Virus record (IMG/VR): IMGVR_UViG_3300021139_000006
Coordinates: 1 to 64,000 of that record
Reading direction: 5' to 3' (one strand)
DNA from: a virus
Length of the DNA: 64,000 nucleotides
In this document: positions 1-64,000 of the stretch, piece by piece
How the letters are laid out: each line of letters opens with the position of its first letter
Numbering within the stretch: the stretch's first letter is position 1
Made by a program: the position numbers and the translations under genes
The notes under the pieces: generated by a model
What the model was told of the DNA's origin: nothing
The model's database searches: none
What the model saw: the letters and a program-made list of their open reading frames with translations, nothing else

Positions 1-1254
1 AGTTTGTGCAGTAGTTATAAATGATGAGGTATTACTGCTTAATACATATGGACTAAGCATTGAAGCAGTAGTGCTAGTTAATACATACAAAGGGGCATAT
101 GATGCTGTAGCAGCATAAGATGCTGTACCTTGTAGTGAACCTGTTACACCTCCAAATACATTCAATGAACCTGTGACGACCAATCCACTTCCAGATACTA
201 ACAATGAACCAGTAATCACAGCCGAACCACTGAAAGGGAAGCCTGCTCCACTTCCTGCGTTTATGGCATAGGAAGCTGTGGTAGCATAACTAGCTGTTGC
301 CACAGACATTGAGCCCGTTTTAGATGCGTTTATTACTGTATTATCGTAATAGATGGCGTTGCCTGAGGCAGATACGTATCCATTTCCATTCAACGTGAAG
401 TTTGGGGTTCCCATCAATACTAATAAGGAACTGTTAGCATCGTTTGTATTATTACCAACTACTCCGATAAACTGTGTATATCCAGAAGATGGAACTGTTT
501 TGGATAAAGTTCCGTTATTTCCTAGATAAACTATATCACCATTAGTGTACCCTCCTAAAGGTATTCCTTTTACCGATCCATTTACCACATACCTACCACT
601 AGAGCCTACTGGTACATCTTCGATAGTTATGCCTAAAGCTGGATATTGGGGCAAGTTTGCGCTAGCTGTGGTGACAACCGAAGAGCTGTTGATACAAATA
701 GGTGTGCCTAAAGGAATTGTAGAGGTCCCTGTATTTGGAAACTGAATTATTATTTGGTTTCCTATTTGAGTAGGTTTTCCATCTTTACCTATGTAGTAAG
801 GAACATCAAATCCAGCAGTTCCTGGCTTTGCGTACAATACTATCGACCCTGTTACACCGGTAGGATCTGTTGAATTAGATAGTAAGGTAAGACTGCCTGA
901 CACTTTTAATGAACCTGTTACGATTATTCCGCTTCCAGATACTAGTAAAGATCCACTTATTACAGCAGAACCGCTATAAGGAAACCCAGGTGCACTCCCA
1001 GTTGAAAATGCTTTCCAGTAAGTTGGGTTATTCCAATCAGCTGAGCTAGTAGTTGGTCCGTAAAATCCGTAATGCTGTGTCGAAGATGACACATAAACCA
1101 CCATACCTAAATTCCACTTATCTGAAGGTATACTCCCTGTATCAGGTAAGGTATTTATTACATATGATGACCCCCTTAATTGGGAGGAATCCATTAAAGC
1201 ATAGTTAGGATTACTGTTTTGTAATATGGATGGAAAATATAAAGGTAGAGGCAT
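1..1254 (-). CDS. tail-fibre-like virion protein (C-terminus cut by window edge)
   Basis: An open frame of 418 codons starts at an ATG at 1254 and has no stop before base 1, so the C-terminus is missing. The protein is rich in Ser, Thr and Gly and carries short ASYA/TASY repeats (for example TASYATTASYA) near the distal part. A block of about 30 residues with the pattern SGSAVI.GSLLVSGSG.(I/V)VTGSL occurs twice, at roughly residues 88-119 and 337-365. Such low-complexity beta-type repeats are usual in fibres of Bacteroidota and marine phages. The gene starts 4 bases after the stop of the gene at 1259-2716, so they are probably co-transcribed. The fibre role is inferred from composition and position. 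Confidence 0.7.
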   Translation of the reverse strand, partial: MPLPLYFPSILQNSNPNYALMDSSQLRGSSYVINTLPDTGSIPSDKWNLGMVVYVSSSTQHYGFYGPTTSSADWNNPTYWKAFSTGSAPGFPYSGSAVISGSLLVSGSGIIVTGSLKVSGSLTLLSNSTDPTGVTGSIVLYAKPGTAGFDVPYYIGKDGKPTQIGNQIIIQFPNTGTSTIPLGTPICINSSSVVTTASANLPQYPALGITIEDVPVGSSGRYVVNGSVKGIPLGGYTNGDIVYLGNNGTLSKTVPSSGYTQFIGVVGNNTNDANSSLLVLMGTPNFTLNGNGYVSASGNAIYYDNTVINASKTGSMSVATASYATTASYAINAGSGAGFPFSGSAVITGSLLVSGSGLVVTGSLNVFGGVTGSLQGTASYAATASYAPLYVLTSTTASMLSPYVLSSNTSSFITTAQT

Positions 1255-1258
1255 CTTA

Positions 1259-2716
1259 TTAGTTTATTTGTAGTGTTTGCGTAGATTGATAAGCCCCTGG
1301 CTGTGATGATTGGTACACATACATATTTATGTTTGGAGTTCCATATGAACTACTAACAGCATAACTGCTTGTACTGAAAGTTCCAGTTACATCCACAGCT
1401 CCTAATAATATTGCGTGTGGAGTTGTAATAGCACCAAAGCTAAATGGATAAAGAATGTATGTATAGTTTGATGTATTTTGGTTTGCTGATGTACATGGTA
1501 GTGTCCATGGGAATACAGAAGAAGATAGCAATGAAAGTATTGTTCCGGAATTTATAACAGATTGCGCCGTTGTATTGCTATTGACTACCGTAGGGCTTGC
1601 TGCAAAATAACTTCTATACCTAAAGCTGATAGTACTTGAGTTAGTAGTATTAACTGTACCATTAGAACCAGTTACAGCAGCTCTGTATATTATAGAAGCC
1701 GCTGTTAAAGGTGCCGAATAATCAGTATAATTTATGGTATTTGTACCTGTTCCTGAAGGAAGATTGCTACCAGTGAGGTAACTCCATGTACTACCTCCAT
1801 TTGTTGAAATTTGCAATTGATATGAGGAAAGATCTGAATAAGTATTATTACCTTTTACAGTAGTTACTATCGAGGACGATACGTTTCCATACTCTCTTAT
1901 TGTATTTGTTTCTCCAGATAATATGCTAATATAAGATGGGGTAACAGTAACTGTAGGGTTTACGTAGCCTGCCGGAGTAATATTCAATGTAGTCGAAGCA
2001 GATGCAGGAGATGATTCTGTTATCGCATACAGATAATTTATAGATGAGGTTGCGTTGTTTGCTCCTAATGTTAAAGCGTGGCTATAGTAAAGTGGAGTAG
2101 CTGTAGATGACGTTAATAAAGTATAAGTACCAGTATTGTTATATCTCCAGTAAAGTGACGCTGACACTATAGTTGCCCCTAATGAATTTATTGTATAACT
2201 AGCTGTTATAGCATTGGTAGTTGTTGGTTGGTTATATAGGATGGTTGTTGGTGAAGTAAGTGCTACTGTCGGATTTATAGGTTCTTGTGCTATTAAATTA
2301 AATACGGATTCAGGAGTTTTCCCTCTAGCCGGAATAGTTGACCCAGATGCATATCTACCTACTGTCTTCCCTCCAGACAAACTAACTACAATATCATTGT
2401 TAAATATTCCGACCCCTACATACCCTGATCCACTATAATAGTAAGATAGTTTCGTACTGTCATCTACATATAGAGTAGTAACACTGCCAGTGGGTGGAAA
2501 TAATATAGATGACGGATATTGCAGTACACCCCCACCCCCACCTATTACATAAGAGGCTGTTGTGGCATAAGAAGCTGATATCGCATTAGAAGCTGTTCCT
2601 GACAGGCTACCTACAAATGAACCAGATACACCATTACTGTCTACAAGTAGCAACTGTGAGCTTCCTGTCGCTAAAATAAAGGGTATTTCGAGCTGAGAAC
2701 CGTATATTAAAGGCAA
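1259..2716 (-). CDS. tail-fibre-like virion protein with ASYATTASY repeat
   Basis: The 485-residue protein is Ser/Thr/Gly/Asn rich. It has an N-terminal region with ASYATTASY, the same short repeat as in the neighbour downstream, then a glycine run and several segments that look like Ig-type beta domains (about residues 140-400). No catalytic motif is visible. It is the first gene after the gp15-like tail-completion gene, and an ATATTTAT motif lies 41 bases before the start. It is likely a fibre, adhesin or fibre-tip protein; the exact role cannot be told. Confidence 0.65.
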   Translation of the reverse strand: MPLIYGSQLEIPFILATGSSQLLLVDSNGVSGSFVGSLSGTASNAISASYATTASYVIGGGGGVLQYPSSILFPPTGSVTTLYVDDSTKLSYYYSGSGYVGVGIFNNDIVVSLSGGKTVGRYASGSTIPARGKTPESVFNLIAQEPINPTVALTSPTTILYNQPTTTNAITASYTINSLGATIVSASLYWRYNNTGTYTLLTSSTATPLYYSHALTLGANNATSSINYLYAITESSPASASTTLNITPAGYVNPTVTVTPSYISILSGETNTIREYGNVSSSIVTTVKGNNTYSDLSSYQLQISTNGGSTWSYLTGSNLPSGTGTNTINYTDYSAPLTAASIIYRAAVTGSNGTVNTTNSSTISFRYRSYFAASPTVVNSNTTAQSVINSGTILSLLSSSVFPWTLPCTSANQNTSNYTYILYPFSFGAITTPHAILLGAVDVTGTFSTSSYAVSSSYGTPNINMYVYQSSQPGAYQSTQTLQIN

Positions 2717-2757
2717 AGTACTTTTATTTTAAGTGGTTGTGGGTTAGTATTACCTTT

Positions 2758-2765
2758 ATAAATAT
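2758..2765 (-). promoter_or_regulatory. candidate late promoter element
   Basis: ATATTTAT on the minus strand, 41 bases before the ATG at 2716. One of 14 similarly placed copies in the window; see the findings. Confidence 0.5.
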
Positions 2766-2792
2766 CAAATAACCTCAATCCCCCTTACCTAC

Positions 2793-4004
2793 TTAGCTCG
2801 AAAAAGCACCTTTCACTATCACCTCAAATGCAGACTGTAGTGGGTACCCTAATGCAAGTGTATTGAGTATTACTTGTACATCAGGACCAGATTGAGTAAT
2901 TGTTGATATATCTGGGGTACTTATTATTTGACCATTGATTGTAACTAAGAAGTTGTCTATGGAAGTTGGAGGAGCTCCTTCTGGTGCAGTAGCTATCACT
3001 GCATTTCTTAAGTAAAAGCTGTTGGTGAATATGTCTGCAGGTAGAGCTTGTTTTGTTATGTTTGGTGGTACGTATGTGTTCGTCACTGTGTTATTGATTA
3101 TTACAGGCGTTTGAGGTGCTACATAAGATGCTACTACCTGTCCTTTGGAATATATAGGTGTCACAGTCTCTCCATTATAGACTACTTGAGCCTTAGAATA
3201 GAAAGTAGGATTGTAAGACATGTAATGGTTGACTGTATCAGGTATAATATACCCGTTCAATATAATGTTAAATGTGGCACTTATTCGTTTATTTTCACCT
3301 GTATTTACTTCTCTGGTAAGAGGCACGCTGTCAATCATAGACATAAAGGTAAACTTCTTGGGGTCTCCCCAATAAGAATATGATGCATAGGTAATTGCCT
3401 CTAGGATTTTATTTAAATCCCGTTCATTATTGACATGCACCTCACAACTATAGGTTATCTTATGATAATCAGGGATAGTTACTACCTGAAACCTTTTAAC
3501 AGGCTTACGGTTAAGTAATACTGCAAAGTTATCATATTGGTTGTCTTTTGTGTATGTTTGCTGAAATACATATTGGTTATGGGTTATGTTTCCATCCAAC
3601 TTATTACCAAGAGTACGAACCTTTTCTATATCTACTTTTCTAATTGTAATTACAGGAAAGAGTATTTTTCCATCTTTATCACGAATGTTGCCATCATACT
3701 GGGCTGACTTAAATCTTTCAGGGTTAGCATATATTACCGGAACAGGTACCCTATTACCATCTTCTACTACATACGGTTTAATTACCTCCTTGAAGTAATA
3801 GAATACAGCTGAATCAATATCCTCTAGCCCAATTGAAAAATCTTTAAGGTCGCTGTCTTTTTGACTTATTTGATCAACTCTTTTTTGTAAATCTGGTAAA
3901 TCAGGCTTACTTCCGGGTATAACAGGGTTTATACCTTTACTATATTCTTCAGAGACTGTTTCTGGCCTTGGGGCTATTGTAGGATTTCTTCTAGGAGTTG
4001 GCAT
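2793..4004 (-). CDS. gp15: gp15-like tail terminator / sheath-stabilising protein
   Basis: The 403-residue protein shows the layout of T4 gp15 (tail completion protein that caps the tail tube and sheath): a segment reading VPVPVIYANPERF near residue 87, a middle part around VTIPDYHKITYSCEVHV and ERDLNKILEAI, and a segment PLTREVNTGENKRISATFNI followed by NGYIIPD. T4 gp15 is about 270 residues; this protein has an extra C-terminal 120 residues ending in beta-type sequence. It lies immediately after the gp13- and gp14-like neck genes, the T4 order. The match is from memory of the family, not an alignment. Confidence 0.6.
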   Translation of the reverse strand: MPTPRRNPTIAPRPETVSEEYSKGINPVIPGSKPDLPDLQKRVDQISQKDSDLKDFSIGLEDIDSAVFYYFKEVIKPYVVEDGNRVPVPVIYANPERFKSAQYDGNIRDKDGKILFPVITIRKVDIEKVRTLGNKLDGNITHNQYVFQQTYTKDNQYDNFAVLLNRKPVKRFQVVTIPDYHKITYSCEVHVNNERDLNKILEAITYASYSYWGDPKKFTFMSMIDSVPLTREVNTGENKRISATFNIILNGYIIPDTVNHYMSYNPTFYSKAQVVYNGETVTPIYSKGQVVASYVAPQTPVIINNTVTNTYVPPNITKQALPADIFTNSFYLRNAVIATAPEGAPPTSIDNFLVTINGQIISTPDISTITQSGPDVQVILNTLALGYPLQSAFEVIVKGAFSS

Positions 4005-4010
4005 AGTAAT

Positions 4011-4018
4011 ATAAATAT
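4011..4018 (-). promoter_or_regulatory. candidate late promoter element
   Basis: ATATTTAT on the minus strand, only 6 bases before the ATG at 4004. If it is a -10-type box, the transcript would be nearly leaderless. Confidence 0.45.
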
Positions 4019-4025
4019 TAAAGAT

Positions 4026-4514
4026 TTACCTGCTTTGTATTATATTCAGTCTATTGACATGAGTTAGATGACACTCACAAGTAATCGCAAGACTCATACC
4101 GTAGTATTGATTAGATGGTGATAGTGCATAATTAGGGTCTTTACCTACTACTAGTTGATCCTCAATGGGTATATCAACTTCAAAATAAGATTCATTCCAC
4201 ATTACTATATCTCCCTTTTCAGGAACTAATCCTATCGGTTCCAAATCTGCTTTCAAAAAAGAAAATGACATTATCCTGTTGGTATCTGAACCATAAGTTG
4301 CTTGTACATCCTGTTGTGGATTTCTGCCAATAATGCAAGTTATCAATACTGGATTAAAGTACATCTTCTTGTTAGATTCCCCATACAAATCTATTACGGT
4401 ATCAGACAAAGATAGTTTGTAGTAACCTACCTCTTCTCCAATAACCCTATTAATAAGGTCTCTGTTAATTCTTCTGATGAAGGCTGAATCAGTTATCCGT
4501 CCGTATAAGCTCAT
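4026..4514 (-). CDS. gp14: gp14-like neck protein
   Basis: The 162-residue protein contains the segment LVPEKGDIVMWNESYFEV followed by a beta-rich C-terminus. This resembles the part of T4-type gp14 neck proteins that reads roughly P.EGDLVYF....LFEI. It is shorter than T4 gp14 (about 256 residues). It lies between the gp13-like and gp15-like genes, where T4 encodes gp14, and this synteny carries most of the weight. In the virion it would join head and tail. Confidence 0.55.
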   Translation of the reverse strand: MSLYGRITDSAFIRRINRDLINRVIGEEVGYYKLSLSDTVIDLYGESNKKMYFNPVLITCIIGRNPQQDVQATYGSDTNRIMSFSFLKADLEPIGLVPEKGDIVMWNESYFEVDIPIEDQLVVGKDPNYALSPSNQYYGMSLAITCECHLTHVNRLNIIQSR

Positions 4515-4527
4515 TGTATTATTATTT

Positions 4528-5715
4528 TTATCCGATGTAAATCATCATAGGGACATAGTTTTCAATCTGGTTCATACTTTGAGCCTCTAGTGCTTTCATT
4601 TCTAGCTGCTTTTGCCTTGAAGAAGAGTTTAAAGTATCTCTCAGTTGAGCTACCAGCTTATCTTTATCAGCGTCTGACTGCTGTCTTAATGCATCTCCGT
4701 TTAGAGTCACACTTGAATCATTTCCTGGGATAGGTACTGTTTGGTACTTACCTCTAATTCCAGCTAAAATCTCTCTACAAACAGCTACTCCATATTCAAA
4801 TATCCACTTTTTGAAAATCATATTTACCTGAGAATATACAGGAACCTCATAAGGTACATTAGAAACATTAGTGATATTACCTTGTGGAACAACTCCCCCA
4901 ACTGATCTGTATGGTAGGTTTCTTTCGGATAATTTAATGAATTCGAATCTTATTTCTCTGTCCCAGCATGGAATTGGAAATATTTTCAAGATATTATTAG
5001 TCATCTCAAAAGTATAAGCAGACCTTCTTACCATATCATTGAATTCAATTGATTGAACCCTCAGTATATCAAAGTAAACAGGCATCATCATATAGTTTAC
5101 CGCCGGGCTCATCCGGTCAAATCCAAAACTATTCAGTAAGCTTTCGTACCCTATTCCAGAAGCTACCGTAGGGTCAAAGAATCTTGTTACTGCAGGAGGT
5201 ATTTCATAATAAACCCTCTTGATTTCTATTGCATCCCCAGGTAAGACTACTGAAGAAGACATTGCCCACTCATTCAAATCATATGTCTGAACATATGGGG
5301 TAGCTTTAAGTGACCCTGTGTGCCAAGTTACATTACCCCCAGTGCCTGCTTCTGTACCATAATCCTGCGAAAGCCTTACTATAGTACCTAGATTAGGTTG
5401 TACCACTACATTATTGAGTGATAAAGAGCCTGTAGGGGCACCTTCTAGGCTTAAATAGTTTTCTCTGATTTTATATTCATACAACTCCTTACCAAAAGTC
5501 GTAACAGCATCTTCCATAGCAGTGTAGTAGTGCAAATCTTGCAATTCCACATCTTCCATGATTCCACCGAGTTTACGGTAGGCGTAATTAGCAAACTTTT
5601 GTGTGTCTGATATGAATAAAGGGTCGTTATCATAATACCCAAATGGGGTATTGCCCTTTACTGGGCGCAGAACTAATGAATCTGCGTATTGTGGTATGTC
5701 AATTGCTGTACTCAC
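4528..5715 (-). CDS. gp13: gp13-like neck protein
   Basis: The 395-residue protein matches the layout of T4 gp13: an N-terminal segment LGGIMEDVELQDLHYYTAMEDA with a nearby KELYEYK, a middle part with NYMMMPVYFDILR, a segment ILKIFPIPCWDREIRFEF, and a C-terminal helix around FKKWIFEYGVAVCREILAGIRGKY.(V)PIPG followed by LNGDALRQQ. T4 gp13 is about 309 residues. The C-terminal helix and the PIPG...L.GDAL element are the most characteristic parts. The start overlaps the stop of the PhoH-like gene by 4 bases, suggesting coupling. It would form the neck collar with gp14. Confidence 0.75.
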   Translation of the reverse strand: MSTAIDIPQYADSLVLRPVKGNTPFGYYDNDPLFISDTQKFANYAYRKLGGIMEDVELQDLHYYTAMEDAVTTFGKELYEYKIRENYLSLEGAPTGSLSLNNVVVQPNLGTIVRLSQDYGTEAGTGGNVTWHTGSLKATPYVQTYDLNEWAMSSSVVLPGDAIEIKRVYYEIPPAVTRFFDPTVASGIGYESLLNSFGFDRMSPAVNYMMMPVYFDILRVQSIEFNDMVRRSAYTFEMTNNILKIFPIPCWDREIRFEFIKLSERNLPYRSVGGVVPQGNITNVSNVPYEVPVYSQVNMIFKKWIFEYGVAVCREILAGIRGKYQTVPIPGNDSSVTLNGDALRQQSDADKDKLVAQLRDTLNSSSRQKQLEMKALEAQSMNQIENYVPMMIYIG

Positions 5716-6416
5716 TTCTTTTTGGTGTTGTTAATGTGTTCTTTGTATTTTTTATATATTCTTTGTACTAATTGAGACCTCATTTGGAACTCTTCACCTA
5801 ATTCCATTATACCTATCTGCTCTTCATCACTCACTATTTCCAAGAATTCAGATATACCTGTGTGCTTTATATCTGATTGTAATGGGTCTGCCATTACAAT
5901 TAATTTAGAGCTTTCGTGGGTTCTAGTGGCAAACGTCATCAATTCATGTAAGGTGCAACCTTGCGCTTCGTCTAAGATGATAATTGATGATTCGTAGGTT
6001 CTTCCTCTAGAAAATTGTATAGCTTCAAATACTATTTGTTTTTCTTTGAATAGCTTTTCTCTCTCTTGTACTCCTACTAACTTATCTATTATGTCTGTAT
6101 AGGATATTAGATAACTTTCGACTTTCTCTTCTATACTTCCAGGTAAAAATCCTATTGAAACTCCTACTTCTACTATTGGTTTTGTTATTATAATCCTCTC
6201 GTATTCTCTTTTTCTTAATTTAGTTAAGGCAAAATATAATGCAAGAGTGGTTTTACTACAACCTGGATCCGCTATTAAAACTGACATTTGTTTATTATGT
6301 ATGAACTCTATTACTGGTTTTTGAAAATCTCTTAATTGAAAATCTTTAAACTTCACTTCGCCTTTCGGAACCCTTTTTTGTTTGTACACTTCGTCAGTAT
6401 GCGGGGCTGATGCCAT
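5712..6416 (-). CDS. phoH: PhoH-like P-loop ATPase
   Basis: The 234-residue protein has the PhoH order of motifs: a P-loop near residues 49-57, the segment ITKPIVEVGVSIGFLPGSIE, a Walker B IIILDEAQ (Asp149, Glu150), and a later VMADPLQSD. PhoH-type ATPases are common in marine and T4-like phages; the family is linked to RNA helicase/nuclease-type functions, but the phage role is not settled. The P-loop reads ADPGCSKTT rather than the usual GPAGTGKT, so two glycines are replaced while the Lys-Thr pair is kept. It overlaps the gp13-like gene by 4 bases. Confidence 0.88.
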   Translation of the reverse strand: MASAPHTDEVYKQKRVPKGEVKFKDFQLRDFQKPVIEFIHNKQMSVLIADPGCSKTTLALYFALTKLRKREYERIIITKPIVEVGVSIGFLPGSIEEKVESYLISYTDIIDKLVGVQEREKLFKEKQIVFEAIQFSRGRTYESSIIILDEAQGCTLHELMTFATRTHESSKLIVMADPLQSDIKHTGISEFLEIVSDEEQIGIMELGEEFQMRSQLVQRIYKKYKEHINNTKKK

Positions 6417-6437
6417 TCGAATAGTTTTGGTTCACTA

Positions 6438-6445
6438 ATAAATAT
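6438..6445 (-). promoter_or_regulatory. candidate late promoter element
   Basis: ATATTTAT followed by TAG on the minus strand, 21 bases before the ATG at 6416. Confidence 0.5.
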
Positions 6446-6455
6446 CAGATGAGAT

Positions 6456-7730
6456 TTAAGTTCTCTTTATGAATGCACCTTTCTCATCTCTAGCTTGGTC
6501 TGTACGACTAGTAAGCTTACCTACACGCTCTTGGTACTTTTGCTTACCTAGCTCCTCTCCATTACGTTCTATGAACCATTCTAGGGTATAGCGACCCTTG
6601 GCTTTTTCTTTCATCAATTTTTTAGATTCAGGGGACATAGGGATTCCTTTGTTATTAGCAACCCTACCCTTCATACTATCTGATAACTTTTTTATATACG
6701 CAGCATAAGCTTCCGGTTCATCATCCTGATCAATCGGAGAGCCTCCACCTTGTGTCTTTAATGTTCTATTATATCCATTCTTGAAGCTATCAAAAAAGTT
6801 TATCCACCTAAGCTCTTTTTTGATAGCTTCAGATTTATCATCAGCTAAATCTATAACTTCAGCTTTCATGTTATCCCAACCGTATTTCTGTACAGCATAG
6901 TATAATCCTACAGTAGCCGACCTTTCAGATACTTTTTTATGCTGTGACATCCTGTGATAAAAATTTACAGTTCTTCCAATATAACATTTACCAGACGGAG
7001 ATGTTATCTTATAGATAAAATGCCTACCTTCCTTAAGCAAGGAGTCGTAGTCATAGGCGAAATAATCAACACCTTCTTTAAATACTTTCAACTCTTTCTT
7101 TTTAGAAAATTGGTCTTTTTCTTTTTTAGCTACAGGAGTCTTAGTTTTAGGTTTCTTGTAATTAACTAAGCCGTTTTCCGAGTAATACACTTCTCTAGAT
7201 ATTTCTTTTGTCTTTTTTGAAAGAATCTCTTCCATACCTGTAGCTTCTCTGAATTCCTCCATAGTCATCCCATGCTTCTGTATGTGTGTATTTCTGATAG
7301 CTTTAAAATACTTCATGCAAATAGGGCATTGAATTCTGTTGTCAGGTGATTCTGCCAGCTCTTTTTGCCTATTTAAGATTAGCAACTGGGTATTGAATAA
7401 ATGCTTTTCGCTAGGGTACTGCTCTAAATAGTCTTTTATCTCTGTCTTATGATGATTTGTAATGTGCCCTGTAAGCATCCCACTCTTATTAGTTGCATCT
7501 TTAAATACTTTGTTGCATATTTTACAATAGCATCTTGGGACATCTTTGTAAGGATTGTCTATTATATCATAGTAATCTAGGCAATTTTCAAACTTTATAC
7601 CTAACTTAGTTAAGTATTGCTTTAATCCCATGTTTACACTCCCTTCTGTGTACTTAAGTTCATTTCCGTCAATTTTACACACGGCTAATTTTTCCCAAGT
7701 CTCTACTCCTCGCTTATCTTTTGTCTTCAT
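6456..7730 (-). CDS. GIY-YIG homing endonuclease with two zinc-finger-like motifs
   Basis: The 424-residue protein has a GIY-YIG nuclease core at about residues 238-255 (FIYKIT....GKCYIGRT). The N-terminal half has two zinc-finger-like motifs: Cys69/Cys72 with His89 and His93/94, and Cys135/Cys138 with His149/His153. The C-terminus has NUMOD3-type sequence (SDSMKGR....GIPMSPESKKLM) and an end segment TLEWFIERNGEELGKQKY, both typical of DNA-binding parts of phage homing endonucleases. It sits between the major capsid gene and phoH, with its own upstream ATATTTAT element. It is a free-standing selfish nuclease gene rather than a structural gene. Its target is unknown. Confidence 0.88.
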   Translation of the reverse strand: MKTKDKRGVETWEKLAVCKIDGNELKYTEGSVNMGLKQYLTKLGIKFENCLDYYDIIDNPYKDVPRCYCKICNKVFKDATNKSGMLTGHITNHHKTEIKDYLEQYPSEKHLFNTQLLILNRQKELAESPDNRIQCPICMKYFKAIRNTHIQKHGMTMEEFREATGMEEILSKKTKEISREVYYSENGLVNYKKPKTKTPVAKKEKDQFSKKKELKVFKEGVDYFAYDYDSLLKEGRHFIYKITSPSGKCYIGRTVNFYHRMSQHKKVSERSATVGLYYAVQKYGWDNMKAEVIDLADDKSEAIKKELRWINFFDSFKNGYNRTLKTQGGGSPIDQDDEPEAYAAYIKKLSDSMKGRVANNKGIPMSPESKKLMKEKAKGRYTLEWFIERNGEELGKQKYQERVGKLTSRTDQARDEKGAFIKRT

Positions 7731-7748
7731 CTTCGATGTTTTACCTTA

Positions 7749-7756
7749 ATAAATAT
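7749..7756 (-). promoter_or_regulatory. candidate late promoter element
   Basis: ATATTTAT followed by TAAG on the minus strand, 18 bases before the ATG at 7730. It lies just past the capsid gene terminator, so it could restart transcription for the endonuclease, phoH and neck genes. Confidence 0.5.
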
Positions 7757-7890
7757 AAGCAAAGGTAATGTATCTAGTTTACATGGAAAAATTTATTTTG
7801 AATTATGCGGAATAATGGTTATAATTTAGTCTATTTTGGAAGTATTCATATTTTGAATTCTTTGGATAGAAATGTTTTTTAATCTTTCTA

Positions 7891-7928
7891 AAATGAAAGA
7901 GCCACTCTGTTAGAAGTGGCTCATTTTC
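7891..7928 (-). terminator. intrinsic terminator after the major capsid gene
   Basis: A perfect 8-bp stem GAGCCACT/AGTGGCTC (7899-7906 and 7915-7922) with an 8-base loop lies 31 bases after the capsid stop codon. In the minus direction it is followed by TTTCATTTT. This fits a strong stop that insulates capsid expression. The rest of the 7731-7952 gap holds only the promoter-like motif. Confidence 0.7.
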
Positions 7929-7952
7929 AATGGTTTATATGGTTAATTAATA

Positions 7953-9635
7953 CTAGAACGTGTTGAAATCTGCAACTAAAATTTTTCCAAAAAATTCCTG
8001 CCTCAGAATTAGCTTTGCATAACGGGTCATTAATCCCTTACTAAGCGCGAATGTCTTAGGATCATACACAAGTGGAGTAGAAATCAATGGAATGTATGGA
8101 GCAAATACCCCACCGCTATCCAAGTAATTAGCTCCCTTGAAGCCCATGATGATAGCATTCTCTTGCATATAGGCGTTTACAAGTATTTTGAATTTACCAT
8201 TCAATTTACCAGCTTCTTTACTACCGAATGCATATTCCATTTTAGAACCGTCAGTTCCAGCAGCGTAACCAGCGATTGACTCGATGATTGCAGCAACTTT
8301 TGGAGATACCATTGCAACGTTAGCTTCACCTCTTTGAGTTTTAGCATGGATTGCACGTGATACTTTTTGCATTTTAGTACCCAAAGTTTGGAACCAGTCT
8401 TGTTGGCTATTGTAATAACCACCTGCAGTAGCACCTACTTGAGAGAATGTGTTAGTACTAGAGTTGAATATTGTGTTGTTAACTGCTGACCAAACCTCTA
8501 CAGTTTGAACTGCTGCTAAATCAATCATATCAATCAATTCTAAGTCAATTTCACGAGAAATGTACTCGCTCAACAAACTTGTAGCTTCAGCTTCGATATC
8601 AATGCTTTGGAAAGCGTTGTAATCTTGTTGAGCTTCTTGAGTGTATGAGTATTTCAACTTACGAGTCTTGGCAGTGATACTTACACTTGTAGGTGCAATA
8701 TCAATTTCAGGAATTGAATTACTACCTGTCAATGGAGTGTTAGGAGTGTCTTCGAAGTCACCACGGAAGTTACCGTTAGTTTGTACTGAGTAGTAAGAAA
8801 CTACACTACCTGTAGGAGTAGTTGTACCAGATTGAACTGAGATACTACCTGTTACTAGGATACTTAATTGGTCAAAAGTACTATTGTAAGAAGTAAACTC
8901 AGGGTAGATTGTAGCTTCAGAAATCTGGCCTAAAGAACCTGTGAATACGAATGATCTAACTGCAGTAGAGTCAAAGTTAGTAAGGATAGTAGATGCACTA
9001 GCAATAGTTATTTTACGTAGACCGTTAGCAGCTACTGATGCAGATACGTTAGCATTGTAGTTAGTGTCTGCGTAAGAAGCTGTTGTTACTGTCATTGATT
9101 GTGAAGGGATAGTTGCGATGTACTCATTGATTGAGAAACCGAACTTACCAGCACCATACAAACCGCCAAATGGATCAACACCTGGAGTGTTAGTAGTACC
9201 ATATACGCTTTGACCTAAGTTGAAACGGCTACCAGCTGTACCACCATTGATGTTAGGTTGTTGGTTGTTGTATTGGAAGTCTAGGTAGAATACAAGACCG
9301 TAAGGCATGCTCATTGGTTGTGTACTCAAGAATTCTTTTGCAGAAATCTCAGCAAATACTTTACGAACCATTGGCAAAACGATACCTGCCCATTGTTCAC
9401 CAGCTCCTGGAGTGAAGTTAGCTCCACCTTTGTTGGTTGTTTGTTCTTCTACAAGGATTTGCTTGTTTTGGTTCTCAAGCAAAAGAGCCATGTTTCTTTT
9501 TTCGTATGGGTGTTGCTTCATAGCTGTACCGTCTAATAGACCGGTAGGTGCCCATTTTTGTTCTAATCTTGAAAGGACTTGCATTTTGTCCTCCATGTTT
9601 CTAGATGATTCTAGTAATTTTGAGATTGTACTCAT
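7953..9635 (-). CDS. gp23: major capsid protein, gp23-like
   Basis: The 560-residue protein begins with the gp23-type N-terminal region: KWAPTGLLDG (about residues 27-36), NMALLLENQ (48-56) and ILVEEQT (60-66). It continues with WAGIVLPMVRKVFAEISAKEFLSTQPMS, the conserved start of the HK97-type fold in T4-like capsids. The C-terminus ends in RQEFFGKILVADFNTF. Glu63 or Glu64 in ILVEEQ is close to the place where T4 gp23 is cut by the gp21 protease (residue 65), so the first 63 or so residues are probably removed during maturation. It follows the scaffold gene directly and ends at a terminator. Confidence 0.95.
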   Translation of the reverse strand: MSTISKLLESSRNMEDKMQVLSRLEQKWAPTGLLDGTAMKQHPYEKRNMALLLENQNKQILVEEQTTNKGGANFTPGAGEQWAGIVLPMVRKVFAEISAKEFLSTQPMSMPYGLVFYLDFQYNNQQPNINGGTAGSRFNLGQSVYGTTNTPGVDPFGGLYGAGKFGFSINEYIATIPSQSMTVTTASYADTNYNANVSASVAANGLRKITIASASTILTNFDSTAVRSFVFTGSLGQISEATIYPEFTSYNSTFDQLSILVTGSISVQSGTTTPTGSVVSYYSVQTNGNFRGDFEDTPNTPLTGSNSIPEIDIAPTSVSITAKTRKLKYSYTQEAQQDYNAFQSIDIEAEATSLLSEYISREIDLELIDMIDLAAVQTVEVWSAVNNTIFNSSTNTFSQVGATAGGYYNSQQDWFQTLGTKMQKVSRAIHAKTQRGEANVAMVSPKVAAIIESIAGYAAGTDGSKMEYAFGSKEAGKLNGKFKILVNAYMQENAIIMGFKGANYLDSGGVFAPYIPLISTPLVYDPKTFALSKGLMTRYAKLILRQEFFGKILVADFNTF

Positions 9636-9665
9636 GTTTTTCTGTTTTTGTTTTTGGGTTTTTAA

Positions 9666-10928
9666 TTAGTCTTTAATACCTGCTCTCTTACGGAATACGT
9701 CAGCTTCAGGTAAGTAGTTGATTGTTGTTGTTTTTGCGTTTTCAAATAAGATATCAGAAGTTTTTTGTCTGAAACCTAAAGATTCTGCGATAGTTTGTTT
9801 TTTCTTTACAGGAGTGATTGAAGATTTCAATACTTCGTAAGTTGCTTTTGCACCTTCTACTGATTTTACTTTGTCAAATGCAGTGATTGCCTTTGCCTTA
9901 TGTGCTTCAGTTAAGTTAGGGAGAACCAATACTTTGTTCAAATACATGTTCTTAGCTGCAAACAATTTCATTTCGTTTAATTCGCTCTTCAATTGTTTAG
10001 CAAGTCTAACTTCTTCTAGGTGTTCTGTGCTAACATTTTTGCTACCTGCAGCTTTAACATCACTTTCTTTACTAGAATTAATGTCTTTACCTTTCTCAGC
10101 ACCTTTACCAGCTTGATAGGCTTTAGCCATATCGTCTACTAGTTGGTGTAATACTTTAATGTGGTCTTTAGAGAATCCTTTAGCTGGAGAGCTTGAATGA
10201 GCCATTTTACCTTTCTCTGCACCTTTAGCGATTTCTGGACCAGGGTTACCAAATCCTTTTTTCTCTTTTAGTTCATCTGGTTCGTAACCTTCTTCCTCTT
10301 CATAAGCTTCATCCATTTCGTCTTCAGAATCCATTTCAGCTAAGATAGCATCGATGTCATATTCTTCATCTAAATCATTTTCTTCAATGTTTTCTTGATC
10401 TTCTTCTTGCTCCTCTTCGCTTTCACCTTTTTCTTCAGCATCTTTTTTAGCTTGACCCTTAGCGTCTTCTTCTTTATCTTCTTCAGAATCCTCGTAGTCT
10501 TCACCTTCAGATAATCTTTCAATTTCAGCTAGAGCTTCGTCAAGGTCAAACGCTTCTTCCATTGCAGACTCTTCTTCTTCTGTTTCTTTCATATCTTCTT
10601 CACCTTGTGATTCTTCACTCAATGCACCTTTGATAGCAGCGATAGTGGTTTCATCAAGACCAAGTTTTTTAAGTCTTTCCATCATGTTACCTTTAAGGGC
10701 TGTGTTAGTGTTCATTGGATTTTTTTGATTAGAAGTTTCACCAGCCCCTGCGTAGTAGTTTTCATCTTCTTCTTCTGTTTCACCTAAGTCTTCGTTAAGT
10801 TGTTTTGAAAGAAGTTTCTCGATTTCAGGAGTGATTTTTTCGTGAAGAGATTGTTTGGCTTCTTCGATTGCCATTGCTTTCAGTTGCTTTGCGTCTGCAA
10901 GAGCTTCCTCTAATACAGTTTTTTTCAT
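9666..10928 (-). CDS. prohead core scaffolding protein, gp22-like
   Basis: The 420-residue protein is extremely acidic in its middle (long Glu/Asp-rich tracts at about residues 50-60 and 110-230) and helical at both ends. It lies between the prohead protease and the major capsid gene, where T4-like phages encode the core scaffold gp22. The sequence KQLNEDLGE near residue 43 and SELNEMKLF near the C-terminal third contain Leu-Asn-Glu, a plausible cleavage site for the adjacent protease. Assignment rests on position, composition and these sites rather than on a recognisable motif. Confidence 0.7.
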   Translation of the reverse strand: MKKTVLEEALADAKQLKAMAIEEAKQSLHEKITPEIEKLLSKQLNEDLGETEEEDENYYAGAGETSNQKNPMNTNTALKGNMMERLKKLGLDETTIAAIKGALSEESQGEEDMKETEEEESAMEEAFDLDEALAEIERLSEGEDYEDSEEDKEEDAKGQAKKDAEEKGESEEEQEEDQENIEENDLDEEYDIDAILAEMDSEDEMDEAYEEEEGYEPDELKEKKGFGNPGPEIAKGAEKGKMAHSSSPAKGFSKDHIKVLHQLVDDMAKAYQAGKGAEKGKDINSSKESDVKAAGSKNVSTEHLEEVRLAKQLKSELNEMKLFAAKNMYLNKVLVLPNLTEAHKAKAITAFDKVKSVEGAKATYEVLKSSITPVKKKQTIAESLGFRQKTSDILFENAKTTTINYLPEADVFRKRAGIKD

Positions 10929-11042
10929 TTTGTTTTTTGGGTTTGTTTTAGTTTCTGTACCTATTAGGGGAGGGGGTACAATAGAATTTTTACTTATTAT
11001 CTTCGGTCATCTATAGAAAGGTGACAATATGAAGTTATGTAA

Positions 11043-11063
11043 AGGGGTAATTGGTGTACCCCT
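11043..11063 (-). terminator. hairpin after the protease gene, weak terminator
   Basis: A perfect 7-bp stem AGGGGTA/TACCCCT with a 7-base loop lies 33 bases after the protease stop codon, in the 167-base gap before the scaffold gene. The following minus-strand sequence TTACATAACTT is only mildly T-rich, so it may attenuate rather than stop transcription. Confidence 0.4.
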
Positions 11064-11069
11064 ATAATA

Positions 11070-11077
11070 ATAAATAT
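11070..11077 (-). promoter_or_regulatory. candidate late promoter element
   Basis: ATATTTAT followed by TATTAT on the minus strand. It is 141 bases before the scaffold start at 10928 and lies just before the hairpin at 11043-11063, so this unit would have the longest leader in the set. Confidence 0.4.
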
Positions 11078-11095
11078 ACAGCAATAAGAGGTGAA

Positions 11096-11710
11096 CTATT
11101 TTTTATCTAATCTACAAGGGCAAAAGTTGCTATTAGCACAGATAATCCCATGTATTATATCGTCAATCTTACTGTATTTATTTGTAATAATGCTTGCGCC
11201 TTCGTTCAATGAAAGTGTAGAACCTTGAGTGGATTCAAAAGAAACTGCATCAAAACACAGCATCTCTAAATCATCCTGGACCATTATGGCCTCATTTGTT
11301 TCCATTACACTTCCCTGAGCTCTAGAACTGATTCCAAAAGGAATTTTCTTGATAGCTAGTTCTTTAAGTATTTTACCGGAGGGTGTGTCTAGTATCTCTA
11401 CGTCTCCGTATACTTCGTCACCTTCCCAGTGCATCTCGGTAATGATATGAGATACGTTCTTAAGCTCAACTACCATGTTTGATTCATGATCTAGCTCGCC
11501 TAGTGCTCTTCTGGTCTTTACGAATTCTTCGTTGTATTTTGATAATACACGCTCAAGTACAGTTCTTGGATAGATTCTTCCGTTTCTATTCTTTGCATTA
11601 GCTCTTTGAAGCAATATATGCCTAAATACAATTGGAGCATTAGGTAAGGATGCAGCTTCGTTTAACTGATAATCGCTAAGGGTGACTGGGAAATATTCGG
11701 TAAGTATCAT
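11096..11710 (-). CDS. gp21: prohead maturation protease, gp21-like
   Basis: The 204-residue protein has the T4 gp21/herpesvirus-assemblin type motifs: ALGELDHESN with catalytic His75, a following VSHIITEMHWEGDEVYGDVEIL, and GISSRAQGS with the likely nucleophile Ser128 or Ser129. The protease would act inside the prohead, cutting core and capsid proteins after (Leu/Ile)-x-Glu. The protein itself carries LNE at residues 16-18 and 168-170, suggesting self-processing at both ends. The ATG overlaps the stop of the upstream 1141-residue gene by one base, indicating coupled translation. Confidence 0.9.
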   Translation of the reverse strand: MILTEYFPVTLSDYQLNEAASLPNAPIVFRHILLQRANAKNRNGRIYPRTVLERVLSKYNEEFVKTRRALGELDHESNMVVELKNVSHIITEMHWEGDEVYGDVEILDTPSGKILKELAIKKIPFGISSRAQGSVMETNEAIMVQDDLEMLCFDAVSFESTQGSTLSLNEGASIITNKYSKIDDIIHGIICANSNFCPCRLDKK

Positions 11711-14700
11711 TAGATTCTGTATTTTGCTTTTAAGTCTTCTAAAGCCTGTTGTAACTCCTCTTTATGTTTACAATTAGGTTGTGATAATTTATATTTAACA
11801 AAGGCAACTGCAATCTTATGCTCTTTTTTACCTGGATTAAAATAGGTGTTTTGTAAGTATTCTGTGAATGGAGTTATTCCAGTCTTAGGTACGCACTTTT
11901 TATAAATATCATTTAATGTTTCAAGTATGTTCTGTTGGTTAGGGGTGAAAGAAGGTTTTTCTGATTCAAAAACCTCTTTGGTTTTACGTTTAACAGGCTC
12001 TACATTACCATCTCCATCTATATAAGTACGGTCATCGTCTGGAACTTGTACCGGATTAAAAATTTGAGCTCTTACATCATATGGGGCACATCCTAGTGCT
12101 TTTGCATATTTGTTGTAGAGGTCTATTCCAGGTTGTCCCATTTGTCTGATTAACTGATCAATCTTTACTAGTCTTTCTGAGTCTATTCTGTTTGTGTATA
12201 CAGAAGTGTGGTCAGTGTAGTTTTGGTTATCAGCCGGAGTATTGTTTCTCAGTTCTCTTTCTAAATCGTCTTTATCCACTAGTCTTCCTTGTGGATATGG
12301 TACGAACATACCTAGAGAAGGAGTGTAGAGGTCTTCTAGGAGTCTTTCTTTAAGTACCTCAACTATAAACTGCTCTTTTAGTCCTTTGGTTATTTTTATT
12401 TTCTTTAGTTTTTGTACTAAATTGTCTATACTACCTTCGTTCTCTAAATTAATTATTACCGGGAATGATTTTACATTAGCTTTTGCTGTATCCTTTAGTT
12501 TATTTATGACACTGGCTAATAAACTATCTTTCTTCTTTATTTCTTTGTTATAAGCTACCTTTACTGCAGGGTCTACTCTTATAATAATTTTGTTTCTGAT
12601 TAAATTACCTTCTTCATTTTTTTCTTCCGGAATTGTAATAGATTCAACTGGTTTAGCTAGTGCTTTCATGGTAGTAGCTACATACCTAGCTGGCTTGCCA
12701 TAAGGAATTAGTTCTTCCTTCTCACCTCCGGTAAAGTCAAGTTCTCCTTGCTTAGCAGCTACTTGTTCTCCAGATTTTTTAACAGGCGTCTTACTACTCT
12801 TCTCCTTTTCTGTCTTAGCTTTAACTCCTTTTCCTCCTTCTTCTCCTGCTGCTTGAGTGAGTTTTTTACCTGTTTTTGTATTTGTCTTTGGTTCATTTTT
12901 TGTATTTACTGGCTCTGTTGTTTTTACTCTAGGTGTACCTTTTCTTGCTAATTCTAGTTTTTCTTTGCTACTTAATTCATCCCAACTCCTCTCTGTAACT
13001 CCTTTTCTTCCTAATTCTAGTTTTTGCATTAAGGTTAATTCAGAAAAATCCTTAGAGGTATCTTTAGGAGATAATTCAATTGGTTTAGAAGTATTTGAAC
13101 TATTGAATCTATTCAATAATTCTTTTGCTCTTTTATCTGCCAGTTTACTAATTTCCAAATCAGACATACCATCTGTTGCTTTTGGTGCCTGTGTTCTCAC
13201 AAATTCAAGTTTATCTTTTAGAGGTAAGTCCTTGAACTCAGTTGGGTTGTTTATGATGAAAGGTACGTCTGCTGGTGATTTTTCTTCTTCTTTAGGCTTT
13301 TCTTCGGGAGTTGTTATGTTGGGATTAAGCTCTATTGTATTACTACTTTTTGTTAATTCTCGGGTTCCCTCTGGTTCTTCTTCTTCTTCTTTTTCTTCTT
13401 CCCCTTTAGTGCCTGTTAGATTAAGCACTATTTCATCACTACTTTTTGTTGGTTCTGTACTGCCACCTTCTTCATTATCCTCTTGGTCTCTTTTTGGTTC
13501 ATCACTAACACTATCTTCTTCTGTTTCTGGTGCAGTCTTCATTAAATTATAAAAGTCATTTAAAGTTGCATATCTAGAATCGTTATTTTTTGCAAATTTA
13601 AAAGTCCCTTTAGCTGCAAAATAAAGTACCCCCAATGATGATAATAAAGCCGCTACTGCTGCTGCATTTTGACCTGCACTGTGATGCACGACATGTTTTA
13701 CTGCATGTGCTGCTTGTTTAATAGTATCACCATGTTGTGTCACATGTGTTGATGCATTACCCGCTAATTTTGCTACTGCGTTTGCTATCTTTTCTGTGGT
13801 AGTTGGTGGTAGTTTAACTGAAAATAAACCTTTATTTCCGAAGGTTCCAGCAGATTTAGTGAATACATCACCCATCTTACCCCCGTGAGAAATTAAGTCC
13901 TTGAGCTTATCAGCTTGCTGATCAACAGACCCTGCACCATTATTGGTAAATAGTTTTTTAGTTACTTCAAGACCTTTTTCGTAATTACCTCCACCTACTT
14001 TTTCTATGGCAGATTTAAGATTATTAACGCTTTGATGTTGGTTTAAGCTTATACCTGTCATCTTTTGCAAGATTTGGGTAAAGCCATCGGCTGCGGTTAC
14101 AGCTACATTTTCATTCAGAGATTCATTAAAGGCTTTATAAGTACTTGCTAATTCAGAGTCTTTTAGAGTTTTTACGTACAGCTTAATACCAACTACTAGC
14201 TTATTAGCTAAAATAGGGTCCATATAGCCTTGTTCACTTGGGTCTAAAGTAGCAGCATGCTTTATAGAATAGTACGTATCATATATAAATTCACAACCTT
14301 GGTTAAACTTTTCAATTGATTCTCCGTTAGGAAATTTTGGATCTATTTTATTTAAAGCTGACTCTAACTTATCTAATTCATCATTAACAGCTTGGTCAGA
14401 TATACTATTCAACTTATCTTCTAAAGCTTTTCTTTCTTTTGATTTAGGCTTATATTTATGTAGTGATGCAGAAAGTGATTTTAATTTACTCCAAGCACCT
14501 TCATTAAGTTGGTTATCGGCTAAATTTTTTTTTTTGAAGTCTTCTAGTAACTTGGTCTTTAGTTTTTCGATTTTAACTCTGTCGGAGTCTTCTTTAGTAT
14601 CTTCAGGTTTAGCCATCTTTACTGGCTTTACCTGGTGATTCTTATCCTTGTAGTTTTCACCCTTGGATATGTCAATCATTTTTTTAGATTCTACTTCTTT

Positions 14701-15135
14701 ATCTGTAGGGGCATGTTTACCCATTTCAATCTTAGTGTAGTAGATTGCATCCTTCTTCAAGTTAGCTATAGCTTTCTTTTGTGCAGCAAGAATAACCTTA
14801 TCGTCACTAAGGTCTTTTCCTTTTGCCTCATATCTCCATCCTTTTTCATATTCAAAAGGGTTAACTTGTTGAACCTGATGAGCAAAATCATCCGGTTTAT
14901 CTAAATCACTAATGGACTCTTTCAGAACTGACATGAAGTTGAATTCTTTTTCTTCATTTTTATTTACAGTTTCTGTAATGAACCCTCTGTTTTTGAATAT
15001 ACTTACTACTTCCTCATAAGAGTTTAGGTGCGAGAACGTTCTGTTTAAACGTGAGTCTTCCTTTGCTTCTTTCAAGAAATCTGCTTTTGAGAACTCTCCG
15101 GCTACTACTTGTCTGTATCTTGTATTGATATCCAT
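11710..15135 (-). CDS. very large head-cassette protein, probable internal/core protein
   Basis: The function is not recognised. The 1141-residue protein lies between the core-region genes and the prohead protease. It has a helical N-terminal half with LNE sites at residues 210-212 and 340-342, a hydrophobic stretch at about 491-509, a very acidic and Pro/Ser/Thr-rich region at about 530-640, and a repeat of the form L..(K/Q)KLE..R at about 655-760 (DLPLKDKLEFVR, LTLMQKLELGR, SSKEKLELAR). The C-terminal third looks folded. A run of 11 A residues in the coding strand (14525-14535) encodes Lys-Lys-Lys-Asn. T4 has only small core proteins (gp67, gp68) here, so the size is unusual. An internal head or core protein cut by gp21 is the best guess. 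Confidence 0.6.
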   Translation of the reverse strand: MDINTRYRQVVAGEFSKADFLKEAKEDSRLNRTFSHLNSYEEVVSIFKNRGFITETVNKNEEKEFNFMSVLKESISDLDKPDDFAHQVQQVNPFEYEKGWRYEAKGKDLSDDKVILAAQKKAIANLKKDAIYYTKIEMGKHAPTDKEVESKKMIDISKGENYKDKNHQVKPVKMAKPEDTKEDSDRVKIEKLKTKLLEDFKKKNLADNQLNEGAWSKLKSLSASLHKYKPKSKERKALEDKLNSISDQAVNDELDKLESALNKIDPKFPNGESIEKFNQGCEFIYDTYYSIKHAATLDPSEQGYMDPILANKLVVGIKLYVKTLKDSELASTYKAFNESLNENVAVTAADGFTQILQKMTGISLNQHQSVNNLKSAIEKVGGGNYEKGLEVTKKLFTNNGAGSVDQQADKLKDLISHGGKMGDVFTKSAGTFGNKGLFSVKLPPTTTEKIANAVAKLAGNASTHVTQHGDTIKQAAHAVKHVVHHSAGQNAAAVAALLSSLGVLYFAAKGTFKFAKNNDSRYATLNDFYNLMKTAPETEEDSVSDEPKRDQEDNEEGGSTEPTKSSDEIVLNLTGTKGEEEKEEEEEPEGTRELTKSSNTIELNPNITTPEEKPKEEEKSPADVPFIINNPTEFKDLPLKDKLEFVRTQAPKATDGMSDLEISKLADKRAKELLNRFNSSNTSKPIELSPKDTSKDFSELTLMQKLELGRKGVTERSWDELSSKEKLELARKGTPRVKTTEPVNTKNEPKTNTKTGKKLTQAAGEEGGKGVKAKTEKEKSSKTPVKKSGEQVAAKQGELDFTGGEKEELIPYGKPARYVATTMKALAKPVESITIPEEKNEEGNLIRNKIIIRVDPAVKVAYNKEIKKKDSLLASVINKLKDTAKANVKSFPVIINLENEGSIDNLVQKLKKIKITKGLKEQFIVEVLKERLLEDLYTPSLGMFVPYPQGRLVDKDDLERELRNNTPADNQNYTDHTSVYTNRIDSERLVKIDQLIRQMGQPGIDLYNKYAKALGCAPYDVRAQIFNPVQVPDDDRTYIDGDGNVEPVKRKTKEVFESEKPSFTPNQQNILETLNDIYKKCVPKTGITPFTEYLQNTYFNPGKKEHKIAVAFVKYKLSQPNCKHKEELQQALEDLKAKYRI

Positions 15136-15145
15136 TTAATTATTT

Positions 15146-15583
15146 TTAATATGTTGCGCTATAATATTCTAAAGCTATTGGTGTTGTACCTGAGTATACG
15201 TATGCTGATACTGAGGCTATGTGTTCTGTCCCACCTATCATCCAGGTGTTATTAATGATGTGTGAGTTTTGAGGCTGTAATTGTACTTCGTATGAACTAG
15301 AAATAGAGCCTGAAATTAATAAATTCAGAGTTCCTTGGGTATCTATGTTTGTTAAACGTAAATAAGCCAGGGAAGAGGCTTCTATATTACCAGCAAGAGC
15401 ACCTGCTAAAGAGCCTGTAAATGCTACTACTTGTGTAGTACCTCCTGTTGGTATGTTGAATATCCTGTTATCTACAGAAGCTATACTGACTTCAGTCTCT
15501 GCTACAGATGAATTTCTGTAATTGTTGTTTAGGAATATATCTTCTGAAATGTTTATTGTAAGGGTGGCCGGTACACTTGACAT
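15146..15583 (-). CDS. small beta-rich protein in the head cassette
   Basis: The 145-residue protein is rich in Ser, Thr, Ile and Val, with no charged clusters and no catalytic motif; it looks all-beta. It is in the head gene cluster between the 281-residue protein and the 1141-residue protein with tight spacing (10 and 2 bases). A capsid decoration or minor virion protein is possible. I do not recognise the family. Confidence 0.6.
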   Translation of the reverse strand: MSSVPATLTINISEDIFLNNNYRNSSVAETEVSIASVDNRIFNIPTGGTTQVVAFTGSLAGALAGNIEASSLAYLRLTNIDTQGTLNLLISGSISSSYEVQLQPQNSHIINNTWMIGGTEHIASVSAYVYSGTTPIALEYYSATY

Positions 15584-15585
15584 GA

Positions 15586-16431
15586 TTACTTTATTGTTTT
15601 ACACTCCTTTAATAATTCAAAGTAGCTTAGTATATTACTAATGTCAGCTTCGCTGATATTCTTATTGGCCGGTATCTCTTCTATCAGTTTTGACACTTCC
15701 TGTAGTTTTACCTTCCGAACCTGGTCTGTCATTCCCTTTATTACCTTCTTGAGTTCTGTTTTGATTACTTTTATTTGAGTATTACAGTACTCTTTCAAGT
15801 TACTTGAAGTGGAAATATTGTTGATATACTCCTTTAAAAGATTCTTTTGATCATCGTTCAAGTCCCCGTACCTTTCGTTGAACTTATTCAGTGTCATTCT
15901 GTAAACAAGAGCTCTTGTACCTTTATCTGATTTTGAGAATTCTTCTATTAAACTGCTGTTTGAGGCTTCTTTTTTAGAAGTTATATGCTCAAGAATAGTT
16001 CCTTTGCACTTTGCGTATGTTTCTATATCTATATTAGAAGCTGAATGCATTTCTAAAAGATTGTAAACTGAAGCAAGTACAGTGTAATCATCCACTTTAG
16101 CCTTAAAAAACTCTTCTAAATCGTAGTTCTTTTTTATCTCAGCAATCAAATTATACTTATCCCGTTTTAGCTTATTTTTAGGTAATTTCTTGTAAGACTC
16201 TAAACAAGCATCAATAAGTACCTCTGCTTTTGCATCTGGAAGATTCCTAGCTTTAGTGATAGTATTGTAGATTTGATATTCCCTGAATATATCTGTGTTG
16301 TTGAAATACTCCCTGAGTATGGCAACCGAACTTGAATCCTCCTTTTTAGTTAAGGTATCCGTTGTGAACTGTCTTACTAACAATTCAAAAAGAAGTCCTG
16401 TATTACGTAGTTTGTTATGCTTAGATGCCAA
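15586..16431 (-). CDS. conserved helical head-cassette protein, function unknown
   Basis: The 281-residue protein is mostly helical and begins KHNKLRNTGLLFELLVRQFTTD. I recall this opening (NTGLLFELL.RQ) from proteins in the portal-protease interval of marine T4-like phages, where they are unnamed. It occupies the position of the T4 core genes 67/68, so a role in core assembly is plausible. The start is TTG: the next in-frame codon upstream that breaks the frame is a TAG five codons earlier and no ATG lies between, so TTG is the only sensible choice. Confidence 0.6.
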   Translation of the reverse strand: MASKHNKLRNTGLLFELLVRQFTTDTLTKKEDSSSVAILREYFNNTDIFREYQIYNTITKARNLPDAKAEVLIDACLESYKKLPKNKLKRDKYNLIAEIKKNYDLEEFFKAKVDDYTVLASVYNLLEMHSASNIDIETYAKCKGTILEHITSKKEASNSSLIEEFSKSDKGTRALVYRMTLNKFNERYGDLNDDQKNLLKEYINNISTSSNLKEYCNTQIKVIKTELKKVIKGMTDQVRKVKLQEVSKLIEEIPANKNISEADISNILSYFELLKECKTIK

Positions 16432-16454
16432 GGCTTTAAAGTTTAGCTATAATA

Positions 16455-16462
16455 ATAAATAT
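16455..16462 (-). promoter_or_regulatory. candidate late promoter element
   Basis: ATATTTAT followed by TATTATAG on the minus strand, 23 bases before the TTG start at 16431. Confidence 0.5.
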
Positions 16463-16465
16463 CAA

Positions 16466-19400
16466 TTAGTCTTTGTCTAGTAAATTACCCTCATCTAATA
16501 CAGATAAATCCTTAGGTTTCTCACTTTCAAATAGTTGGATTTTTTTACCAGGTTTGATTTTCTCTAAATCAGATTTCTTCAAACCTTCATTATATATACC
16601 TTTTCTAGGATTAGGTTTTAGGCTATCTTTCTTGTATTTGTCACGCATCTCTTTCTTTCCGAATGGATCTCTTCCAGCAAAAGAGCTATCTGTGCCGTAA
16701 GAAGAAGCGTGTAATACCGGTCTGCCTATAGTCTTTTTCTCATCATATCCATCTGGTACGCTTTCTGGGCCTGAAGCATTGTTTTTGTAAATAGATGCCA
16801 GGTCATGTGGTGTTCCATAAGATACTCCGGATAAAGCTGGGTCATTACCTTCCTGCTCAATCTGAGTGTATCTGAATTTACGTTTAACATCTTCAGCTAT
16901 CAGATCACGCTCCCTATTGATTTGGTCTTCACTCATTTGGAATATATTGTCGTACACCCAATCGGTTGATAACAAATTCTTTTCTTGCATTTGATTGGCT
17001 AAATCAACCTTTTCTTTTAGTAAAGCTATACGTTCTTGCTCATGTAGAATAGAGGGCCTAGCTAAGGTTAAGTCAAAATTAGCTAAGTCAGCATCTTCAT
17101 AACCCAATAAGGTAAGGTGCACCTGTGCTATCTTGTTCAATTGAGTGATAGCCATCCTTTGTATGTACTCTATGGACTTACTAAAAGTCAGAGATAAACC
17201 GGATAAAGTGGAGTTTTTTATAACAACCCCTGCACTTGTAAGGAAATTGTGGTTTTCATTTTTATCATAGACTTCCATGTTGTAAGTGTCCGAAGTGTAG
17301 TCAAGAAACTCGACTGAAACTACTTTATGGTTATATGTTTTTCCTACATAGTTTGTAAGAGGTTCACCTAGTATTTTTTCAAGCCTCTTTACAGCTAACT
17401 TACCACAATTTGTTTTTATTTTAAAATCCTCTAGAGAGTTACATCCTTGTAGCTTTTCTATAAGAGCCTCTTTTCTAAGTATGGTTTCTCTTCCTTTTAC
17501 AAAGCCAAAGTGTTCATTTAAAAACTCAGCCATATTTACACCTGCTATATCAAAAGCTTCTTGAAATATAGTCATATTATACCCCATTTTTGGAGCTAAT
17601 TTATATCTAGTATTTATTTCTGATTTATCCCCTTTATAACTATTAATAAAATCAACTACAGATTGTATACTTGGCCTTTCTATCCATTTATAACTGTTAC
17701 TCCCTCTATTAAAATCTGGATTAGACTCTATCCACTTTCTTTGACCTTCTCTTAGCTTAGCTTCACGTGCAGGAAAAGTTCTATTTGCTACAGATCTTAA
17801 TTTTTCTCTTGTACTGTCTGTAACTTTTTCTATAGCTATCTTACTTTTTTCTTCGAAAGATAAAGATAGCCAAACATTCCTTAATCTGTTTTTAGATTCA
17901 GGATCTTTTTCGCACTGTTTAGCCATATTTTCTTTACCAATTTGAGAGGCTTTCTTCCTATACTCTTCTCCTTGTTTAGTAGCCTTAGCCTTCTCTTTAG
18001 CACTATTTGACCATATACCTTTTTCTGCATTAGCTACATGTATAGCAGAGTGTTCTCTGTAAGTACATCTTTGTAAGTTGTCAGGTTGATTATTATACCT
18101 ATTGTAATCTTTATGATGTACTACAATTAAATCATCCCTTTTAAATTTGCCTTCTTCATTAAAACCATTATTCTCTAATTTATCATTAAAATATTCATCT
18201 ACCATCTTGTGTGTCAATACCCACTTTTCTATATTTGGTTGATAAACATGCTCGTAATCATTTTGATTATTTCTTAATTTTTCAAACTTACGATAAACTG
18301 CTTGAAGAGAGTCCCCTTCTTTCAACTCTTGTGCCTCTACCCTTTCCCCACCTCTTCTTACAAATCCGTGGTCTGGTGTAGTTATAAGACTTTCTCCATT
18401 ATCTAAAGTTACTTTTACTAATTTAGCATTTAACCTTGTCTTTTCAGCTTTTACTACTTTACCGGGTATAATTGCATTTGTTTCTTTATCATAAGAGTAA
18501 ACCCATAAATTAGGATTACCTTCTGATTCAAATAAATCAGCTATCTCTTTTATAGTTTTTTCTGTACCATTTAGTAAAGGTATCTTTGTATCCGGATGTA
18601 AACATTTTCCGTTTAATTCATCAGAATAATTAAGAAATGCCTTAGGTACTTTAAGTGCTGAAAACATCTTATTGATGAAATAGTTCATATCATCCATACC
18701 TGTGTACTCAAGGCCTTTAGCTGTATCAATTCTAGTTAGATTATCTCCACTACGTACGGGAATGTGAAAGTCTTCTAACAAATTCATCATGTTGAACTTG
18801 TAGTTGAATTGCCCAGTTTTGTGATCAAATAATGGTGTACGTTTTTGATTAGATATGTGCTTCTGCATCATAGCATCCACCTCATTTGGAGGAAGATTTC
18901 CTACATTGTAGTAGAATACCCTTTTCTCAGCAGATTTAGTTACACGATGGGTTACTGCAGCATCCTCCATCATGGTATATGCCTTGAATAATTTACGTCC
19001 ATTTTCGAGCCAACTTTTACCATAAGGAAGGAAATTACTGTCCTTCATCAGCCTAAAATGAGCTATCTCATAGTTTTCGTAAATCCTATGATTACGAGAT
19101 TGGTTAATCGAGCTTATACCCCCCATAATTGCTCCTGGGTCCTGTACAAACCTAACATACTCTCCGTTATTAGCGTCTAGGCCTTCTTCCCTTACCATTT
19201 CGTATGGGGATAGGGACTTTACCCCATAAACTCCAAACTGGTCTGATAGACGCAATAAAAGAAAAAAATCACCATACTTACAATATGACCTTATCCACAT
19301 TGGTAAATTGAATTCAACATTCAATACGTTGTAAAAAAGATTGTATAATTCATCTTGTACGTTCTCAGAGGATGACCTGACAGATAGCATTTCATTATTC

Positions 19401-19717
19401 ATCTCATTAGGTTGAGTAGCCTCTTCACATAGTATGTCTAAAGCGGGTCCAACTAATGCATCTAAGTCCATTGCTTCGTAGTCTAGGTATAGTTGTGCTC
19501 TTGTTATCTGCATCCCATAGCCTATACCTGGCTCTATTAGAGAACTATTAGAGTACAGTCTGGTATATCTATTTGCAAGCGTATTTTGTTGTAAATTTCC
19601 AAATGCTTGTATGTTATTGAAATCAGATACTTTCAAGAACTTACCTCCTGCCCTTTTAATTATAGTATCGGTAGTAAACTTCTGTTTTAGTTGTGCAAAT
19701 AAAGCTTTATTAGCCAT
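16466..19717 (-). CDS. gp20: portal vertex protein, gp20-like, interrupted by an in-frame intein
   Basis: The reading frame has 1083 codons. Residues 1-371 and 836-1083 are the extein, which joins to about 619 residues, a usual size for T4-type portals. Portal features include YLDYEAMDLDALVGPALDIL near residue 77, SPYEMVREEG near 170, a long central part with YFINKMFSALKVPKAF, and after the insert STLSGLSLTFSKSIEYIQRM. The protein would form the dodecameric DNA channel at one head vertex. The insert at residues 372-835 begins with Cys and ends with Asn before Ser836, matching protein splicing boundaries. It sits between the terminase and the core genes, the T4 order. Splicing is inferred, not shown. 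Confidence 0.92.
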   Translation of the reverse strand: MANKALFAQLKQKFTTDTIIKRAGGKFLKVSDFNNIQAFGNLQQNTLANRYTRLYSNSSLIEPGIGYGMQITRAQLYLDYEAMDLDALVGPALDILCEEATQPNEMNNEMLSVRSSSENVQDELYNLFYNVLNVEFNLPMWIRSYCKYGDFFLLLRLSDQFGVYGVKSLSPYEMVREEGLDANNGEYVRFVQDPGAIMGGISSINQSRNHRIYENYEIAHFRLMKDSNFLPYGKSWLENGRKLFKAYTMMEDAAVTHRVTKSAEKRVFYYNVGNLPPNEVDAMMQKHISNQKRTPLFDHKTGQFNYKFNMMNLLEDFHIPVRSGDNLTRIDTAKGLEYTGMDDMNYFINKMFSALKVPKAFLNYSDELNGKCLHPDTKIPLLNGTEKTIKEIADLFESEGNPNLWVYSYDKETNAIIPGKVVKAEKTRLNAKLVKVTLDNGESLITTPDHGFVRRGGERVEAQELKEGDSLQAVYRKFEKLRNNQNDYEHVYQPNIEKWVLTHKMVDEYFNDKLENNGFNEEGKFKRDDLIVVHHKDYNRYNNQPDNLQRCTYREHSAIHVANAEKGIWSNSAKEKAKATKQGEEYRKKASQIGKENMAKQCEKDPESKNRLRNVWLSLSFEEKSKIAIEKVTDSTREKLRSVANRTFPAREAKLREGQRKWIESNPDFNRGSNSYKWIERPSIQSVVDFINSYKGDKSEINTRYKLAPKMGYNMTIFQEAFDIAGVNMAEFLNEHFGFVKGRETILRKEALIEKLQGCNSLEDFKIKTNCGKLAVKRLEKILGEPLTNYVGKTYNHKVVSVEFLDYTSDTYNMEVYDKNENHNFLTSAGVVIKNSTLSGLSLTFSKSIEYIQRMAITQLNKIAQVHLTLLGYEDADLANFDLTLARPSILHEQERIALLKEKVDLANQMQEKNLLSTDWVYDNIFQMSEDQINRERDLIAEDVKRKFRYTQIEQEGNDPALSGVSYGTPHDLASIYKNNASGPESVPDGYDEKKTIGRPVLHASSYGTDSSFAGRDPFGKKEMRDKYKKDSLKPNPRKGIYNEGLKKSDLEKIKPGKKIQLFESEKPKDLSVLDEGNLLDKD
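17213..18604 (-). mobile_element. intein with HNH homing endonuclease inside the portal gene
   Basis: The 464-residue insert begins CLHPDTKIPLLNGTEKTIKE (block A), has LVKVTLDNGESLITTPDHGF (block B, with the TxxH-type TPDH), then an HNH nuclease part with HHKDYNRYNNQPDNLQ and CTYREH at about portal residues 534-556, then DNA-binding-like repeats, and ends with NFLTSAGVVIKN (block G) before Ser836. The penultimate residue is Lys rather than the usual His. It would splice itself out of the portal precursor and could home into intein-less portal genes. The insertion point lies inside GK/STLSG, a conserved part of portals, which suits a homing site. Confidence 0.9.
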
Positions 19718-19738
19718 GTTATGTTCTTTTGTATTGTT

Positions 19739-19746
19739 ATAAATAT
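19739..19746 (-). promoter_or_regulatory. candidate late promoter element
   Basis: ATATTTAT followed by AACAAT on the minus strand, 21 bases before the portal ATG at 19717. Confidence 0.5.
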
Positions 19747-19749
19747 AAT

Positions 19750-21390
19750 TTAACTACCAAGTACCCAAGAATAATCTTCCATTTCACCCGTTACAGGATT
19801 TGGCATTAGGTAATTACTTGCCCTCCTATCTATATTGCTACGTATAACAGTCTGAGGTGTTGTTGATTTTATAGATCCAAGACATGCTCTTTGCATATCT
19901 GTACTGTTTGATGCGTAGGCTAATGCGGTACCTCTCAGGTAAGTTCCTATTGCTAATGGAATCAACAAGTCATCGTTAGCCCCAGATTTAGCTACAGGTT
20001 TAGGACCTTTCCAAACAAATGCCCTCATTTCAGCATAAGCCCTTTTAGACCTTATTTTTATAGATTTTTCTTCTACAGCATTCTTGAATGATTGCAGCAT
20101 GGGAATCCTAGTGGAGGTTGATGTGGTAAATCCAGGGGTCATCTTGTCTTCATCCATGTATTTGTTTAAATATTGACTAACATTGGTTGTATCACCCTTT
20201 AACGACTTGTATACATTCCTGTATCCAGAATCAGTAACGTAACTGCAGGTGGTATTACCTATGCCTGTATTTTCCGCTATAAGTAGTGCATTATTATACT
20301 CTATGCATACCGATACAGCGAAATTTGCCAGTTCCTTAGGTCCCATATCCCCCATATATTCACCTATTTGGTCTCCATTTAATAAATCTATTATCTGCAT
20401 GGTGGAATAATCTAACCCATCACCTCTGGAGGTATCTAGTATAACCGCACAGTTGGCTACTTCTTCTGGGAATTTCCATATCCAGAATGCATTATCCCTT
20501 CCTCTTGCCTGTACAGGCTCTTCTAAATTGGCTTTTACCCAATCTAAATCTTCTGGCTCAAAGAATGTGTTACCTGAGCTAATCATCTCGGCGTCACATT
20601 CTTGTTTTGCAAGACGTTTACCAAGCTCTTGATCTTGTTTATCTCTCCACTCCTGTGTATGCTCTGGGTGAACTCTCCAGTCTAACTTTATGGGCAGGTA
20701 TTCATTATTACCTAGCTCTGCTTTTGAGTATAAATCTGCGAATTTATTCTCTGTACCTTCTGGGGTTGATAATACTATACACTTACCTCCTGTAGCTAGT
20801 GTTTGTTGAGCTGCTGCATAAGTCTCCTCTGCGTCTTCCACGAATGCAAACTCATCATAAATAAGAAAAGAGGCTGTCTTACCTCTAGCAGAGTTCTTAG
20901 CTCCGGATATTACCTCAATCTTTGATCCGTTAGATGATACTACTTTCTTTTGGTTTTCTTCTTTGGTAGTTGAATTGGATAATTCAATCATCCATTTAGG
21001 TAACTCCTCAAAAGCAAACTTAAATTTATCCATTACGGCTTTAGCCATATTGGTAGTTGGAGCCATACAGAGTATGGAGGAGTCATTTTTAAATAGAAAT
21101 AGCCAAAGTGCGTATGCTGAAGCTAAAGTGGTAACACCTAGCTGACGGCTTTTAAGGATAATGATGCGGTCCCTGGTGTGCATCAGATGTAAAAGCTTCC
21201 TTTGGAAAGGGTATAATTGGAATTTACTTCTACCTCCGGACGTGGTCTGAATCCACACATAGGTTAATATGAAGTATTCAGGGGATTCCATACACTTTTT
21301 GTACTCTGATAAAGCTAGTTCTTTCAGGTTTATAGGTCTGGCTGCTGGTGTATTAGGTGTTTCTGGTTTTTTGTTAACTGCTTTTGCCAA
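19750..21390 (-). CDS. gp17: terminase large subunit, gp17-like
   Basis: The 546-residue protein has an ATPase half and a nuclease half. Motifs: a Walker A-type KSRQLGVTT (residues 80-88, lysine at the front rather than before Thr), Walker B FLIYDE (Asp179, Glu180), the coupling motif STPEGT (208-213), and nuclease acidic residues Asp319 (ILDTSRGDG), Glu373 (IAENTGIG) and Asp473/474 (GANDDLL). It packages DNA into the prohead through the portal encoded next. The start is TTG at 21390; no ATG precedes it before an in-frame stop, and the first internal Met is residue 34. The start overlaps the 51-residue gene by 17 bases. Confidence 0.95.
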   Translation of the reverse strand: MAKAVNKKPETPNTPAARPINLKELALSEYKKCMESPEYFILTYVWIQTTSGGRSKFQLYPFQRKLLHLMHTRDRIIILKSRQLGVTTLASAYALWLFLFKNDSSILCMAPTTNMAKAVMDKFKFAFEELPKWMIELSNSTTKEENQKKVVSSNGSKIEVISGAKNSARGKTASFLIYDEFAFVEDAEETYAAAQQTLATGGKCIVLSTPEGTENKFADLYSKAELGNNEYLPIKLDWRVHPEHTQEWRDKQDQELGKRLAKQECDAEMISSGNTFFEPEDLDWVKANLEEPVQARGRDNAFWIWKFPEEVANCAVILDTSRGDGLDYSTMQIIDLLNGDQIGEYMGDMGPKELANFAVSVCIEYNNALLIAENTGIGNTTCSYVTDSGYRNVYKSLKGDTTNVSQYLNKYMDEDKMTPGFTTSTSTRIPMLQSFKNAVEEKSIKIRSKRAYAEMRAFVWKGPKPVAKSGANDDLLIPLAIGTYLRGTALAYASNSTDMQRACLGSIKSTTPQTVIRSNIDRRASNYLMPNPVTGEMEDYSWVLGS

Positions 21391-21529
21391 TTGGTTCTTT
21401 TTTCTTTTGATATTTTTCTCTAGCCTTAGCGTCTATTACAGCTTTGTTCCGTGTGTAATAACGCTTGGTAGCTTCGTTTTTAGCTTCTTTTACCTGCTCT
21501 TCGGTTGTATATTTTTTAGTCCTTCCCAT
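21374..21529 (-). CDS. 51-residue basic protein between the two terminase-type genes
   Basis: The frame starts at ATG 21529 and ends in TAA at 21374-21376. It encodes a Lys/Arg/Glu-rich helical protein that starts MGRTKKYTTEEQVKEAKNEA and has RYYTRNK in the middle. This style (RKY.TEEE...A..R...YY.RNK) is common in the N-terminal part of phage HNH proteins and in small standalone phage proteins of unknown role. It fills the gap between the terminase paralogue (stop at 21533) and the large terminase, overlapping the latter by 17 bases. Its location would also suit a small packaging factor, but nothing in the sequence shows that. Confidence 0.55.
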   Translation of the reverse strand: MGRTKKYTTEEQVKEAKNEATKRYYTRNKAVIDAKAREKYQKKKEPIGKSS

Positions 21530-21532
21530 TAC

Positions 21533-22291
21533 CTACAATTCAAAATTGTTTATATGTTGAAGGGCTCCGTTATCTATGTAATAGCAAGAATGGGCTTCTA
21601 CTTTTGCTTTTTCTTTGCCTTTCTTAGCTACTTTTTTATTAAACCATTTTTCAGTTCTTTGCTTGCTTATGTTACTTGGTATCTCTATGTACTGACCTTC
21701 AAATTCTCCTTCACGAGCTGCTACACACTGTTCAAGAAATTCAGATTTATGGTATAAAGTTGAGGCTGTTACTAAACATCCTTTTGGTTTCAATTTCTCT
21801 TTTAATCTTTCTTGTGTTTCTCTTAAAGTTGTCACAAAATCTGCGTTTTCTATTATAGCTAGGTCTATTTCATCTTCTGGTATTTCTTCGGATGGGTCTA
21901 TTATGTACAACTTAGAACCGTTTTTTAGCTCAATATAGAATGGGGTCTGTGATTCAACAATTACAAAGATAGGCAATTTATTGAAAGAATACATTAGTAG
22001 GTCAATAAATTCTTTGGCTATTATCTTGCTAACACTTGTTACTACTATTTTTGTGTTCGGTCTGAATACCATCATCCAGGCAGAGTATGATGTAAGCATG
22101 GTAGTTACACCTACCTTCCGAGCAGAGTTGATGAGTATTTCCTTTGTCTTCGGGATTAATCTAGTGATCTGCCATTGGTATTTTTTAGGAATTATCAATT
22201 CAATCCTGTGGCCATAACTCATCACTTTCCATTCATTCAGAAAGAAATCTTCAAATGAGGATGAATATTTTTGATAAAGGCTTTGACTCAT
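21533..22291 (-). CDS. degenerate terminase ATPase-domain paralogue
   Basis: The 252-residue protein aligns by eye with the ATPase half of the adjacent large terminase: INSARKVGVTTMLTSYSAW against LKSRQLGVTTLASAYALW, KLPIF against ELPKWM, NGSKLYII against NGSKIEVI, and CLVTASTLYHKSEF against CIVLSTPEGTENKF. The Walker B position reads DLAIIENADFV where the true terminase has FLIYDEFAFV, so the catalytic Asp-Glu is replaced by Glu-Asn. The nuclease half is absent. It could be a non-catalytic packaging partner or regulator that arose by duplication. No small terminase subunit is otherwise recognised in the window. Its start overlaps the end of the membrane protein gene by 4 bases. Confidence 0.65.
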   Translation of the reverse strand: MSQSLYQKYSSSFEDFFLNEWKVMSYGHRIELIIPKKYQWQITRLIPKTKEILINSARKVGVTTMLTSYSAWMMVFRPNTKIVVTSVSKIIAKEFIDLLMYSFNKLPIFVIVESQTPFYIELKNGSKLYIIDPSEEIPEDEIDLAIIENADFVTTLRETQERLKEKLKPKGCLVTASTLYHKSEFLEQCVAAREGEFEGQYIEIPSNISKQRTEKWFNKKVAKKGKEKAKVEAHSCYYIDNGALQHINNFEL

Positions 22292-22905
22292 AACTTTACT
22301 TTCCAGTAGGTTCCTACACCGTACACAATCTTACCTGTTATATCTACCCCTGCTTTTACCTGGAATAATCTGTCAGATTTGGTCTTGTAGATAAGTCCGG
22401 CCTCTGCTGAATTTACTAATGAAGGAAGGTTACCATTAAGTGCTCCTCCTACATACAGTTGATTCTTAGGTATACAAGGTTCTTTTATGGTTATGGTGTT
22501 GGTAATTGTTGGGTATTTGAAATTTAATATATATCCTACCCCTTTTATTTTATTCTTGAATATGGTATCCATGATGTATACCTTGGAACTATCAAATTTG
22601 ATAGAGTCTTTGTATATGTTCTCTGCTAAGAACATGTCTCTTAGAGATTCAAATTGAGTTCTTAGTTTACTGTAGTTTGTGTCTGGTATAAAAAAAGTAT
22701 CCTTTGATTTAACCACATAAGGAATTGTCTTTGTAATAGTTGGACTTGAGCCTTTTATGGTGTCTCTATGAGCCAACCATTGGGTGTCTCGTACTATTGT
22801 TACGGTTGGTCCTGGTATTGTAATGTTTCCACAACGTTGTAGAAGCATGACAAATAGTAAAACTAAGCATATGATGCTTAATAGGTTTTGTTTTATGTAA
22901 TTCAT
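22288..22905 (-). CDS. membrane-anchored protein of unknown function
   Basis: The 205-residue protein starts with a clear hydrophobic segment (about residues 8-24, ending LLQRC) followed by a polar, beta-type periplasmic part. The last 60 residues (from about YVGGALNGN to YWKVKL) look like a small beta-sheet domain with outer-membrane-protein style alternation. Cys25 right after the hydrophobic segment might be lipidated but the lipobox is not canonical. It sits upstream of the terminase genes. A lysis or envelope role is possible but unproven. Confidence 0.6.
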   Translation of the reverse strand: MNYIKQNLLSIICLVLLFVMLLQRCGNITIPGPTVTIVRDTQWLAHRDTIKGSSPTITKTIPYVVKSKDTFFIPDTNYSKLRTQFESLRDMFLAENIYKDSIKFDSSKVYIMDTIFKNKIKGVGYILNFKYPTITNTITIKEPCIPKNQLYVGGALNGNLPSLVNSAEAGLIYKTKSDRLFQVKAGVDITGKIVYGVGTYWKVKL

Positions 22906-22938
22906 AATGTTAGAGATAGGGGGAATTACCCTACACTA

Positions 22939-22958
22939 ATAAATATCAAGATAAATAT
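22939..22958 (-). promoter_or_regulatory. two tandem candidate late promoter elements
   Basis: Two copies of ATATTTAT on the minus strand, at 22951-22958 and 22939-22946, lie 12 bases apart before the ATG at 22905. This is the only tandem pair and it heads the terminase-portal-head gene run, so the unit may be strongly expressed. Confidence 0.5.
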
Positions 22959-22965
22959 CATTAGA

Positions 22966-23373
22966 CTATTTTCCAGACTTTAGCTTCTCAGTATAGCCTC
23001 TCATAAGAGTATTCCCCATTAGATAAGCTTCATCTTCCATTTCTTTTAAGTGTTCGGAACCTTTTGTGTAATCGTCTGATACCCCACCTATCTTATCCTC
23101 AGCTAAGTCTCCTCTGTGCCCTTGCAATACATGAATAAATTCATGTGAACAAGTTCTTAAACAGTCTTTAGGAGAACGCCCATTTGTGAATATAACTACA
23201 ACGTTTTGTTCAGGGTCATAGTAACCTGTTTTATCCAGTATATCGTCTGGGTTATTCTCATTTGAGAATATGATTTGAGGATAAGGTTTAAGATTAAACC
23301 CTTGTTGTCTGAAATAAAGAACAAGTCCTGCTATATGTTGCTTAAGTGATTGGAGTTGGGATGGTGTCATCAT
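22966..23373 (-). CDS. small HExxH metallopeptidase-like protein
   Basis: The 135-residue protein carries SHEFIHVLQGH with a zinc-binding HExxH (His77, Glu78, His81), followed about 30 residues later by EMEDEAY, whose Glu could be the third metal ligand as in gluzincins. The preceding segment is a predicted beta strand (VVVIFTNG). The size fits a minimal metallopeptidase domain. It overlaps the upstream gene by one base. Substrate and role are unknown; it lies among candidate capsid-packaged proteins, so action on host or virion proteins is possible. Confidence 0.65.
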   Translation of the reverse strand: MMTPSQLQSLKQHIAGLVLYFRQQGFNLKPYPQIIFSNENNPDDILDKTGYYDPEQNVVVIFTNGRSPKDCLRTCSHEFIHVLQGHRGDLAEDKIGGVSDDYTKGSEHLKEMEDEAYLMGNTLMRGYTEKLKSGK

Positions 23374-23909
23374 TAGCTTTCTGTTTCTGGTTCTTTTGGA
23401 TTAGGGCCGGCTGGTGCCTCTTCAGTAGGAGTTCCCCCCTTTTCTATTGCTTGTGTTTCTAAGTCTGGATTCTTGGTGTCTATTGGGTTTTGTCTTAAGG
23501 CTATACCTATTTGGTCTAGGCATTGTTCATACTGGGAACCTACTCCTAAATCGTATATTTTACCTAGAACTCTAGCTCTGAAGTAATCTGATGGAGTGTA
23601 GTTCTTAGGGTTGCTTACCATACTTGGTGTGGGATCATATTTCAAATCCATGTAATTGGAGTTCTTGAATATGATACGGAAGGTGGTAGGTCTTTTTTGT
23701 ATGACTTTGATATCAGTAACGATATCTTTTATTTCTTTGTCGGTAATTGGACTAGGTTCTTTTTGAGATGTAAGAGTACGCATTAGAGTATACCTCAACT
23801 TAGGTGATTTAGACAAAACCTTGTCCATATCAGATTCTTCTGCCTCTTGTGATTGTATATCTGCCTCCGCTATATATTTACGGAAATTTTGAAAAGTAAA
23901 GTCTGGCAC
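23373..23909 (-). CDS. candidate internal head protein with capsid-targeting-like N-terminus
   Basis: The 178-residue protein has no family I recognise. Its N-terminus reads FQNFRKYIAEADIQ, which resembles the T4 capsid-targeting sequence of internal proteins (YQEFIAEA) cut by gp21 after IAE. The middle has a beta-type part (TFRIIFKNSNYMDLKY) and the C-terminus is Pro/Glu-rich and probably disordered. Packaging into the head is inferred from the leader only. The gene is tightly linked to the metallopeptidase gene. Confidence 0.6.
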   Translation of the reverse strand: MPDFTFQNFRKYIAEADIQSQEAEESDMDKVLSKSPKLRYTLMRTLTSQKEPSPITDKEIKDIVTDIKVIQKRPTTFRIIFKNSNYMDLKYDPTPSMVSNPKNYTPSDYFRARVLGKIYDLGVGSQYEQCLDQIGIALRQNPIDTKNPDLETQAIEKGGTPTEEAPAGPNPKEPETES

Positions 23910-23913
23910 TATA

Positions 23914-24588
23914 TTAAAATTTTGGTAGTTTTTGGATATCCTTCTGGAGGTAATATATTAAGTCCACAAGCTGTTGAATATGGTCTATTTGCTCTTCAGA
24001 TAGTATATGTTTTTTATTTACCCATACAAGACTTACCATACCTTCGTATACGGTACCTCCTATCTTGAAGTCATATGACATTGCAATCTGGTATCTCTCC
24101 ATCATTCTTTTGTCATCTCCGTCTAATTCGTCTGTTTCGATAACTGCGTAACCTTCTTGTGATTTGTCTACTTTATCTAGGATAGTTCTGAAATAACCTG
24201 CCGGTATGTTTTGGAATGTGTCTATAAGTGGTGCTACAATTCCATCTGTTTTCTCTTCAATCATCGAAACAAAATTCATTGAAAACCCGAAATGTGTTTT
24301 AGTTCCGTTATGATATGCATACAAGCAAGCTCTGGAACATTCTGTATAACCTTGTAATTGTATTAAGATTTCTTTTATCTTCTTTTGAATGTCGTTATTG
24401 TGCTGTAACGACTTGTCTATTTGTTGATTTTTCCTCTCCTCTTCTTTTCTTAGTCTTCGTCTTGCTACTGATTTCTCTACTGCATCTTTTATATAAACCC
24501 CTAGAACTGTTACTATACTTGTAAATGCTGCTATTATTAAGTTAGTTGAGTTGTACTGAACTTGGAGGATTATTTCGTTAATCATCAT
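23914..24588 (-). CDS. membrane-anchored coiled-coil protein with GAF-like domain
   Basis: The 224-residue protein has an N-terminal membrane segment (about residues 16-33), a charged coiled coil (about 38-75, RRRLRKEEERKNQQ), and a C-terminal domain starting CSRACLYAYHNGTKTHFGFS that looks like a GAF-type sensor fold. Proteins with this layout are seen in Bacteroidota phages without a known role. An ATATTTAT copy lies 79 bases upstream, inside the preceding gene (24668-24675), and could act as its promoter. Function unknown. Confidence 0.55.
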   Translation of the reverse strand: MMINEIILQVQYNSTNLIIAAFTSIVTVLGVYIKDAVEKSVARRRLRKEEERKNQQIDKSLQHNNDIQKKIKEILIQLQGYTECSRACLYAYHNGTKTHFGFSMNFVSMIEEKTDGIVAPLIDTFQNIPAGYFRTILDKVDKSQEGYAVIETDELDGDDKRMMERYQIAMSYDFKIGGTVYEGMVSLVWVNKKHILSEEQIDHIQQLVDLIYYLQKDIQKLPKF

Positions 24589-24591
24589 GAG

Positions 24592-24858
24592 TTATATGTG
24601 CAGTTTAGTTACTTTTATTTTAAGGTTATCGGTTCCTTTTATTAATCTATGGAAAATATCTCTCTTAATAAATATAGGTTTGTCTATAATGGCAGGTAAC
24701 TCGTCATCTATTTGAATCTTCCAATCTGTGGTGTGTAGTGGTTCAACTATACGATCTTCTCTGTCTCTGTGCCAGACCAGCTCTTCTTCAGGTACTTCTT
24801 GGGAAAATTCTCTAATATAATAGTCTTGTTCTTTCAGTTCGGTAAATGGATATTGCAT
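24592..24858 (-). CDS. small cupin-like phage protein
   Basis: The 88-residue protein reads ELVWHRDREDRIVEPL, then WKIQIDDELPAIIDKPIFI, then FHRLIKGTDNLKIKV. The pattern (LVWHRD.EDR.V......W..Q.D..LP.....I.KG) is one I associate with small single-domain cupin-like proteins in T4-like and marine phages. The function is unknown; the His residues could bind a metal. It is the first gene of its unit, preceded by a host-type promoter at 24863-24870 and a perfect palindrome at 24876-24898. Confidence 0.6.
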   Translation of the reverse strand: MQYPFTELKEQDYYIREFSQEVPEEELVWHRDREDRIVEPLHTTDWKIQIDDELPAIIDKPIFIKRDIFHRLIKGTDNLKIKVTKLHI

Positions 24859-24862
24859 TGTG

Positions 24863-24870
24863 CAAAAATA
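24863..24870 (-). promoter_or_regulatory. host-type -7 box TATTTTTG
   Basis: TATTTTTG on the minus strand fits the Bacteroidota TAnnTTTG box and lies just before the ATG at 24858. No clear TTTG -33 box was seen at the right distance; the expected place is filled by a palindrome. Confidence 0.45.
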
Positions 24871-24875
24871 AGTAT

Positions 24876-24898
24876 TAATTCGGATATTTTCCGAATTA
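24876..24898. promoter_or_regulatory. 9-bp perfect inverted repeat, candidate operator
   Basis: TAATTCGGA/TCCGAATTA with a 5-base loop TATTT sits immediately upstream of the TATTTTTG box. Its place over the promoter spacer and -33 region suits an operator for a dimeric repressor. It is not followed by a T-run, so it is not a terminator. Confidence 0.45.
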
Positions 24899-25056
24899 TT
24901 GATAATGGATTATCATTTTTTCTAGTAAATTTGATAATGATTAAATTACACCACCCCTTTTAGCGAGGTCTCCTTCGCTGTTAAAAGTATCTAGAATTCA
25001 ATCTGATTAAGGTTTTTGAATAATATTTTGTCGCAAATTTATACTATAATTGAGAC

Positions 25057-25087
25057 AAAAAAGAAACCCCCTATTGTGAGTAGGAGG
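25057..25087 (-). terminator. strong intrinsic terminator
   Basis: The stem CCTCCTA/TAGGGGG (one G-T pair) with a 7-base loop is followed on the minus strand by TTTCTTTTTT. It ends the transcription unit that includes the structured segment. The following 24901-25056 stretch holds only a GCGA/TCGC hairpin at about 24958-24986 and AT-rich DNA. Confidence 0.75.
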
Positions 25088-25336
25088 CTTACCTAGGTTC
25101 AGAAACCTAGTATTTTTTGCGGCCCGGTACGTCTACCAAGTCGGCTTTTTTGTTACCAGAGGTAACATAACTAACAAATGATTTGTTAGCGGGGCTTTAC
25201 GCCCAAAATGCAGACTTTCTAGAGTTGCATTCGGGGAAGCAGTTTACTCCAAATGGAAGGATTCACACAAGTTAACCTAGAATCTGTATCTAGGTGCAAA
25301 GACTTACGGTATCTATACCTACTAGTAATAAAATCG
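25057..25336 (-). ncRNA. candidate structured non-coding RNA or structured 3' leader
   Basis: No frame of useful length exists here. The minus strand can form at least eight hairpins in about 280 bases, several perfect: 25308-25319, 25275-25295 (7 bp), 25207-25231, 25192-25204 (GGGC/GCCC), 25171-25189 (8 bp), 25151-25167 (7 bp), 25093-25110 (7 bp, four-base loop) and the terminator at 25067-25087. Two A6 tracts separate some of them. It follows directly on the stop of the 203-residue gene, so it is either that gene's 3' untranslated region or a processed RNA. It does not show tRNA or tmRNA ends. Confidence 0.55.
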
Positions 25337-25948
25337 CTACCAGTATCCTGGGATACTTCCTCCTTTACCTGCCGACTTGCCTCCTAGATTCAGAAGTCTA
25401 GCATAGCGAGTGAGATGACAGCTCCAGTATCCTGGTTTAGTCTTGTCTTTCTTTGCTGGGCAGTTCATTCTGTCTGAAAAAGCTTTACGAGCTTTAGGGT
25501 CTGTTATCTTAGAAGATAGACCTCCATGCTTGTCTCCAAATGTAACCTTAATTACCTTACCGGTTTTAGGGTTGTGTGTAAAGACTACATACTTTTTACC
25601 TGAACCTGAATTACGCCTAGGGTGATTCAACTGGACACTCTTTCCATGGAACTCGGCTTCCATCAATAGGTAATCCTCAGTAAGGGGATAATCTAAAGGA
25701 ACTCTTATACCATTGTATTCACCAAACTCACCTAAGTCTGTTTCTGTTAAAATCTCTGTGTCAATCGTGTCAAGGACAATGTTACCTTCTTGAAGAAGTT
25801 CTCTAGCCTCACGGAACAAATGATAAAAGCTATTAGAGCCTGGGCGATAAATCGATTCATTTAATGGTGTTTGTGTTTTTATATGGTATTGGAGACCTTC
25901 AGATAAGGTTGACATATCGGAGGCCTCCATTAGGATTTGTTTACCCAT
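25337..25948 (-). CDS. candidate internal head protein with conserved basic C-terminal domain
   Basis: The 203-residue protein begins MGKQILMEASDM and has TPLNESIY at residues 28-34, both offering gp21-type (L)xE sites. The C-terminal half (KKYVVFTHNPKTGKVIKVTFGD, then DPKARKAFSDRMNCPAKKDKTKPGYWSCHLTRYA split by Cys residues) is a small basic domain I recall from many marine phage virion proteins of unknown role. Capsid packaging is inferred from the leader-like N-terminus and the neighbourhood. Confidence 0.6.
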   Translation of the reverse strand: MGKQILMEASDMSTLSEGLQYHIKTQTPLNESIYRPGSNSFYHLFREARELLQEGNIVLDTIDTEILTETDLGEFGEYNGIRVPLDYPLTEDYLLMEAEFHGKSVQLNHPRRNSGSGKKYVVFTHNPKTGKVIKVTFGDKHGGLSSKITDPKARKAFSDRMNCPAKKDKTKPGYWSCHLTRYARLLNLGGKSAGKGGSIPGYW

Positions 25949-25950
25949 AA

Positions 25951-27030
25951 TTATTTCCTCTTAATGTTCTTCCACATTGCGCTCGCAGCCACGCGTTTGC
26001 CAGCTTCTTCCGATCCATATTCTTTAGCAGCTTTATCAGCTAGCTTCTCAAACCCTTTCCCTTTCTTGCCTATATCTTCGCCTTTTTCAGCTTTCTTTAC
26101 AACAGCTGATTTTTGTTTCTTGGTGAGACCGGCAGAAGGTTTCTTTTTCTTTGCTTCTCCTACCACTCCGATATTATCGTAAGAATTAGGCTCTTCGGTA
26201 TACATTCCTTCGTCTTCATATTGATCCATGTATGGGTCTTTCTCTGCTTTGAAGTATGTAGTGACTTCTTCAATATTATCACATGCAACGTTTAAATGTT
26301 GGAATGCCCAAGCTGGCCAATCGTGACCTTCCATTACTTGCATCTTTAAGAATTCTACATTTTCACAGATAGAATCAAGTTCACCTGCAACCATGTGTAA
26401 CTCTTGAGGATCTTGTTCTTCTTCGTACTCTCCTACAGTAGCCATCATTTTAGACTCATAGAGGGCTTTTAGGTCTTTGGTAGTGATAAGTACTGACTTA
26501 CTATTTAAAGTGTCTAGAGCCTCGTCTAATGAGGTATTATTAGTACTTCTAAGTTCTCCTGATTTAGATAAGGTGTATATTGTCTCGTTTAATGGTTCGT
26601 AAGGAGGTCTTTCTGATTTACGGTTTGCTTTAATGTCATTTACAGTTGGGGCTGCTGTTGCTCTATCTATTGCACTCAATAATTCACTACATAAATCCTC
26701 GACATCCCCATGTCCGTTTCTTTCAATCATACTTACCGTAGAGATAAATTTTTTAGCTATAGAGCTTCTGACAGAAAATTCAAATGTAATACCTTCAGGA
26801 GAAGACTTACAGTATTTTTGACTGAATATCTCTGGGTCATCTGTAAATGCTGAGCTCGTACCTGTCTTTATGAACTCTTTGTAACCTAATGAATTTTTAG
26901 GTATTGTTACCTTGAATGTATTACCTGAAGATTCATCTTTTATTTGCATACCCTCTTTAAGTACAGATTTACCTTCATTAATAAAGCTTTTTCTAAATTT
27001 GTTTGCGATTTGATCCGCTTCTTTAATCAT
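25951..27030 (-). CDS. candidate internal head protein with basic KKGKGFEK-type tail
   Basis: The 359-residue protein has an N-terminal helical stretch with INE (residues 17-19) and KEG, and PLNE near residue 144, possible prohead protease sites. The middle is acidic. The C-terminus (LTKKQKSAVVKKAEKGEDIG, then KKGKGFEKLADKAAKEYG, then AASAMWKNI) is a basic helical module that recurs in Bacteroidota phage proteins; its role is unknown, though DNA contact is plausible. It precedes the 203-residue gene by 2 bases. Confidence 0.55.
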   Translation of the reverse strand: MIKEADQIANKFRKSFINEGKSVLKEGMQIKDESSGNTFKVTIPKNSLGYKEFIKTGTSSAFTDDPEIFSQKYCKSSPEGITFEFSVRSSIAKKFISTVSMIERNGHGDVEDLCSELLSAIDRATAAPTVNDIKANRKSERPPYEPLNETIYTLSKSGELRSTNNTSLDEALDTLNSKSVLITTKDLKALYESKMMATVGEYEEEQDPQELHMVAGELDSICENVEFLKMQVMEGHDWPAWAFQHLNVACDNIEEVTTYFKAEKDPYMDQYEDEGMYTEEPNSYDNIGVVGEAKKKKPSAGLTKKQKSAVVKKAEKGEDIGKKGKGFEKLADKAAKEYGSEEAGKRVAASAMWKNIKRK

Positions 27031-27049
27031 TGTTTTTGTTTTTTATTTG

Positions 27050-27277
27050 TTAGGATTTAGTTTGAGTCCACCAGTTACATAAATACTTTTCAGGCTCAGT
27101 AGGTATAACCCCTGAACCATTATACTCTATGAAGTATTTACCTTCACATTCTCCTTTATCGGCATTCCATTTTATGCAGTTAGCACAATTGGCACCTCCG
27201 TAAGGTACTTCTCTTGCAGCTTTGTATCCAGGAGGATAAACTGCGTTTCCTTCTAGGATTAAGTTAATTAGTTTCAT
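27050..27277 (-). CDS. 75-residue four-Cys protein with leader-like N-terminus
   Basis: The protein begins MKLINLILEGNAVYPPGYKA, which looks like a short amphipathic leader ending in ILE-Gly. The rest has Cys residues in the pattern CxxC-x9-C and a late CNWW, recalling small iron-sulphur (HiPIP-like) or zinc proteins. It overlaps the preceding gene by 14 bases. Metal binding and packaging are both inferences. Confidence 0.5.
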   Translation of the reverse strand: MKLINLILEGNAVYPPGYKAAREVPYGGANCANCIKWNADKGECEGKYFIEYNGSGVIPTEPEKYLCNWWTQTKS

Positions 27278-27842
27278 TTATTCTATTTTCAAGTTCGGTA
27301 AGCTCTTTGTCCATTTGTTTAATTATATGGTCATTACTATTGTTACCAGTCCAGTTTTGTTTCTCACCTGTTTCTGTGTAAATACCTCTGTCCATTCCAT
27401 TTAGTTCCTTCATAAACGCCCTTGCATCTTTTGTGAATGTAATTGCATTTTCGGTCATTATCCTTTGGGCGTACTCTTCGTACTTACCTTCTGCTCTTAA
27501 TTTGGTTTCTAAGGATAATTGGCAGGAGAAGCAGTGCTCAAATAAACTGTAAAATTTAGAGTCGAGCTTGTGCTTCATACTGTTCTTGCATGAAGGGCAT
27601 ACTAATGGTGCAAATAACGCTTTCTTAACTGAGCTGTATTTCGTATTGGTCTGCCTGATACCATCTTTTATAGTCCATTCTTTACCATCCTCAATCCAGG
27701 TGTCACCTTCTTTGTATTCGGTAAAGCTTTTCTCGTACCCTACTTGGGTACCTGTTGATTGGGTTGCATTTCCTGAAAACAAATTACGAAGACGTTTTAC
27801 ATCTTTGCTTCTAAACTCTTTTAATAACGCGTTATCTGCCAT
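27264..27842 (-). CDS. zinc-ribbon-like protein, function unknown
   Basis: The 192-residue protein has CPSC at about residue 82 and CFSC about 23 residues later, a probable zinc ribbon. The N-terminus is a short basic helix (LKEFRSKDVKRLRNLF) and the C-terminal part is helical. Proteins of this layout occur in marine T4-like phages without assigned function. It is tightly spaced with its neighbours (2 bases after the upstream gene). Confidence 0.55.
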   Translation of the reverse strand: MADNALLKEFRSKDVKRLRNLFSGNATQSTGTQVGYEKSFTEYKEGDTWIEDGKEWTIKDGIRQTNTKYSSVKKALFAPLVCPSCKNSMKHKLDSKFYSLFEHCFSCQLSLETKLRAEGKYEEYAQRIMTENAITFTKDARAFMKELNGMDRGIYTETGEKQNWTGNNSNDHIIKQMDKELTELENRINETN

Positions 27843-27844
27843 AA

Positions 27845-28435
27845 TTATTTTACTCCGAATTTTTCGTATAATCCTTGTAGGTATCCTACATTAATCACAT
27901 TTCCGTTATTACCGTCTACCTCTTCCCTTAACATGTCAAATACCTTTTGAACAGATAATTTAGATAATTCAGGTGGGATATACTTCATGAATTCCTTCAT
28001 GTTTTCATCTATCACGGACTGCATCATTTCACCCCTGATACCGTAGTTGTACTCAGGGATAAGTATTATCTCGTAATTATGAAACTTCCTGAATTTGTTT
28101 TGGAACTCATGACTCTTAGCTACCTTTTCTGGTATAGCTATAATAAATGGTTCTTCAACATTACTCTCAAGAATTTTATATATGTAGTGTCTAGGGGAAT
28201 CCTCTCCGGATAATTGAGTCTTGACTATATCTCCGTTAGTTTCGTGGATATATAAATCAAAGATTTGCTGATTGACCTTTGCAGGCACTAAAGCATTTTT
28301 CTCTTCTCCTATAACAATGACCACTTCACTTATCTCAGATTGCTTTCTACCTAACCAGTAGGCAATTTGCAAATCCTTTTCAGTTGGTGGACAAAAGTAT
28401 CCAGGTAGGTAGCATCTTTTTAATAATGAAGGCAT
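27845..28435 (-). CDS. possible degenerate nucleotidyltransferase-fold protein
   Basis: The 196-residue protein has a Rossmann-type start (LQIAYWLGRKQSEISEVVIVIG) and a C-terminal helical part GEMMQSVIDENMKEFMKYIPPELSKL that resembles the end of phage cytidylyltransferase/NMN adenylyltransferase proteins (where ISGT.IR.A.......F...P). The catalytic HxGH motif is not visible. It may be a non-catalytic relative. An ATATTTAT element is 5 bases before the ATG. Confidence 0.4.
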   Translation of the reverse strand: MPSLLKRCYLPGYFCPPTEKDLQIAYWLGRKQSEISEVVIVIGEEKNALVPAKVNQQIFDLYIHETNGDIVKTQLSGEDSPRHYIYKILESNVEEPFIIAIPEKVAKSHEFQNKFRKFHNYEIILIPEYNYGIRGEMMQSVIDENMKEFMKYIPPELSKLSVQKVFDMLREEVDGNNGNVINVGYLQGLYEKFGVK

Positions 28436-28440
28436 ATACT

Positions 28441-28448
28441 ATAAATAT
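28441..28448 (-). promoter_or_regulatory. candidate late promoter element
   Basis: ATATTTAT followed by AGTAT, 5 bases before the ATG at 28435 on the minus strand. Confidence 0.45.
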
Positions 28449-28451
28449 CAA

Positions 28452-29000
28452 TTAATCCTTTAGTAAGGTTACTGTATAAGAAGAATTACTTGTTTTAGTA
28501 GGGGCTGTAATTGTGATGTTTTCCAATAGCTCACCTGTAGCAGGGTCTGGAATACTTACAATCATGAAGTCACTGATTGATTTCAAGAATTCCTCCCTCT
28601 TTTTAATCTCCTTGTCAAGCTCCTTTTTTCTGGCTGATAAGCTGTTGTATAGTGGGTCTCCAGAAGATGCGTAGTCATACTTAGTACCTGTCTCAGCCAA
28701 CTTAAACTTAGTGCCTTTTGGTGTAATGAATTCTTTCTTTCCTTCTGCGTTTAGCACTATCTCTTCGCAGATTAGACCTGTCATAGAAGTATTACCAGAC
28801 TCATCTACCATATCTTTAAGTTCTGCATGTACTTTGCTCATTAAAGCAAATGCTTCTATGGCAGTTACAGCTGATACTCTACCTTCAGTCACGTCTTCAA
28901 ATACCTTATGTGCTATCGCTTTAGCGGAGCTATCAGATACTACTAGGGCGTTTGAATTAACTTTTACTTTGTCTAACTCGAATTTTAACTTAGTATTCAT
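28452..29000 (-). CDS. hypothetical protein, 182 residues
   Basis: The protein is not recognised. The first two thirds are mixed helix and strand, followed by a charged helix (LSARKKELDKEIKKREEFLK) that could form a coiled coil, and a beta-type C-terminus. It overlaps the start region of the 67-residue membrane protein gene by 11 bases. Confidence 0.6.
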   Translation of the reverse strand: MNTKLKFELDKVKVNSNALVVSDSSAKAIAHKVFEDVTEGRVSAVTAIEAFALMSKVHAELKDMVDESGNTSMTGLICEEIVLNAEGKKEFITPKGTKFKLAETGTKYDYASSGDPLYNSLSARKKELDKEIKKREEFLKSISDFMIVSIPDPATGELLENITITAPTKTSNSSYTVTLLKD

Positions 29001-29193
29001 AATTGTTCTTTTTAAGTTTATTGTAAATTTTTGCTATTGTACCAGAATCAGTTTCATCATATGTGATAAACTCTCCTCCATTAACTAGGTAGTACTTCCA
29101 AGTTTTTAATACGTAGTATATGCCAAATACCAGTAATATACCTAGTACTAATGGACTGGAAATTACCCTTAAGACAATCTTACCTTTTATCAT
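28990..29193 (-). CDS. small single-span membrane protein
   Basis: The 67-residue protein has one hydrophobic segment (about residues 8-28) followed by a polar tail with a basic end. No motif allows a function call. It overlaps both neighbours by a few bases, typical of a translated phage operon. Confidence 0.5.
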   Translation of the reverse strand: MIKGKIVLRVISSPLVLGILLVFGIYYVLKTWKYYLVNGGEFITYDETDSGTIAKIYNKLKKNNYEY

Positions 29194-29510
29194 AATTTAT
29201 AATTGTTTAAGTAGTGTAATGTCTTCATGATCCTGATGTACTCATTCTTATCCTCAGAGGTGCAGTCAGGGTTATTGATTATACCAACGTACTTCTTCAT
29301 CTGTGAGTTATAGTAATCTACCTCTGCTAGTATTAAAGCTGCTATGTATACCTTATCAAAGGGTTCTTCAACCTCAACACAATGCATAGGTATTACCTTG
29401 GTCCATTTACCGAACTTAAGTGTGTAAGCCTTTTTTCTTTCTAGATTGTAGTACCTCATACGGTATTTACCGTTTGGGTCTTTAAATCTTTCGTTTATAA
29501 TGACGTTCAT
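29190..29510 (-). CDS. hypothetical protein, 106 residues
   Basis: The protein starts with a beta-type, basic part (NERFKDPNGKYRMRYYNL) and ends helical. No family is recognised. It overlaps the next gene by 4 bases. Confidence 0.5.
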   Translation of the reverse strand: MNVIINERFKDPNGKYRMRYYNLERKKAYTLKFGKWTKVIPMHCVEVEEPFDKVYIAALILAEVDYYNSQMKKYVGIINNPDCTSEDKNEYIRIMKTLHYLNNYKL

Positions 29511-29516
29511 AATTGC

Positions 29517-29738
29517 TTACAATTTACTTAGTTCTTCATACCCCATTACCTCATCTTCTACATGATTGTATATTACTTTACATACTATTGCATCTTCAAA
29601 CTCGTATATACCACAAGTATCACATGCATTTTCTTCTGTGTCATACAGTTCTATATTACCATGTTCATCTTTCATAAAGTCGCTGAATAGTAAATCTTTT
29701 ACTATAAAGTACTTCCCTACTGATTGTTTATTTATCAT
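29517..29738 (-). CDS. hypothetical acidic protein, 73 residues
   Basis: The protein is acidic, with a CDTC pair near the middle and a Cys further on, so a small metal site is possible. No family is recognised. It is part of the 28-31 kb run of small genes upstream of the primase gene's 3' side. Confidence 0.5.
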   Translation of the reverse strand: MINKQSVGKYFIVKDLLFSDFMKDEHGNIELYDTEENACDTCGIYEFEDAIVCKVIYNHVEDEVMGYEELSKL

Positions 29739-29745
29739 ATCTTGT

Positions 29746-29931
29746 TTATTCTATTTCCTCTATAGGATATTGTTCTGAATTTCTAATTACATCACCTAAG
29801 GCATACACTACATGCATCTTTGCAAATTCAGTCATTAATTTCTTAATATCCTCCAACTCAGTTGGAACGCTAGACCAACTTTTTAATATAAATTCTTCTG
29901 CAGATAATATTTTGTCTTTCATAATCATCAT
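29746..29931 (-). CDS. hypothetical protein, 61 residues
   Basis: The protein is short, helical and not recognised. Its start overlaps the primase stop by 4 bases, suggesting that it is translated from the primase message. Confidence 0.45.
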   Translation of the reverse strand: MMIMKDKILSAEEFILKSWSSVPTELEDIKKLMTEFAKMHVVYALGDVIRNSEQYPIEEIE

Positions 29932-30902
29932 ATCTTGTTTATTTTCATCTTCATCAACTTACTCGTTGTCAGTGGACTTACCTGTTGTATCAGCTTTGTA
30001 AAGTCCTCAAACGTCATAGACCCTGGGTCTTTCTCGTCTAATTCAACTAGATACACTGTCTTGCCCATTTCCATCAATAGCTGACAATTAACTAATGATT
30101 CCTTCAATGCGTCTGAATCTAGGCAAAGATACACCTTTTTTGATTTGCAGGTCAATAATTTTTTCATTAACTCGGGTTGTATAACCTTACCCAATAGCGG
30201 TATACAGTTACGCTTAATAGTAAACATATCAAATACACCTTCACAAAGTACAATAGGCTTAGACCAGTTAATCATTGACTCAAAAGGGATAATATCCCTA
30301 GAGCATTCTGGAAATTCATACTTGACGAAGGTCTCATCAGATAGTGCTCTACCTATCAGGTAATTAACCTTCATAGATTTATCGTAAGATGGAATGACAA
30401 TACGGTTACGGTACCGGCCTTCTTCACAGTATCCTATGTTCCATTTAATGATGTCATCTTCACGTACATTACGCTTCTTAACATAAGCTTTAGCATGACG
30501 AAGCTTAAGATCATGTTTAGGTAGTTTGCCTTGTACAGATTTGAATTCGGCTGGGAGCTGGCCTGAAAATACACCTTTTACCTCTTTGGGTTTATGTATA
30601 GAGGTATCTGTGTATTTTAGTATTTCTTTGAGTTCATTGAACCGTTGTTCTGTAGCCCCTATCTTTTTAAGTAGGTTGTAAATAGACTTACCTTTCTCAC
30701 CACAAGACCAGCAGTGGTAGATGTTGACAGGTTTTCCATCTTCTATTATGGTTTCCATATCAACCTCTAGTTTCTTCTGACCGGCAATTCTAGAAGGCCT
30801 GTTTGCACAGCCTACAAATGGGCATAGGTATTTTCTGTTTGATGAAGAGGAACCGGTACCTGTGCCTAATACTGAATCAAGAAAGGGAATTAGACTACTC
30901 AT
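29928..30902 (-). CDS. DNA primase, gp61/DnaG-like
   Basis: The 324-residue protein has an N-terminal zinc-binding part (Cys27, Cys32, then HCWSC with His63, Cys64 and Cys67), a primase core segment RYRNRIVIPSYD, and a TOPRIM domain with PIVLCEGVFD (Glu221) and YLCLDSDA (Asp262, Asp264). This is the DnaG/T4 gp61 order. It would lay down RNA primers at the phage fork. A box close to the host consensus, TACCTTCG (30921-30928, minus), lies upstream, suggesting early expression in the middle of a mostly late block. It is followed by small unknown genes. Confidence 0.9.
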   Translation of the reverse strand: MSSLIPFLDSVLGTGTGSSSSNRKYLCPFVGCANRPSRIAGQKKLEVDMETIIEDGKPVNIYHCWSCGEKGKSIYNLLKKIGATEQRFNELKEILKYTDTSIHKPKEVKGVFSGQLPAEFKSVQGKLPKHDLKLRHAKAYVKKRNVREDDIIKWNIGYCEEGRYRNRIVIPSYDKSMKVNYLIGRALSDETFVKYEFPECSRDIIPFESMINWSKPIVLCEGVFDMFTIKRNCIPLLGKVIQPELMKKLLTCKSKKVYLCLDSDALKESLVNCQLLMEMGKTVYLVELDEKDPGSMTFEDFTKLIQQVSPLTTSKLMKMKINKI

Positions 30903-30951
30903 TAACTTTTATTTACCCTGCGAAGGTAAGTAAATTTAATTTGTCAAAAAA

Positions 30952-31701
30952 TTATTTTTTGAAGGTTTTTAATATCATGTAAATATCTTTCAAATCCTTT
31001 AAACTAATTATGTGAAATGCATTCAAATCTTTAACTGAGTCTTTAATTTCTTCATCAAATAACTTCTTCCAAATATCGTACATTTTTTTATACTGTGGAT
31101 TTTTACTCACAAACCTTTTAAACTCAGCGTTATTTACATGTTTGTACTCATTCGCTGGTGTTACTTTATCATAATCAATATTTCCTTCTTTATCCATTAC
31201 TTGTTCAGCTTCACGATAAACACGTTCTATATCCTCAACAGTTTGTGTGTCATAAAAACCTAGTAATTTATTCATTAGAAATACAGACGGAGTGAATGTT
31301 ATGTCTTTTTCAAATACTGGTAATATTAACTCTTCAAATTTTTCTAGCTTTAATTTGGATATCTCCCTTTTTTTCAGTGTAACTAAGTCTTCTGATACAG
31401 CTAAACGTATTTTATCTAAATTCTTTAGAAATTCTGTTTGGTCCTTATTATCAACAAAATTATTAAATCCTTCACCATCAAATTTTCCATTGGGGTCTGT
31501 AAATCTATCTTGTTCCTTATTCCAGTCAAATTTATTTTTATAGTATTTACCATAGTTGTATTCAAACTGTTTAAGCAAGTCTTTTGGAAATTTATTAAAA
31601 TCTACTAAATTACCTTTCTGTTTTTCTAACTCACCCTTAGCGTTTACTTGTAATGACTCAGCGAGAATTGTTTTTAGTAATTGTTTAAATAAGTCTGCCA
31701 T
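30952..31701 (-). CDS. candidate capsid-packaged protein, 249 residues
   Basis: I place the start at the ATG at 31701 (MADLFKQLLKTILAESLQVN). The upstream ATG at 31740 would overlap the previous gene by 35 bases, while this one leaves a normal 4-base gap. The N-terminus is an amphipathic leader ending in ILAE, like a capsid-targeting sequence. The rest is Lys-rich and helical with no known motif. Confidence 0.55.
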   Translation of the reverse strand: MADLFKQLLKTILAESLQVNAKGELEKQKGNLVDFNKFPKDLLKQFEYNYGKYYKNKFDWNKEQDRFTDPNGKFDGEGFNNFVDNKDQTEFLKNLDKIRLAVSEDLVTLKKREISKLKLEKFEELILPVFEKDITFTPSVFLMNKLLGFYDTQTVEDIERVYREAEQVMDKEGNIDYDKVTPANEYKHVNNAEFKRFVSKNPQYKKMYDIWKKLFDEEIKDSVKDLNAFHIISLKDLKDIYMILKTFKK

Positions 31702-31705
31702 TTTA

Positions 31706-32128
31706 TTATGATATTTTAGCATATTGCCCTTCAGACTCATCTATCCAAGCAATATCGTTTAATTTGACAATTTTCGAATACAATTTATTATTTTTTCCAC
31801 CAGCATAATCTTGTGCATTCATTTTAGATGGTGATACGAAAACACCATTTTTAATTGGGTAGCTTGAATACACTAATATCTCTCCTTTAGATAATGCTTC
31901 TTCCATATCTTTAACCGTAAAATCAGGATACATATTACCCTCTACTTTTGCATTTTCAAATGCTTCACGAGCTGTTTTAATATCCGAAAGATTTCTAATC
32001 CATGTGTTATAACTATTTGGTGCTGGATTAGAATTATTTATCAACTCTAATTGTTTAGATTTTATACCAGTAGGTTCTCTTGAGTCCTCAAGTTTCTCCC
32101 TTAATATTATACTGAATATGTCTTTCAT
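31706..32128 (-). CDS. possible ADP-ribosyltransferase-like protein with leader-type N-terminus
   Basis: The 140-residue protein starts MKDIFSIILREKLED, a leader-like amphipathic helix with (L)RE/LE sites. The C-terminal half reads ILVYSSYPIKNGVFVSPSKM, then NAQDYAGG and LYSKIVKLNDIAWIDESEGQYAKI. The order G.fVsPS..(A)..Y followed by strands recalls ADP-ribosyltransferase-type folds used by phages (T4 Alt is packaged in the head). No catalytic Glu motif can be fixed by eye. Both fold and activity are tentative. Confidence 0.4.
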   Translation of the reverse strand: MKDIFSIILREKLEDSREPTGIKSKQLELINNSNPAPNSYNTWIRNLSDIKTAREAFENAKVEGNMYPDFTVKDMEEALSKGEILVYSSYPIKNGVFVSPSKMNAQDYAGGKNNKLYSKIVKLNDIAWIDESEGQYAKIS

Positions 32129-32135
32129 TGGTTAT

Positions 32136-32597
32136 TTACTTTGTTTTACCCCAACTTTTACCTTTACCTGGGTCTTTGCATGCTGCCGGTGTAGGCCGGC
32201 ATGAAGGATACTTAGACCTCTTTTCTCCATCTTGTCTTCCACAAGATTTACATTTTACTTTTCCGTTTTCCTTCTTACATGTATTGCAATCAACCCATCC
32301 TTTAGACTTGCCTGGTGCACCTTTTCTATTAAACCATTTGTGCAGTGATTCTTCCTCTTCTTTTATGTCGCTCCAGATATCTCCTTTACGGCATCTTACA
32401 ATTGCTCCTGATCTATAAGCTGACGGCTTATCGTATTTTTGACGTGCAATACGTAGACATCTATCAGCTTTTTTCTCTTGTAGTATCTCCTTTAATAAAT
32501 CAATCAACTCACTGTTAGACTGACATGAGTTACATTCTTTTAATTCAGATTTCTCCAGTAGAACTTTCTTTATTAGGTTGCTATGTAAGTCTTGCAT
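32136..32597 (-). CDS. Cys-rich basic protein with C-terminal SLxKWFxRKG domain
   Basis: The 153-residue protein starts MQDLHSNLIKKVLLEKSELK, again leader-like. The C-terminal 80 residues have CLRIARQKYDKPSAYRSGAI, then SLHKWFNRKG, GWVDCNTC and CKSCGRQDGEKRSKYPSC. This resembles small basic domains of the DUF5872 type found in marine phages and giant viruses (my recollection). Many Cys suggest zinc binding. Function unknown. Confidence 0.55.
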   Translation of the reverse strand: MQDLHSNLIKKVLLEKSELKECNSCQSNSELIDLLKEILQEKKADRCLRIARQKYDKPSAYRSGAIVRCRKGDIWSDIKEEEESLHKWFNRKGAPGKSKGWVDCNTCKKENGKVKCKSCGRQDGEKRSKYPSCRPTPAACKDPGKGKSWGKTK

Positions 32598-32601
32598 GTT
32601 T

Positions 32602-33051
32602 TTACTGAATTAAATCCTTTCTGAAGAAGGTAGAATTTATGTTTGAGTTATAAGAATTGTCTGATTCTAAAACACCCTCCATGAATTGGTACTTTATTTC
32701 ATAGTAAGTATTTTGTTTCTTCCCATATGTAAATATCAGAATTTCTCGAATGAATTGATTTTCACCATAAGTTTTAAGGTCTAGTAACAACTCTTCACTA
32801 CTTCCCCAGTACTTCTGCCAATCTGATTCTTTCTTTACTAACTTCTTAGTTGCCTTCCGGCCAGGCTTCTTTAGTAAAGATTGTTCTTGAAGTTCTTTCT
32901 TACCTAGCTTTACATTTCGCTCGCTGAATAGTTGTTTCTTTCCTATATAGAACTTTCCTGTAGAGATACGAGTTATCTTGTATATAAAACCAAATGCACC
33001 CTCTGGTGCATCTGATATTGATTGTATGGTTGATTCTTTATACTTCCACAT
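32602..33051 (-). CDS. GIY-YIG endonuclease-like protein
   Basis: The 149-residue protein has GFIYKITRISTGKFYIGKKQ at about residues 20-39, the GIY-YIG core, then W..YWGSSEELLLDLKTYG and F.REILIF...K, the pattern of small standalone GIY-YIG proteins in T4-like phages. It has no extra DNA-binding module. It lies between the packaged-protein group and fibre genes and is probably a homing or housekeeping nuclease. Confidence 0.8.
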   Translation of the reverse strand: MWKYKESTIQSISDAPEGAFGFIYKITRISTGKFYIGKKQLFSERNVKLGKKELQEQSLLKKPGRKATKKLVKKESDWQKYWGSSEELLLDLKTYGENQFIREILIFTYGKKQNTYYEIKYQFMEGVLESDNSYNSNINSTFFRKDLIQ

Positions 33052-33882
33052 TTACCAGTCTAATTTTACATTTATGTTGAAATCTGTGTTTGCTGACATA
33101 GGTAGGGGTTGTCCAAACTTTGCTATGGCCATCAGTTGATTGTCTGGGCTATAGAGACCTACAGAGGTAATGTACGGCTGAAAGCTGCTACTTGTAGCAA
33201 AAGACTGTAAAGTGCCGTCACTACCTGAGACAAGTAAAGTCGGATTGTATGAATAGTTAAAATCATGTTGTTTTATTTTAAGCCTGTAAGTCTGTTCATA
33301 TACAGTTAAGGTATTGTTAAATGAAAAAAATATATCATCTACTTCTGGGTCTATGAAATAACTCCCGTTTGTGATAACAACTAGCCCTTGACTGTAGAAT
33401 ACATTTCCTATATGAACATAATCCCCCACATCGTTTAGGTTAGGATCAAATATTGTAATATTACCATATCCGTCATCTGAACCTAGGTAGGTAGTTTCAC
33501 CACCAATGTAAAGTGTAATACCAAAATTACTTGGTTTTATACCTTCTCCGTAGTAAGATCTAGGGAATGACAAAATTTGAACTTCATAACCTATGGATGA
33601 AACATCATAACTTATGTTTCTGTAATCCACATAAGAACTAGAAGGTTGTTGATATGAGGCTGATATATAGTTATTAGACTGTAATCTTTGCTGAACACCT
33701 GTTAAACTACCTGATATGTAGTTTGGATAGTATTGTTTTACAATTATGTTGTAGAAAGGGTCTCCTACTGATACATCATAAAACTGTACTCCGGGAGTTT
33801 CTAAATTCCCATAGTATGTTTTATTTGCAACGTAAGGCACAAGAGCTACGTCTGAATCTGATATATTCTTAAATGCGCTCAA
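33052..33882 (-). CDS. virion structural protein, paralogue of the next gene upstream
   Basis: The 276-residue protein is Tyr/Ser/Asn-rich and beta-type. Its last 80 residues (RLKIKQHDFNYSYNPTLLV, then ITSVGLYSPDNQLMAIAKFG) match the end of the 347-residue protein at 33884-34927 (FTDLNYTTNPSVI, ITSIGLYSMQNELMAVAKLS). A fibre, collar or baseplate-attached role is likely. The exact role is unknown. Confidence 0.65.
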   Translation of the reverse strand: MSAFKNISDSDVALVPYVANKTYYGNLETPGVQFYDVSVGDPFYNIIVKQYYPNYISGSLTGVQQRLQSNNYISASYQQPSSSYVDYRNISYDVSSIGYEVQILSFPRSYYGEGIKPSNFGITLYIGGETTYLGSDDGYGNITIFDPNLNDVGDYVHIGNVFYSQGLVVITNGSYFIDPEVDDIFFSFNNTLTVYEQTYRLKIKQHDFNYSYNPTLLVSGSDGTLQSFATSSSFQPYITSVGLYSPDNQLMAIAKFGQPLPMSANTDFNINVKLDW

Positions 33883-33883
33883 G

Positions 33884-34927
33884 CTATGATTGTATTTTTA
33901 CTCTAAGATTTAGAGTCTGAGTAAAGTTCTTTTTTAAAGGTGTGCTCAACTTTGCTACAGCCATTAATTCGTTTTGCATACTATACAACCCAATTGATGT
34001 GATGAATGTCTCAGGATTATTAACAAGTGTGGTATATATGATATTGCCATTTTTATCAATTACTGATGGGTTGGTTGTATAATTTAAGTCTGTGAAATTT
34101 ACCTTCACATTAAAATACCTAGAAGTGATTGTTTCTAGACTGTTTAAAGAGAATGAATTACCTGAGTAAATAGCAGAGTACAACCTTGATGTATTTATAT
34201 TGTATGTGGCATTATAAGATGTACTATTAGTACTGTCAATAACCAAACCAATACCTCCACCAACTCCTGGGGCTGCTGCAAGCGCAGACGGATTCAGGAT
34301 AATAGTACTGATATTTGGTAAGAATATACCATACGAACCACTTACTGTTTGTACATCATTACCGTTGTAAGATGCACCATTTGATCCACTTACAATCAAG
34401 AATACTTCGTTACTTCCTACAAAAGATTCAACAGTAACATCATTACTATTATCGGTTAGTTGAATAGTACCTGAGGGTCCTGTCAGTGTCAGATTCAAAG
34501 ACCCAGGTTGTAATGCTTCTTTATATTGAGCACGAGAAACTGTTAGTACAAATATATCTGTAGAAGATGCATTACTTGTCCCAAAAGTAAATGGCTCCTG
34601 ACTACTTGCTTGTCCATATACCAAACTTGAATACTGACCATATATATCGGATGTAGGTGATTTACCACCTACATTCGTATTATATGCAGGAGACCCATAT
34701 CCGTTTAAATTACCATAGGCTATTGCAAATTGTAGAGATGACCCTACTGCTGATATAGGTAAATTATATACATTTAAGTATGAAAGCCCTTGAGGTGAAT
34801 TTGCTTGAACAGATGATGTGTACATTGCTGCCTGAGTCAATGTATTGGTATTATTTGACCATAATGGGGATACTATTGATTCTTGGACTATAACAGAATC
34901 ATTTGTGCCAAAGGATATGTAAGACAT
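33884..34927 (-). CDS. virion structural protein, paralogue of its neighbour
   Basis: The 347-residue protein is beta-type with Ser/Thr/Asn-rich loops. Its C-terminal segment ITSIGLYSMQNELMAVAKLS and the preceding strands are shared with the 276-residue neighbour. It lies in the structural run between the 217-residue conserved protein and the GIY-YIG gene. No enzyme motif is visible. Confidence 0.65.
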   Translation of the reverse strand: MSYISFGTNDSVIVQESIVSPLWSNNTNTLTQAAMYTSSVQANSPQGLSYLNVYNLPISAVGSSLQFAIAYGNLNGYGSPAYNTNVGGKSPTSDIYGQYSSLVYGQASSQEPFTFGTSNASSTDIFVLTVSRAQYKEALQPGSLNLTLTGPSGTIQLTDNSNDVTVESFVGSNEVFLIVSGSNGASYNGNDVQTVSGSYGIFLPNISTIILNPSALAAAPGVGGGIGLVIDSTNSTSYNATYNINTSRLYSAIYSGNSFSLNSLETITSRYFNVKVNFTDLNYTTNPSVIDKNGNIIYTTLVNNPETFITSIGLYSMQNELMAVAKLSTPLKKNFTQTLNLRVKIQS

Positions 34928-34933
34928 ATTTTA

Positions 34934-35587
34934 TTAAGTTGTTTTAGTGATTGTTAAAGGTACTCTAATTGATGCTCCACTGTTTCTTCCTACTATATAT
35001 ATTTGAGTGTACAGAGAAGTGCCTGATGTACCAAATAGTGTATTGATAGTAGTACCAGTAAGGTTAAATGTTGTACCTATTTGACTTGTACTAATATTAG
35101 TGGTTTGGATAGTGGTAATGGTTGATGTGCTCATTCCTGAAGTGTCAATACCTGTTCCGGTAAAAGTTGATAACAATCTACCATCACCTATTGTAACCAA
35201 ATATCCATCTGGCTCTATAGTAGTATTTGAACCTAGGTAATTCAATGTTTGAGGTACAATAGCTATGGATGCACCTTGTTTCAAGGTTACAGTTACTGAC
35301 CCAATAGATATCACAGGAAGAGTGGCCGTACCTTGTGGTAGGGTTACCAACTTGTACTTCATACACTGCGTATCATCTGGGAATGCCTCTAATATAGGTA
35401 GGTTTTGAATTGCCTCTCCGTAGAAAGCTGACCCAGAAGGGTGATTTACGTTGTAGAGTGTGTAGTCGACTTCATCATCAGCACAAGCAAATGATGTTAT
35501 GTCGAAAGTCCCTTGGGATAAGTATTGACGCCCTTTTTTAGTTAGGATTGCATCAATGGTTACTGTTTGATTACTTAAATAAGCCAT
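34934..35587 (-). CDS. conserved virion structural protein
   Basis: The 217-residue protein has an N-terminal part VTIDAILTKKGRQYLSQGTF, then FACADDEVDYTLYN, HPSGSAFYGEAIQNLPILEA and MKYKLVTLPQGT. I recall this pattern (DAILTKKGR..L..G...I..FA.ADDE.DY) from structural genes in marine T4-like phages. The C-terminal half is beta-type and Thr-rich. Its function in the virion is not known. An ATATTTAT element lies 17 bases before the ATG. Confidence 0.7.
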   Translation of the reverse strand: MAYLSNQTVTIDAILTKKGRQYLSQGTFDITSFACADDEVDYTLYNVNHPSGSAFYGEAIQNLPILEAFPDDTQCMKYKLVTLPQGTATLPVISIGSVTVTLKQGASIAIVPQTLNYLGSNTTIEPDGYLVTIGDGRLLSTFTGTGIDTSGMSTSTITTIQTTNISTSQIGTTFNLTGTTINTLFGTSGTSLYTQIYIVGRNSGASIRVPLTITKTT

Positions 35588-35604
35588 GTTGTAGTTTTGT
35601 AGTT

Positions 35605-35612
35605 ATAAATAT
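35605..35612 (-). promoter_or_regulatory. candidate late promoter element
   Basis: ATATTTAT followed by AACTAC on the minus strand, 17 bases before the ATG at 35587. It separates the giant fibre gene from the next structural unit. Confidence 0.5.
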
Positions 35613-35616
35613 CGTG

Positions 35617-38600
35617 TTATTGTGGTAATAGGTTATTGGTTAAGGGTTGAATAATATTTGAGACATTATTTTCTATTGCAGGGTCTAGATATTCAGGTAT
35701 TAAAACTGCTGATGATACTACACCAAGTTGCTTTTGTGATTCAATTATTACAGATGTTTCATCTGGCATTAGTCTTATTATTGCAAATGCAGAACTAGTG
35801 TCGGATACTACTGGTGCTCTATCTAATGTGGCTTGTAATTTTCTAGTTACGGTATCACCTACTGTAATTGGGGCAAGAACGCTCTTTACTATATATACTG
35901 GGTCCAATACATTTTCTATGGGAGATATTCTAACTAAATCCCCTTGTTGTATTGTAAATATATCTTCTACTGGTGAGTAGCTTGCTGTTATATACGATGT
36001 GAGTGCTCCTGTATTATATTGTGGACTAAATGTACTGTTATTGTATAAAAGAGATGATGTAACATCAAATATCAATGTGTCGTTATAACCTGTAGTATAG
36101 CTACTTGATATATAAAACATCGGTGCCCCTGATGCAATGCTTTGTGTTACAACTTGGTTAGTTTGACCTCTTGAATCTATTACTTGGAAATAACCACCTT
36201 GTGGTATGGTGAAATTTATTTGATGACTTCCTTGAAAGAAAAGTGATAAATCTAAGAAAAATACCCTGAGTCTTAATTTTTCACCTTGCTGAAGCTGTAT
36301 TGTCTGGTCTAATTTTTGATTAAAAGTTATATAATTGTTATTAAGATGATCCCAAATATATATGTTACCTGGATATCCATAAGCTCCATTATCTAGTCCA
36401 GAGTAGTCCCCTGAAGGTGCTACAGGTATATTCCAGTCTCCTAGACTCGTACTAGCTGCATATCCCCAGCTACTCCCAGCATACTTTTCCACTACCCCTA
36501 TTACTTTAAATGTACCATTACCTTCTTCAGGATGATTACCTGTATATTGTATAGGGATATATGCAGATACATAATAATCTGATGTTTCTGGAGCAGTAAA
36601 TACTAATCTGCCTGTTTGGTCATTTGTATCGTATGTCACGTAACTATTTAGTCCACTAGATATAAATCCTCCTGCAGAGCTAGTGTTTGGTAAATGAAAG
36701 TAGCTTAGTTCATAGTAACCCTGTAGATAATCTGTACCTGTTGGTTGATATAAAGTTTGTTGATAGTAACCCCCATCATAACCTTTGTATAACCATGTTT
36801 GTGGTGTACCATAAGAAGTGTTTATCGTAGGGTACATAGAATTAAAATCGTATAATGATCCATATACTTGAGATAATCTACCATCTGTTACTTGTTGACC
36901 ATTAACTATAAGTTGAACAGCATTGCTTGGGGGTTGTGGCTGTCCTAATGGTACGGGCTGTAAGGCAAAAGATAGATTAGTGTCAGCTCCATTAATTGTA
37001 TACCAATTAACTGAATAATCCATTACTGCTTTAAATCCAACAGATGTTGTATAAGTCTGTACTGGTTTAGTAAATGTAAATGAAAGAGATTCATTGCTAT
37101 CCCTGTACACTATAGGTTTAAAAGAATATCCTCCTAGATATATAGTAGAGGTTCCGTCTATAGAAAATTGATTAGAAGGGCTCAATGGGTTTGTGAGTGA
37201 AATAGTTATACTATCCCCTGACTTAAATGTGTTTTGGACCTCAAATAAATTTTTATTTGCCTGAGTCAATGTTGTAGTTGAACCAGATGCGTCCAAAAGA
37301 TATTTTATACTAAAGGTTGTTTTATCTAAAAAATTATAATTGTTTACACTACCTTGTAAAGAATACCCAAACTTACCCGAATAGGTGTTTATATTAGGAA
37401 ACGTACCCAATCCTGTGTCTCCTTGTGTATACTTATTAAGCTTTTGTACGCTAACCTTACTACCTATATATCTAGGAATACTCCACCTTTTATGATTATA
37501 CTCGCTATCCTGTAAGGCAACAGGTTGTAGTATATTTGGATTATTTATATCCTGCTTCTTAGATACAGTTGATAAACGGTTGGTATACACATCATTATTA
37601 GTTACGTTAAAATCGCTATTTTTGAAAATAGCAGTACTAAAGCTTTGTGTATAAGATAGGTAGGGATTGTAATTACGAATCTCATAGTTATCATGTATAT
37701 CTACATAAGATCCTGAAATATCCCCTGTCATAAAAGTCATCTCCTCATTGAATTGAGGGTATGATGTACCTGCTTTTATAGTATTATGTCCTACAGATGC
37801 GGTATACTGGACCAAGGACATGCTAGGCTGGTGCCTAGATATTTTGTTACGTTCAAGGATTGGTGACTTAATTGTTACGCCTGTGCTAAGGTTTGTTCTA
37901 GCAGGGGTAAAATCACCTATCATTTTGAATAGTGTATTATCTATTTGCCCTACTAAATTTATAAAGTCTTTGTAATCATATTTAGATATAAACTTCTGGT
38001 AATATTGATCATTTATTGTGACAATATCTGGATATACATTTAAACCTTGATAAGTTGGGTCTCCTATATATTGGTCTAAATCAAGTAAGCTACCATATTG
38101 AGATATGATATCTTTGTTTATTTCATTCTGAGGGGAGAAACTTACTTCAGCAAAGTGGGTATCTCTTGACCTATTTGTATCAGGTGCTTCTATCCTTAAA
38201 ATAGGACTTAATACATTACTATTAGGGGTGTTATTGACTATACGAACTTTCTCTGTAACAGGGCTGTAATAGCCAGCTTGAGGAGTATTTGTGTAGGACA
38301 ACTCATACTCTGATTGGTAGTTATTCTGATTGGGAAATCCTATAAATAAAAGGCTATTGTATGATGAGCTGTATTGTAAGGATTGTGTTGGTAATCCTCC
38401 ATAACTACTGGTACTGTAATGAGCATAAGTGCCGTATAAGGATCCTCCTGATGCTGAATATACACTTCCTGATGTGTAGTATAATTTGAACTGTGGATGT
38501 ACTGAGCCTACAGATGCAGTTTGATAGTGATTATAGGTCAACAAGTTGTTGCCTAAAGGGAATCTTGCTGCTAAATCGTTATAGGCACCATTTATATTAT

Positions 38601-41007
38601 TTCCTTGAAAAGATTCATTACTTAACGTATGTGCATCAAATGCTGTTGATGATAAAGGTTCAGACCAATATCTAAGCTCTTGTATTCCTCCTATAAATGA
38701 TGAACTGAATAAAGGTGTTACTACACCTGGGCCTCCAACTGACAAATATACTAATGATGATGTATTACCGTAATAGCTCCATGCTCTATTTAATGCGAGG
38801 TCAGAAGCAAGGTCATAGTTGATATTATTGTAGTTACCTATTGAAGTTTTAGCTGTATGACCTACTCTTCCTGATATACAATTTTGAACAGTTAGTGTGT
38901 ATTTTTGACTACCTGATATTGATGATATGTAATCTTTATACTTTGTATTTGTTGTCAACAACACATTCCAGAATCCAGTTTCTCCATCACTACCTGTTGC
39001 ATACATGGGTACAGAAAGAGAAGACGATACGTATCCACTTGACCCTGACATAATCAAAGTAAAGTTGGCAGACGGTATGCTTTGAGATACTATATAATTT
39101 AATGTAACTCCGAAGTTTGCTTTTGAACTTCCGCTTTGGTACACTTGTATCAACGATACGTTGGATGGTTGTGTATGTTTATCTGGTTTTACCCTAAACT
39201 CAATTGAACTTGGAACAAGGTCACTCGAACCGTACTTTAAATAGTTTTGGGTAAGTGGTGCCCAATAAGCTTGTACATAACTTCCTGTACTATTTGTCAA
39301 AGAATAGGAAAATCTGTCATATACATAGTCAGGTTTGGTAGATGTACTATCATCTCCTCCGTATTGTATAGGGGTTAATATAGTGTCAGGAATGCCATAT
39401 ACTGTTATTAAATTCTGGATACCTCTTGTAGTACCTTTGGATTTAAGTAAGTAGGGTAAATTATGATAAAGTCTTTTGTAAAGTTCTTTAGACTGATCTT
39501 GCCCACTAGTTAGTATTCCTGAGCCCGTAACTGTATAGCTCCCTGTTGGTGCCCCTAGTAGGTATTCAGATAAGTTTAGGTCTGAGTTGTTATTATATAG
39601 TTTTATACCATATGACCTCAATACATCATAAACCATATCTTTTGAGATGCCGGTATTCAGATTATTATCTGCTTTATGGATATCATTTATAGCTTTGATG
39701 TATATCCATATACTATCATAATGCTGCCCAAGCATATTTGTAAATAATAAGAATTGAGCATTTTTTGGGTCATCTACTATGAAACCAGGAGTACTGAATA
39801 CTAAATTATCTTGGTTTTCTAAGTCATACAGAGATGCACTATATAACTGTCCGTAGGTCTGGTTATCTCCTAAAAAGGCTTGTGCTTGTGAAGATGTAAC
39901 ACTGTATAAAACACTACCACTTTTTGGCCATGCATATGTAGATGGGGAACTGTACAAGAAAGTCTCATACGGATCAAAGTTCTTTATTATGTTATTTGTA
40001 GATACTTGTATTGACTGTGCACTCCCACTAACAGATACATCCATTCCAGGTAATGATAATAACCTAGATACTGTAGATTCATTCTGTTGTATCTCAGTTA
40101 ATTTGTAAACAAAGTTAACAAGTCTTTGAGCTGCAGATGAGAAATGTACGAAGTTTTTATAATTAGTGTAATCAACATTAATCCCTATAGAATTATCGTT
40201 AAGCTGATTAATTATTGCTTGATAATCCTGTAGTGTGGGTGTATTGTATATAGTTGATTGGTTAACATACGTCGATGCTAAACCTGATTGAGCATGCACA
40301 TCTATATCAAAATTAGCCGAAGCTATCATAGGTATCGGTGCCGGAGTAAAATCAGGCGTAAGTACCACTTCAAATATGATAGGAGAAGCGAGCTCCTCTA
40401 CTATCCATAAAGGGGCCTTTAAACCGAATTCAGTAGGTAAAGGTTGATATAGCTTTATTAATAGGGAGTAAGGATTAGTACTCTCATCTATGGCAATATT
40501 GACAGCATTAACTGCATTGTTATTGCCAAAGTTCAATAAAAAGTCCTTGAAATATGGAGAAGACTGTACCTGGTTAATGAAGTTAAGGGTATTGGTCTCT
40601 AAGGCTAAATTAGATACAATATTTGAGGATAGGCGTATTTCTGTTCGGTCAGTGCTTATCTCCGTTATGAAAAAGGTATACGAAGACAGATTGTATATCT
40701 GATGCCTGTATATCCTGTAATCAAGCTTAAAATCACCTACATTATAATTCCTACTGGTTAGGTAAGTACCTGGGTCAAATAAAATCTGGTTACTGGTATT
40801 ATATCCTGTATCTGGTAAAGTGTACTCTGTAACATTGTAGTTAGAATCCAAAAGGATGTCGTCTTGCGTATAGATATGGCATTCCACATAATCCGTAGTA
40901 GGATTAAAATTACGTAAGAAACTTTGTGAAGGTATGAGTACTTGATCAATAGTATCATACTTATCTAAAGCTGGGTCTTTTATTTGGTTTATGGATACGA
41001 CTGACAA
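35617..41007 (-). CDS. giant virion protein (1796 residues) with LamG-like domain
   Basis: This is the largest gene in the window. The N-terminal 250 residues are conserved-looking structural sequence. A helical part at about 500-560 contains KRLYHNLPYLLKSKGTTRGI and TVYGIPDTIL, a pattern I recall from large marine phage baseplate/fibre proteins. Next, about residues 590-810 look like a concanavalin/LamG fold (SIEFRVKPDKHTQPS to FIGGIQELRYWSEPLS). The C-terminal half is a long run of Ser/Thr/Tyr-rich beta domains. It probably forms part of the baseplate periphery or a long fibre with carbohydrate-binding capacity. Confidence 0.7.
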   Translation of the reverse strand: MSVVSINQIKDPALDKYDTIDQVLIPSQSFLRNFNPTTDYVECHIYTQDDILLDSNYNVTEYTLPDTGYNTSNQILFDPGTYLTSRNYNVGDFKLDYRIYRHQIYNLSSYTFFITEISTDRTEIRLSSNIVSNLALETNTLNFINQVQSSPYFKDFLLNFGNNNAVNAVNIAIDESTNPYSLLIKLYQPLPTEFGLKAPLWIVEELASPIIFEVVLTPDFTPAPIPMIASANFDIDVHAQSGLASTYVNQSTIYNTPTLQDYQAIINQLNDNSIGINVDYTNYKNFVHFSSAAQRLVNFVYKLTEIQQNESTVSRLLSLPGMDVSVSGSAQSIQVSTNNIIKNFDPYETFLYSSPSTYAWPKSGSVLYSVTSSQAQAFLGDNQTYGQLYSASLYDLENQDNLVFSTPGFIVDDPKNAQFLLFTNMLGQHYDSIWIYIKAINDIHKADNNLNTGISKDMVYDVLRSYGIKLYNNNSDLNLSEYLLGAPTGSYTVTGSGILTSGQDQSKELYKRLYHNLPYLLKSKGTTRGIQNLITVYGIPDTILTPIQYGGDDSTSTKPDYVYDRFSYSLTNSTGSYVQAYWAPLTQNYLKYGSSDLVPSSIEFRVKPDKHTQPSNVSLIQVYQSGSSKANFGVTLNYIVSQSIPSANFTLIMSGSSGYVSSSLSVPMYATGSDGETGFWNVLLTTNTKYKDYISSISGSQKYTLTVQNCISGRVGHTAKTSIGNYNNINYDLASDLALNRAWSYYGNTSSLVYLSVGGPGVVTPLFSSSFIGGIQELRYWSEPLSSTAFDAHTLSNESFQGNNINGAYNDLAARFPLGNNLLTYNHYQTASVGSVHPQFKLYYTSGSVYSASGGSLYGTYAHYSTSSYGGLPTQSLQYSSSYNSLLFIGFPNQNNYQSEYELSYTNTPQAGYYSPVTEKVRIVNNTPNSNVLSPILRIEAPDTNRSRDTHFAEVSFSPQNEINKDIISQYGSLLDLDQYIGDPTYQGLNVYPDIVTINDQYYQKFISKYDYKDFINLVGQIDNTLFKMIGDFTPARTNLSTGVTIKSPILERNKISRHQPSMSLVQYTASVGHNTIKAGTSYPQFNEEMTFMTGDISGSYVDIHDNYEIRNYNPYLSYTQSFSTAIFKNSDFNVTNNDVYTNRLSTVSKKQDINNPNILQPVALQDSEYNHKRWSIPRYIGSKVSVQKLNKYTQGDTGLGTFPNINTYSGKFGYSLQGSVNNYNFLDKTTFSIKYLLDASGSTTTLTQANKNLFEVQNTFKSGDSITISLTNPLSPSNQFSIDGTSTIYLGGYSFKPIVYRDSNESLSFTFTKPVQTYTTSVGFKAVMDYSVNWYTINGADTNLSFALQPVPLGQPQPPSNAVQLIVNGQQVTDGRLSQVYGSLYDFNSMYPTINTSYGTPQTWLYKGYDGGYYQQTLYQPTGTDYLQGYYELSYFHLPNTSSAGGFISSGLNSYVTYDTNDQTGRLVFTAPETSDYYVSAYIPIQYTGNHPEEGNGTFKVIGVVEKYAGSSWGYAASTSLGDWNIPVAPSGDYSGLDNGAYGYPGNIYIWDHLNNNYITFNQKLDQTIQLQQGEKLRLRVFFLDLSLFFQGSHQINFTIPQGGYFQVIDSRGQTNQVVTQSIASGAPMFYISSSYTTGYNDTLIFDVTSSLLYNNSTFSPQYNTGALTSYITASYSPVEDIFTIQQGDLVRISPIENVLDPVYIVKSVLAPITVGDTVTRKLQATLDRAPVVSDTSSAFAIIRLMPDETSVIIESQKQLGVVSSAVLIPEYLDPAIENNVSNIIQPLTNNLLPQ

Positions 41008-41013
41008 TTGATT

Positions 41014-41340
41014 CTATGAATTAGTTATGGTGTATAATTGTTGTTTCAGGGATACATTTTCATTACGGAGATTTTCCACTTCTTTAGTTAAATCTGCATA
41101 AGATATACCTAGATAGTCGCTACTTCTATTCACCAGTTCAAGATGAGAGTTAATAGACCCTGTGGCCGGTATGTCGTAGAATATGGTATTATAAGATATA
41201 AAGAAGTCCTTTACCTCCGTTATTGTATTTGGAGGTGTAGAGTTATCTGGTGGTATTAGCTGTGTGAAGTTGGTTTTAACCACATTCTGGAAGCTGTTCT
41301 TTCCATAGATTATTCTCGATATAGGAACCTGTTCTGTCAA
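41014..41340 (-). CDS. small virion-associated protein with C-terminal coiled coil
   Basis: The 108-residue protein has a mixed N-terminal part and ends with a short coiled coil (LTKEVENLRNENVSLKQQL). It sits between the 362-residue virion protein and the giant protein with close spacing, so it may be an assembly factor or connector for them. It is not otherwise recognised. Confidence 0.55.
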   Translation of the reverse strand: MTEQVPISRIIYGKNSFQNVVKTNFTQLIPPDNSTPPNTITEVKDFFISYNTIFYDIPATGSINSHLELVNRSSDYLGISYADLTKEVENLRNENVSLKQQLYTITNS

Positions 41341-41360
41341 TTGTATTTAGGGTTTAATGG

Positions 41361-42449
41361 TTATTTCTCTACTTTAAATGTGTAGCCATTATCAAATACT
41401 ACTTCTTCACCGTTTATAATGGATTTTATAAGTATCTTATAATATCTTGAAGGTTCTAGACCGTTCATATAAATAGTGAAGTAATTACTTTTACTATCTG
41501 CCGACACTTTAGTGTAGTTTGTGTCGTAATCAATTACCACATCTTTTGTCTTGTAATCTACTAAAGACCAGTAAGAGCTGCTAGGCAAGAACTTGTTCTG
41601 AGTAAACATACTAGTAGTCATAAACTGTCTAGTCGGGTACTGATCACGAACACTTACTCTGAATTCTTTTATTGAATCTGGCCTAAAGGTTCCTATATTG
41701 TTCTGCAAAGATACGTTAATTTGTGAATTAGAACAAATATTTCCTGAAGGGTTAAAGGAAGAGTCATCCCACCTGAATTCAAGACATGGTGGATATATAG
41801 TATTACTGTCCCTAGAAAAGAAATTTAAGGTGTAGTTGTAGTTAGAGTCAAACTCTAGACTTCCTGATGTTTTTACTATAAATCCGTAGTTAGGTATGGA
41901 ACCAGATAGGTATAAATTAGTAAAGTTTGTGGTTTCTATTTGTATATCCTTTTCGGTGTATGGAGTAAATGATTGTGTATATGATGATGTATACCAAGTA
42001 CCTCCCCCAGGATTGGTGCTGATGAATGATCCTGTTACACCGGCAGGAAACCCAGACGTTAGCCAATAACTAGAGCTGTAAGCAGTGGGAAAATTCCAGG
42101 TTGCTCCAGTTTCATTGACAGGATTATCACCTAACTTACCGGTACCCATATCCCATTTCTGATATGTAGGGTGTAACTCTATGGTATAATTTGTGGGAAT
42201 GCCATAAGCCTCACATAGGTACATTTTAAAGTATGACTGGTATGACGCTGTCCTTATATAATTTGTTAACACATCACTCATGTCGTCTTTAGAAAACTGA
42301 ACTAATGGACGTGCATAGGTAGATTGTGATGGATACAGTAAAGATGCATTCTTAGATAGGTATAATAATGCATCTAAGCCTAGATTGGCATTATTTACTT
42401 CGCTGTACAAAGTCGTGTCTTGGACGGGGAATATTTTATATACTGCCAT
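41361..42449 (-). CDS. virion protein with DNRLRE-like N-terminal domain
   Basis: The 362-residue protein begins AVYKIFPVQDTTLYSEVNNANLG, the signature start of DNRLRE-type beta domains (residues about 1-230), and continues through beta-sandwich-like sequence (FRWDDSSFNP, FRVSVRDQYPTR). Marine T4-like phages carry similar proteins near the baseplate genes. A carbohydrate-binding or structural part of the baseplate or fibre is likely. No catalytic residues are evident. Confidence 0.6.
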   Translation of the reverse strand: MAVYKIFPVQDTTLYSEVNNANLGLDALLYLSKNASLLYPSQSTYARPLVQFSKDDMSDVLTNYIRTASYQSYFKMYLCEAYGIPTNYTIELHPTYQKWDMGTGKLGDNPVNETGATWNFPTAYSSSYWLTSGFPAGVTGSFISTNPGGGTWYTSSYTQSFTPYTEKDIQIETTNFTNLYLSGSIPNYGFIVKTSGSLEFDSNYNYTLNFFSRDSNTIYPPCLEFRWDDSSFNPSGNICSNSQINVSLQNNIGTFRPDSIKEFRVSVRDQYPTRQFMTTSMFTQNKFLPSSSYWSLVDYKTKDVVIDYDTNYTKVSADSKSNYFTIYMNGLEPSRYYKILIKSIINGEEVVFDNGYTFKVEK

Positions 42450-43148
42450 TTATGTTCTATTACCTTTTTTAAAATTATCTACAGCCCATAAAGGTTGTAG
42501 GTTTGTGTAGTGAAATGCTTTCTTCTGCTCCTCTAAATCAAATAAATTAAATTTTGATAATGGTATTATATGATCGATATTCCACCTATTTTCATAAAAA
42601 CCATGATTATCCCAATTCATACCTTCTGTAAAAAGAGATTCTAGGTGTAATTTTAATTCGGGTATTGAGCAACCTAATAAGTCTAAATAATGACAATGTT
42701 CTACACCCTTCTTAAGTCTTTTAATTACTTTTTGAAATCTTTTCCTCAGCCTATCTCTCAACATTGATTCAGGAGATTGATTTTTTCTATAAATTTTTCT
42801 CTGCTCTCTTATTATATCCTTTCTAGACTCTCGATACACCTTAACTCTTTCCTTCACTTCCGGCTTACTATAGTATTCTCTAACTCTCTTCTTCTGTTCT
42901 TTATGGTTATTATAATAGTAATTACTAAATTTCTCTTTAATCTTTTCTGGATGTTTTTCTGCATATGTCTTAGCATGAAGTGCTGCTCTCTCTTTGGTTT
43001 TAGGATATTTTTCTCTATTTTCCCTATTCCTGCAAATTTTACATGCTGTTTTTAATCCATCCTTAGATTGAGTATGTTTATGATAATCCTCATAAGACTT
43101 AAAGTCTTTACAGATTGTACATACCTTTCCTGTTATCGTAGATTCCAT
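42450..43148 (-). CDS. HNH homing endonuclease with N-terminal zinc finger
   Basis: The 232-residue protein has a zinc-binding N-terminus (Cys10, Cys13, Cys36, Cys39), a very basic helical middle, and a C-terminal HNH domain (WNIDHIIPLSKF with Asp192-His193, then HYTNLQPLW and NFKKGNR). This is a typical free-standing phage homing endonuclease. It is wedged between the endolysin and a structural gene with gaps of 3 and 0 bases, so it inserted without disturbing either. Confidence 0.9.
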   Translation of the reverse strand: MESTITGKVCTICKDFKSYEDYHKHTQSKDGLKTACKICRNRENREKYPKTKERAALHAKTYAEKHPEKIKEKFSNYYYNNHKEQKKRVREYYSKPEVKERVKVYRESRKDIIREQRKIYRKNQSPESMLRDRLRKRFQKVIKRLKKGVEHCHYLDLLGCSIPELKLHLESLFTEGMNWDNHGFYENRWNIDHIIPLSKFNLFDLEEQKKAFHYTNLQPLWAVDNFKKGNRT

Positions 43149-43151
43149 TAA

Positions 43152-43679
43152 TTAAGGTTTAAATTTAAAGTAATTTGCCCTCGCCATCCATCCTTTGATA
43201 AACTTACTTTGAGAGGGATTCTTAGCTACTATGTCTTTATAATGTTGTTGACGGCTATTTACTAGATTATTAAAAAGTTCTTGCTGATTAGCTGAATTGA
43301 TAGCTTGTATTGTTTTTGGGCCTACATTTCCATCTACAGTAAGTCCTAATATTTGTTGCGTTCTTCTAGCTGCGAATCCTATCCCACAGTTGTACCCCCA
43401 ATCCACAATGTATTCGGCTATTATTTGATTATTTATAGTATCTGCTTTTACCACATCCCAATACCTTTTCTTTACTATGGATGCAGCCTCTTCATCCGTC
43501 ATTAGGTTTAAATCTTTTTCGTCTATGACACCGTCATTATTATGGTCTACACCATACTCTTTGTATTCTGATATGATTATACCATCTTTTGTCCAAGAAC
43601 CTTTGTCTCCAGGTACATTCTCTAATTTTGTACCTTCTAGCTCCCATAATTTGATTAAATAAGGTTTTATGTCTGCCAT
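43152..43679 (-). CDS. endolysin, GH108-type muramidase with peptidoglycan-binding C-terminus
   Basis: The 175-residue protein starts with LIKLWELEGTKLENVPGDKG, the GH108 pattern in which the Glu of LEG (Glu15) is catalytic. The middle YIVDWGYNCGIGFAARRTQQ and the C-terminal VDGNVGPKTIQAIN are usual for the family's peptidoglycan-binding end. It cleaves the glycan backbone of the cell wall at lysis. There is no signal peptide, so export depends on a holin, and a holin-like gene is directly upstream. Confidence 0.85.
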   Translation of the reverse strand: MADIKPYLIKLWELEGTKLENVPGDKGSWTKDGIIISEYKEYGVDHNNDGVIDEKDLNLMTDEEAASIVKKRYWDVVKADTINNQIIAEYIVDWGYNCGIGFAARRTQQILGLTVDGNVGPKTIQAINSANQQELFNNLVNSRQQHYKDIVAKNPSQSKFIKGWMARANYFKFKP

Positions 43680-43685
43680 TGGTTA

Positions 43686-43979
43686 TTAGTTTATAGGTGT
43701 ATCAATAGGTGTTTCCGGTTTTGGTTCAGTGGTGTCTGATAAGTTCAAAGGCTTATCCTTCGAAAGCCTAGTTATACCTAGCAAAGCCCCTCCTATTGTA
43801 AGGAATGCTAAAGTTAAATTTGAGTACAATTCCAAATGTGCAAATATTGTGTATGGAAAACAAACACAGCTTACTGCTACTATAAGAAATCCACAAAATA
43901 AGTGTATATCGGATTTACCTGAACTATCATTAAACATCTCTTTAAAAGAGAATTGGTTCATTTTTGGAAAATTAATCAT
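43686..43979 (-). CDS. holin-like protein with two membrane segments
   Basis: I choose the ATG at 43979 (97 residues); the ATG at 44009 would overlap the gp6-like gene by 14 bases. Two hydrophobic segments (IHLFCGFLIVAVSCVCFPYT and LTLAFLTIGGALLGIT) are joined by a short loop, and the C-terminus is polar and Pro-rich. This topology and the position 6 bases before the endolysin gene suggest a holin. Holins have no reliable sequence motif, so the call rests on topology and context. Confidence 0.6.
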   Translation of the reverse strand: MINFPKMNQFSFKEMFNDSSGKSDIHLFCGFLIVAVSCVCFPYTIFAHLELYSNLTLAFLTIGGALLGITRLSKDKPLNLSDTTEPKPETPIDTPIN

Positions 43980-43995
43980 ATTGTTTTGTTTTAAA

Positions 43996-45888
43996 TTAAT
44001 TTGTGACAACTCTACCTTTTATGTCATTTTGAGGATATTGTATGCAAAATATTGATGGGTCCCTAGATGGATAGATAATTCCGTTTTTGGTGGCTCCTAC
44101 AATATCGTAACCATACTGGGAATAGCCATCGTTAACTCCTGATACGTTGTTTACATTTATATCCAATACACTTTGAACACCTTTTACTTTCAATATTAGA
44201 GTATAAATATCCGCAAGTATTATTGGTTGATTTATAGCTGTATTGTAATCCCCATAGTAATCAGCAATGTTGTTTAAACATTGACTTAATATCTGCTGTG
44301 AATTGTATGAAGGAAGGATTGATATGCTGAAGCTTATTTGTATGTTTATCACAAACGCATCCTTAATAGACATCCCATCTCCTAGCATAGCGTATTGGCT
44401 AAGATAGTTTTTCAAGTTTTCTTTAAGAGCATCACTAGCTGTGGTTAAATTCTTGTTTGCATCATAGCTAAGAATGTATAATGAAATACCTAAAGGGTTA
44501 CTGTTTACAAATGTGTTATTGGTAGCAAGCGCATAATCACTAGTCGCATAAGCCTTAGCAACAGCTCCATATTGGGCTGGAAGTGACACAGCTCTGGTTA
44601 CTATGTCATCATTCGTCACACATCTTAATTGAGTAGGGTAAGCTGCCATAGCATGGAGACGTATGTCATCTACACTATCACCGGCACCTCCACCGGAAGC
44701 TGCATTTTCATTAGTAAAAGTAACAGTGTTACTTATCTGTTGAAACAAGGGTTGATTTATAGAATTAGGGTTACTGTTTGCAGCAGTCTTAGTTATTGAG
44801 TATATGGTAGTGATATCGTTTGCAGGAACGTTTGTTGTAACCCCTCCTCCATTTATGTAAGTTATGTTTAATGAGGTATTTCCAGGTGCGAGCCCGTATT
44901 GCTTTGTGTACAAAGGATTCGCAGGGTCAAATGCTGTATTCAACATAGAGATACTATCAATTAAGCCCATTCCTACATTCTCTGTATTAGGAATAATTGT
45001 CTCATCTGGTTGACTTACAACACCTGCTCCAAAATACATTGTAAGAGTCGAGTCTCCATTATATCTTGTTGCGAACCTTCTTTGTACTGTTCTTAACTTT
45101 AGTATATATGGTACTGTTCCATTATACTGAGCCATGGTTGGGTCATTTAATGGGGTGTTAGGTACAGTGTCATATACGGTTGATTGAGCTAAGTAAGGTA
45201 CTTCATACCAGGTATTCCCATCACTATCCACCACAGATAATATCTCTATTATATCTGTATCAGGTAATGTTACACTATCAAATTTAACTGGACTTCCAAA
45301 AGAGTAAGTCTGTGTGTTTATAGTTCCTGCAATAGCTTGTACTTGTTTCTTCAATAAGTAGTACTCAGGTTTGTTTGTATTAGAGTTAACTGAGTATACA
45401 GATACCGTTGTAGGGTCTGAAGAAGACGAATAAGCGAAGTTTACAGGTGCCTGAGTAATGAATGTAACATTACTGTTTGATTTTGAATTTATCTTTGCGT
45501 TAGTTGCTATGTTTATTGCATAGCTATAGTCTGGGGAGGTTGTACCTCCAATAACTAATGCCGGTATCTGTTGGTATACATCTAATGTAACTACAGCAGT
45601 ACTAGTAACCCTTGGTCTATAACCTTGGGTGTATGCAAGTGACATTATATTGTCTTCTTGCACCGCGAACTCTAAAAAGTTTTCTTGTACAGACCTATCA
45701 GTATATAAAGACAATATATCTCCAATAACAGACGCTTGCTCTATAAGCATAGTGGCAGGAGAAGCGTCCGAGAAGTCGTTGTTAGTATTAGGAAAATAAG
45801 CCTGTGCAAAGTTAATCAATGCTTGTTTGAAGCTGTTGAAGTCTCTGTTAAGGTACTTTATGTCGATATTAGGTGAGGTTGTGGCCAT
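43996..45888 (-). CDS. gp6: baseplate wedge protein, gp6-like
   Basis: The 630-residue protein begins with the T4 gp6-type N-terminal region: KYLNRDFNSFKQALINF, FSDASPATMLIEQAS, IGDILSLYTDRSVQENFLE and NIMSLAYTQGYRP. Its size is close to T4 gp6 (660 residues). In T4 gp6 dimers form the inner ring of baseplate wedges, and homologues share the gpJ fold of P2. It follows the gp25-like gene by 2 bases, the standard pairing. Confidence 0.92.
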   Translation of the reverse strand: MATTSPNIDIKYLNRDFNSFKQALINFAQAYFPNTNNDFSDASPATMLIEQASVIGDILSLYTDRSVQENFLEFAVQEDNIMSLAYTQGYRPRVTSTAVVTLDVYQQIPALVIGGTTSPDYSYAINIATNAKINSKSNSNVTFITQAPVNFAYSSSSDPTTVSVYSVNSNTNKPEYYLLKKQVQAIAGTINTQTYSFGSPVKFDSVTLPDTDIIEILSVVDSDGNTWYEVPYLAQSTVYDTVPNTPLNDPTMAQYNGTVPYILKLRTVQRRFATRYNGDSTLTMYFGAGVVSQPDETIIPNTENVGMGLIDSISMLNTAFDPANPLYTKQYGLAPGNTSLNITYINGGGVTTNVPANDITTIYSITKTAANSNPNSINQPLFQQISNTVTFTNENAASGGGAGDSVDDIRLHAMAAYPTQLRCVTNDDIVTRAVSLPAQYGAVAKAYATSDYALATNNTFVNSNPLGISLYILSYDANKNLTTASDALKENLKNYLSQYAMLGDGMSIKDAFVINIQISFSISILPSYNSQQILSQCLNNIADYYGDYNTAINQPIILADIYTLILKVKGVQSVLDINVNNVSGVNDGYSQYGYDIVGATKNGIIYPSRDPSIFCIQYPQNDIKGRVVTN

Positions 45889-45890
45889 GT

Positions 45891-46289
45891 CTATACACTT
45901 ATAGTTATTTGGTTGTCAGTATTGTTAAAGCTGTACTTTAGAGTTATATACAGTGTATGGGTGTTATCGGGTGAAGTCACAGTCAGACTCTGTATGTTGA
46001 TTTGAGGGAACTGATTGGATACAGCGGTTCTTAGTGCATTATCTATAGCTTGCAAATCGTCATCTGAGCTAAAAAGCAAATCTCTAATCCCAGCTCCAAA
46101 AGAAAGATTAAACAGTCTCTCTCCTGGATTAGTTAACATAAAGTTGATTAGATTAGTTTTTAGCTGATCTTGGGTAGTGTAGTTTTGACCAAAAATTGCC
46201 GGTGCGTCAAAAGGAAGCCTCAACCCTACGGCAACTGCCTTTTGGGTATCTATAGGGTATACTTTGGTTTGAATCCTTTGACGTCTCAT
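45891..46289 (-). CDS. gp25: baseplate wedge protein, gp25-like
   Basis: The 132-residue protein has the gp25/gpW lysozyme-like fold signature LTNPGERLFNLSFGAGIRDLLF at about residues 52-73 (T4 style: ..T..GER..R..FG..(L/I)). The length equals T4 gp25 (132 residues). Together with gp6 and gp53 it triggers sheath assembly in contractile tails, so its presence supports a contractile tail. The start is 3 bases after the preceding stop. Confidence 0.92.
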   Translation of the reverse strand: MRRQRIQTKVYPIDTQKAVAVGLRLPFDAPAIFGQNYTTQDQLKTNLINFMLTNPGERLFNLSFGAGIRDLLFSSDDDLQAIDNALRTAVSNQFPQINIQSLTVTSPDNTHTLYITLKYSFNNTDNQITISV

Positions 46290-46292
46290 TTA

Positions 46293-46655
46293 TTATCTTT
46301 TGAATATATTTGGAATTGGTAAATCCACATCTGGCAGACCTTCACTTGCTTTTGCGTGCATAGACGCCATCTTTAATGATGGATCATCATATATACTAGG
46401 AGCGTCAGCTGCTGGTCTTCTACCTTCTGTTATGATATCTTCACCATAGTTTTGTGGCTTACCTAGTAATGTTAGTCTAGGTGCAGTTTGTGAATACTCT
46501 TGTTGAGGAGCTTGCCTACCCTCTTTTAATATCTGGGCATTAAGTGCCTTGATTTTCTTCAGCTCCTCTTTTAAGGGCTCTATAGCTTTTGTTACTGCCA
46601 TTTCAGTATGGATTTTCAGTACTTCTGCTAATAAATTGATTTCTGTTGATGTCAT
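46293..46655 (-). CDS. hypothetical baseplate-cluster protein, 120 residues
   Basis: The protein starts with a coiled coil (about residues 15-48) and continues as a Pro-rich, probably extended chain ending DVDLPIPNIFKR. It is located next to gp25 and may be a short linker or assembly factor. The family is not recognised. An ATATTTAT element lies 5 bases upstream. Confidence 0.5.
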   Translation of the reverse strand: MTSTEINLLAEVLKIHTEMAVTKAIEPLKEELKKIKALNAQILKEGRQAPQQEYSQTAPRLTLLGKPQNYGEDIITEGRRPAADAPSIYDDPSLKMASMHAKASEGLPDVDLPIPNIFKR

Positions 46656-46660
46656 TGTGT

Positions 46661-46668
46661 ATAAATAT
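46661..46668 (-). promoter_or_regulatory. candidate late promoter element
   Basis: ATATTTAT followed by ACACA, 5 bases before the ATG at 46655 on the minus strand. It would start the gp25-gp6-lysis unit. Confidence 0.45.
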
Positions 46669-46688
46669 AAGTGGTTATGAAAATTAGA

Positions 46689-47606
46689 TTATGCTCCAAT
46701 AATGGCTTTTAGTTCTGAAATAAGTTGGTCTGGTGTTGCTATATAGCTCGGGGCAGTCTCTACCTTTGTTAATCCTGAGAATTGGTCTATTGCCTTAGCT
46801 ATTAACTCTCCTGCGCCGTAAGGTTCTACTTTCAAAAAGTAGGTATTTCCTGCTTGGTTAGTGTATGTTTCTGTGTTTGATTTGCTAGACGGTGATGTAG
46901 CCAGACTTGAACTTGCTATGGAATTAAGGGCTTGTTGTTGACTTATGACATCACCTTGGTTAGCTGCATTGTCTACTGTAAATTTAACATTAAGGCTAGT
47001 AACTGCTTCTACTAATTCTTGTAATACCTGTGCATTCTGTGTCACCTCTCCTTGTAGTATTCTGATATAGTCACTTAATATATCCTTGTATGTCAGTATC
47101 TTTATACCTATCTTCATTACAGATAGAGTAGCTTTTGATACAGGATTTATAGTTAATAGAGCTTCTTGAACATCCAGTACAGCCTTTAGTGTATTAGCAG
47201 TATTGGCTATTACAGATAAAGTTGCTATGAGTGTCTGCATTTTAGTTAATGTAGACTGTATGCTAGTTAGGTCTTTTTGTATCTTTGCTTGGTATACTGG
47301 AACCAAGGCAGCATCTTTTGGTTGAAGTGTTATAGTTATTGTATTTCCTGATAGTTGTACTTTGCCAGTATTATCTACAGACTTTACTATATCTTCTTCT
47401 AATTTTTTAATACGATCAGTAGCTATGCTTGAAATGCTATTGATAGAAGTAAGGGATTTTTTAACTAAAGCTCCTATCGGGTCAGGCATAGAAATGCCTA
47501 TGCCCTTCTTTGCATTATTAAGTATCGCAGCAGAAGTTGCATTTGTAGTTACCGATGAAATGGTACTTGATATACCGCTTACAGCGGAGTCTGTTAGTTG
47601 ATTCAT
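46689..47606 (-). CDS. helical baseplate-cluster protein, 305 residues
   Basis: The protein is Ala/Ser/Thr/Ile-rich and mostly helical, with several amphipathic stretches and a C-terminal beta part (TYFLKVEPYGAGELIAKA). It lies between the spike and the gp25 group. A hub-associated or tape-measure-related role is possible, but the length is far shorter than a tape measure. No family is recognised. Confidence 0.55.
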   Translation of the reverse strand: MNQLTDSAVSGISSTISSVTTNATSAAILNNAKKGIGISMPDPIGALVKKSLTSINSISSIATDRIKKLEEDIVKSVDNTGKVQLSGNTITITLQPKDAALVPVYQAKIQKDLTSIQSTLTKMQTLIATLSVIANTANTLKAVLDVQEALLTINPVSKATLSVMKIGIKILTYKDILSDYIRILQGEVTQNAQVLQELVEAVTSLNVKFTVDNAANQGDVISQQQALNSIASSSLATSPSSKSNTETYTNQAGNTYFLKVEPYGAGELIAKAIDQFSGLTKVETAPSYIATPDQLISELKAIIGA

Positions 47607-48023
47607 TTAGTTTATTGATACTATTTTTGACTTAATTTTATCTACATCTTTTTGTATTTGTTGTATCTGAGATGACAACTTACTCGCTGCTGTATTAACT
47701 TGTAACAAATTTATAACACCTATACCCTGGCCTGTTGCAGACGAAAGTGATGTTGCCAATTCTAACAATGAATTAAGTATTGCATTCAATGTATTAACAG
47801 TTGAGGTAGCCTTTGCTGCTGGTTCTAGATTTGTATTGTCTAATCCTATTTGAACTGCTTTTGCATTAACAATAACATTGTTTGTGTTTATATGTACATC
47901 ACCTTGAGTAGACACTGCAAAGTCTTTTGCAGCTAATATGAATATATTGTCAGACTTGGAGTTTAATACCAACCTGTCTGAATTTATAATCCATTGATGC
48001 CCTGTATAGTTGTTAAAGTCCAT
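47607..48023 (-). CDS. possible baseplate spike needle with beta-helix
   Basis: The 138-residue protein has an N-terminal repeating beta segment (WIINSDRLVLNSKSDNIFIL, then AAKDFAVSTQGDVHINTNN and VIVNAKAVQIGL). This is the pattern of gp5/VgrG-type spike beta-helices with alternating polar turns. The C-terminal half is helical. It directly follows the hub gene, so hub and spike may be split over two genes. Confidence 0.5.
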   Translation of the reverse strand: MDFNNYTGHQWIINSDRLVLNSKSDNIFILAAKDFAVSTQGDVHINTNNVIVNAKAVQIGLDNTNLEPAAKATSTVNTLNAILNSLLELATSLSSATGQGIGVINLLQVNTAASKLSSQIQQIQKDVDKIKSKIVSIN

Positions 48024-48029
48024 GTTATT

Positions 48030-49628
48030 TTATATGTATATTTTTGCCTTTTCATATCCAGCTGATTTTTCGGCTTGTAATTTAGGCGTCATAGGGGCTC
48101 CATACCAAGTTGATACATATTTCTCAGCATATTTAACAGAGTCTGAATTATCATAAGGTATAGTATCAAATCCTTTTTTATAAAATTTATCTATTGCAAA
48201 TTGTATTGCATCCTCTAAACTAGCAAATGCGATATATCCTCTGAATGATTTAGTTTGACCTTCTAATGCAAATACTTGTCCTGAAAGTTTTACATTAGGA
48301 TATTTAGGTCCCAAACTCCATCTTGTTTTTAAATCAGATTGTATTCCGAAGAAATCATTATTAAATCCTCTGATTATATTGTGACCATGAGTTTGTTCAT
48401 TTATACCTGTAGCTAGTATACTTCTAGCAATGTTTTTTGAAATAGCTCCTGAATCCACATACTTTTTCAGAGCATCAGCAAAAGCTTTGTAACCGTAAGA
48501 GGTATACTCAAAATTTAAAACTGGTAAATCTGGGTAAGCTCCCTTTTTTATAGCAGCTTCTGCATCAGCCTTATTGAAGTACAACTTACCACCCTTATTG
48601 GTTGCATTACCTTTTAGGGTATATGCAGTAGGGAATTGTACAAAGCTCTGCCTTACTTCTACGACTAAGTCTCCAATCTCCTGCGTATACTCCGGTTCCT
48701 CTTTATCTGGTAAAAAGACTACCTCATCTTGTGGGGTTGGCGAGTCTACTGTTTTAGTTTGTGTAGGGTATACAACAGGTGCTGTATCTTTCACAGGTAC
48801 ATTGTCAGTATTATCTAAAGATGAAGTAGCAGCTGAAACCACCTGGTTATTAGCTACAATGATATTGTTCTTATATACAGTAGACGTAGTTCCTGGTCCG
48901 TAAGATTGGAAATTAGTACTGGCCGGCACGAACTGAATCTTATGATTATTCAATGCCCAAATAGAAGAACCATCTCCATTTATGTCTTCGTATACCGCAG
49001 ATATGTTAGAGGCTGTTTGTTTTTTCTGACCATTTGTTATAGTCAGTACAGGATTTCCCTGAGGACCTTTCCAAGGTGCACTAGAGAAATCTGGATGTGA
49101 GTTACCGAATCTAATTGATTGTCCGAACCTGGCGTCTATTACACTGTCTCCAGGAAGATGTTGAAGCTTGTAAATGTTACCCTTTTCAACAAATGGGCCT
49201 GTAATAGATGCTTGGTTACTCCCACTAAATGATTTATCACTTGGAAGTGCATTATGTTCAGGTGAGTCAAATAAAGGAATTATATCATCGTAGTAATAGG
49301 TAGGTATTGTATTTCCTGCGGCATTTGAAGCTTGACTAGATGCTCTTGAGATTATGTTGACAAGCTCGTTCTGTACAGGGTACTTCTTTATGTGGCCTAG
49401 AGGATAAGCAACTAAAAAATTGTTTCCTCCATATTCGATGCCATTATAGATCATCCTGAATTGAATAGCACCTATAGAGCCAGATGGTACTTGCATCTTT
49501 GCAAGCTGTTCAGGGTCATCGGTAAGTAATGTATATATGACACGACCAATCATCTGGGTGTTTCCGGAATCAACTCCGCCCCCTTTATATTGACCTGTAT
49601 ATATAGAATTTACACCTTCTATTGCCAT
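48030..49628 (-). CDS. baseplate hub protein (gp5-like) with C-terminal muralytic domain
   Basis: The 532-residue protein begins with an OB-fold-like segment (MIGRVIYTLLTDD, FLVAYPLGHIKKYPVQNELV), the pattern of hub subunits, followed by PLFDSPEHNALP. The last 170 residues (ILATGINEQTHGHNI, FNNDFFGIQSD, YIAFASLEDAIQFAID, VSTWYGAP) look like a muramidase or glucosaminidase-type domain with a possible catalytic Glu in INEQ. In T4, gp5 also joins an OB hub to a lysozyme; here the lytic fold seems different. It would locally open the cell wall during infection. Confidence 0.65.
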   Translation of the reverse strand: MAIEGVNSIYTGQYKGGGVDSGNTQMIGRVIYTLLTDDPEQLAKMQVPSGSIGAIQFRMIYNGIEYGGNNFLVAYPLGHIKKYPVQNELVNIISRASSQASNAAGNTIPTYYYDDIIPLFDSPEHNALPSDKSFSGSNQASITGPFVEKGNIYKLQHLPGDSVIDARFGQSIRFGNSHPDFSSAPWKGPQGNPVLTITNGQKKQTASNISAVYEDINGDGSSIWALNNHKIQFVPASTNFQSYGPGTTSTVYKNNIIVANNQVVSAATSSLDNTDNVPVKDTAPVVYPTQTKTVDSPTPQDEVVFLPDKEEPEYTQEIGDLVVEVRQSFVQFPTAYTLKGNATNKGGKLYFNKADAEAAIKKGAYPDLPVLNFEYTSYGYKAFADALKKYVDSGAISKNIARSILATGINEQTHGHNIIRGFNNDFFGIQSDLKTRWSLGPKYPNVKLSGQVFALEGQTKSFRGYIAFASLEDAIQFAIDKFYKKGFDTIPYDNSDSVKYAEKYVSTWYGAPMTPKLQAEKSAGYEKAKIYI

Positions 49629-49629
49629 T

Positions 49630-50010
49630 CTATTTTATTTTGTCTAGTTGTTTTTGTTGTGTTGATGGTAATTTTAAGTCTTGTTCAGCTTGTTCTGACA
49701 ATAACAGTAGTTGTTGCCTGTCTTCATCTGAAAACATAAAGTCACCTGTTTCCTTACCTTTATCCATGCATTTCTGAGCAATCTGTGCCATCTTGATCAA
49801 ATGTTCATTGTTATCAAGAATAAGCTTCATATAGCTGGCTATAATAGGTGCTATTTGCTGTGCATCACCAATAGTACTTATTAAATCCTTCAACTGCTCA
49901 ATCAACCCTACAATCCTCTCATCATTCTTCCTAGAGTTACTATGTATCTCCTCTAAGATGTCACTTAAAGTCTTCTTTTTAAATATTACAGTTCCTAAAG
50001 CTTCACTCAT
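49630..50010 (-). CDS. hypothetical helical protein, 126 residues
   Basis: The protein is all-helical and rich in Lys, Glu and Gln (KKKTLSDILEEIHSNSRKND, LLSEQAEQDLKLP) with no motif. It is 1 base upstream of the hub gene and downstream of the late sigma factor gene. It may be an assembly chaperone. Not recognised. Confidence 0.5.
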   Translation of the reverse strand: MSEALGTVIFKKKTLSDILEEIHSNSRKNDERIVGLIEQLKDLISTIGDAQQIAPIIASYMKLILDNNEHLIKMAQIAQKCMDKGKETGDFMFSDEDRQQLLLLSEQAEQDLKLPSTQQKQLDKIK

Positions 50011-50018
50011 AATCGTCT

Positions 50019-50026
50019 ATAAATAT
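50019..50026 (-). promoter_or_regulatory. candidate late promoter element
   Basis: ATATTTAT followed by AGACGATT, 8 bases before the ATG at 50010 on the minus strand, heading the baseplate unit. Confidence 0.5.
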
Positions 50027-50028
50027 CA

Positions 50029-50952
50029 CTAGGTAAAATATTCCTCAAAATCAGGCTCTTCTAATTTTGTTGGATCTTTATACCTGTTAGGGAAAATACC
50101 TTCTTTTTTGATATTAAGTTCTCCTCTATGATGGAACTCATACAATTGCTCATGGAAAGCTTCCTTTAGTATATTTACCACTCTGGTTATATCCTGTGTT
50201 TTCTGCAGAGTCTCCTCACGTATTTGTAAATAGAATGCCGGCTTCCAGAATATCTCCAGGTCTTCTACAGCTCTGAAAAACTTGATGATGCATCGTACTA
50301 TTATTTTTTCGGATTCCGAAAACTTTATAGCTTCTTCTTTTTCATCTCTTATTATGTAGAACCAATTATCTATACCTTCTTCTACCCAATCGGCAAACTC
50401 CTGTGTAAACTCTTGTAGATTATCATCGGTTTCACCTTCGTGCCTTATCTTATCTACCTTCTCTTCGTCTTCTTGTGATTCTAAGTCTTGGCGATTCTTA
50501 TGAAGCTTGTACTGCTTATCGTTGTATTGTATCAGGAATCTTTTAGTGATAATGTTGAAGTATCCGAACCCTAAGGTTCCTTTAGTATACTTAACTTCAG
50601 ACCTGTCTTCACTGATTTTCATACCTTTTTCTCTGTCAAACTTAGGCATCTCCTGCATCAACTTACAGATAACTTCATGCTTTAAGTCTTCATAGCCACC
50701 GGCATGCTCCTGTGCATATTCAAAACCATTCCCATTTATGTTATTCTCCGCTAACTTTGAGAAAGCAGGAAATATCTTTTCTGAGAATAGTTTATTACGC
50801 AGAATGGGGTCATCGGATACATTGTATAGTACGATGGCCTCATCTGTTTCTTTAGTGAAGTATTCTTGGTTAGGTTTCTTACGTCTTCTCTTACGTGGTT
50901 TACCCTCCTTGGTGTATAACTCCAAGTCGAGCTGTTTCTTTTCTGTTTGCAA
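50029..50952 (-). CDS. gp55: late-transcription sigma factor, gp55-like
   Basis: The 307-residue protein has a basic N-terminus (EGKPRKRRRKKPNQEYFTKETDEAIVLYN split over residues 16-44) and a sigma-region-2-like core: DLKHEVICKLMQEMPKFDRE (helix ahead of the -10 binding part), then FGYFNIITKRFLIQYN. I recall the pattern FTKETDEAI..YN ... LKHEV......KYD..KG....YF.....R.LI.YN from gp55-like sigmas of marine T4-like phages. T4 gp55 (185 residues) directs host RNA polymerase to TATAAATA late promoters. The target here is probably the ATATTTAT motif. The acidic C-terminal half is an extension. Confidence 0.82.
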   Translation of the reverse strand: MQTEKKQLDLELYTKEGKPRKRRRKKPNQEYFTKETDEAIVLYNVSDDPILRNKLFSEKIFPAFSKLAENNINGNGFEYAQEHAGGYEDLKHEVICKLMQEMPKFDREKGMKISEDRSEVKYTKGTLGFGYFNIITKRFLIQYNDKQYKLHKNRQDLESQEDEEKVDKIRHEGETDDNLQEFTQEFADWVEEGIDNWFYIIRDEKEEAIKFSESEKIIVRCIIKFFRAVEDLEIFWKPAFYLQIREETLQKTQDITRVVNILKEAFHEQLYEFHHRGELNIKKEGIFPNRYKDPTKLEEPDFEEYFT

Positions 50953-50982
50953 TCTTCATTAGGATTTTGGTTTTTATTATCT

Positions 50983-51462
50983 TTACTGGTTAGTCTCCAG
51001 ATCTTGTTTCTCGATCTGGAATTTATCGAGGTTTGCTTGGATTTCCTTCAAGGCTTCAAAGAAGAACTCAACTTCATCATCAGTCTTGTAAACGCCCCTA
51101 GCATCAACCTCTCTTATTTTTTGTGCTGAAACTTGTATAATCATATCCATACTGGTGATATACTTTTCGTAAAGTTCTAGAGCAGGCATGTACTCCTGTT
51201 CTAGTTGCCTTATTCTAGAATCTGCTAAATCGGATATCTCTTTTAGTTGGGCTTCATTTTCAGTCTCAATTCTGTACAACTGAGCCTCATTCTCGGACTT
51301 AATACTGGCCAGGTTAATCAAGTTTTCAGATCTGACTTTAGACAGTTCTTGATTAAACTTATCTGAAAGAGTTTTATGCTGCCAATAAACAACTGCCCAT
51401 CCAGCCATAGCTAGAAGGGTTAATAGTGCAACTCCGATTTGAGCAAGATTGATTGTAATCAT
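50983..51462 (-). CDS. membrane-anchored coiled-coil protein
   Basis: The 159-residue protein has one N-terminal membrane span (about residues 8-27, ending in WAVVYW) followed by a long charged coiled coil (about 33-90) in which SENEAQLYRIETENEAQLKE repeats the unit ENEAQL. This topology suits an envelope or spanin-like role but nothing decides it. It lies between the HD protein and the sigma factor genes. Confidence 0.55.
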   Translation of the reverse strand: MITINLAQIGVALLTLLAMAGWAVVYWQHKTLSDKFNQELSKVRSENLINLASIKSENEAQLYRIETENEAQLKEISDLADSRIRQLEQEYMPALELYEKYITSMDMIIQVSAQKIREVDARGVYKTDDEVEFFFEALKEIQANLDKFQIEKQDLETNQ

Positions 51463-51470
51463 TATATAGT

Positions 51471-52133
51471 TTATTTTTTAGTTAATCTTAAATCACCCAT
51501 AGATTCTATCCTAGCTGACATAGCATCAGCCTGATGAATGATATAAGGCAGGTTACTGTGAAGTTTATACTCTGGTGAATATGAAATCAAATAAGACTTG
51601 TTCCCCTCATCGTACAGACCGGCCTGAAGCTTAATAGAAAGATACTCAGTTTCAGATACCTCTATCCCATGCTGCATAAGCAGGAATATAGTCCTGTCAT
51701 GATCCTTCATAAAAGATAGCTTAGGGTTGAAACCATAAACTTCACCTAACTTCTCTTGTCTCCACTTATCTGTCTGCTCTATATAGAACTCATGCTGATC
51801 ATCACCCATCTTACCTAGGTCGTGAGTTAAGCATACAAAAGTCAATTCTTCTATACTGAAGTCTATCTTAGCCCCTTGCTTACTCCATACTTTAGTAAGT
51901 AGCATAGCTGCATCATATACATTAAGAGTGTGTTGTACAAACCCCCCTACATAAGCACTATGATAGCTAACCTTGGATGAGGCAGGCATCATTGCCAGTC
52001 TGTTAGCATATTTTTCGAATAAGTCTGAAAGCTTATTCCATCTGTTTTGTTGCTCTGGATTCTCTGGCCAGAATTGTTTAGCTAAATCTGTGAATCTTTC
52101 CCAGTTCTGTTCAATTTTTTCTTCGTTAATCAT
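51471..52133 (-). CDS. HD-domain phosphohydrolase
   Basis: The 220-residue protein has the HD metal site: His58 and His68 (HSAYVGGFVQHT), His104-Asp105 (THDLGKMGD), and a later HQADAMSARIE. The layout is that of small HD nucleotide phosphohydrolases found in many T4-like phages. It may act on nucleotides or a signalling nucleotide. It is the first gene on the minus strand after the divergent promoter region, so it is probably expressed early. Confidence 0.85.
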   Translation of the reverse strand: MINEEKIEQNWERFTDLAKQFWPENPEQQNRWNKLSDLFEKYANRLAMMPASSKVSYHSAYVGGFVQHTLNVYDAAMLLTKVWSKQGAKIDFSIEELTFVCLTHDLGKMGDDQHEFYIEQTDKWRQEKLGEVYGFNPKLSFMKDHDRTIFLLMQHGIEVSETEYLSIKLQAGLYDEGNKSYLISYSPEYKLHSNLPYIIHQADAMSARIESMGDLRLTKK

Positions 52134-52248
52134 AAATGTAAATTTTAAGTTGTTTTTAAATTAAGTTTTAAATAAAAGACCTCAGAGTAGACACACAAGG
52201 TCGTATGTACTAAAAAATGAAACATAAGATAAATGTACTTATGTAATG

Positions 52249-52256
52249 CAAAGGTA
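52249..52256 (-). promoter_or_regulatory. host-type promoter for the HD gene side
   Basis: TACCTTTG on the minus strand fits TAnnTTTG, with a TTTG at 52279-52282 and a 22-base spacer. It is about 115 bases before the HD gene start. Confidence 0.5.
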
Positions 52257-52309
52257 TGTCAAATAATTGAATATTTTACAAATAATTTTTTTAGGTTAAT
52301 TATTCGTGC

Positions 52310-52317
52310 TATATTTG
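52310..52317 (+). promoter_or_regulatory. host-type promoter of the plus-strand early genes
   Basis: TATATTTG matches the Bacteroidota -7 box exactly and is 25 bases before the ATG at 52343. The -33 region is T-rich (TTTTTTTAGG) without an exact TTTG. With the minus-strand box it makes the 209-base gap at 52134-52342 a divergent promoter. Confidence 0.6.
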
Positions 52318-52342
52318 CATCATATATAATATAGAATATAAC

Positions 52343-52588
52343 ATGAACGGTACACTTAAACCAGGATATAAAATTTTAAAAACAAACGGTATATCATTCT
52401 CGATAATGCCATCAGAAGGTAGGATTACAGTCCCACCATTATTGAACTTCAAAGAATTCCTAGAAGGTAAGGAAGGATACGTAGTATGGAGTGATAAGAA
52501 GCAAAGTCTTATGTTCCCAGGAGAGAAATTAAAGTACACCGGCAAAATAATTCTAAAAAGTGAAAGTAAAGTTCCAAGTGAGATATAA
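52343..52588 (+). CDS. hypothetical protein, 81 residues
   Basis: First gene of the plus-strand block, right after a host-type promoter. The protein is beta-type with GYKILKTNGISFSIMPSEGR at the start and no known motif. Its position suggests immediate-early expression. It overlaps the next gene. Confidence 0.55.
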   Translation: MNGTLKPGYKILKTNGISFSIMPSEGRITVPPLLNFKEFLEGKEGYVVWSDKKQSLMFPGEKLKYTGKIILKSESKVPSEI

Positions 52589-52745
52589 CGGTTACAGACA
52601 GCCGGTAGTGTCCATATTTGAAGTAAAGTCACCTAAGGGTGCCACAGAGCTTCAGAAGAAGGACCTAATAGACAAGTTCTTCAAGGACAATATTAAACAA
52701 GATGGGATTATCCAGAGATGGCCCCATGAAATAATCGAAAAATAA
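52560..52745 (+). CDS. hypothetical protein, 61 residues
   Basis: The start is uncertain: GTG at 52560 overlaps the previous gene by 29 bases, while GTG at 52578 would reduce the overlap to 11. The protein is basic, with a beta N-terminus and helical C-terminus ending WPHEIIEK. Not recognised. The stop TAA shares its last base with the next ATG. Confidence 0.45.
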   Translation: MKVKFQVRYNGYRQPVVSIFEVKSPKGATELQKKDLIDKFFKDNIKQDGIIQRWPHEIIEK

Positions 52746-52981
52746 TGAGTATAGATTTCAAATGGTTCCGGGACAATCAAAATATCTACCACTCCATATT
52801 GGTTGATCAGACTATGGAACCTAAGTTCTGTTACTCAATCTCCCAGTATATTTCAGATCAGGATGGGTTTGAATGGATAGATATAGTATCTTCATCAGAC
52901 CTGTACAGAACATACGAAGAAGCAGAAATTGCCTGCTTAAATGCAATTTATGAAAATAGATTTGGTAGTGTAAATAATTAG
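52745..52981 (+). CDS. hypothetical protein, 78 residues
   Basis: The start overlaps the previous stop by one base (TAATG). The protein is acidic with aromatic residues (FKWFRDNQNIYHS, DGFEWIDIVSS) and a C-terminal helix. No family is recognised. Confidence 0.5.
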   Translation: MSIDFKWFRDNQNIYHSILVDQTMEPKFCYSISQYISDQDGFEWIDIVSSSDLYRTYEEAEIACLNAIYENRFGSVNN

Positions 52982-52996
52982 TATTACTTTTGCCTT

Positions 52997-53004
52997 ATAT
53001 TTAT
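52997..53004 (+). promoter_or_regulatory. candidate late promoter element, plus strand
   Basis: ATATTTAT followed by TATTAG on the plus strand, 137 bases before the ATG at 53142. It shows that the motif follows the direction of transcription. A TACTTTTG box at 52985-52992 lies just ahead. Confidence 0.45.
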
Positions 53005-53090
53005 TATTAGTACCGTAAGCAGACGGACGAAGGTAAAATTAAGAGCGTAACATACTTTTAAAATATTGGGAACTGAACCAAAGTATCCCC

Positions 53091-53137
53091 AAGCCCTGAC
53101 TCTAGCTGCTTCTAGAATTCGGGGCTTTTTCTTTTTC
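53091..53137 (+). terminator. intrinsic terminator or attenuator just before the gene at 53142
   Basis: AAGCCC/GGGCTT (53091-53096 and 53122-53127) encloses a second stem TCTAG/CTAGA and is followed by TTTCTTTTTC. The ATG of the next gene is only 5 bases later. It may end the 52.3-53.0 kb unit, or regulate entry into the next gene. The 160-base gap 52982-53141 also holds the two promoter-like boxes. Confidence 0.65.
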
Positions 53138-53141
53138 TACT

Positions 53142-53948
53142 ATGACGCAATTAGCAAAATACCGCACTCTGGCTTTCATCACTCTCATCAAACTTGAGAG
53201 GAAGAACTCCGTTGTGGATATGGATGCTCATCTAGGATACTTCGCAGCTAAGATTGGTATTTCATACAACTCATACAAGAAGTACCGGAAAATATGCCTA
53301 GAACTAGGATTATGCAAAATAGAAAACGGGCACGACAGATACATCGATATCCAACAGTGCATCCAGGTACTGGGCCTCACCAAGATAAACAAACATGTTC
53401 ATTTCTTCAATAAATGTAAGCATGCAGACAGGACACTAATCGGTGTCTACGATACCATAATAAAGGGTATCACTCTAAACAACTTCAAGCAACAACAGCA
53501 TAACACAAATAAGAATAAGGATCTCAAGAGAGTTACTAAATTGATTCGTAAGAACAGAAATATAGCATCCGCTAAGGATAGAGCTATGGTCAAGCATATC
53601 ACTAAGAATGCAAGGTACCATAACCTCTCTACTTTAGAATACTGTGATAGTATCTTACTAAAAGAATTACAACCTGCCGAGGATTCCATTAAGACAGGTA
53701 AGTATCATCTATCTAAGCTACTAGGGCTTTCTCCTTCTACAGGGATTAATCTATTGAAGGGTATGGTAAAGGATAATACTGTCAAAAGGACAGTCATTAA
53801 GTTTAATGTATCTAAGTTAGGATATAGTAATGACTCTTTTGACTTACTTAGGGTTAAGTATCCTAAGTTTACGGTATTACCTTACTCTGGGAATAAGTCC
53901 TTTAATGTGTATAAGGGAAGTAGGATTGAATTAATATCACAGGAGTAG
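53142..53948 (+). CDS. probable DNA-binding protein with two winged-helix-like parts
   Basis: The 268-residue protein is strongly basic. An N-terminal helix-turn-helix-like part (LGYFAAKIGISYNSYKKYRK, then LGLCKIENGHD) and a second one near residue 188 (YHLSKLLGLSPSTGINLLKG, then MVKDNTVKRTVIKF) look like winged helices. The middle is a very basic linker. A regulator or replication-linked protein is likely. The gene starts right after an intrinsic terminator, hinting at attenuation control. Confidence 0.55.
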   Translation: MTQLAKYRTLAFITLIKLERKNSVVDMDAHLGYFAAKIGISYNSYKKYRKICLELGLCKIENGHDRYIDIQQCIQVLGLTKINKHVHFFNKCKHADRTLIGVYDTIIKGITLNNFKQQQHNTNKNKDLKRVTKLIRKNRNIASAKDRAMVKHITKNARYHNLSTLEYCDSILLKELQPAEDSIKTGKYHLSKLLGLSPSTGINLLKGMVKDNTVKRTVIKFNVSKLGYSNDSFDLLRVKYPKFTVLPYSGNKSFNVYKGSRIELISQE

Positions 53949-54011
53949 GAACTACACATGAGCTAAGGATGCTATTAAAAGGTATATAAATTGACAGTAA
54001 AGAAATAAACA

Positions 54012-54656
54012 ATGAATTTACTAATAGACTTCAGTAAATTAGTCAAAGAGACTAAACCAGACGATTCTAGCCCATATAGGCCTAGAGTGAAGCAATCTAT
54101 CCAACAGAGGATAAAAAGCGGTAAGAAAGGTGATATAGGCACTAAAGAGGTTGTTCTTGCATTAGCTAATTATTTTAAATCACATCGTGTTCAAATAAAT
54201 AATTGTTATTGTTTTAACGATAACTTTGAAAACGACTTCGTAACCCTATTCGATAGTGGTTATCTGGGAGAAATTGAGGTGAAGGTGAGCCGGTCTGACT
54301 TCCAAGAGGATATTACCGGGAAGCCAGGTAAACATAGGTTATTGCTCGAAGGAACCTCCTGGGAGATAATTCCTAACAAATTCTATTACTGTGCACCCAG
54401 AGGGCTGCTATTGAGCTCTGAGGTACCAAAATACGCAGGTCTCATAGAAGCTATAAGAGATGAAGAAGGTAATCTTACCTGTACCATAACTAAAGAGGCA
54501 CCATTCATACATAAGAATGATGTATATAGTAAGGTGAAGGATAGGATATTCAGGAAGTTAGCCTGGAGGTATAGGCAGATGTTACTAGGTAACTTTGAGC
54601 TGTTATTTGAAGATACAGACTCGGATGAAAAAATAAATTTTGAGGAAGTCGAGTAA
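54012..54656 (+). CDS. PD-(D/E)xK nuclease-like protein
   Basis: The 214-residue protein has a likely nuclease core: DFVTLFDSGYLGEIEVKVSR (Asp before the turn, Glu-x-Lys in EVK), followed by GKHRLLLEG and FYYCAPRGLL, then VPKYAGLI. This resembles MmcB/VRR-type phage nucleases in Bacteroidota phages. The N-terminus is basic. It may act in DNA repair, recombination or host DNA breakdown. It lies at the start of the nuclease-rich early block. Confidence 0.6.
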   Translation: MNLLIDFSKLVKETKPDDSSPYRPRVKQSIQQRIKSGKKGDIGTKEVVLALANYFKSHRVQINNCYCFNDNFENDFVTLFDSGYLGEIEVKVSRSDFQEDITGKPGKHRLLLEGTSWEIIPNKFYYCAPRGLLLSSEVPKYAGLIEAIRDEEGNLTCTITKEAPFIHKNDVYSKVKDRIFRKLAWRYRQMLLGNFELLFEDTDSDEKINFEEVE

Positions 54657-54662
54657 TCACAT

Positions 54663-54670
54663 TATCTTTG
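54663..54670 (+). promoter_or_regulatory. host-type promoter
   Basis: TATCTTTG fits TAnnTTTG, with TTTG at 54639-54642 and a 20-base spacer. The ATG at 54687 is 16 bases downstream. Confidence 0.65.
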
Positions 54671-54686
54671 CTGAAAATAATGAGTT

Positions 54687-54947
54687 ATGAATGCAAAAAT
54701 TAAATCAGGACACAAATACTTATTCTCCGAAGGTTGTTCTAATAGATGGATCAATTTAACAAATGAAATGATTATAAATTTTGCTGATAAATATACCTAT
54801 AGATCATTTAAACAAGTTAAGAATCATTTATTAATAAGTTTACAAGAAGGAATCCCTTACGTTATAGATATAGTATTTACAAGTGAAGTGCCTAAACTAG
54901 AGTTTGATTTCTTTGAAAAAGATCAATTAGTATTGAAAATAAAATAA
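54687..54947 (+). CDS. hypothetical protein, 86 residues
   Basis: The protein is mixed alpha/beta with an acidic C-terminal end; no motif is recognised. It has its own host-type promoter and is followed by the 191-residue gene after 5 bases. Confidence 0.5.
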   Translation: MNAKIKSGHKYLFSEGCSNRWINLTNEMIINFADKYTYRSFKQVKNHLLISLQEGIPYVIDIVFTSEVPKLEFDFFEKDQLVLKIK

Positions 54948-54952
54948 CAGTT

Positions 54953-55528
54953 ATGATAGATAATTTTGAATTAATTAAAGGCTTGATGTCTTTTGAGGAA
55001 GAGGGTACTTTCTACTTCTTTCAGATTTTAAAAAGGAAGAAAGAACACCCTGAGCTAGGTTCTAACAGTTATGTTGTAAAAACATATTATGTGAAGTTCA
55101 TCGATGACCTTGAATTTTACAAGGATGAAATGATTTGTTTGGCTAATTTCCACAATGCTAGAGTTTGTGTTAATTTAAACAGAAGGTCTTTTGAGACCAT
55201 AGCTTTTCAGACTTTAAGGAAGATAACTGATGTTATAATGAACAAGGACTATAAATCAGCAAGAGCTTCTTACAACTCTGTTTGTGGATTACACACATGT
55301 GAGACTGAAAAGAAATGGATACTAGATATTGATAATTTTGACTCAACATCAGAAATAGAAGATTCTTTAGAGGGCATACAACCTTTTGGACCAAAGGTAA
55401 TAGCCAAGATACCAACAAAGAACGGTGTTCATTTAATCACTAGACCATTTAATGTGGAGGTATTTAAATCTATCTACAAAAACATAGATATCCATAAAGA
55501 TAACCCTACAATCTGCTTTATACCATGA
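54953..55528 (+). CDS. hypothetical protein, possibly primase-polymerase-like fold
   Basis: The 191-residue protein has WILDIDNFD at about residue 122, PTKNGVHLITRPF at about 152 and IDIHKDNPT near the end. The order DxD, then (N)GxH, then an acidic motif recalls archaeo-eukaryotic primase folds. The N-terminal part (FYFFQILKRKKEHPELGSNS) also recurs in Bacteroidota phages. I would not assign activity from this alone. Its stop overlaps the next gene by 4 bases. Confidence 0.4.
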   Translation: MIDNFELIKGLMSFEEEGTFYFFQILKRKKEHPELGSNSYVVKTYYVKFIDDLEFYKDEMICLANFHNARVCVNLNRRSFETIAFQTLRKITDVIMNKDYKSARASYNSVCGLHTCETEKKWILDIDNFDSTSEIEDSLEGIQPFGPKVIAKIPTKNGVHLITRPFNVEVFKSIYKNIDIHKDNPTICFIP

Positions 55529-56007
55529 TAAAAAGAATCACCCACGAAGAGTCAAAGAATTACCGGCTTCTGAATCCAGAGAAGGATTTCAGATATAGTA
55601 TGGATTGTGCAGTAGCCTTCACCCTAACAGAGACAGAACCTCATCCTTGGGAGAATGTCATATATTTTGGAGAAAGTTTTACAGATCCAACCAATTCAGT
55701 ATTAAAACCCCAATGGGTGTATGTGATGGTGAACCCCTCAATCCCAAATACGGTTAAAGTGGGAGCAACCACAACTAGTGTCACACAACGTGCTAGGGAA
55801 TTATCTTCACAGACGAGTAGTATAACACCATGGTATCCTGTATTCAGTTTTAAAGTAGGTAATGCCTACATGCTTGAGCAGGAGGTCCACCAGTACTTGG
55901 AAGATAGGGGCGTAAGAGTAAATAGCCGCAGAGAAGGGTTTGAGATAAGCTCTGAAAGAGCTATTGAAGTAATAAAAGAATTAGGTCAGAAATATTTAAC
56001 AAAATAA
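55525..56007 (+). CDS. T5orf172-type (GIY-YIG-like) protein
   Basis: The 160-residue protein has a C-terminal T5orf172/MUG113 domain: QWVYVMVNPSIPNTVKVGAT, TSVTQRARELSS, FSFKVGNAYMLEQEVHQYLE and a final SRREGFEI. This domain is a GIY-YIG relative (here V.VM..P......KVG). The N-terminal 70 residues are of unknown type. It may be a nuclease or DNA-binding accessory. It is translationally coupled to the previous gene. Confidence 0.82.
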   Translation: MIKRITHEESKNYRLLNPEKDFRYSMDCAVAFTLTETEPHPWENVIYFGESFTDPTNSVLKPQWVYVMVNPSIPNTVKVGATTTSVTQRARELSSQTSSITPWYPVFSFKVGNAYMLEQEVHQYLEDRGVRVNSRREGFEISSERAIEVIKELGQKYLTK

Positions 56008-56013
56008 GATAAC

Positions 56014-56448
56014 ATGGCACTATTTGAATTAGAGGAAGTAGATAATGGTATCTACTACAAAGTGAAGATTATAAAATCTGGTGACATTGCCGGTAAATTT
56101 TCCCTAGATGTAGATGGTTGTTACTACTTCTGGCCTGAGCCGGGTGAAGGTTTTTATAGTGATTATGTACTGCTTGAGTTAGGTACTCTCCTGAAAGAGT
56201 TGAATAAGCCTTTTTATGATTCCGTAGACGAGTACTACAATTCCAATCGTGGAGGCTTTGGTGAATTAGAGCACAAAGGGTTTAAAGGTATTGCTGAGTA
56301 TGACGAATCAGAGGAGTTGTGGCATGCTAAGGCAGTAGGTATAGATAGTGTGACATACATCAGAGCAGAAGGAGAATCCTTCGAGGAGTTGATAAAAGAT
56401 TTCGAACAAGCCGTAGAAGATTATTTACAAACAATCGATGAATTATGA
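56014..56448 (+). CDS. protein with C-terminal HicB-like domain
   Basis: The 144-residue protein ends with FKGIAEYDESEELWHAKAVG, then ESFEELIKDFEQAVEDYL, the HicB antitoxin-like fold (residues about 88-142). The N-terminal 80 residues are unrelated and acidic. No HicA toxin (short, with a G..H motif) is next to it, so it may be an orphan antitoxin used against host HicA, or a regulator. Its stop overlaps the next ATG. Confidence 0.55.
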   Translation: MALFELEEVDNGIYYKVKIIKSGDIAGKFSLDVDGCYYFWPEPGEGFYSDYVLLELGTLLKELNKPFYDSVDEYYNSNRGGFGELEHKGFKGIAEYDESEELWHAKAVGIDSVTYIRAEGESFEELIKDFEQAVEDYLQTIDEL

Positions 56449-56765
56449 CAAAAGAGAAATTTAAAGAGTATTTTAAGTTACAACAGGGTATATCAGAAAG
56501 ATACCGTAACCTTTATAATAACGGTGTAGACTTGATAGACTACGACAATGAATTCTACCTTATAATAGAATTATTAGGTGAAGAGTTATTTGGAAAATAC
56601 GGGTGGGACCACGTATCTAATTTTGAGATGAGTAGGAAAGAAGTATACTCTCGTGAGAAGCCTATGTGCTGGGATTCAGAGACTGAAGAACCTTTATATT
56701 GGGATTTGGATTCCCTGTATGATTTTATGGTTAAGGAAAAATATATTTTGGTAAAAGAGTCTTAA
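56445..56765 (+). CDS. hypothetical protein, 106 residues
   Basis: An acidic, aromatic-rich protein, coupled to the HicB-like gene by an ATGA overlap. No motif is recognised. The coupled arrangement would suit a partner protein, but the sequence does not look like HicA. Confidence 0.5.
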   Translation: MTKEKFKEYFKLQQGISERYRNLYNNGVDLIDYDNEFYLIIELLGEELFGKYGWDHVSNFEMSRKEVYSREKPMCWDSETEEPLYWDLDSLYDFMVKEKYILVKES

Positions 56766-56769
56766 TCGA

Positions 56770-56777
56770 TACATTTG
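56770..56777 (+). promoter_or_regulatory. host-type promoter
   Basis: TACATTTG with TTTG at 56747-56750 and a 19-base spacer, 19 bases before the ATG at 56797. A near-perfect Bacteroidota promoter. Confidence 0.7.
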
Positions 56778-56796
56778 CATCAAAAATAGGTACAGT

Positions 56797-57066
56797 ATGT
56801 CATTAGTAAAAGAAAAACTACAAGGTAGAATAAAGCCCGTCCTAGAAAAAGAATCAGGTGGGCAAACAAAAGAGCAGATAGATCTCATCAGAGAAAGGCA
56901 CAAGTACCTTGATGAAAAGCTAAGGGATGAGGTGTTAAACAAAGTAGCGGTAGAATATTACCTAGACCTAGATGCCGGCGAAGACCAGCAGACAGTAATT
57001 AATTCATTTATAGCCGGAGCACTCTACGAAAAGTGGAGAGCTGCTATTGAAAAACACGCACAATAA
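56797..57066 (+). CDS. hypothetical helical protein, 89 residues
   Basis: A charged helical protein (LVKEKLQGRIKPVLEKESGG, LIRERHKYLDEKLRDEV) with no known motif. It directly follows a good host-type promoter. Confidence 0.55.
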   Translation: MSLVKEKLQGRIKPVLEKESGGQTKEQIDLIRERHKYLDEKLRDEVLNKVAVEYYLDLDAGEDQQTVINSFIAGALYEKWRAAIEKHAQ

Positions 57067-57117
57067 AATTAAAACTATAAATTATAAAGTAATTGAATAT
57101 TAGTAAAAAAGAAAACA

Positions 57118-57780
57118 ATGAAAAAGATACTATTAACATTTGCAATGTGCATTTTTTGCACAATACTTTTTGCACAACACACCATAACTGTAAAGCACAC
57201 TTATTATACTTTAGAGTATGATACTGTTTTGAAATCGCCTTTGATTAGTTGGTATATCCAAACTACCGCACACGCAACTAGTACAAATAAGATAGACCGT
57301 AAGACAGTTGCGTCTTTCCATCAAGACCCTTTAATTAACCCTAAGTATCAGGTAGCCACTGACAAGGAATACCTGAACAATGGTAAATATGATAAAGGGC
57401 ACCTGGCTCCATACAGTGCATTCTATTTCGACTTAACAGCTGCAAAGGAATCTATGTTGTATACAAACACAGCTCCGCAGTATTCCTTCTTTAATGAGCA
57501 TCCTTATGAGCGTTTAGAGCAGCATATACTTAAAGAACTTGCCCCTGATTTTGACTCAATATATGTCTATACAGGATGTTTATATGGTAATGAAAAGATG
57601 AAGGATGTACCTGTACCAGATTATTACTGGAAGGTAATAAAATACAACGGAAAAATAGAAGGGTGGGTGTGTCCAAATGAGTTTACTAATAACTCAGACT
57701 ATACAAGATACAAAAAAGACATTGTGTTTATCCGAGATTTGATTTTAAAATATTACCCTAAGTTAAATATACCTTTTTAA
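57118..57780 (+). CDS. exported DNA/RNA non-specific endonuclease
   Basis: The 220-residue protein has a signal peptide (MKKILLTFAMCIFCTILFAQ, cut after residue 20) and the NUC1-type core: YDKGHLAP with catalytic His95 (the DRGH motif as DKGH), then TNTAPQ.S.FN (Asn117, Asn126) for magnesium. A secreted nuclease in a phage is uncommon. It could degrade nucleic acid in the periplasm or outside the cell, aiding nutrient supply, blocking competing DNA, or clearing released DNA. Nearby genes do not resolve this. Confidence 0.85.
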   Translation: MKKILLTFAMCIFCTILFAQHTITVKHTYYTLEYDTVLKSPLISWYIQTTAHATSTNKIDRKTVASFHQDPLINPKYQVATDKEYLNNGKYDKGHLAPYSAFYFDLTAAKESMLYTNTAPQYSFFNEHPYERLEQHILKELAPDFDSIYVYTGCLYGNEKMKDVPVPDYYWKVIKYNGKIEGWVCPNEFTNNSDYTRYKKDIVFIRDLILKYYPKLNIPF

Positions 57781-57783
57781 TAA

Positions 57784-58416
57784 ATGAACAGACTAAGAGT
57801 ACTTATTGGTTGTGAAGAATCACAAGAGATAGCAAAGGCATTCAGAGAACTAGGTCACGAAGCATACAGTAATGACCTACAAGATTGCTCAGGTGGGCAC
57901 CCAGAATGGCATATTAAGGGTGATGTACTCGAAGTTATCAAGATAAACTGCTGGGATTTAGCTATATTCCACCCAGATTGCACTTATTTGACCTGTACAG
58001 CCAATAAATGGCTGAAAGACCAGCCTGAGCGTAAATCTGGTGTATTAGTAGGAGAACCTCGCAGAATAGCCCAAAAAGAGGCTATAGAGTTCTTTATGAA
58101 GCTATATAACTGCGATACTACCCATATTGCAATAGAAAACCCCATAGGAGTGATGAGTAGTGCCTTCCGTAAGCCTAATCAGATACTACAACCGTGGCAA
58201 TTTGGCCATGGGGAAGTTAAGGCTACCTGCCTATGGACCAGGAACCTACCCATACTAAGCCCTACGGATGTAGTCTCAGGTAGGGTAGCTAGGTCACATA
58301 ACGTCCCACCTAGTCCAGAAAGGTCTAAAATAAGGTCTAGGACCTACCCAGGTATTGCGAAAGCAATAGCAAAGCAGTATTCAGACTACGTAATAAAATA
58401 TAAAAGATGCTTCTAG
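57784..58416 (+). CDS. DNA methylase-like protein
   Basis: The 210-residue protein begins RLRVLIGCEESQEIAKAFRE, then GHEAYSNDLQDCSGGHPEWH and WDLAIFHPDCTYLT. This is the pattern of a phage family annotated as DNA methylases related to cytosine methyltransferases (the HP.C corresponds to the PC motif). The C-terminal part PWQFGHGEVKATCLWTRNLP also fits. It may modify phage DNA, though activity is uncertain. The next gene overlaps its end by 10 bases. Confidence 0.72.
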   Translation: MNRLRVLIGCEESQEIAKAFRELGHEAYSNDLQDCSGGHPEWHIKGDVLEVIKINCWDLAIFHPDCTYLTCTANKWLKDQPERKSGVLVGEPRRIAQKEAIEFFMKLYNCDTTHIAIENPIGVMSSAFRKPNQILQPWQFGHGEVKATCLWTRNLPILSPTDVVSGRVARSHNVPPSPERSKIRSRTYPGIAKAIAKQYSDYVIKYKRCF

Positions 58417-58625
58417 AGTTAAAACTAAAGGTAGATGTAGGAGAAAACTTCATAAGTACCCCTCCAACCCAGGTAGAACTGGACTGGTTACACTATGATT
58501 TTCTTAATCCCATAAATCTATCACTAGGGGATGAACCATACCCAGTCTTGGAAGTATCTGAAATAAAGTTGATAAATGAACAAACCGGCCCTGAAATCCC
58601 TAAAATAACATTCTTTAGTGTATGA
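58407..58625 (+). CDS. hypothetical protein, 72 residues
   Basis: A small beta-type protein overlapping both neighbours (10 bases and 4 bases). Not recognised. Confidence 0.5.
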   Translation: MLLELKLKVDVGENFISTPPTQVELDWLHYDFLNPINLSLGDEPYPVLEVSEIKLINEQTGPEIPKITFFSV

Positions 58626-58867
58626 GACATCCATTAATAGCGTTCAAAGAACGTCTGAGTAAGATAGGTATAGAAATAACCATGTCATCTAATTACCCAT
58701 GGGTTTATTTATATACTGTAAATGGTAACAGAGTAACTGAAATATACCAAAGTGATCATTGCTTCACTATTGGGTTTATTAGCGTCAGGAATGAAAATGA
58801 GTTTAGGTTCACAGACCTAAAAGAAATATTTCTGGTAATCAGAAAATACCTACCTTTGCATAAATAA
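58622..58867 (+). CDS. hypothetical protein, 81 residues
   Basis: A small alpha/beta protein (HPLIAFKERLSKIGIEI, then NYPWVYLYTVNGNRV) coupled to the previous gene. It resembles small conserved proteins of Bacteroidota phages but has no known function. The promoter box at 58851-58858 overlaps its 3' end. Confidence 0.5.
   Translation: MRHPLIAFKERLSKIGIEITMSSNYPWVYLYTVNGNRVTEIYQSDHCFTIGFISVRNENEFRFTDLKEIFLVIRKYLPLHK
58851..58858 (+). promoter_or_regulatory. host-type promoter inside the end of the previous gene
   Basis: TACCTTTG 16 bases before the ATG at 58875. No exact TTTG -33 box; a TTTCTGG occurs about 16 bases upstream. Confidence 0.5.
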
Positions 58868-58874
58868 AATAAAC

Positions 58875-59348
58875 ATGTATACAAACAACAACTACACGAC
58901 TACCATCAGCTCTTACAAAGAGTTTGAAGAAGCATTAAATGAAGCTATCAACTCTACGAAACCAATGACAGAGGAAGAAGCAGATATGATAGACTATCTG
59001 GCTGATTACCTAGACTTATTCGACCTGCAAGGTGAAGAAGACGAGTTAGATCCAGAAGTAACAGCCCTGAAACAAAAGGTAACAGAGCTAGAAAACAGGC
59101 TTAAAAACCTAGAGGCATCTCACAAAGATGTAGTAGTAGAACCAGCTAAAAAAGCTGAAGTTGACTACTCCTTCTGTAACTTCATGGATAAAACACATCC
59201 AAGTAAGAATAGAAAAATTATCATAGGTACAAACATAGGTTCATCCGCATATAGTGGAATGGCCGAAGTGAAAACAGTAGAAAGTGTAATTTACACCCAA
59301 GACTACATAGACGAGATGATAAGAACTGAAAAATGGGTAAAATTATAG
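58875..59348 (+). CDS. hypothetical protein, 157 residues
   Basis: The N-terminal half is acidic with a coiled coil at about residues 62-85 (VTALKQKVTELENRLKNLEA). The C-terminal half is a compact beta-type part with IIIGTNIGSSAYSG. No family is recognised. It is followed by a large hairpin. Confidence 0.55.
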   Translation: MYTNNNYTTTISSYKEFEEALNEAINSTKPMTEEEADMIDYLADYLDLFDLQGEEDELDPEVTALKQKVTELENRLKNLEASHKDVVVEPAKKAEVDYSFCNFMDKTHPSKNRKIIIGTNIGSSAYSGMAEVKTVESVIYTQDYIDEMIRTEKWVKL

Positions 59349-59357
59349 AAAATTTTT

Positions 59358-59398
59358 TCAAAGGGGGATAGCCTGTTAAAAGGTAAATCTCCCTTTGA
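59358..59398 (+). terminator. long hairpin, probable terminator
   Basis: A 12-bp stem TCAAAGGGGGAT/ATCTCCCTTTGA (one G-T pair) with a 17-base loop lies 10 bases after a stop codon. It is followed by TATTTTAAC, only a short T-run, and an A-tract before a G-run. The 83-base gap then holds G6-TA-G5 just ahead of the next ATG. Confidence 0.55.
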
Positions 59399-59431
59399 TA
59401 TTTTAACAATAAAAAAAGGGGGGTAGGGGGT

Positions 59432-59617
59432 ATGTACATAGACGAAAACCTATTCAATACTATAAGAGCCCAGGCTCTGGTAAAACTGAACAACAACAAA
59501 GACAAGCCTATGTCCGAAGCAACCATAGAGGCAGAAGCTATTCTAGATGTATTAAAGGCTCTAGAGGAAGGCTCCAGGCGTAACTATAATGAAGAAGATT
59601 TAATTAACAGAATATGA
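59432..59617 (+). CDS. hypothetical protein, 61 residues
   Basis: An acidic helical protein, first of three genes coupled by ATGA overlaps. The ATG is preceded by a G-rich stretch that might act as a ribosome binding site (GGGGGTAT). Not recognised. Confidence 0.45.
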   Translation: MYIDENLFNTIRAQALVKLNNNKDKPMSEATIEAEAILDVLKALEEGSRRNYNEEDLINRI

Positions 59618-59826
59618 AATACAGAATAAAAAGCTATGTAGGCTACGATGGTAACACTTACTACATGGCAGAGTATAAACCTAACTGGTGGAGTCTATGG
59701 AGAGAGGATATGTACCACTACGAAACACAAGAGGAGGCTCTAGCCGAAATAAAAGAATGGAAGGAGAATGAAGCAAAAGAATTAGCTAGAAAAAATAGAA
59801 AGTACACTTACAAAGAAGTAATATGA
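59614..59826 (+). CDS. hypothetical protein, 70 residues
   Basis: Starts with a beta-hairpin-like YRIKSYVGYDGNTYYMAEYK and WWSLW, then a charged helix. Tightly coupled to both neighbours. A DNA or RNA contact is possible from the basic and aromatic start, but this is unproven. Confidence 0.5.
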   Translation: MKYRIKSYVGYDGNTYYMAEYKPNWWSLWREDMYHYETQEEALAEIKEWKENEAKELARKNRKYTYKEVI

Positions 59827-60134
59827 TAACAGACAAAATAAGAAAACTAGCCCAGGAAGGATTCGAAGATTTACACGTGCCGGTAGGATCTTTGGTAAAA
59901 CTAATAGACCTGATAGGGCATGAATTTCCTCTGTTAGTTAATGGGGCTAAAATATGGATACACACAGAAGGAGAACCATGGGATGGAATAGCCATGGAAA
60001 GAAATATATCGGATGGGAGTATAACAGAGATAGAGTTTGATGAGGAAGATGAAGAAATGTACCAGATGACTGTAAAGAGAAGACAGGACCACTTTGAACT
60101 TACAGAGAGGTTGAAGGAGTTTAACAGGGGGTGA
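59823..60134 (+). CDS. hypothetical acidic protein, 103 residues
   Basis: A mixed protein with an acidic end (EIEFDEEDEEMYQM). Last of the three coupled genes. It ends within a repeat GAGTTTAACAGGGGG that occurs twice (60117-60150). Confidence 0.5.
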   Translation: MITDKIRKLAQEGFEDLHVPVGSLVKLIDLIGHEFPLLVNGAKIWIHTEGEPWDGIAMERNISDGSITEIEFDEEDEEMYQMTVKRRQDHFELTERLKEFNRG

Positions 60135-60147
60135 AGAGTTTAACAGG

Positions 60148-60173
60148 GGGACATAGTTGTCCCTTTGTTGTTT
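60148..60173 (+). terminator. hairpin with T-rich tail
   Basis: GGGACA/TGTCCC with loop TAGT, followed by TTTGTTGTTT. It lies 14 bases after the last early gene. The 439-base gap 60135-60573 then has G-rich runs, a CGAAAA array, a promoter and an inverted repeat. Confidence 0.55.
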
Positions 60174-60320
60174 AGTATAGTGAAGTGATGGTTTAACCTC
60201 AGGGTCCAGGGGGAAGGGTAGCCGGAGCAGATCTTAGGGTTATTTTATATAATTATATATTATTTTAGATTTGGGGGATTTGGGGTGGGGTTAGAGAGGC
60301 AATCTGCTGGATCCCTCCAG

Positions 60321-60381
60321 CGAAAAAATTTCGTTAGTTACGAAAATTACTACTTTTTTACGAAAAAAATAAAACGAAAAC
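60321..60381. repeat. CGAAAA repeat array
   Basis: CGAAAA occurs at 60321, 60341, 60361 and 60375, the first three exactly 20 bases apart, in a run of A/T-rich DNA. Such evenly phased short repeats may be iterons or operator sites. They lie upstream of the promoter at 60445. Confidence 0.5.
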
Positions 60382-60444
60382 GATTGAAATTTACGATATT
60401 GGGAAACATATACCAAAAAGTTTGTCTGGTAACTTTGCAGCCCT

Positions 60445-60452
60445 TATCTTTG
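60445..60452 (+). promoter_or_regulatory. host-type promoter
   Basis: TATCTTTG with TTTG at 60421-60424 and a 20-base spacer. A second box TAACTTTG is at 60430-60437. It would drive the gene at 60574 and possibly the structured RNA beyond it. Confidence 0.65.
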
Positions 60453-60500
60453 CCATGCCATACCATTACTCACTAAAAACACCCTTAAGGGGCGACGGGT

Positions 60501-60537
60501 AAAGTATTGCCCATACTTTTACAATTAAAGTATGGTA
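60501..60537. promoter_or_regulatory. inverted/direct AAAGTAT repeats, candidate operator
   Basis: AAAGTAT (60501-60507) and ATACTTT (60513-60519) form a perfect inverted repeat with a 5-base loop, and a third AAAGTATGG copy begins at 60527. They lie between the promoter and the ATG at 60574, where a repressor could bind. Confidence 0.45.
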
Positions 60538-60573
60538 TTAATTAAAAGGCTTAAATAGCCACAATTTAAAGTT

Positions 60574-61302
60574 ATGAGTACAGAAGTAAACAATGTAGTA
60601 AAGGCAGTAGCAGCAAGGCAGCCAAAAGAAGTAAAGGCAGTAGCAGCAAGGCAGCCAAAAGAAGTAAAGGCAGTAATAGTAGGCAGCATTGCCGAAACCA
60701 CTGCCGAAAGTATCAAAGTAGAGATACTTAAACCAATGTTATCCAATTACAAGGCAGCAAAGGAAAGTGGTTTATTATCATTTAGGGTTGATTATATGCA
60801 GCCGCAAAGGATTGGGAAAGAAACCATATTTACCGAAGCAGCAATGTTATTGGATAATATTAGTGTGAAAGAACTAATAAACGTACTGCCCACTAAATTA
60901 GAACACATAAGGCAACACAAAGGCAAGAGTGTTAAGTTGGTATTGAATAACGATGTTTTATTTAATATCGATATTAATGCAGCTGCTAAAATGCAGCCTT
61001 ATATATTAGCCAAGTATCTTACTACATCACTATTTAGAGCTTATAGTAATGAAACAGACCTTACTGACATCGCTTTATTTATTAGCTATTTCCTTACTTT
61101 AGGCAATAGGTCAGTTTTGCCTAATATTGATGCCATAACCCTTTATGAAAGTAAGAGGGTCGAAAAGATTATAGTAGCCACTAACTACAATAATGCAAGA
61201 CAAGCAACTTTACACATCGTTTCAGATATGGCAAGCGCAAAGTTAATAGCCGAAACTGAAACGCTACAAAATAGCCTTAACGGGTTATTGCTTAACGCTT
61301 AA
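60574..61302 (+). CDS. hypothetical protein, 242 residues, with N-terminal 11-residue repeat
   Basis: Residues 9-35 contain VKAVAARQPKE twice and part of a third copy, an extended basic tail from an exact DNA duplication. The rest is alpha/beta (ETTAESIKVEILKPMLSNYK, then LLSFRVDYMQPQRIG, LPTKLEHIRQHKGKSVKLV) with no known motif. The codon usage and Ala-rich start look different from neighbours, and it stands alone between a 440-base and an 850-base non-coding stretch. It may have been acquired separately. A structured RNA starts 6 bases after its stop. Confidence 0.6.
   Translation: MSTEVNNVVKAVAARQPKEVKAVAARQPKEVKAVIVGSIAETTAESIKVEILKPMLSNYKAAKESGLLSFRVDYMQPQRIGKETIFTEAAMLLDNISVKELINVLPTKLEHIRQHKGKSVKLVLNNDVLFNIDINAAAKMQPYILAKYLTTSLFRAYSNETDLTDIALFISYFLTLGNRSVLPNIDAITLYESKRVEKIIVATNYNNARQATLHIVSDMASAKLIAETETLQNSLNGLLLNA
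60598..60675 (+). repeat. 33-bp exact tandem repeat inside a gene
   Basis: Two identical 33-base units (60598-60630 and 60631-60663) and 12 bases of a third. The unit is 11 codons, so the frame is kept. Confidence 0.85.
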
Positions 61303-61308
61303 TCCTTT

Positions 61309-61363
61309 GCAGCCTATTACACTAATTTAAGTTAGTGGGTAATGTCGGACATTAATAGGCTGC
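61309..61363. repeat. three-way-junction inverted repeat
   Basis: GCAGCCTATTA (61309-61319) pairs perfectly with TAATAGGCTGC (61353-61363). Inside are CACTAA/TTAGTG (61320-61337) and AATGT/ACATT (61341-61353). It starts 6 bases after the stop codon at 61302. Confidence 0.8.
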
Positions 61364-61574
61364 CTATTCTATCAATACAGCAATTTTGATAGGGTTTATT
61401 TAAGTGGTTAATTTGATAGGGTTAACCATTATTTTACGGCTGCAATAAAGCAATTTTGTAGCAACTTATTAACAGTTCTTTTGTAGGTTTATTGTATTGT
61501 ATTATCTTAACTGCTTAATTAATTTATTTTAGTTAGTTGCTTATCCCTTACAATAAACTTACAAAGCAAATATA

Positions 61575-61623
61575 ATAGCTTACTATATACACAACTTAAT
61601 TAAGTTAGTATGTAGTAGGCTAT
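61575..61623. repeat. 49-base imperfect palindrome
   Basis: Centred on AACTTAATTAAGTT (61593-61606, perfect), with further arms ATA/TAT, TACTA/TAGTA and ATAGC/GCTAT outward. It could extrude as a cruciform or fold as RNA. Confidence 0.75.
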
Positions 61624-61954
61624 ACTTGTTTGCACCACACCAATAAAAAAGATGACATACCACACCGAATAAGTGTGGCACAACCTTAATGTACTTTATG
61701 TACATTGGTTAATGTATATACAAAAATTTATACATTGATATAGGTATGTGCTGCAAAATATGCGTGTGATGTGGTATGCTCATTGAGTACTATATGCTGA
61801 CCTCTCTATATGTACTTTGCCGTAAGCAAGTGTATAGATGTAGCTATGTATGTGAGTAGCGACCACATACAGTTATCCTTACAACCATAACCAATGGTAA
61901 GGTAGTCAGGCAACTACAAAAATGGATCCACATAACACGTATGCAGTAACGTGT

Positions 61955-62046
61955 TTAATCCCCACAAGAAGGGTAAAACAACTATAATAAACTTGCAGTC
62001 GAAAGGCTACCTATGTGAGTAGGTTAATCCCCGCAAGAAGGGTAAA
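61955..62046 (+). repeat. two copies of a 23-base hairpin-associated repeat
   Basis: TTAATCCCC(A/G)CAAGAAGGGTAAA occurs at 61955-61977 and 62024-62046, 69 bases apart. Each copy follows a hairpin (AACACGT/ACGTGTT and ACCTA/TAGGT) and itself forms CCC/GGG with a C(A/G)CAAG loop. The repeated module is probably RNA structure. Confidence 0.7.
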
Positions 62047-62096
62047 GGTTGTACAATAGACTTGTATGTCTGCAAACATAGTGTAGTGGGCTTGCA

Positions 62097-62120
62097 GAGG
62101 GTTCGAGTCCCTCGCTACCT
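62097..62120 (+). other. tRNA T-arm and acceptor-like segment
   Basis: GAGGG-TTCGAGT-CCCTC is a perfect tRNA T-arm, followed by GCTACCT like a 3' acceptor strand. GCTACCT can pair with AGGTAGT at 61900-61906 (one G-U pair), about 200 bases upstream, but no D-arm or anticodon arm is found. It may be a tRNA remnant, an attachment-site copy, or a T-loop within the RNA. Confidence 0.5.
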
Positions 62121-62160
62121 CAAACCACCTGGATTGCAATCCCTTGCGATTCGGGTGTGT

Positions 62161-62192
62161 CCGTCTATATACAATTTATAGGCGGTGTTTTT
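62161..62192 (+). terminator. intrinsic terminator
   Basis: CCGTCTATA/TATAGGCGG (9 bp with one G-T pair), loop of 7 bases, followed by TGTTTTT. It ends the structured RNA region and precedes the ATG at 62232. Confidence 0.7.
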
Positions 62193-62231
62193 AACAAGGG
62201 GTACATTAGTTACTCCACAAAAAAGTTATGT

Positions 62232-62468
62232 ATGGATTTATTAATGCATCACACTCCTATGGGGTTCGCACCAAGAACGAACACCCTTAATATGGAGGAA
62301 TTTAGTGAGCACATTAAGTTGCTCACTACCTGTAAAGGTATGGGGTTATTTGACTATATCCTATTACTAAGGAATAGCCCATGTGCTACTCATAATAAGA
62401 TGGGTAGTAAATTAATCAAAGAAAACACAGAGGGACTGTGTTTTCAATTTCATCACCATAAAAATTAA
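62232..62468 (+). CDS. hypothetical protein, 78 residues
   Basis: The frame is open from a GTG at 62157, but that start lies inside a strong hairpin and terminator, so I use the first ATG at 62232 (MDLLMHHTPMGF). The protein is His/Met/Leu-rich with no known motif and ends HHHK. Codon use is unremarkable. Confidence is limited by the start choice. Confidence 0.45.
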   Translation: MDLLMHHTPMGFAPRTNTLNMEEFSEHIKLLTTCKGMGLFDYILLLRNSPCATHNKMGSKLIKENTEGLCFQFHHHKN

Positions 62469-62472
62469 GTAT

Positions 62473-62679
62473 ATGAAAAAGAATTTGGATCTACAAGGGT
62501 ATGAGTACTCTGAAAAATTATCCTCAAGGGAAAAGACTGTCCTAATGATAGTGGTTATAGTGATGATTGCCTTTACGCTTACAAGCTGTTACCACCAACA
62601 GTACGATTGTGCTGCACATTATAAAATAACCCAGTACTACTCTGGGAGGATTACCCCTGCCTATAAATTAGCCCACTAG
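62473..62679 (+). CDS. small membrane protein or lipoprotein
   Basis: The 68-residue protein has a charged N-terminus, a hydrophobic span (about residues 23-37, VLMIVVIVMIAFTL) and TSCYHQQ right after it, a possible lipobox with the Cys as anchor. The long N-terminal part before the span is unusual for a lipoprotein. It lies 4 bases after the previous gene. A lysis or envelope role is possible. Confidence 0.5.
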   Translation: MKKNLDLQGYEYSEKLSSREKTVLMIVVIVMIAFTLTSCYHQQYDCAAHYKITQYYSGRITPAYKLAH

Positions 62680-62769
62680 GAGGCTCAAGGCTGCCCTGTA
62701 ATGGGGTGGCTAAGGTGTATGTATTGTTTTATCTTTTAACTGCCCTAAATGGGCTTAAATTAAATTGTT

Positions 62770-63198
62770 ATGGAAAAGATGACTAAGTTCGAGTTCAATC
62801 TCGAAAAACAATCGTTTGCTAAGGGGAGTGATAATAGTGAGGTTGTATATGAACCTACTAAACCCTTTCCAAAAAGTGAAAAGGTTAACGCACTTGAATT
62901 ATCTTGGTGGAAAAAAACCGCTGAGAGAGTGTATGGTCGTCCTATTCCCCATAAGGAAGGGGATAGGTATATTCCCTTAGAGAAGGTAAAGGATGTAGAG
63001 TTAGTGGAAGGTAAAATACTCACTGAGTATAGAGCCTTAAATGGCTATCTTGACAAGCCTAAGGATAAGGGAAAGAGAAAAAGGTTCAAGATTCATACAT
63101 CTTGTGTAAGCACAATACCTAGTGGAAGGAGGGTGTATGAGGCAGCACAGAGAAAATGTATTCCTTACTTTCAAGCAAAAGCACTAGCACATGTATAA
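62770..63198 (+). CDS. hypothetical protein, 142 residues
   Basis: A charged protein (Lys/Glu rich) with a basic stretch DKPKDKGKRKRFKIH near residue 95 and a Cys-containing end. No motif is recognised. It overlaps the next gene by 8 bases. The 90-base gap upstream has a GCCC-TAAAT-GGGC hairpin and a TATCTTTT box. Confidence 0.5.
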   Translation: MEKMTKFEFNLEKQSFAKGSDNSEVVYEPTKPFPKSEKVNALELSWWKKTAERVYGRPIPHKEGDRYIPLEKVKDVELVEGKILTEYRALNGYLDKPKDKGKRKRFKIHTSCVSTIPSGRRVYEAAQRKCIPYFQAKALAHV

Positions 63199-63511
63199 GG
63201 AAATATTAGAAAAGGCCAGGAAACACTATACCTTCCACCTGGACCTTATGGAAGGTATGAGTGACGTAGGAGAGATGATAGAATATGCTCATAAGTACGA
63301 CATAGGCATGGGTCTGTGTTGGTACCTCATTATGAGGGCCGGCTATCACAGGGATGAGTATGAGGGAGGCATCTTTGATATTATCAAGAAGGTAAGTAAG
63401 GGTAATAGATACTACTTCGAGTATGCCTCTGATATGCACACTAAGGAGAAGGTATTACAGGCGATAGCTAAGAGAATAGAGTTGATTGATAGGGTTATGA
63501 AAAGGATGTAG
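63191..63511 (+). CDS. hypothetical protein, 106 residues
   Basis: A mostly helical protein (EILEKARKHYTFHLDLMEG, IGMGLCWYLIMRAGY). It is the last plus-strand gene, and is convergent with the minus-strand gene that ends 2 bases away, so no terminator space is left between them. Not recognised. Confidence 0.5.
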   Translation: MYKEILEKARKHYTFHLDLMEGMSDVGEMIEYAHKYDIGMGLCWYLIMRAGYHRDEYEGGIFDIIKKVSKGNRYYFEYASDMHTKEKVLQAIAKRIELIDRVMKRM

Positions 63512-63513
63512 GG

Positions 63514-64000
63514 TTACTCTAAGTTAGAGTTCTTAGTTTTGACAGCCTCTTTGAATATTTGATAATACTTGTCTATGGTATTTTTACTAAGCACTTTCTT
63601 ACGAGCCAATCCTTTTATAGTTATTTTACCTTCGAGTTCTAAGTCCCATTCATCTATTAACTTAGCCAATCTCTGCTTACTCTCTAATATTTTCTTCTTG
63701 ACTAGTTCATCTCTGCACACTTCTAGCTTGTCTTGTGTGGATAATTTACTCCTATTATTGTGGTCAAAGATTATATACCTGGGCTTATCGTGTATAGGGC
63801 TAAGTTCACCTTCATTCAACTGTTTGAATACTGTGTCTACAACTCTCTTCACATTAACTTCTTTGGAAGGCTTACTATAATATATTTCATTGACCCTTGA
63901 CATTATCTTGTAAGCTCTGGCATAGCTTATGGAAGGGTTAAGCCAAACTAAATTTGTACAGTAGCTGAGTAAGGTTTTATATTTGTTAGAGCATTTATTT
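63514..64000 (-). CDS. possible DNA-binding protein (N-terminus beyond the window)
   Basis: The frame stays open upstream of the internal Met at 63903 through to the right edge (codons reading SISYARAYKIMSRVNE), so the true start is outside. The visible part is basic and helical, ending with a helix-turn-helix-like segment ITIKGLARKKVLSKNTIDKY near the C-terminus. A regulator or replication-linked protein is possible. It marks a return to the minus strand. Confidence 0.5.
   Translation of the reverse strand, partial: NKCSNKYKTLLSYCTNLVWLNPSISYARAYKIMSRVNEIYYSKPSKEVNVKRVVDTVFKQLNEGELSPIHDKPRYIIFDHNNRSKLSTQDKLEVCRDELVKKKILESKQRLAKLIDEWDLELEGKITIKGLARKKVLSKNTIDKYYQIFKEAVKTKNSNLE

What the first reader, a model, noticed from the sequence alone, without database searches (positions are those of the whole stretch)
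25057..25336. Hairpin-dense 280-nt segment ending in a strong terminator
At least eight hairpins, several perfect 7-8 bp stems with 3-4 base loops, are strung together downstream of a probable packaged-protein gene, then the unit ends at CCTCCTA...TAGGGGG-TTTCTTTTTT. Ordinary phage 3' ends need one hairpin, not eight.
Basis: seen in the sequence. Interest (0 to 1): 0.65.

Follow-up and report, generated by a model that had tools for sequence, protein, structure and literature searches.

The report
Phage RNA island resembling defence antidotes
The hairpin-rich stretch is real and looks like a small structured RNA made by a bacteriophage; at the same spot a related phage carries copies of RNAs that in bacteria act as, or are linked to, antidotes of self-destruct defences, so the spot may be where this virus lineage keeps RNA decoys that disarm its host, although the copy in this window matches no known antidote.

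Summary
Minus-strand 25057-25336 folds better than all shuffles (z about -4), carries four perfect stems of 7 bp or more against 0.24 expected per 280 nt, and ends in a good intrinsic terminator. It is no tRNA, Rfam family or small protein. Covariation is mixed. The closest relative (L003) has a decayed copy. A second (L004) shares a 43-nt segment and a 64-nt block that can form an H-type pseudoknot with one compensatory U-A to G-C change. L004's longer RNA also holds a hairpin module, strongly covarying across about 20 phages, that adjoins DUF3800 genes in phages P1 and Bbif-1 and one bacterial genome. A third relative (L179), homologous to L004 in its 5' domain, carries at this junction an Rfam abiF RNA and an Rfam DUF3800-VIII RNA, both above gathering score, with no Abi_2 protein on its 9.9-kb contig. 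abiF RNAs neutralise the AbiF toxin in trans (PMC12373285). Five sequenced phages also carry abiF RNA without Abi_2. My best reading: the segment is a fast-turning-over RNA cassette at a site where this lineage keeps antitoxin-like, probably anti-defence RNAs. The window copy itself matches no known antitoxin RNA, so its decoy function is inferred.

The parts
25337..25948 (-). Upstream gene, 203 aa, conserved phage protein of unknown function (phrog_7595), whose 3' end the RNA follows
25057..25336 (-). The hairpin-dense non-coding segment (the finding)
   Evidence: folding z -4.1, 0/100 shuffles; four perfect stems of 7 bp or more; no Rfam or tRNA match
25270..25312 (-). 5' segment shared with L004: UACCGUAAG loop and the hairpin 25275-25295 followed by GGUUAA
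   Evidence: 0 of 5000 shuffles align as well; coordinates
25201..25264 (-). Block shared with L004, possible H-type pseudoknot: S1 arms 25246-25253 and 25218-25225, S2 arms 25226-25232 and 25206-25212
   Evidence: 91-93% identity; one compensatory change, P about 0.009 by simulation; all 15 pairs kept
25192..25204 (-). Short hairpin GGGC-GUAAA-GCCC
   Evidence: weak in L003
25171..25189 (-). Perfect 8-bp hairpin CUAACAAA-UCA-UUUGUUAG
   Evidence: 1 of 8 pairs broken in L003
25151..25167 (-). Perfect 7-bp hairpin UGUUACC-UCU-GGUAACA
   Evidence: 2 of 7 pairs broken in L003
25123..25140 (-). 7-bp hairpin with GACG loop; the one 3' hairpin fully kept in L003, with one compensatory change
25093..25110 (-). 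Perfect 7-bp hairpin CUAGGUU-UCUG-AACCUAG
   Evidence: 4 of 7 pairs broken in L003
25057..25090 (-). Intrinsic terminator
   Evidence: 1 of 10 pairs broken in L003
24863..24938 (-). Conserved promoter/operator-like region of the next gene (inverted repeats ATTATCA..TGATAAT and TAATTCGG..CCGAATTA, then TATTTTTG)
   Evidence: about 88-93% identical in L003 and L004; TAnnTTTG element
24592..24858 (-). Downstream gene, 88 aa, no Pfam or PHROG match, 566 viral relatives

Best explanation
The segment is a non-coding RNA of a phage with a T4-type terminase and probably a Bacteroidota host. It is made as the 3' end of a late-gene transcript and closed by an intrinsic terminator in front of the next gene's own promoter. 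It occupies a junction at which related phages keep different antitoxin-like RNA modules: L179 has an abiF RNA and a DUF3800-VIII RNA, L004 a covarying DUF3800-linked hairpin plus the pseudoknot block, the window the pseudoknot block and hairpins, L003 a decayed copy, L005 none. The most likely job of the locus is counter-defence: during infection the phage makes RNAs shaped like the RNA partner of toxin or abortive-infection proteins, which bind the toxin and stop the infected cell from shutting down. Shown: structure, homology of the locus, and Rfam antitoxin-type RNA in a relative with no matching toxin gene on the contig held. Inferred: transcription, toxin binding, and that the window copy still works.
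For: Folding z about -4; terminator. Window-L004 homology: 64-nt block and 43-nt segment with a compensatory change. L004-L179 homology of the 5' domain with changes on both sides of two stems. L179: abiF RNA 38.6 bits and DUF3800-VIII RNA 43.6 bits, both above gathering; no Abi_2 gene in these records. L004: module R1, covarying over 20 sequences, beside DUF3800 genes in P1, Bbif-1 and a bacterial contig. abiF RNA neutralises AbiF in trans (PMC12373285). abiF RNA in five sequenced phages without Abi_2. Precedent pseudo-ToxI (PMC3475682).
Against: The window RNA matches neither abiF, DUF3800-VIII nor R1. Direct window-L179 similarity is not significant. L003's copy is decayed and its 3' hairpins show no structural constraint. 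The pseudoknot rests on two sequences. DUF3800 is not a proven toxin. L179 and L004 are short contigs, so a toxin gene could lie elsewhere. No expression data.
Confidence: 0.42

Rival explanations
1. An ordinary but over-built 3' UTR: stacked hairpins protect the late mRNA from 3' exonucleases and end in a terminator that insulates the next promoter. No trans function.
For: Position directly after a stop codon, same strand, terminator then promoter. Only the terminator region, the GACG hairpin and the promoter survive well in L003. Sequence of the hairpins turns over fast.
Against: A protective role needs one stem, yet the window and L004 share loop and stem sequence at 91-93% in a block that can form a pseudoknot; L179 holds specific Rfam sRNA families at this junction; L005 manages with a simple terminator.
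Confidence: 0.27
2. A decaying relic: the ancestor had a functional RNA as in L004 or L179, the window copy lost the recognised modules and is drifting.
For: The R1 module of L004 is missing in the window; L003 is plainly degenerate; the window has no Rfam match.
Against: The window RNA is as unusually stable as L004's and L179's, and the 64-nt block is 91-93% identical to L004's although the upstream proteins are only 71% identical.
Confidence: 0.17
3. A cis-acting regulatory element (riboswitch, antiterminator or attenuator) that controls read-through into the next gene.
For: A pseudoknot with alternative pairings (CATTTGG/CCGAATG competes) ahead of a terminator.
Against: The next gene has its own conserved promoter-like region after the terminator; the R1 module occurs once or twice per genome in unrelated contexts rather than before one gene family; no riboswitch family matches.
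Confidence: 0.08
4. A DNA element: replication origin, recombination site or mobile palindromic repeat.
For: Palindromes on both strands in the longest gap of this part of the gene run.
Against: Minus-strand folding is clearly stronger than plus; no cumulative-skew extreme at this point; no copy elsewhere in the record; G-U pairs appear in the conserved helices.
Confidence: 0.06

Closest known systems
abiF RNA (Rfam RF03085; RCd22, the RNA antitoxin of AbiF in C. difficile, PMC12373285)
   Same: Present at the homologous junction of relative L179; small structured RNA ending in a terminator; acts in trans on a toxin protein in the studied case.
   Different: The window copy has no abiF motif; no Abi_2 gene in the phage.
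DUF3800 RNAs (Rfam DUF3800-VIII, RF03075)
   Same: Present at the homologous junction of L179; L004 carries an unclassified hairpin that adjoins DUF3800 genes elsewhere.
   Different: No match in the window; function of DUF3800 RNAs and proteins is unproven.
Pseudo-ToxI of phage phiTE and type III antitoxin RNAs (ToxI, antiQ, TenpI, CptI)
   Same: Phage-encoded RNA, pseudoknot, proposed toxin mimicry.
   Different: No tandem repeat unit, no sequence or covariance match, no toxin gene next to it.
Large phage RNAs GOLLD and ROOL
   Same: Hairpin-rich, non-coding, found in phages, often among tRNA genes.
   Different: Much smaller; no Rfam match to either family.

Membership tests
abiF RNA (RF03085) | Covariance-model score at or above gathering (37 bits) | tested here: not met
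   Window and whole record: none. Relative L179: 38.6 bits, met.
abiF RNA (RF03085) | Neighbouring Abi_2/AbiF toxin gene | tested here: not met
   No PF07751 match in G000, G001, G002, G003, G021.
DUF3800-VIII RNA (RF03075) | Covariance-model score at or above gathering (40.2 bits) | tested here: not met
   Window: none. L179: 43.6 bits, met.
   Best in the window 15 bits, E 0.09, elsewhere; L004 49.8 bits.
Type III antitoxin RNA | Tandem repeats of a 34-50 nt pseudoknot unit | tested here: not met
   No tandem repeat in 24800-25500; a single putative pseudoknot only.
Type III antitoxin RNA | Neutralises a toxin by direct RNA-protein binding | not testable with these tools
   Needs an experiment.
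tRNA or tmRNA | ARAGORN or Rfam RF00005 match | tested here: not met
L004/L179 junction RNA lineage | Same gene junction and significant sequence similarity to L004's RNA | tested here: met
   similarity to L179 alone is not significant.

The most novel reading that the evidence does not exclude
Phages of many kinds carry RNA counter-defence islands: toxin-less antitoxin-type RNAs (abiF, DUF3800-type, the new R1 hairpin), often beside tRNA genes, that titrate abortive-infection and toxin-antitoxin effectors. The window segment is one such island, and its pseudoknot block is a new antitoxin-mimic RNA class.
Probability: 0.3. Interest if true: 0.85.

Novelty: new variant of a known kind. Interest (0 to 1): 0.6.

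Why it matters
RNA mimicry of antitoxins by phages is, as far as I found, established experimentally mainly for pseudo-ToxI. A junction that swaps abiF, DUF3800-type and unclassified pseudoknot RNAs between close relatives, together with abiF RNAs in phages that show no Abi_2 gene, would turn phage 'intergenic' hairpin clusters into readable anti-defence loci and give cheap tests for the unknown function of DUF3800 proteins.

Tried and rejected
tRNA relic (ARAGORN and Rfam tRNA negative). Small protein: no minus-strand ORF of 40 aa or more in the segment; the one open frame across the pseudoknot block has no start codon in the window and its differences from L004 fit pairing. GOLLD/ROOL and other Rfam RNAs. 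HK022 put-like antiterminator: considered for R1, set aside because R1 occurs once or twice per genome in unrelated contexts. Pattern AAACTGCTTCCCNGAATG: hits in L082, L083, L085 lie inside ORFs; the 38 hits in genome contigs are about what chance gives and were not read one by one. L143 of the R1 scan lies in a coding region. L174 is a chance hit. BLAST of the pseudoknot block against 395 Bacteroidota genomes gave only short matches of the kind chance gives. R1 in bacterial chromosomes: 2 of 369 genomes of one class, 0 of 398 of one phylum; one of the two sits beside a broken DUF3800 gene. The 3' hairpins as conserved structure: rejected for L003.

Full report
Observation. The segment lies on the minus strand between gene 25337-25948(-) and gene 24592-24858(-), both in a long minus-strand gene run. 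The minus strand folds to -83.1 kcal/mol, z -4.1, with no shuffle as stable, and stays at z -3.7 without the terminator; a 306-nt version gives z -4.1. The plus strand is weaker. Four perfect stems of 7 bp or more lie in 280 nt where 0.24 are expected, the densest spot of the window by that count. It ends in a 10-bp terminator with a U tract. No tRNA, Rfam family or tandem repeat was found. A low-shuffle sliding scan was noisy: the slice at 24977 came out lowest at z -7.2, the exact segment at -2.8.

Phage. The record is a 70.6-kb viral contig. Its terminase is nearest to Flavobacterium phages vB_FspM_immuto (41%), and TAnnTTTG promoter elements of the Bacteroidota type occur around the locus; a Bacteroidota host is therefore likely but inferred.

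Homologues at the same junction. The upstream gene has 475 viral relatives; among the nearest ones that were read, most have a gap of a few bases to the next ORF, a minority 120-520 bases. In the window's own clade the junction differs. L003 (88% protein identity) keeps only the 3' half and the downstream promoter region; its hairpins are broken about as often as chance (8 of 39 pairs against 10.9 expected, P = 0.16) and its RNA is no longer unusually stable. L005 (69%) has a 119-nt gap with a simple terminator. L004 (71%) has a roughly 410-nt hairpin-rich region with its own terminator (z -2.9 to -3.2). L179 has a 440-nt region (z -3.1 for its 314-nt 3' part).

Window to L004. Two segments match: 25270-25312 (0 of 5000 shuffles as good) and 25201-25264 (91-93%). 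The second can form an H-type pseudoknot of 8 + 7 bp. Of the four core differences, two form one compensatory U-A to G-C exchange, one turns G-U into G-C, and one is in a loop; random placement gives so clean a result in 0.9% of trials. All 15 pairs are kept in both sequences. With two sequences this is suggestive, not proof, and the helix was chosen after looking at the sequences.

L004 to a widespread module. L004's RNA contains CUCAUCUACCACGUGUAGAAGGAGUUAC. BLAST and pattern scans found it, mostly outside annotated genes, in Vibrio, Geobacillus, Bacillus SPbeta-like, P1/P7, Rhizobium, Streptococcus, Bifidobacterium and Mammaliicoccus phages and in 17 viral contigs, one of them a coding chance hit. 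Across 20 sequences the inner stem covaries (UCUAC/GUAGA, UCAAC/GUUGA, UCCGC/GCGGA) around a loop CAYGU: 95% of cells paired, five pairs with double changes, no shuffle reaches the covariation score, slid controls far lower. G-U pairs point to this strand. The model built from it (R1) finds one, sometimes two, copies per phage genome and none in the window phage or L003. It lies beside and convergent to DUF3800 genes in P1 (rlfA), phage Bbif-1 and a bacterial contig, about 90 nt upstream of a DUF3800-VIII RNA in phi3T, and in several phages near tRNA genes. The R1 stretch itself gave no Rfam match.

L004 to L179. Their 5' domains are homologous (0 of 500 and 0 of 5000 shuffles): the hairpin CACCC-AAA-GGGUG is unchanged, and two further hairpins keep their loops (CUUGU; UACCUWAAG) while their stems change on both sides (sequences). 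Direct window-L179 similarity is not significant, so the window's place in this lineage of RNAs rests on L004.

What L179 carries. In the same junction Rfam finds an abiF RNA (38.6 bits, gathering 37) and a DUF3800-VIII RNA (43.6 bits, gathering 40.2). abiF RNAs are toxin-neutralising RNAs: RCd22 of C. difficile binds and inhibits AbiF in cis and in trans, like a type III antitoxin (PMC12373285). No Abi_2 protein is found in the window phage's, L003's, L004's, L005's or L179's records; L179's contig is only 9.9 kb, L004's 12 kb, and DUF3800 was not searched in L179's record. abiF RNAs at 50-58 bits also occur in five sequenced phages with no Abi_2 match, including a T7-like phage between connector and scaffold genes. 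An abiF RNA was reported in cyanophage S-CREM1 without an anti-defence reading in the section consulted (PMC9964418). DUF3800 is predicted to have an RNase H fold and is linked to non-coding RNAs (PMC10910872); it is not a proven toxin.

Mechanism. Phage-borne antitoxin mimics have a precedent: phiTE pseudo-ToxI RNA suppresses ToxIN (PMC3475682). The simplest reading of a junction that holds different antitoxin-type RNAs in close relatives, shows no toxin genes, turns over fast and decays in some lineages is an RNA counter-defence cassette. Shown here: structure, position, homology, Rfam identity in L179, toxin absence in the records held. Inferred: transcription, binding to a host toxin, and activity of the window copy. 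The main rivals are an over-built 3' UTR and a decaying relic; they remain open because the window RNA matches no known antitoxin family.

Membership. The window RNA is not filed as abiF, DUF3800-VIII, R1 or type III antitoxin RNA, since the tested defining features were not met; 'works like' is a separate and still inferred claim.

Noticed in passing
24863-24938 (-) and the equivalents in L003, L004: Region upstream of the 88-aa gene with inverted repeats ATTATCA..TGATAAT and TAATTCGG..CCGAATTA before a TATTTTTG element, 88-93% conserved; looks like an operator.
   Followed up: partly
L270, L271, L272, L273, L274, each 1201-1237: abiF RNAs (50-58 bits) in five sequenced phages without an Abi_2 match, one between structural genes of a T7-like phage; BLAST hints at 74 phage records, many of them mycobacteriophages.
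   Followed up: partly
L136 1333 on, L155 2590 on, L159 1062 on, L179 1145 on: A second shared RNA module (CAAAGG..stem with loop RCCCGAUAA) upstream of DUF3800-VIII in phi3T and L179, also in Geobacillus and Mammaliicoccus phages.
   Followed up: partly
L156 (Rhizobium phage RHph_TM30): R1 copies inside an array of tRNAs and repeated small structured elements, upstream of a TROVE-domain (Ro60-like) gene.
   Followed up: no
L134 (about 1.0 kb gap) and L135 (about 1.4 kb gap): Long non-coding regions of two Vibrio phages share R1, a 37-nt identical segment and a terminator but match no Rfam RNA other than tRNA.
   Followed up: no
window 60135-60560 (+): Another gene-poor region of the window with the highest density of 6-bp stems; not examined further.
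   Followed up: no
L041 3529-4050: Another relative of the upstream gene followed by a 522-nt gap without ORFs of 60 aa that folds well (z -3.3); no good R1 match there.
   Followed up: no
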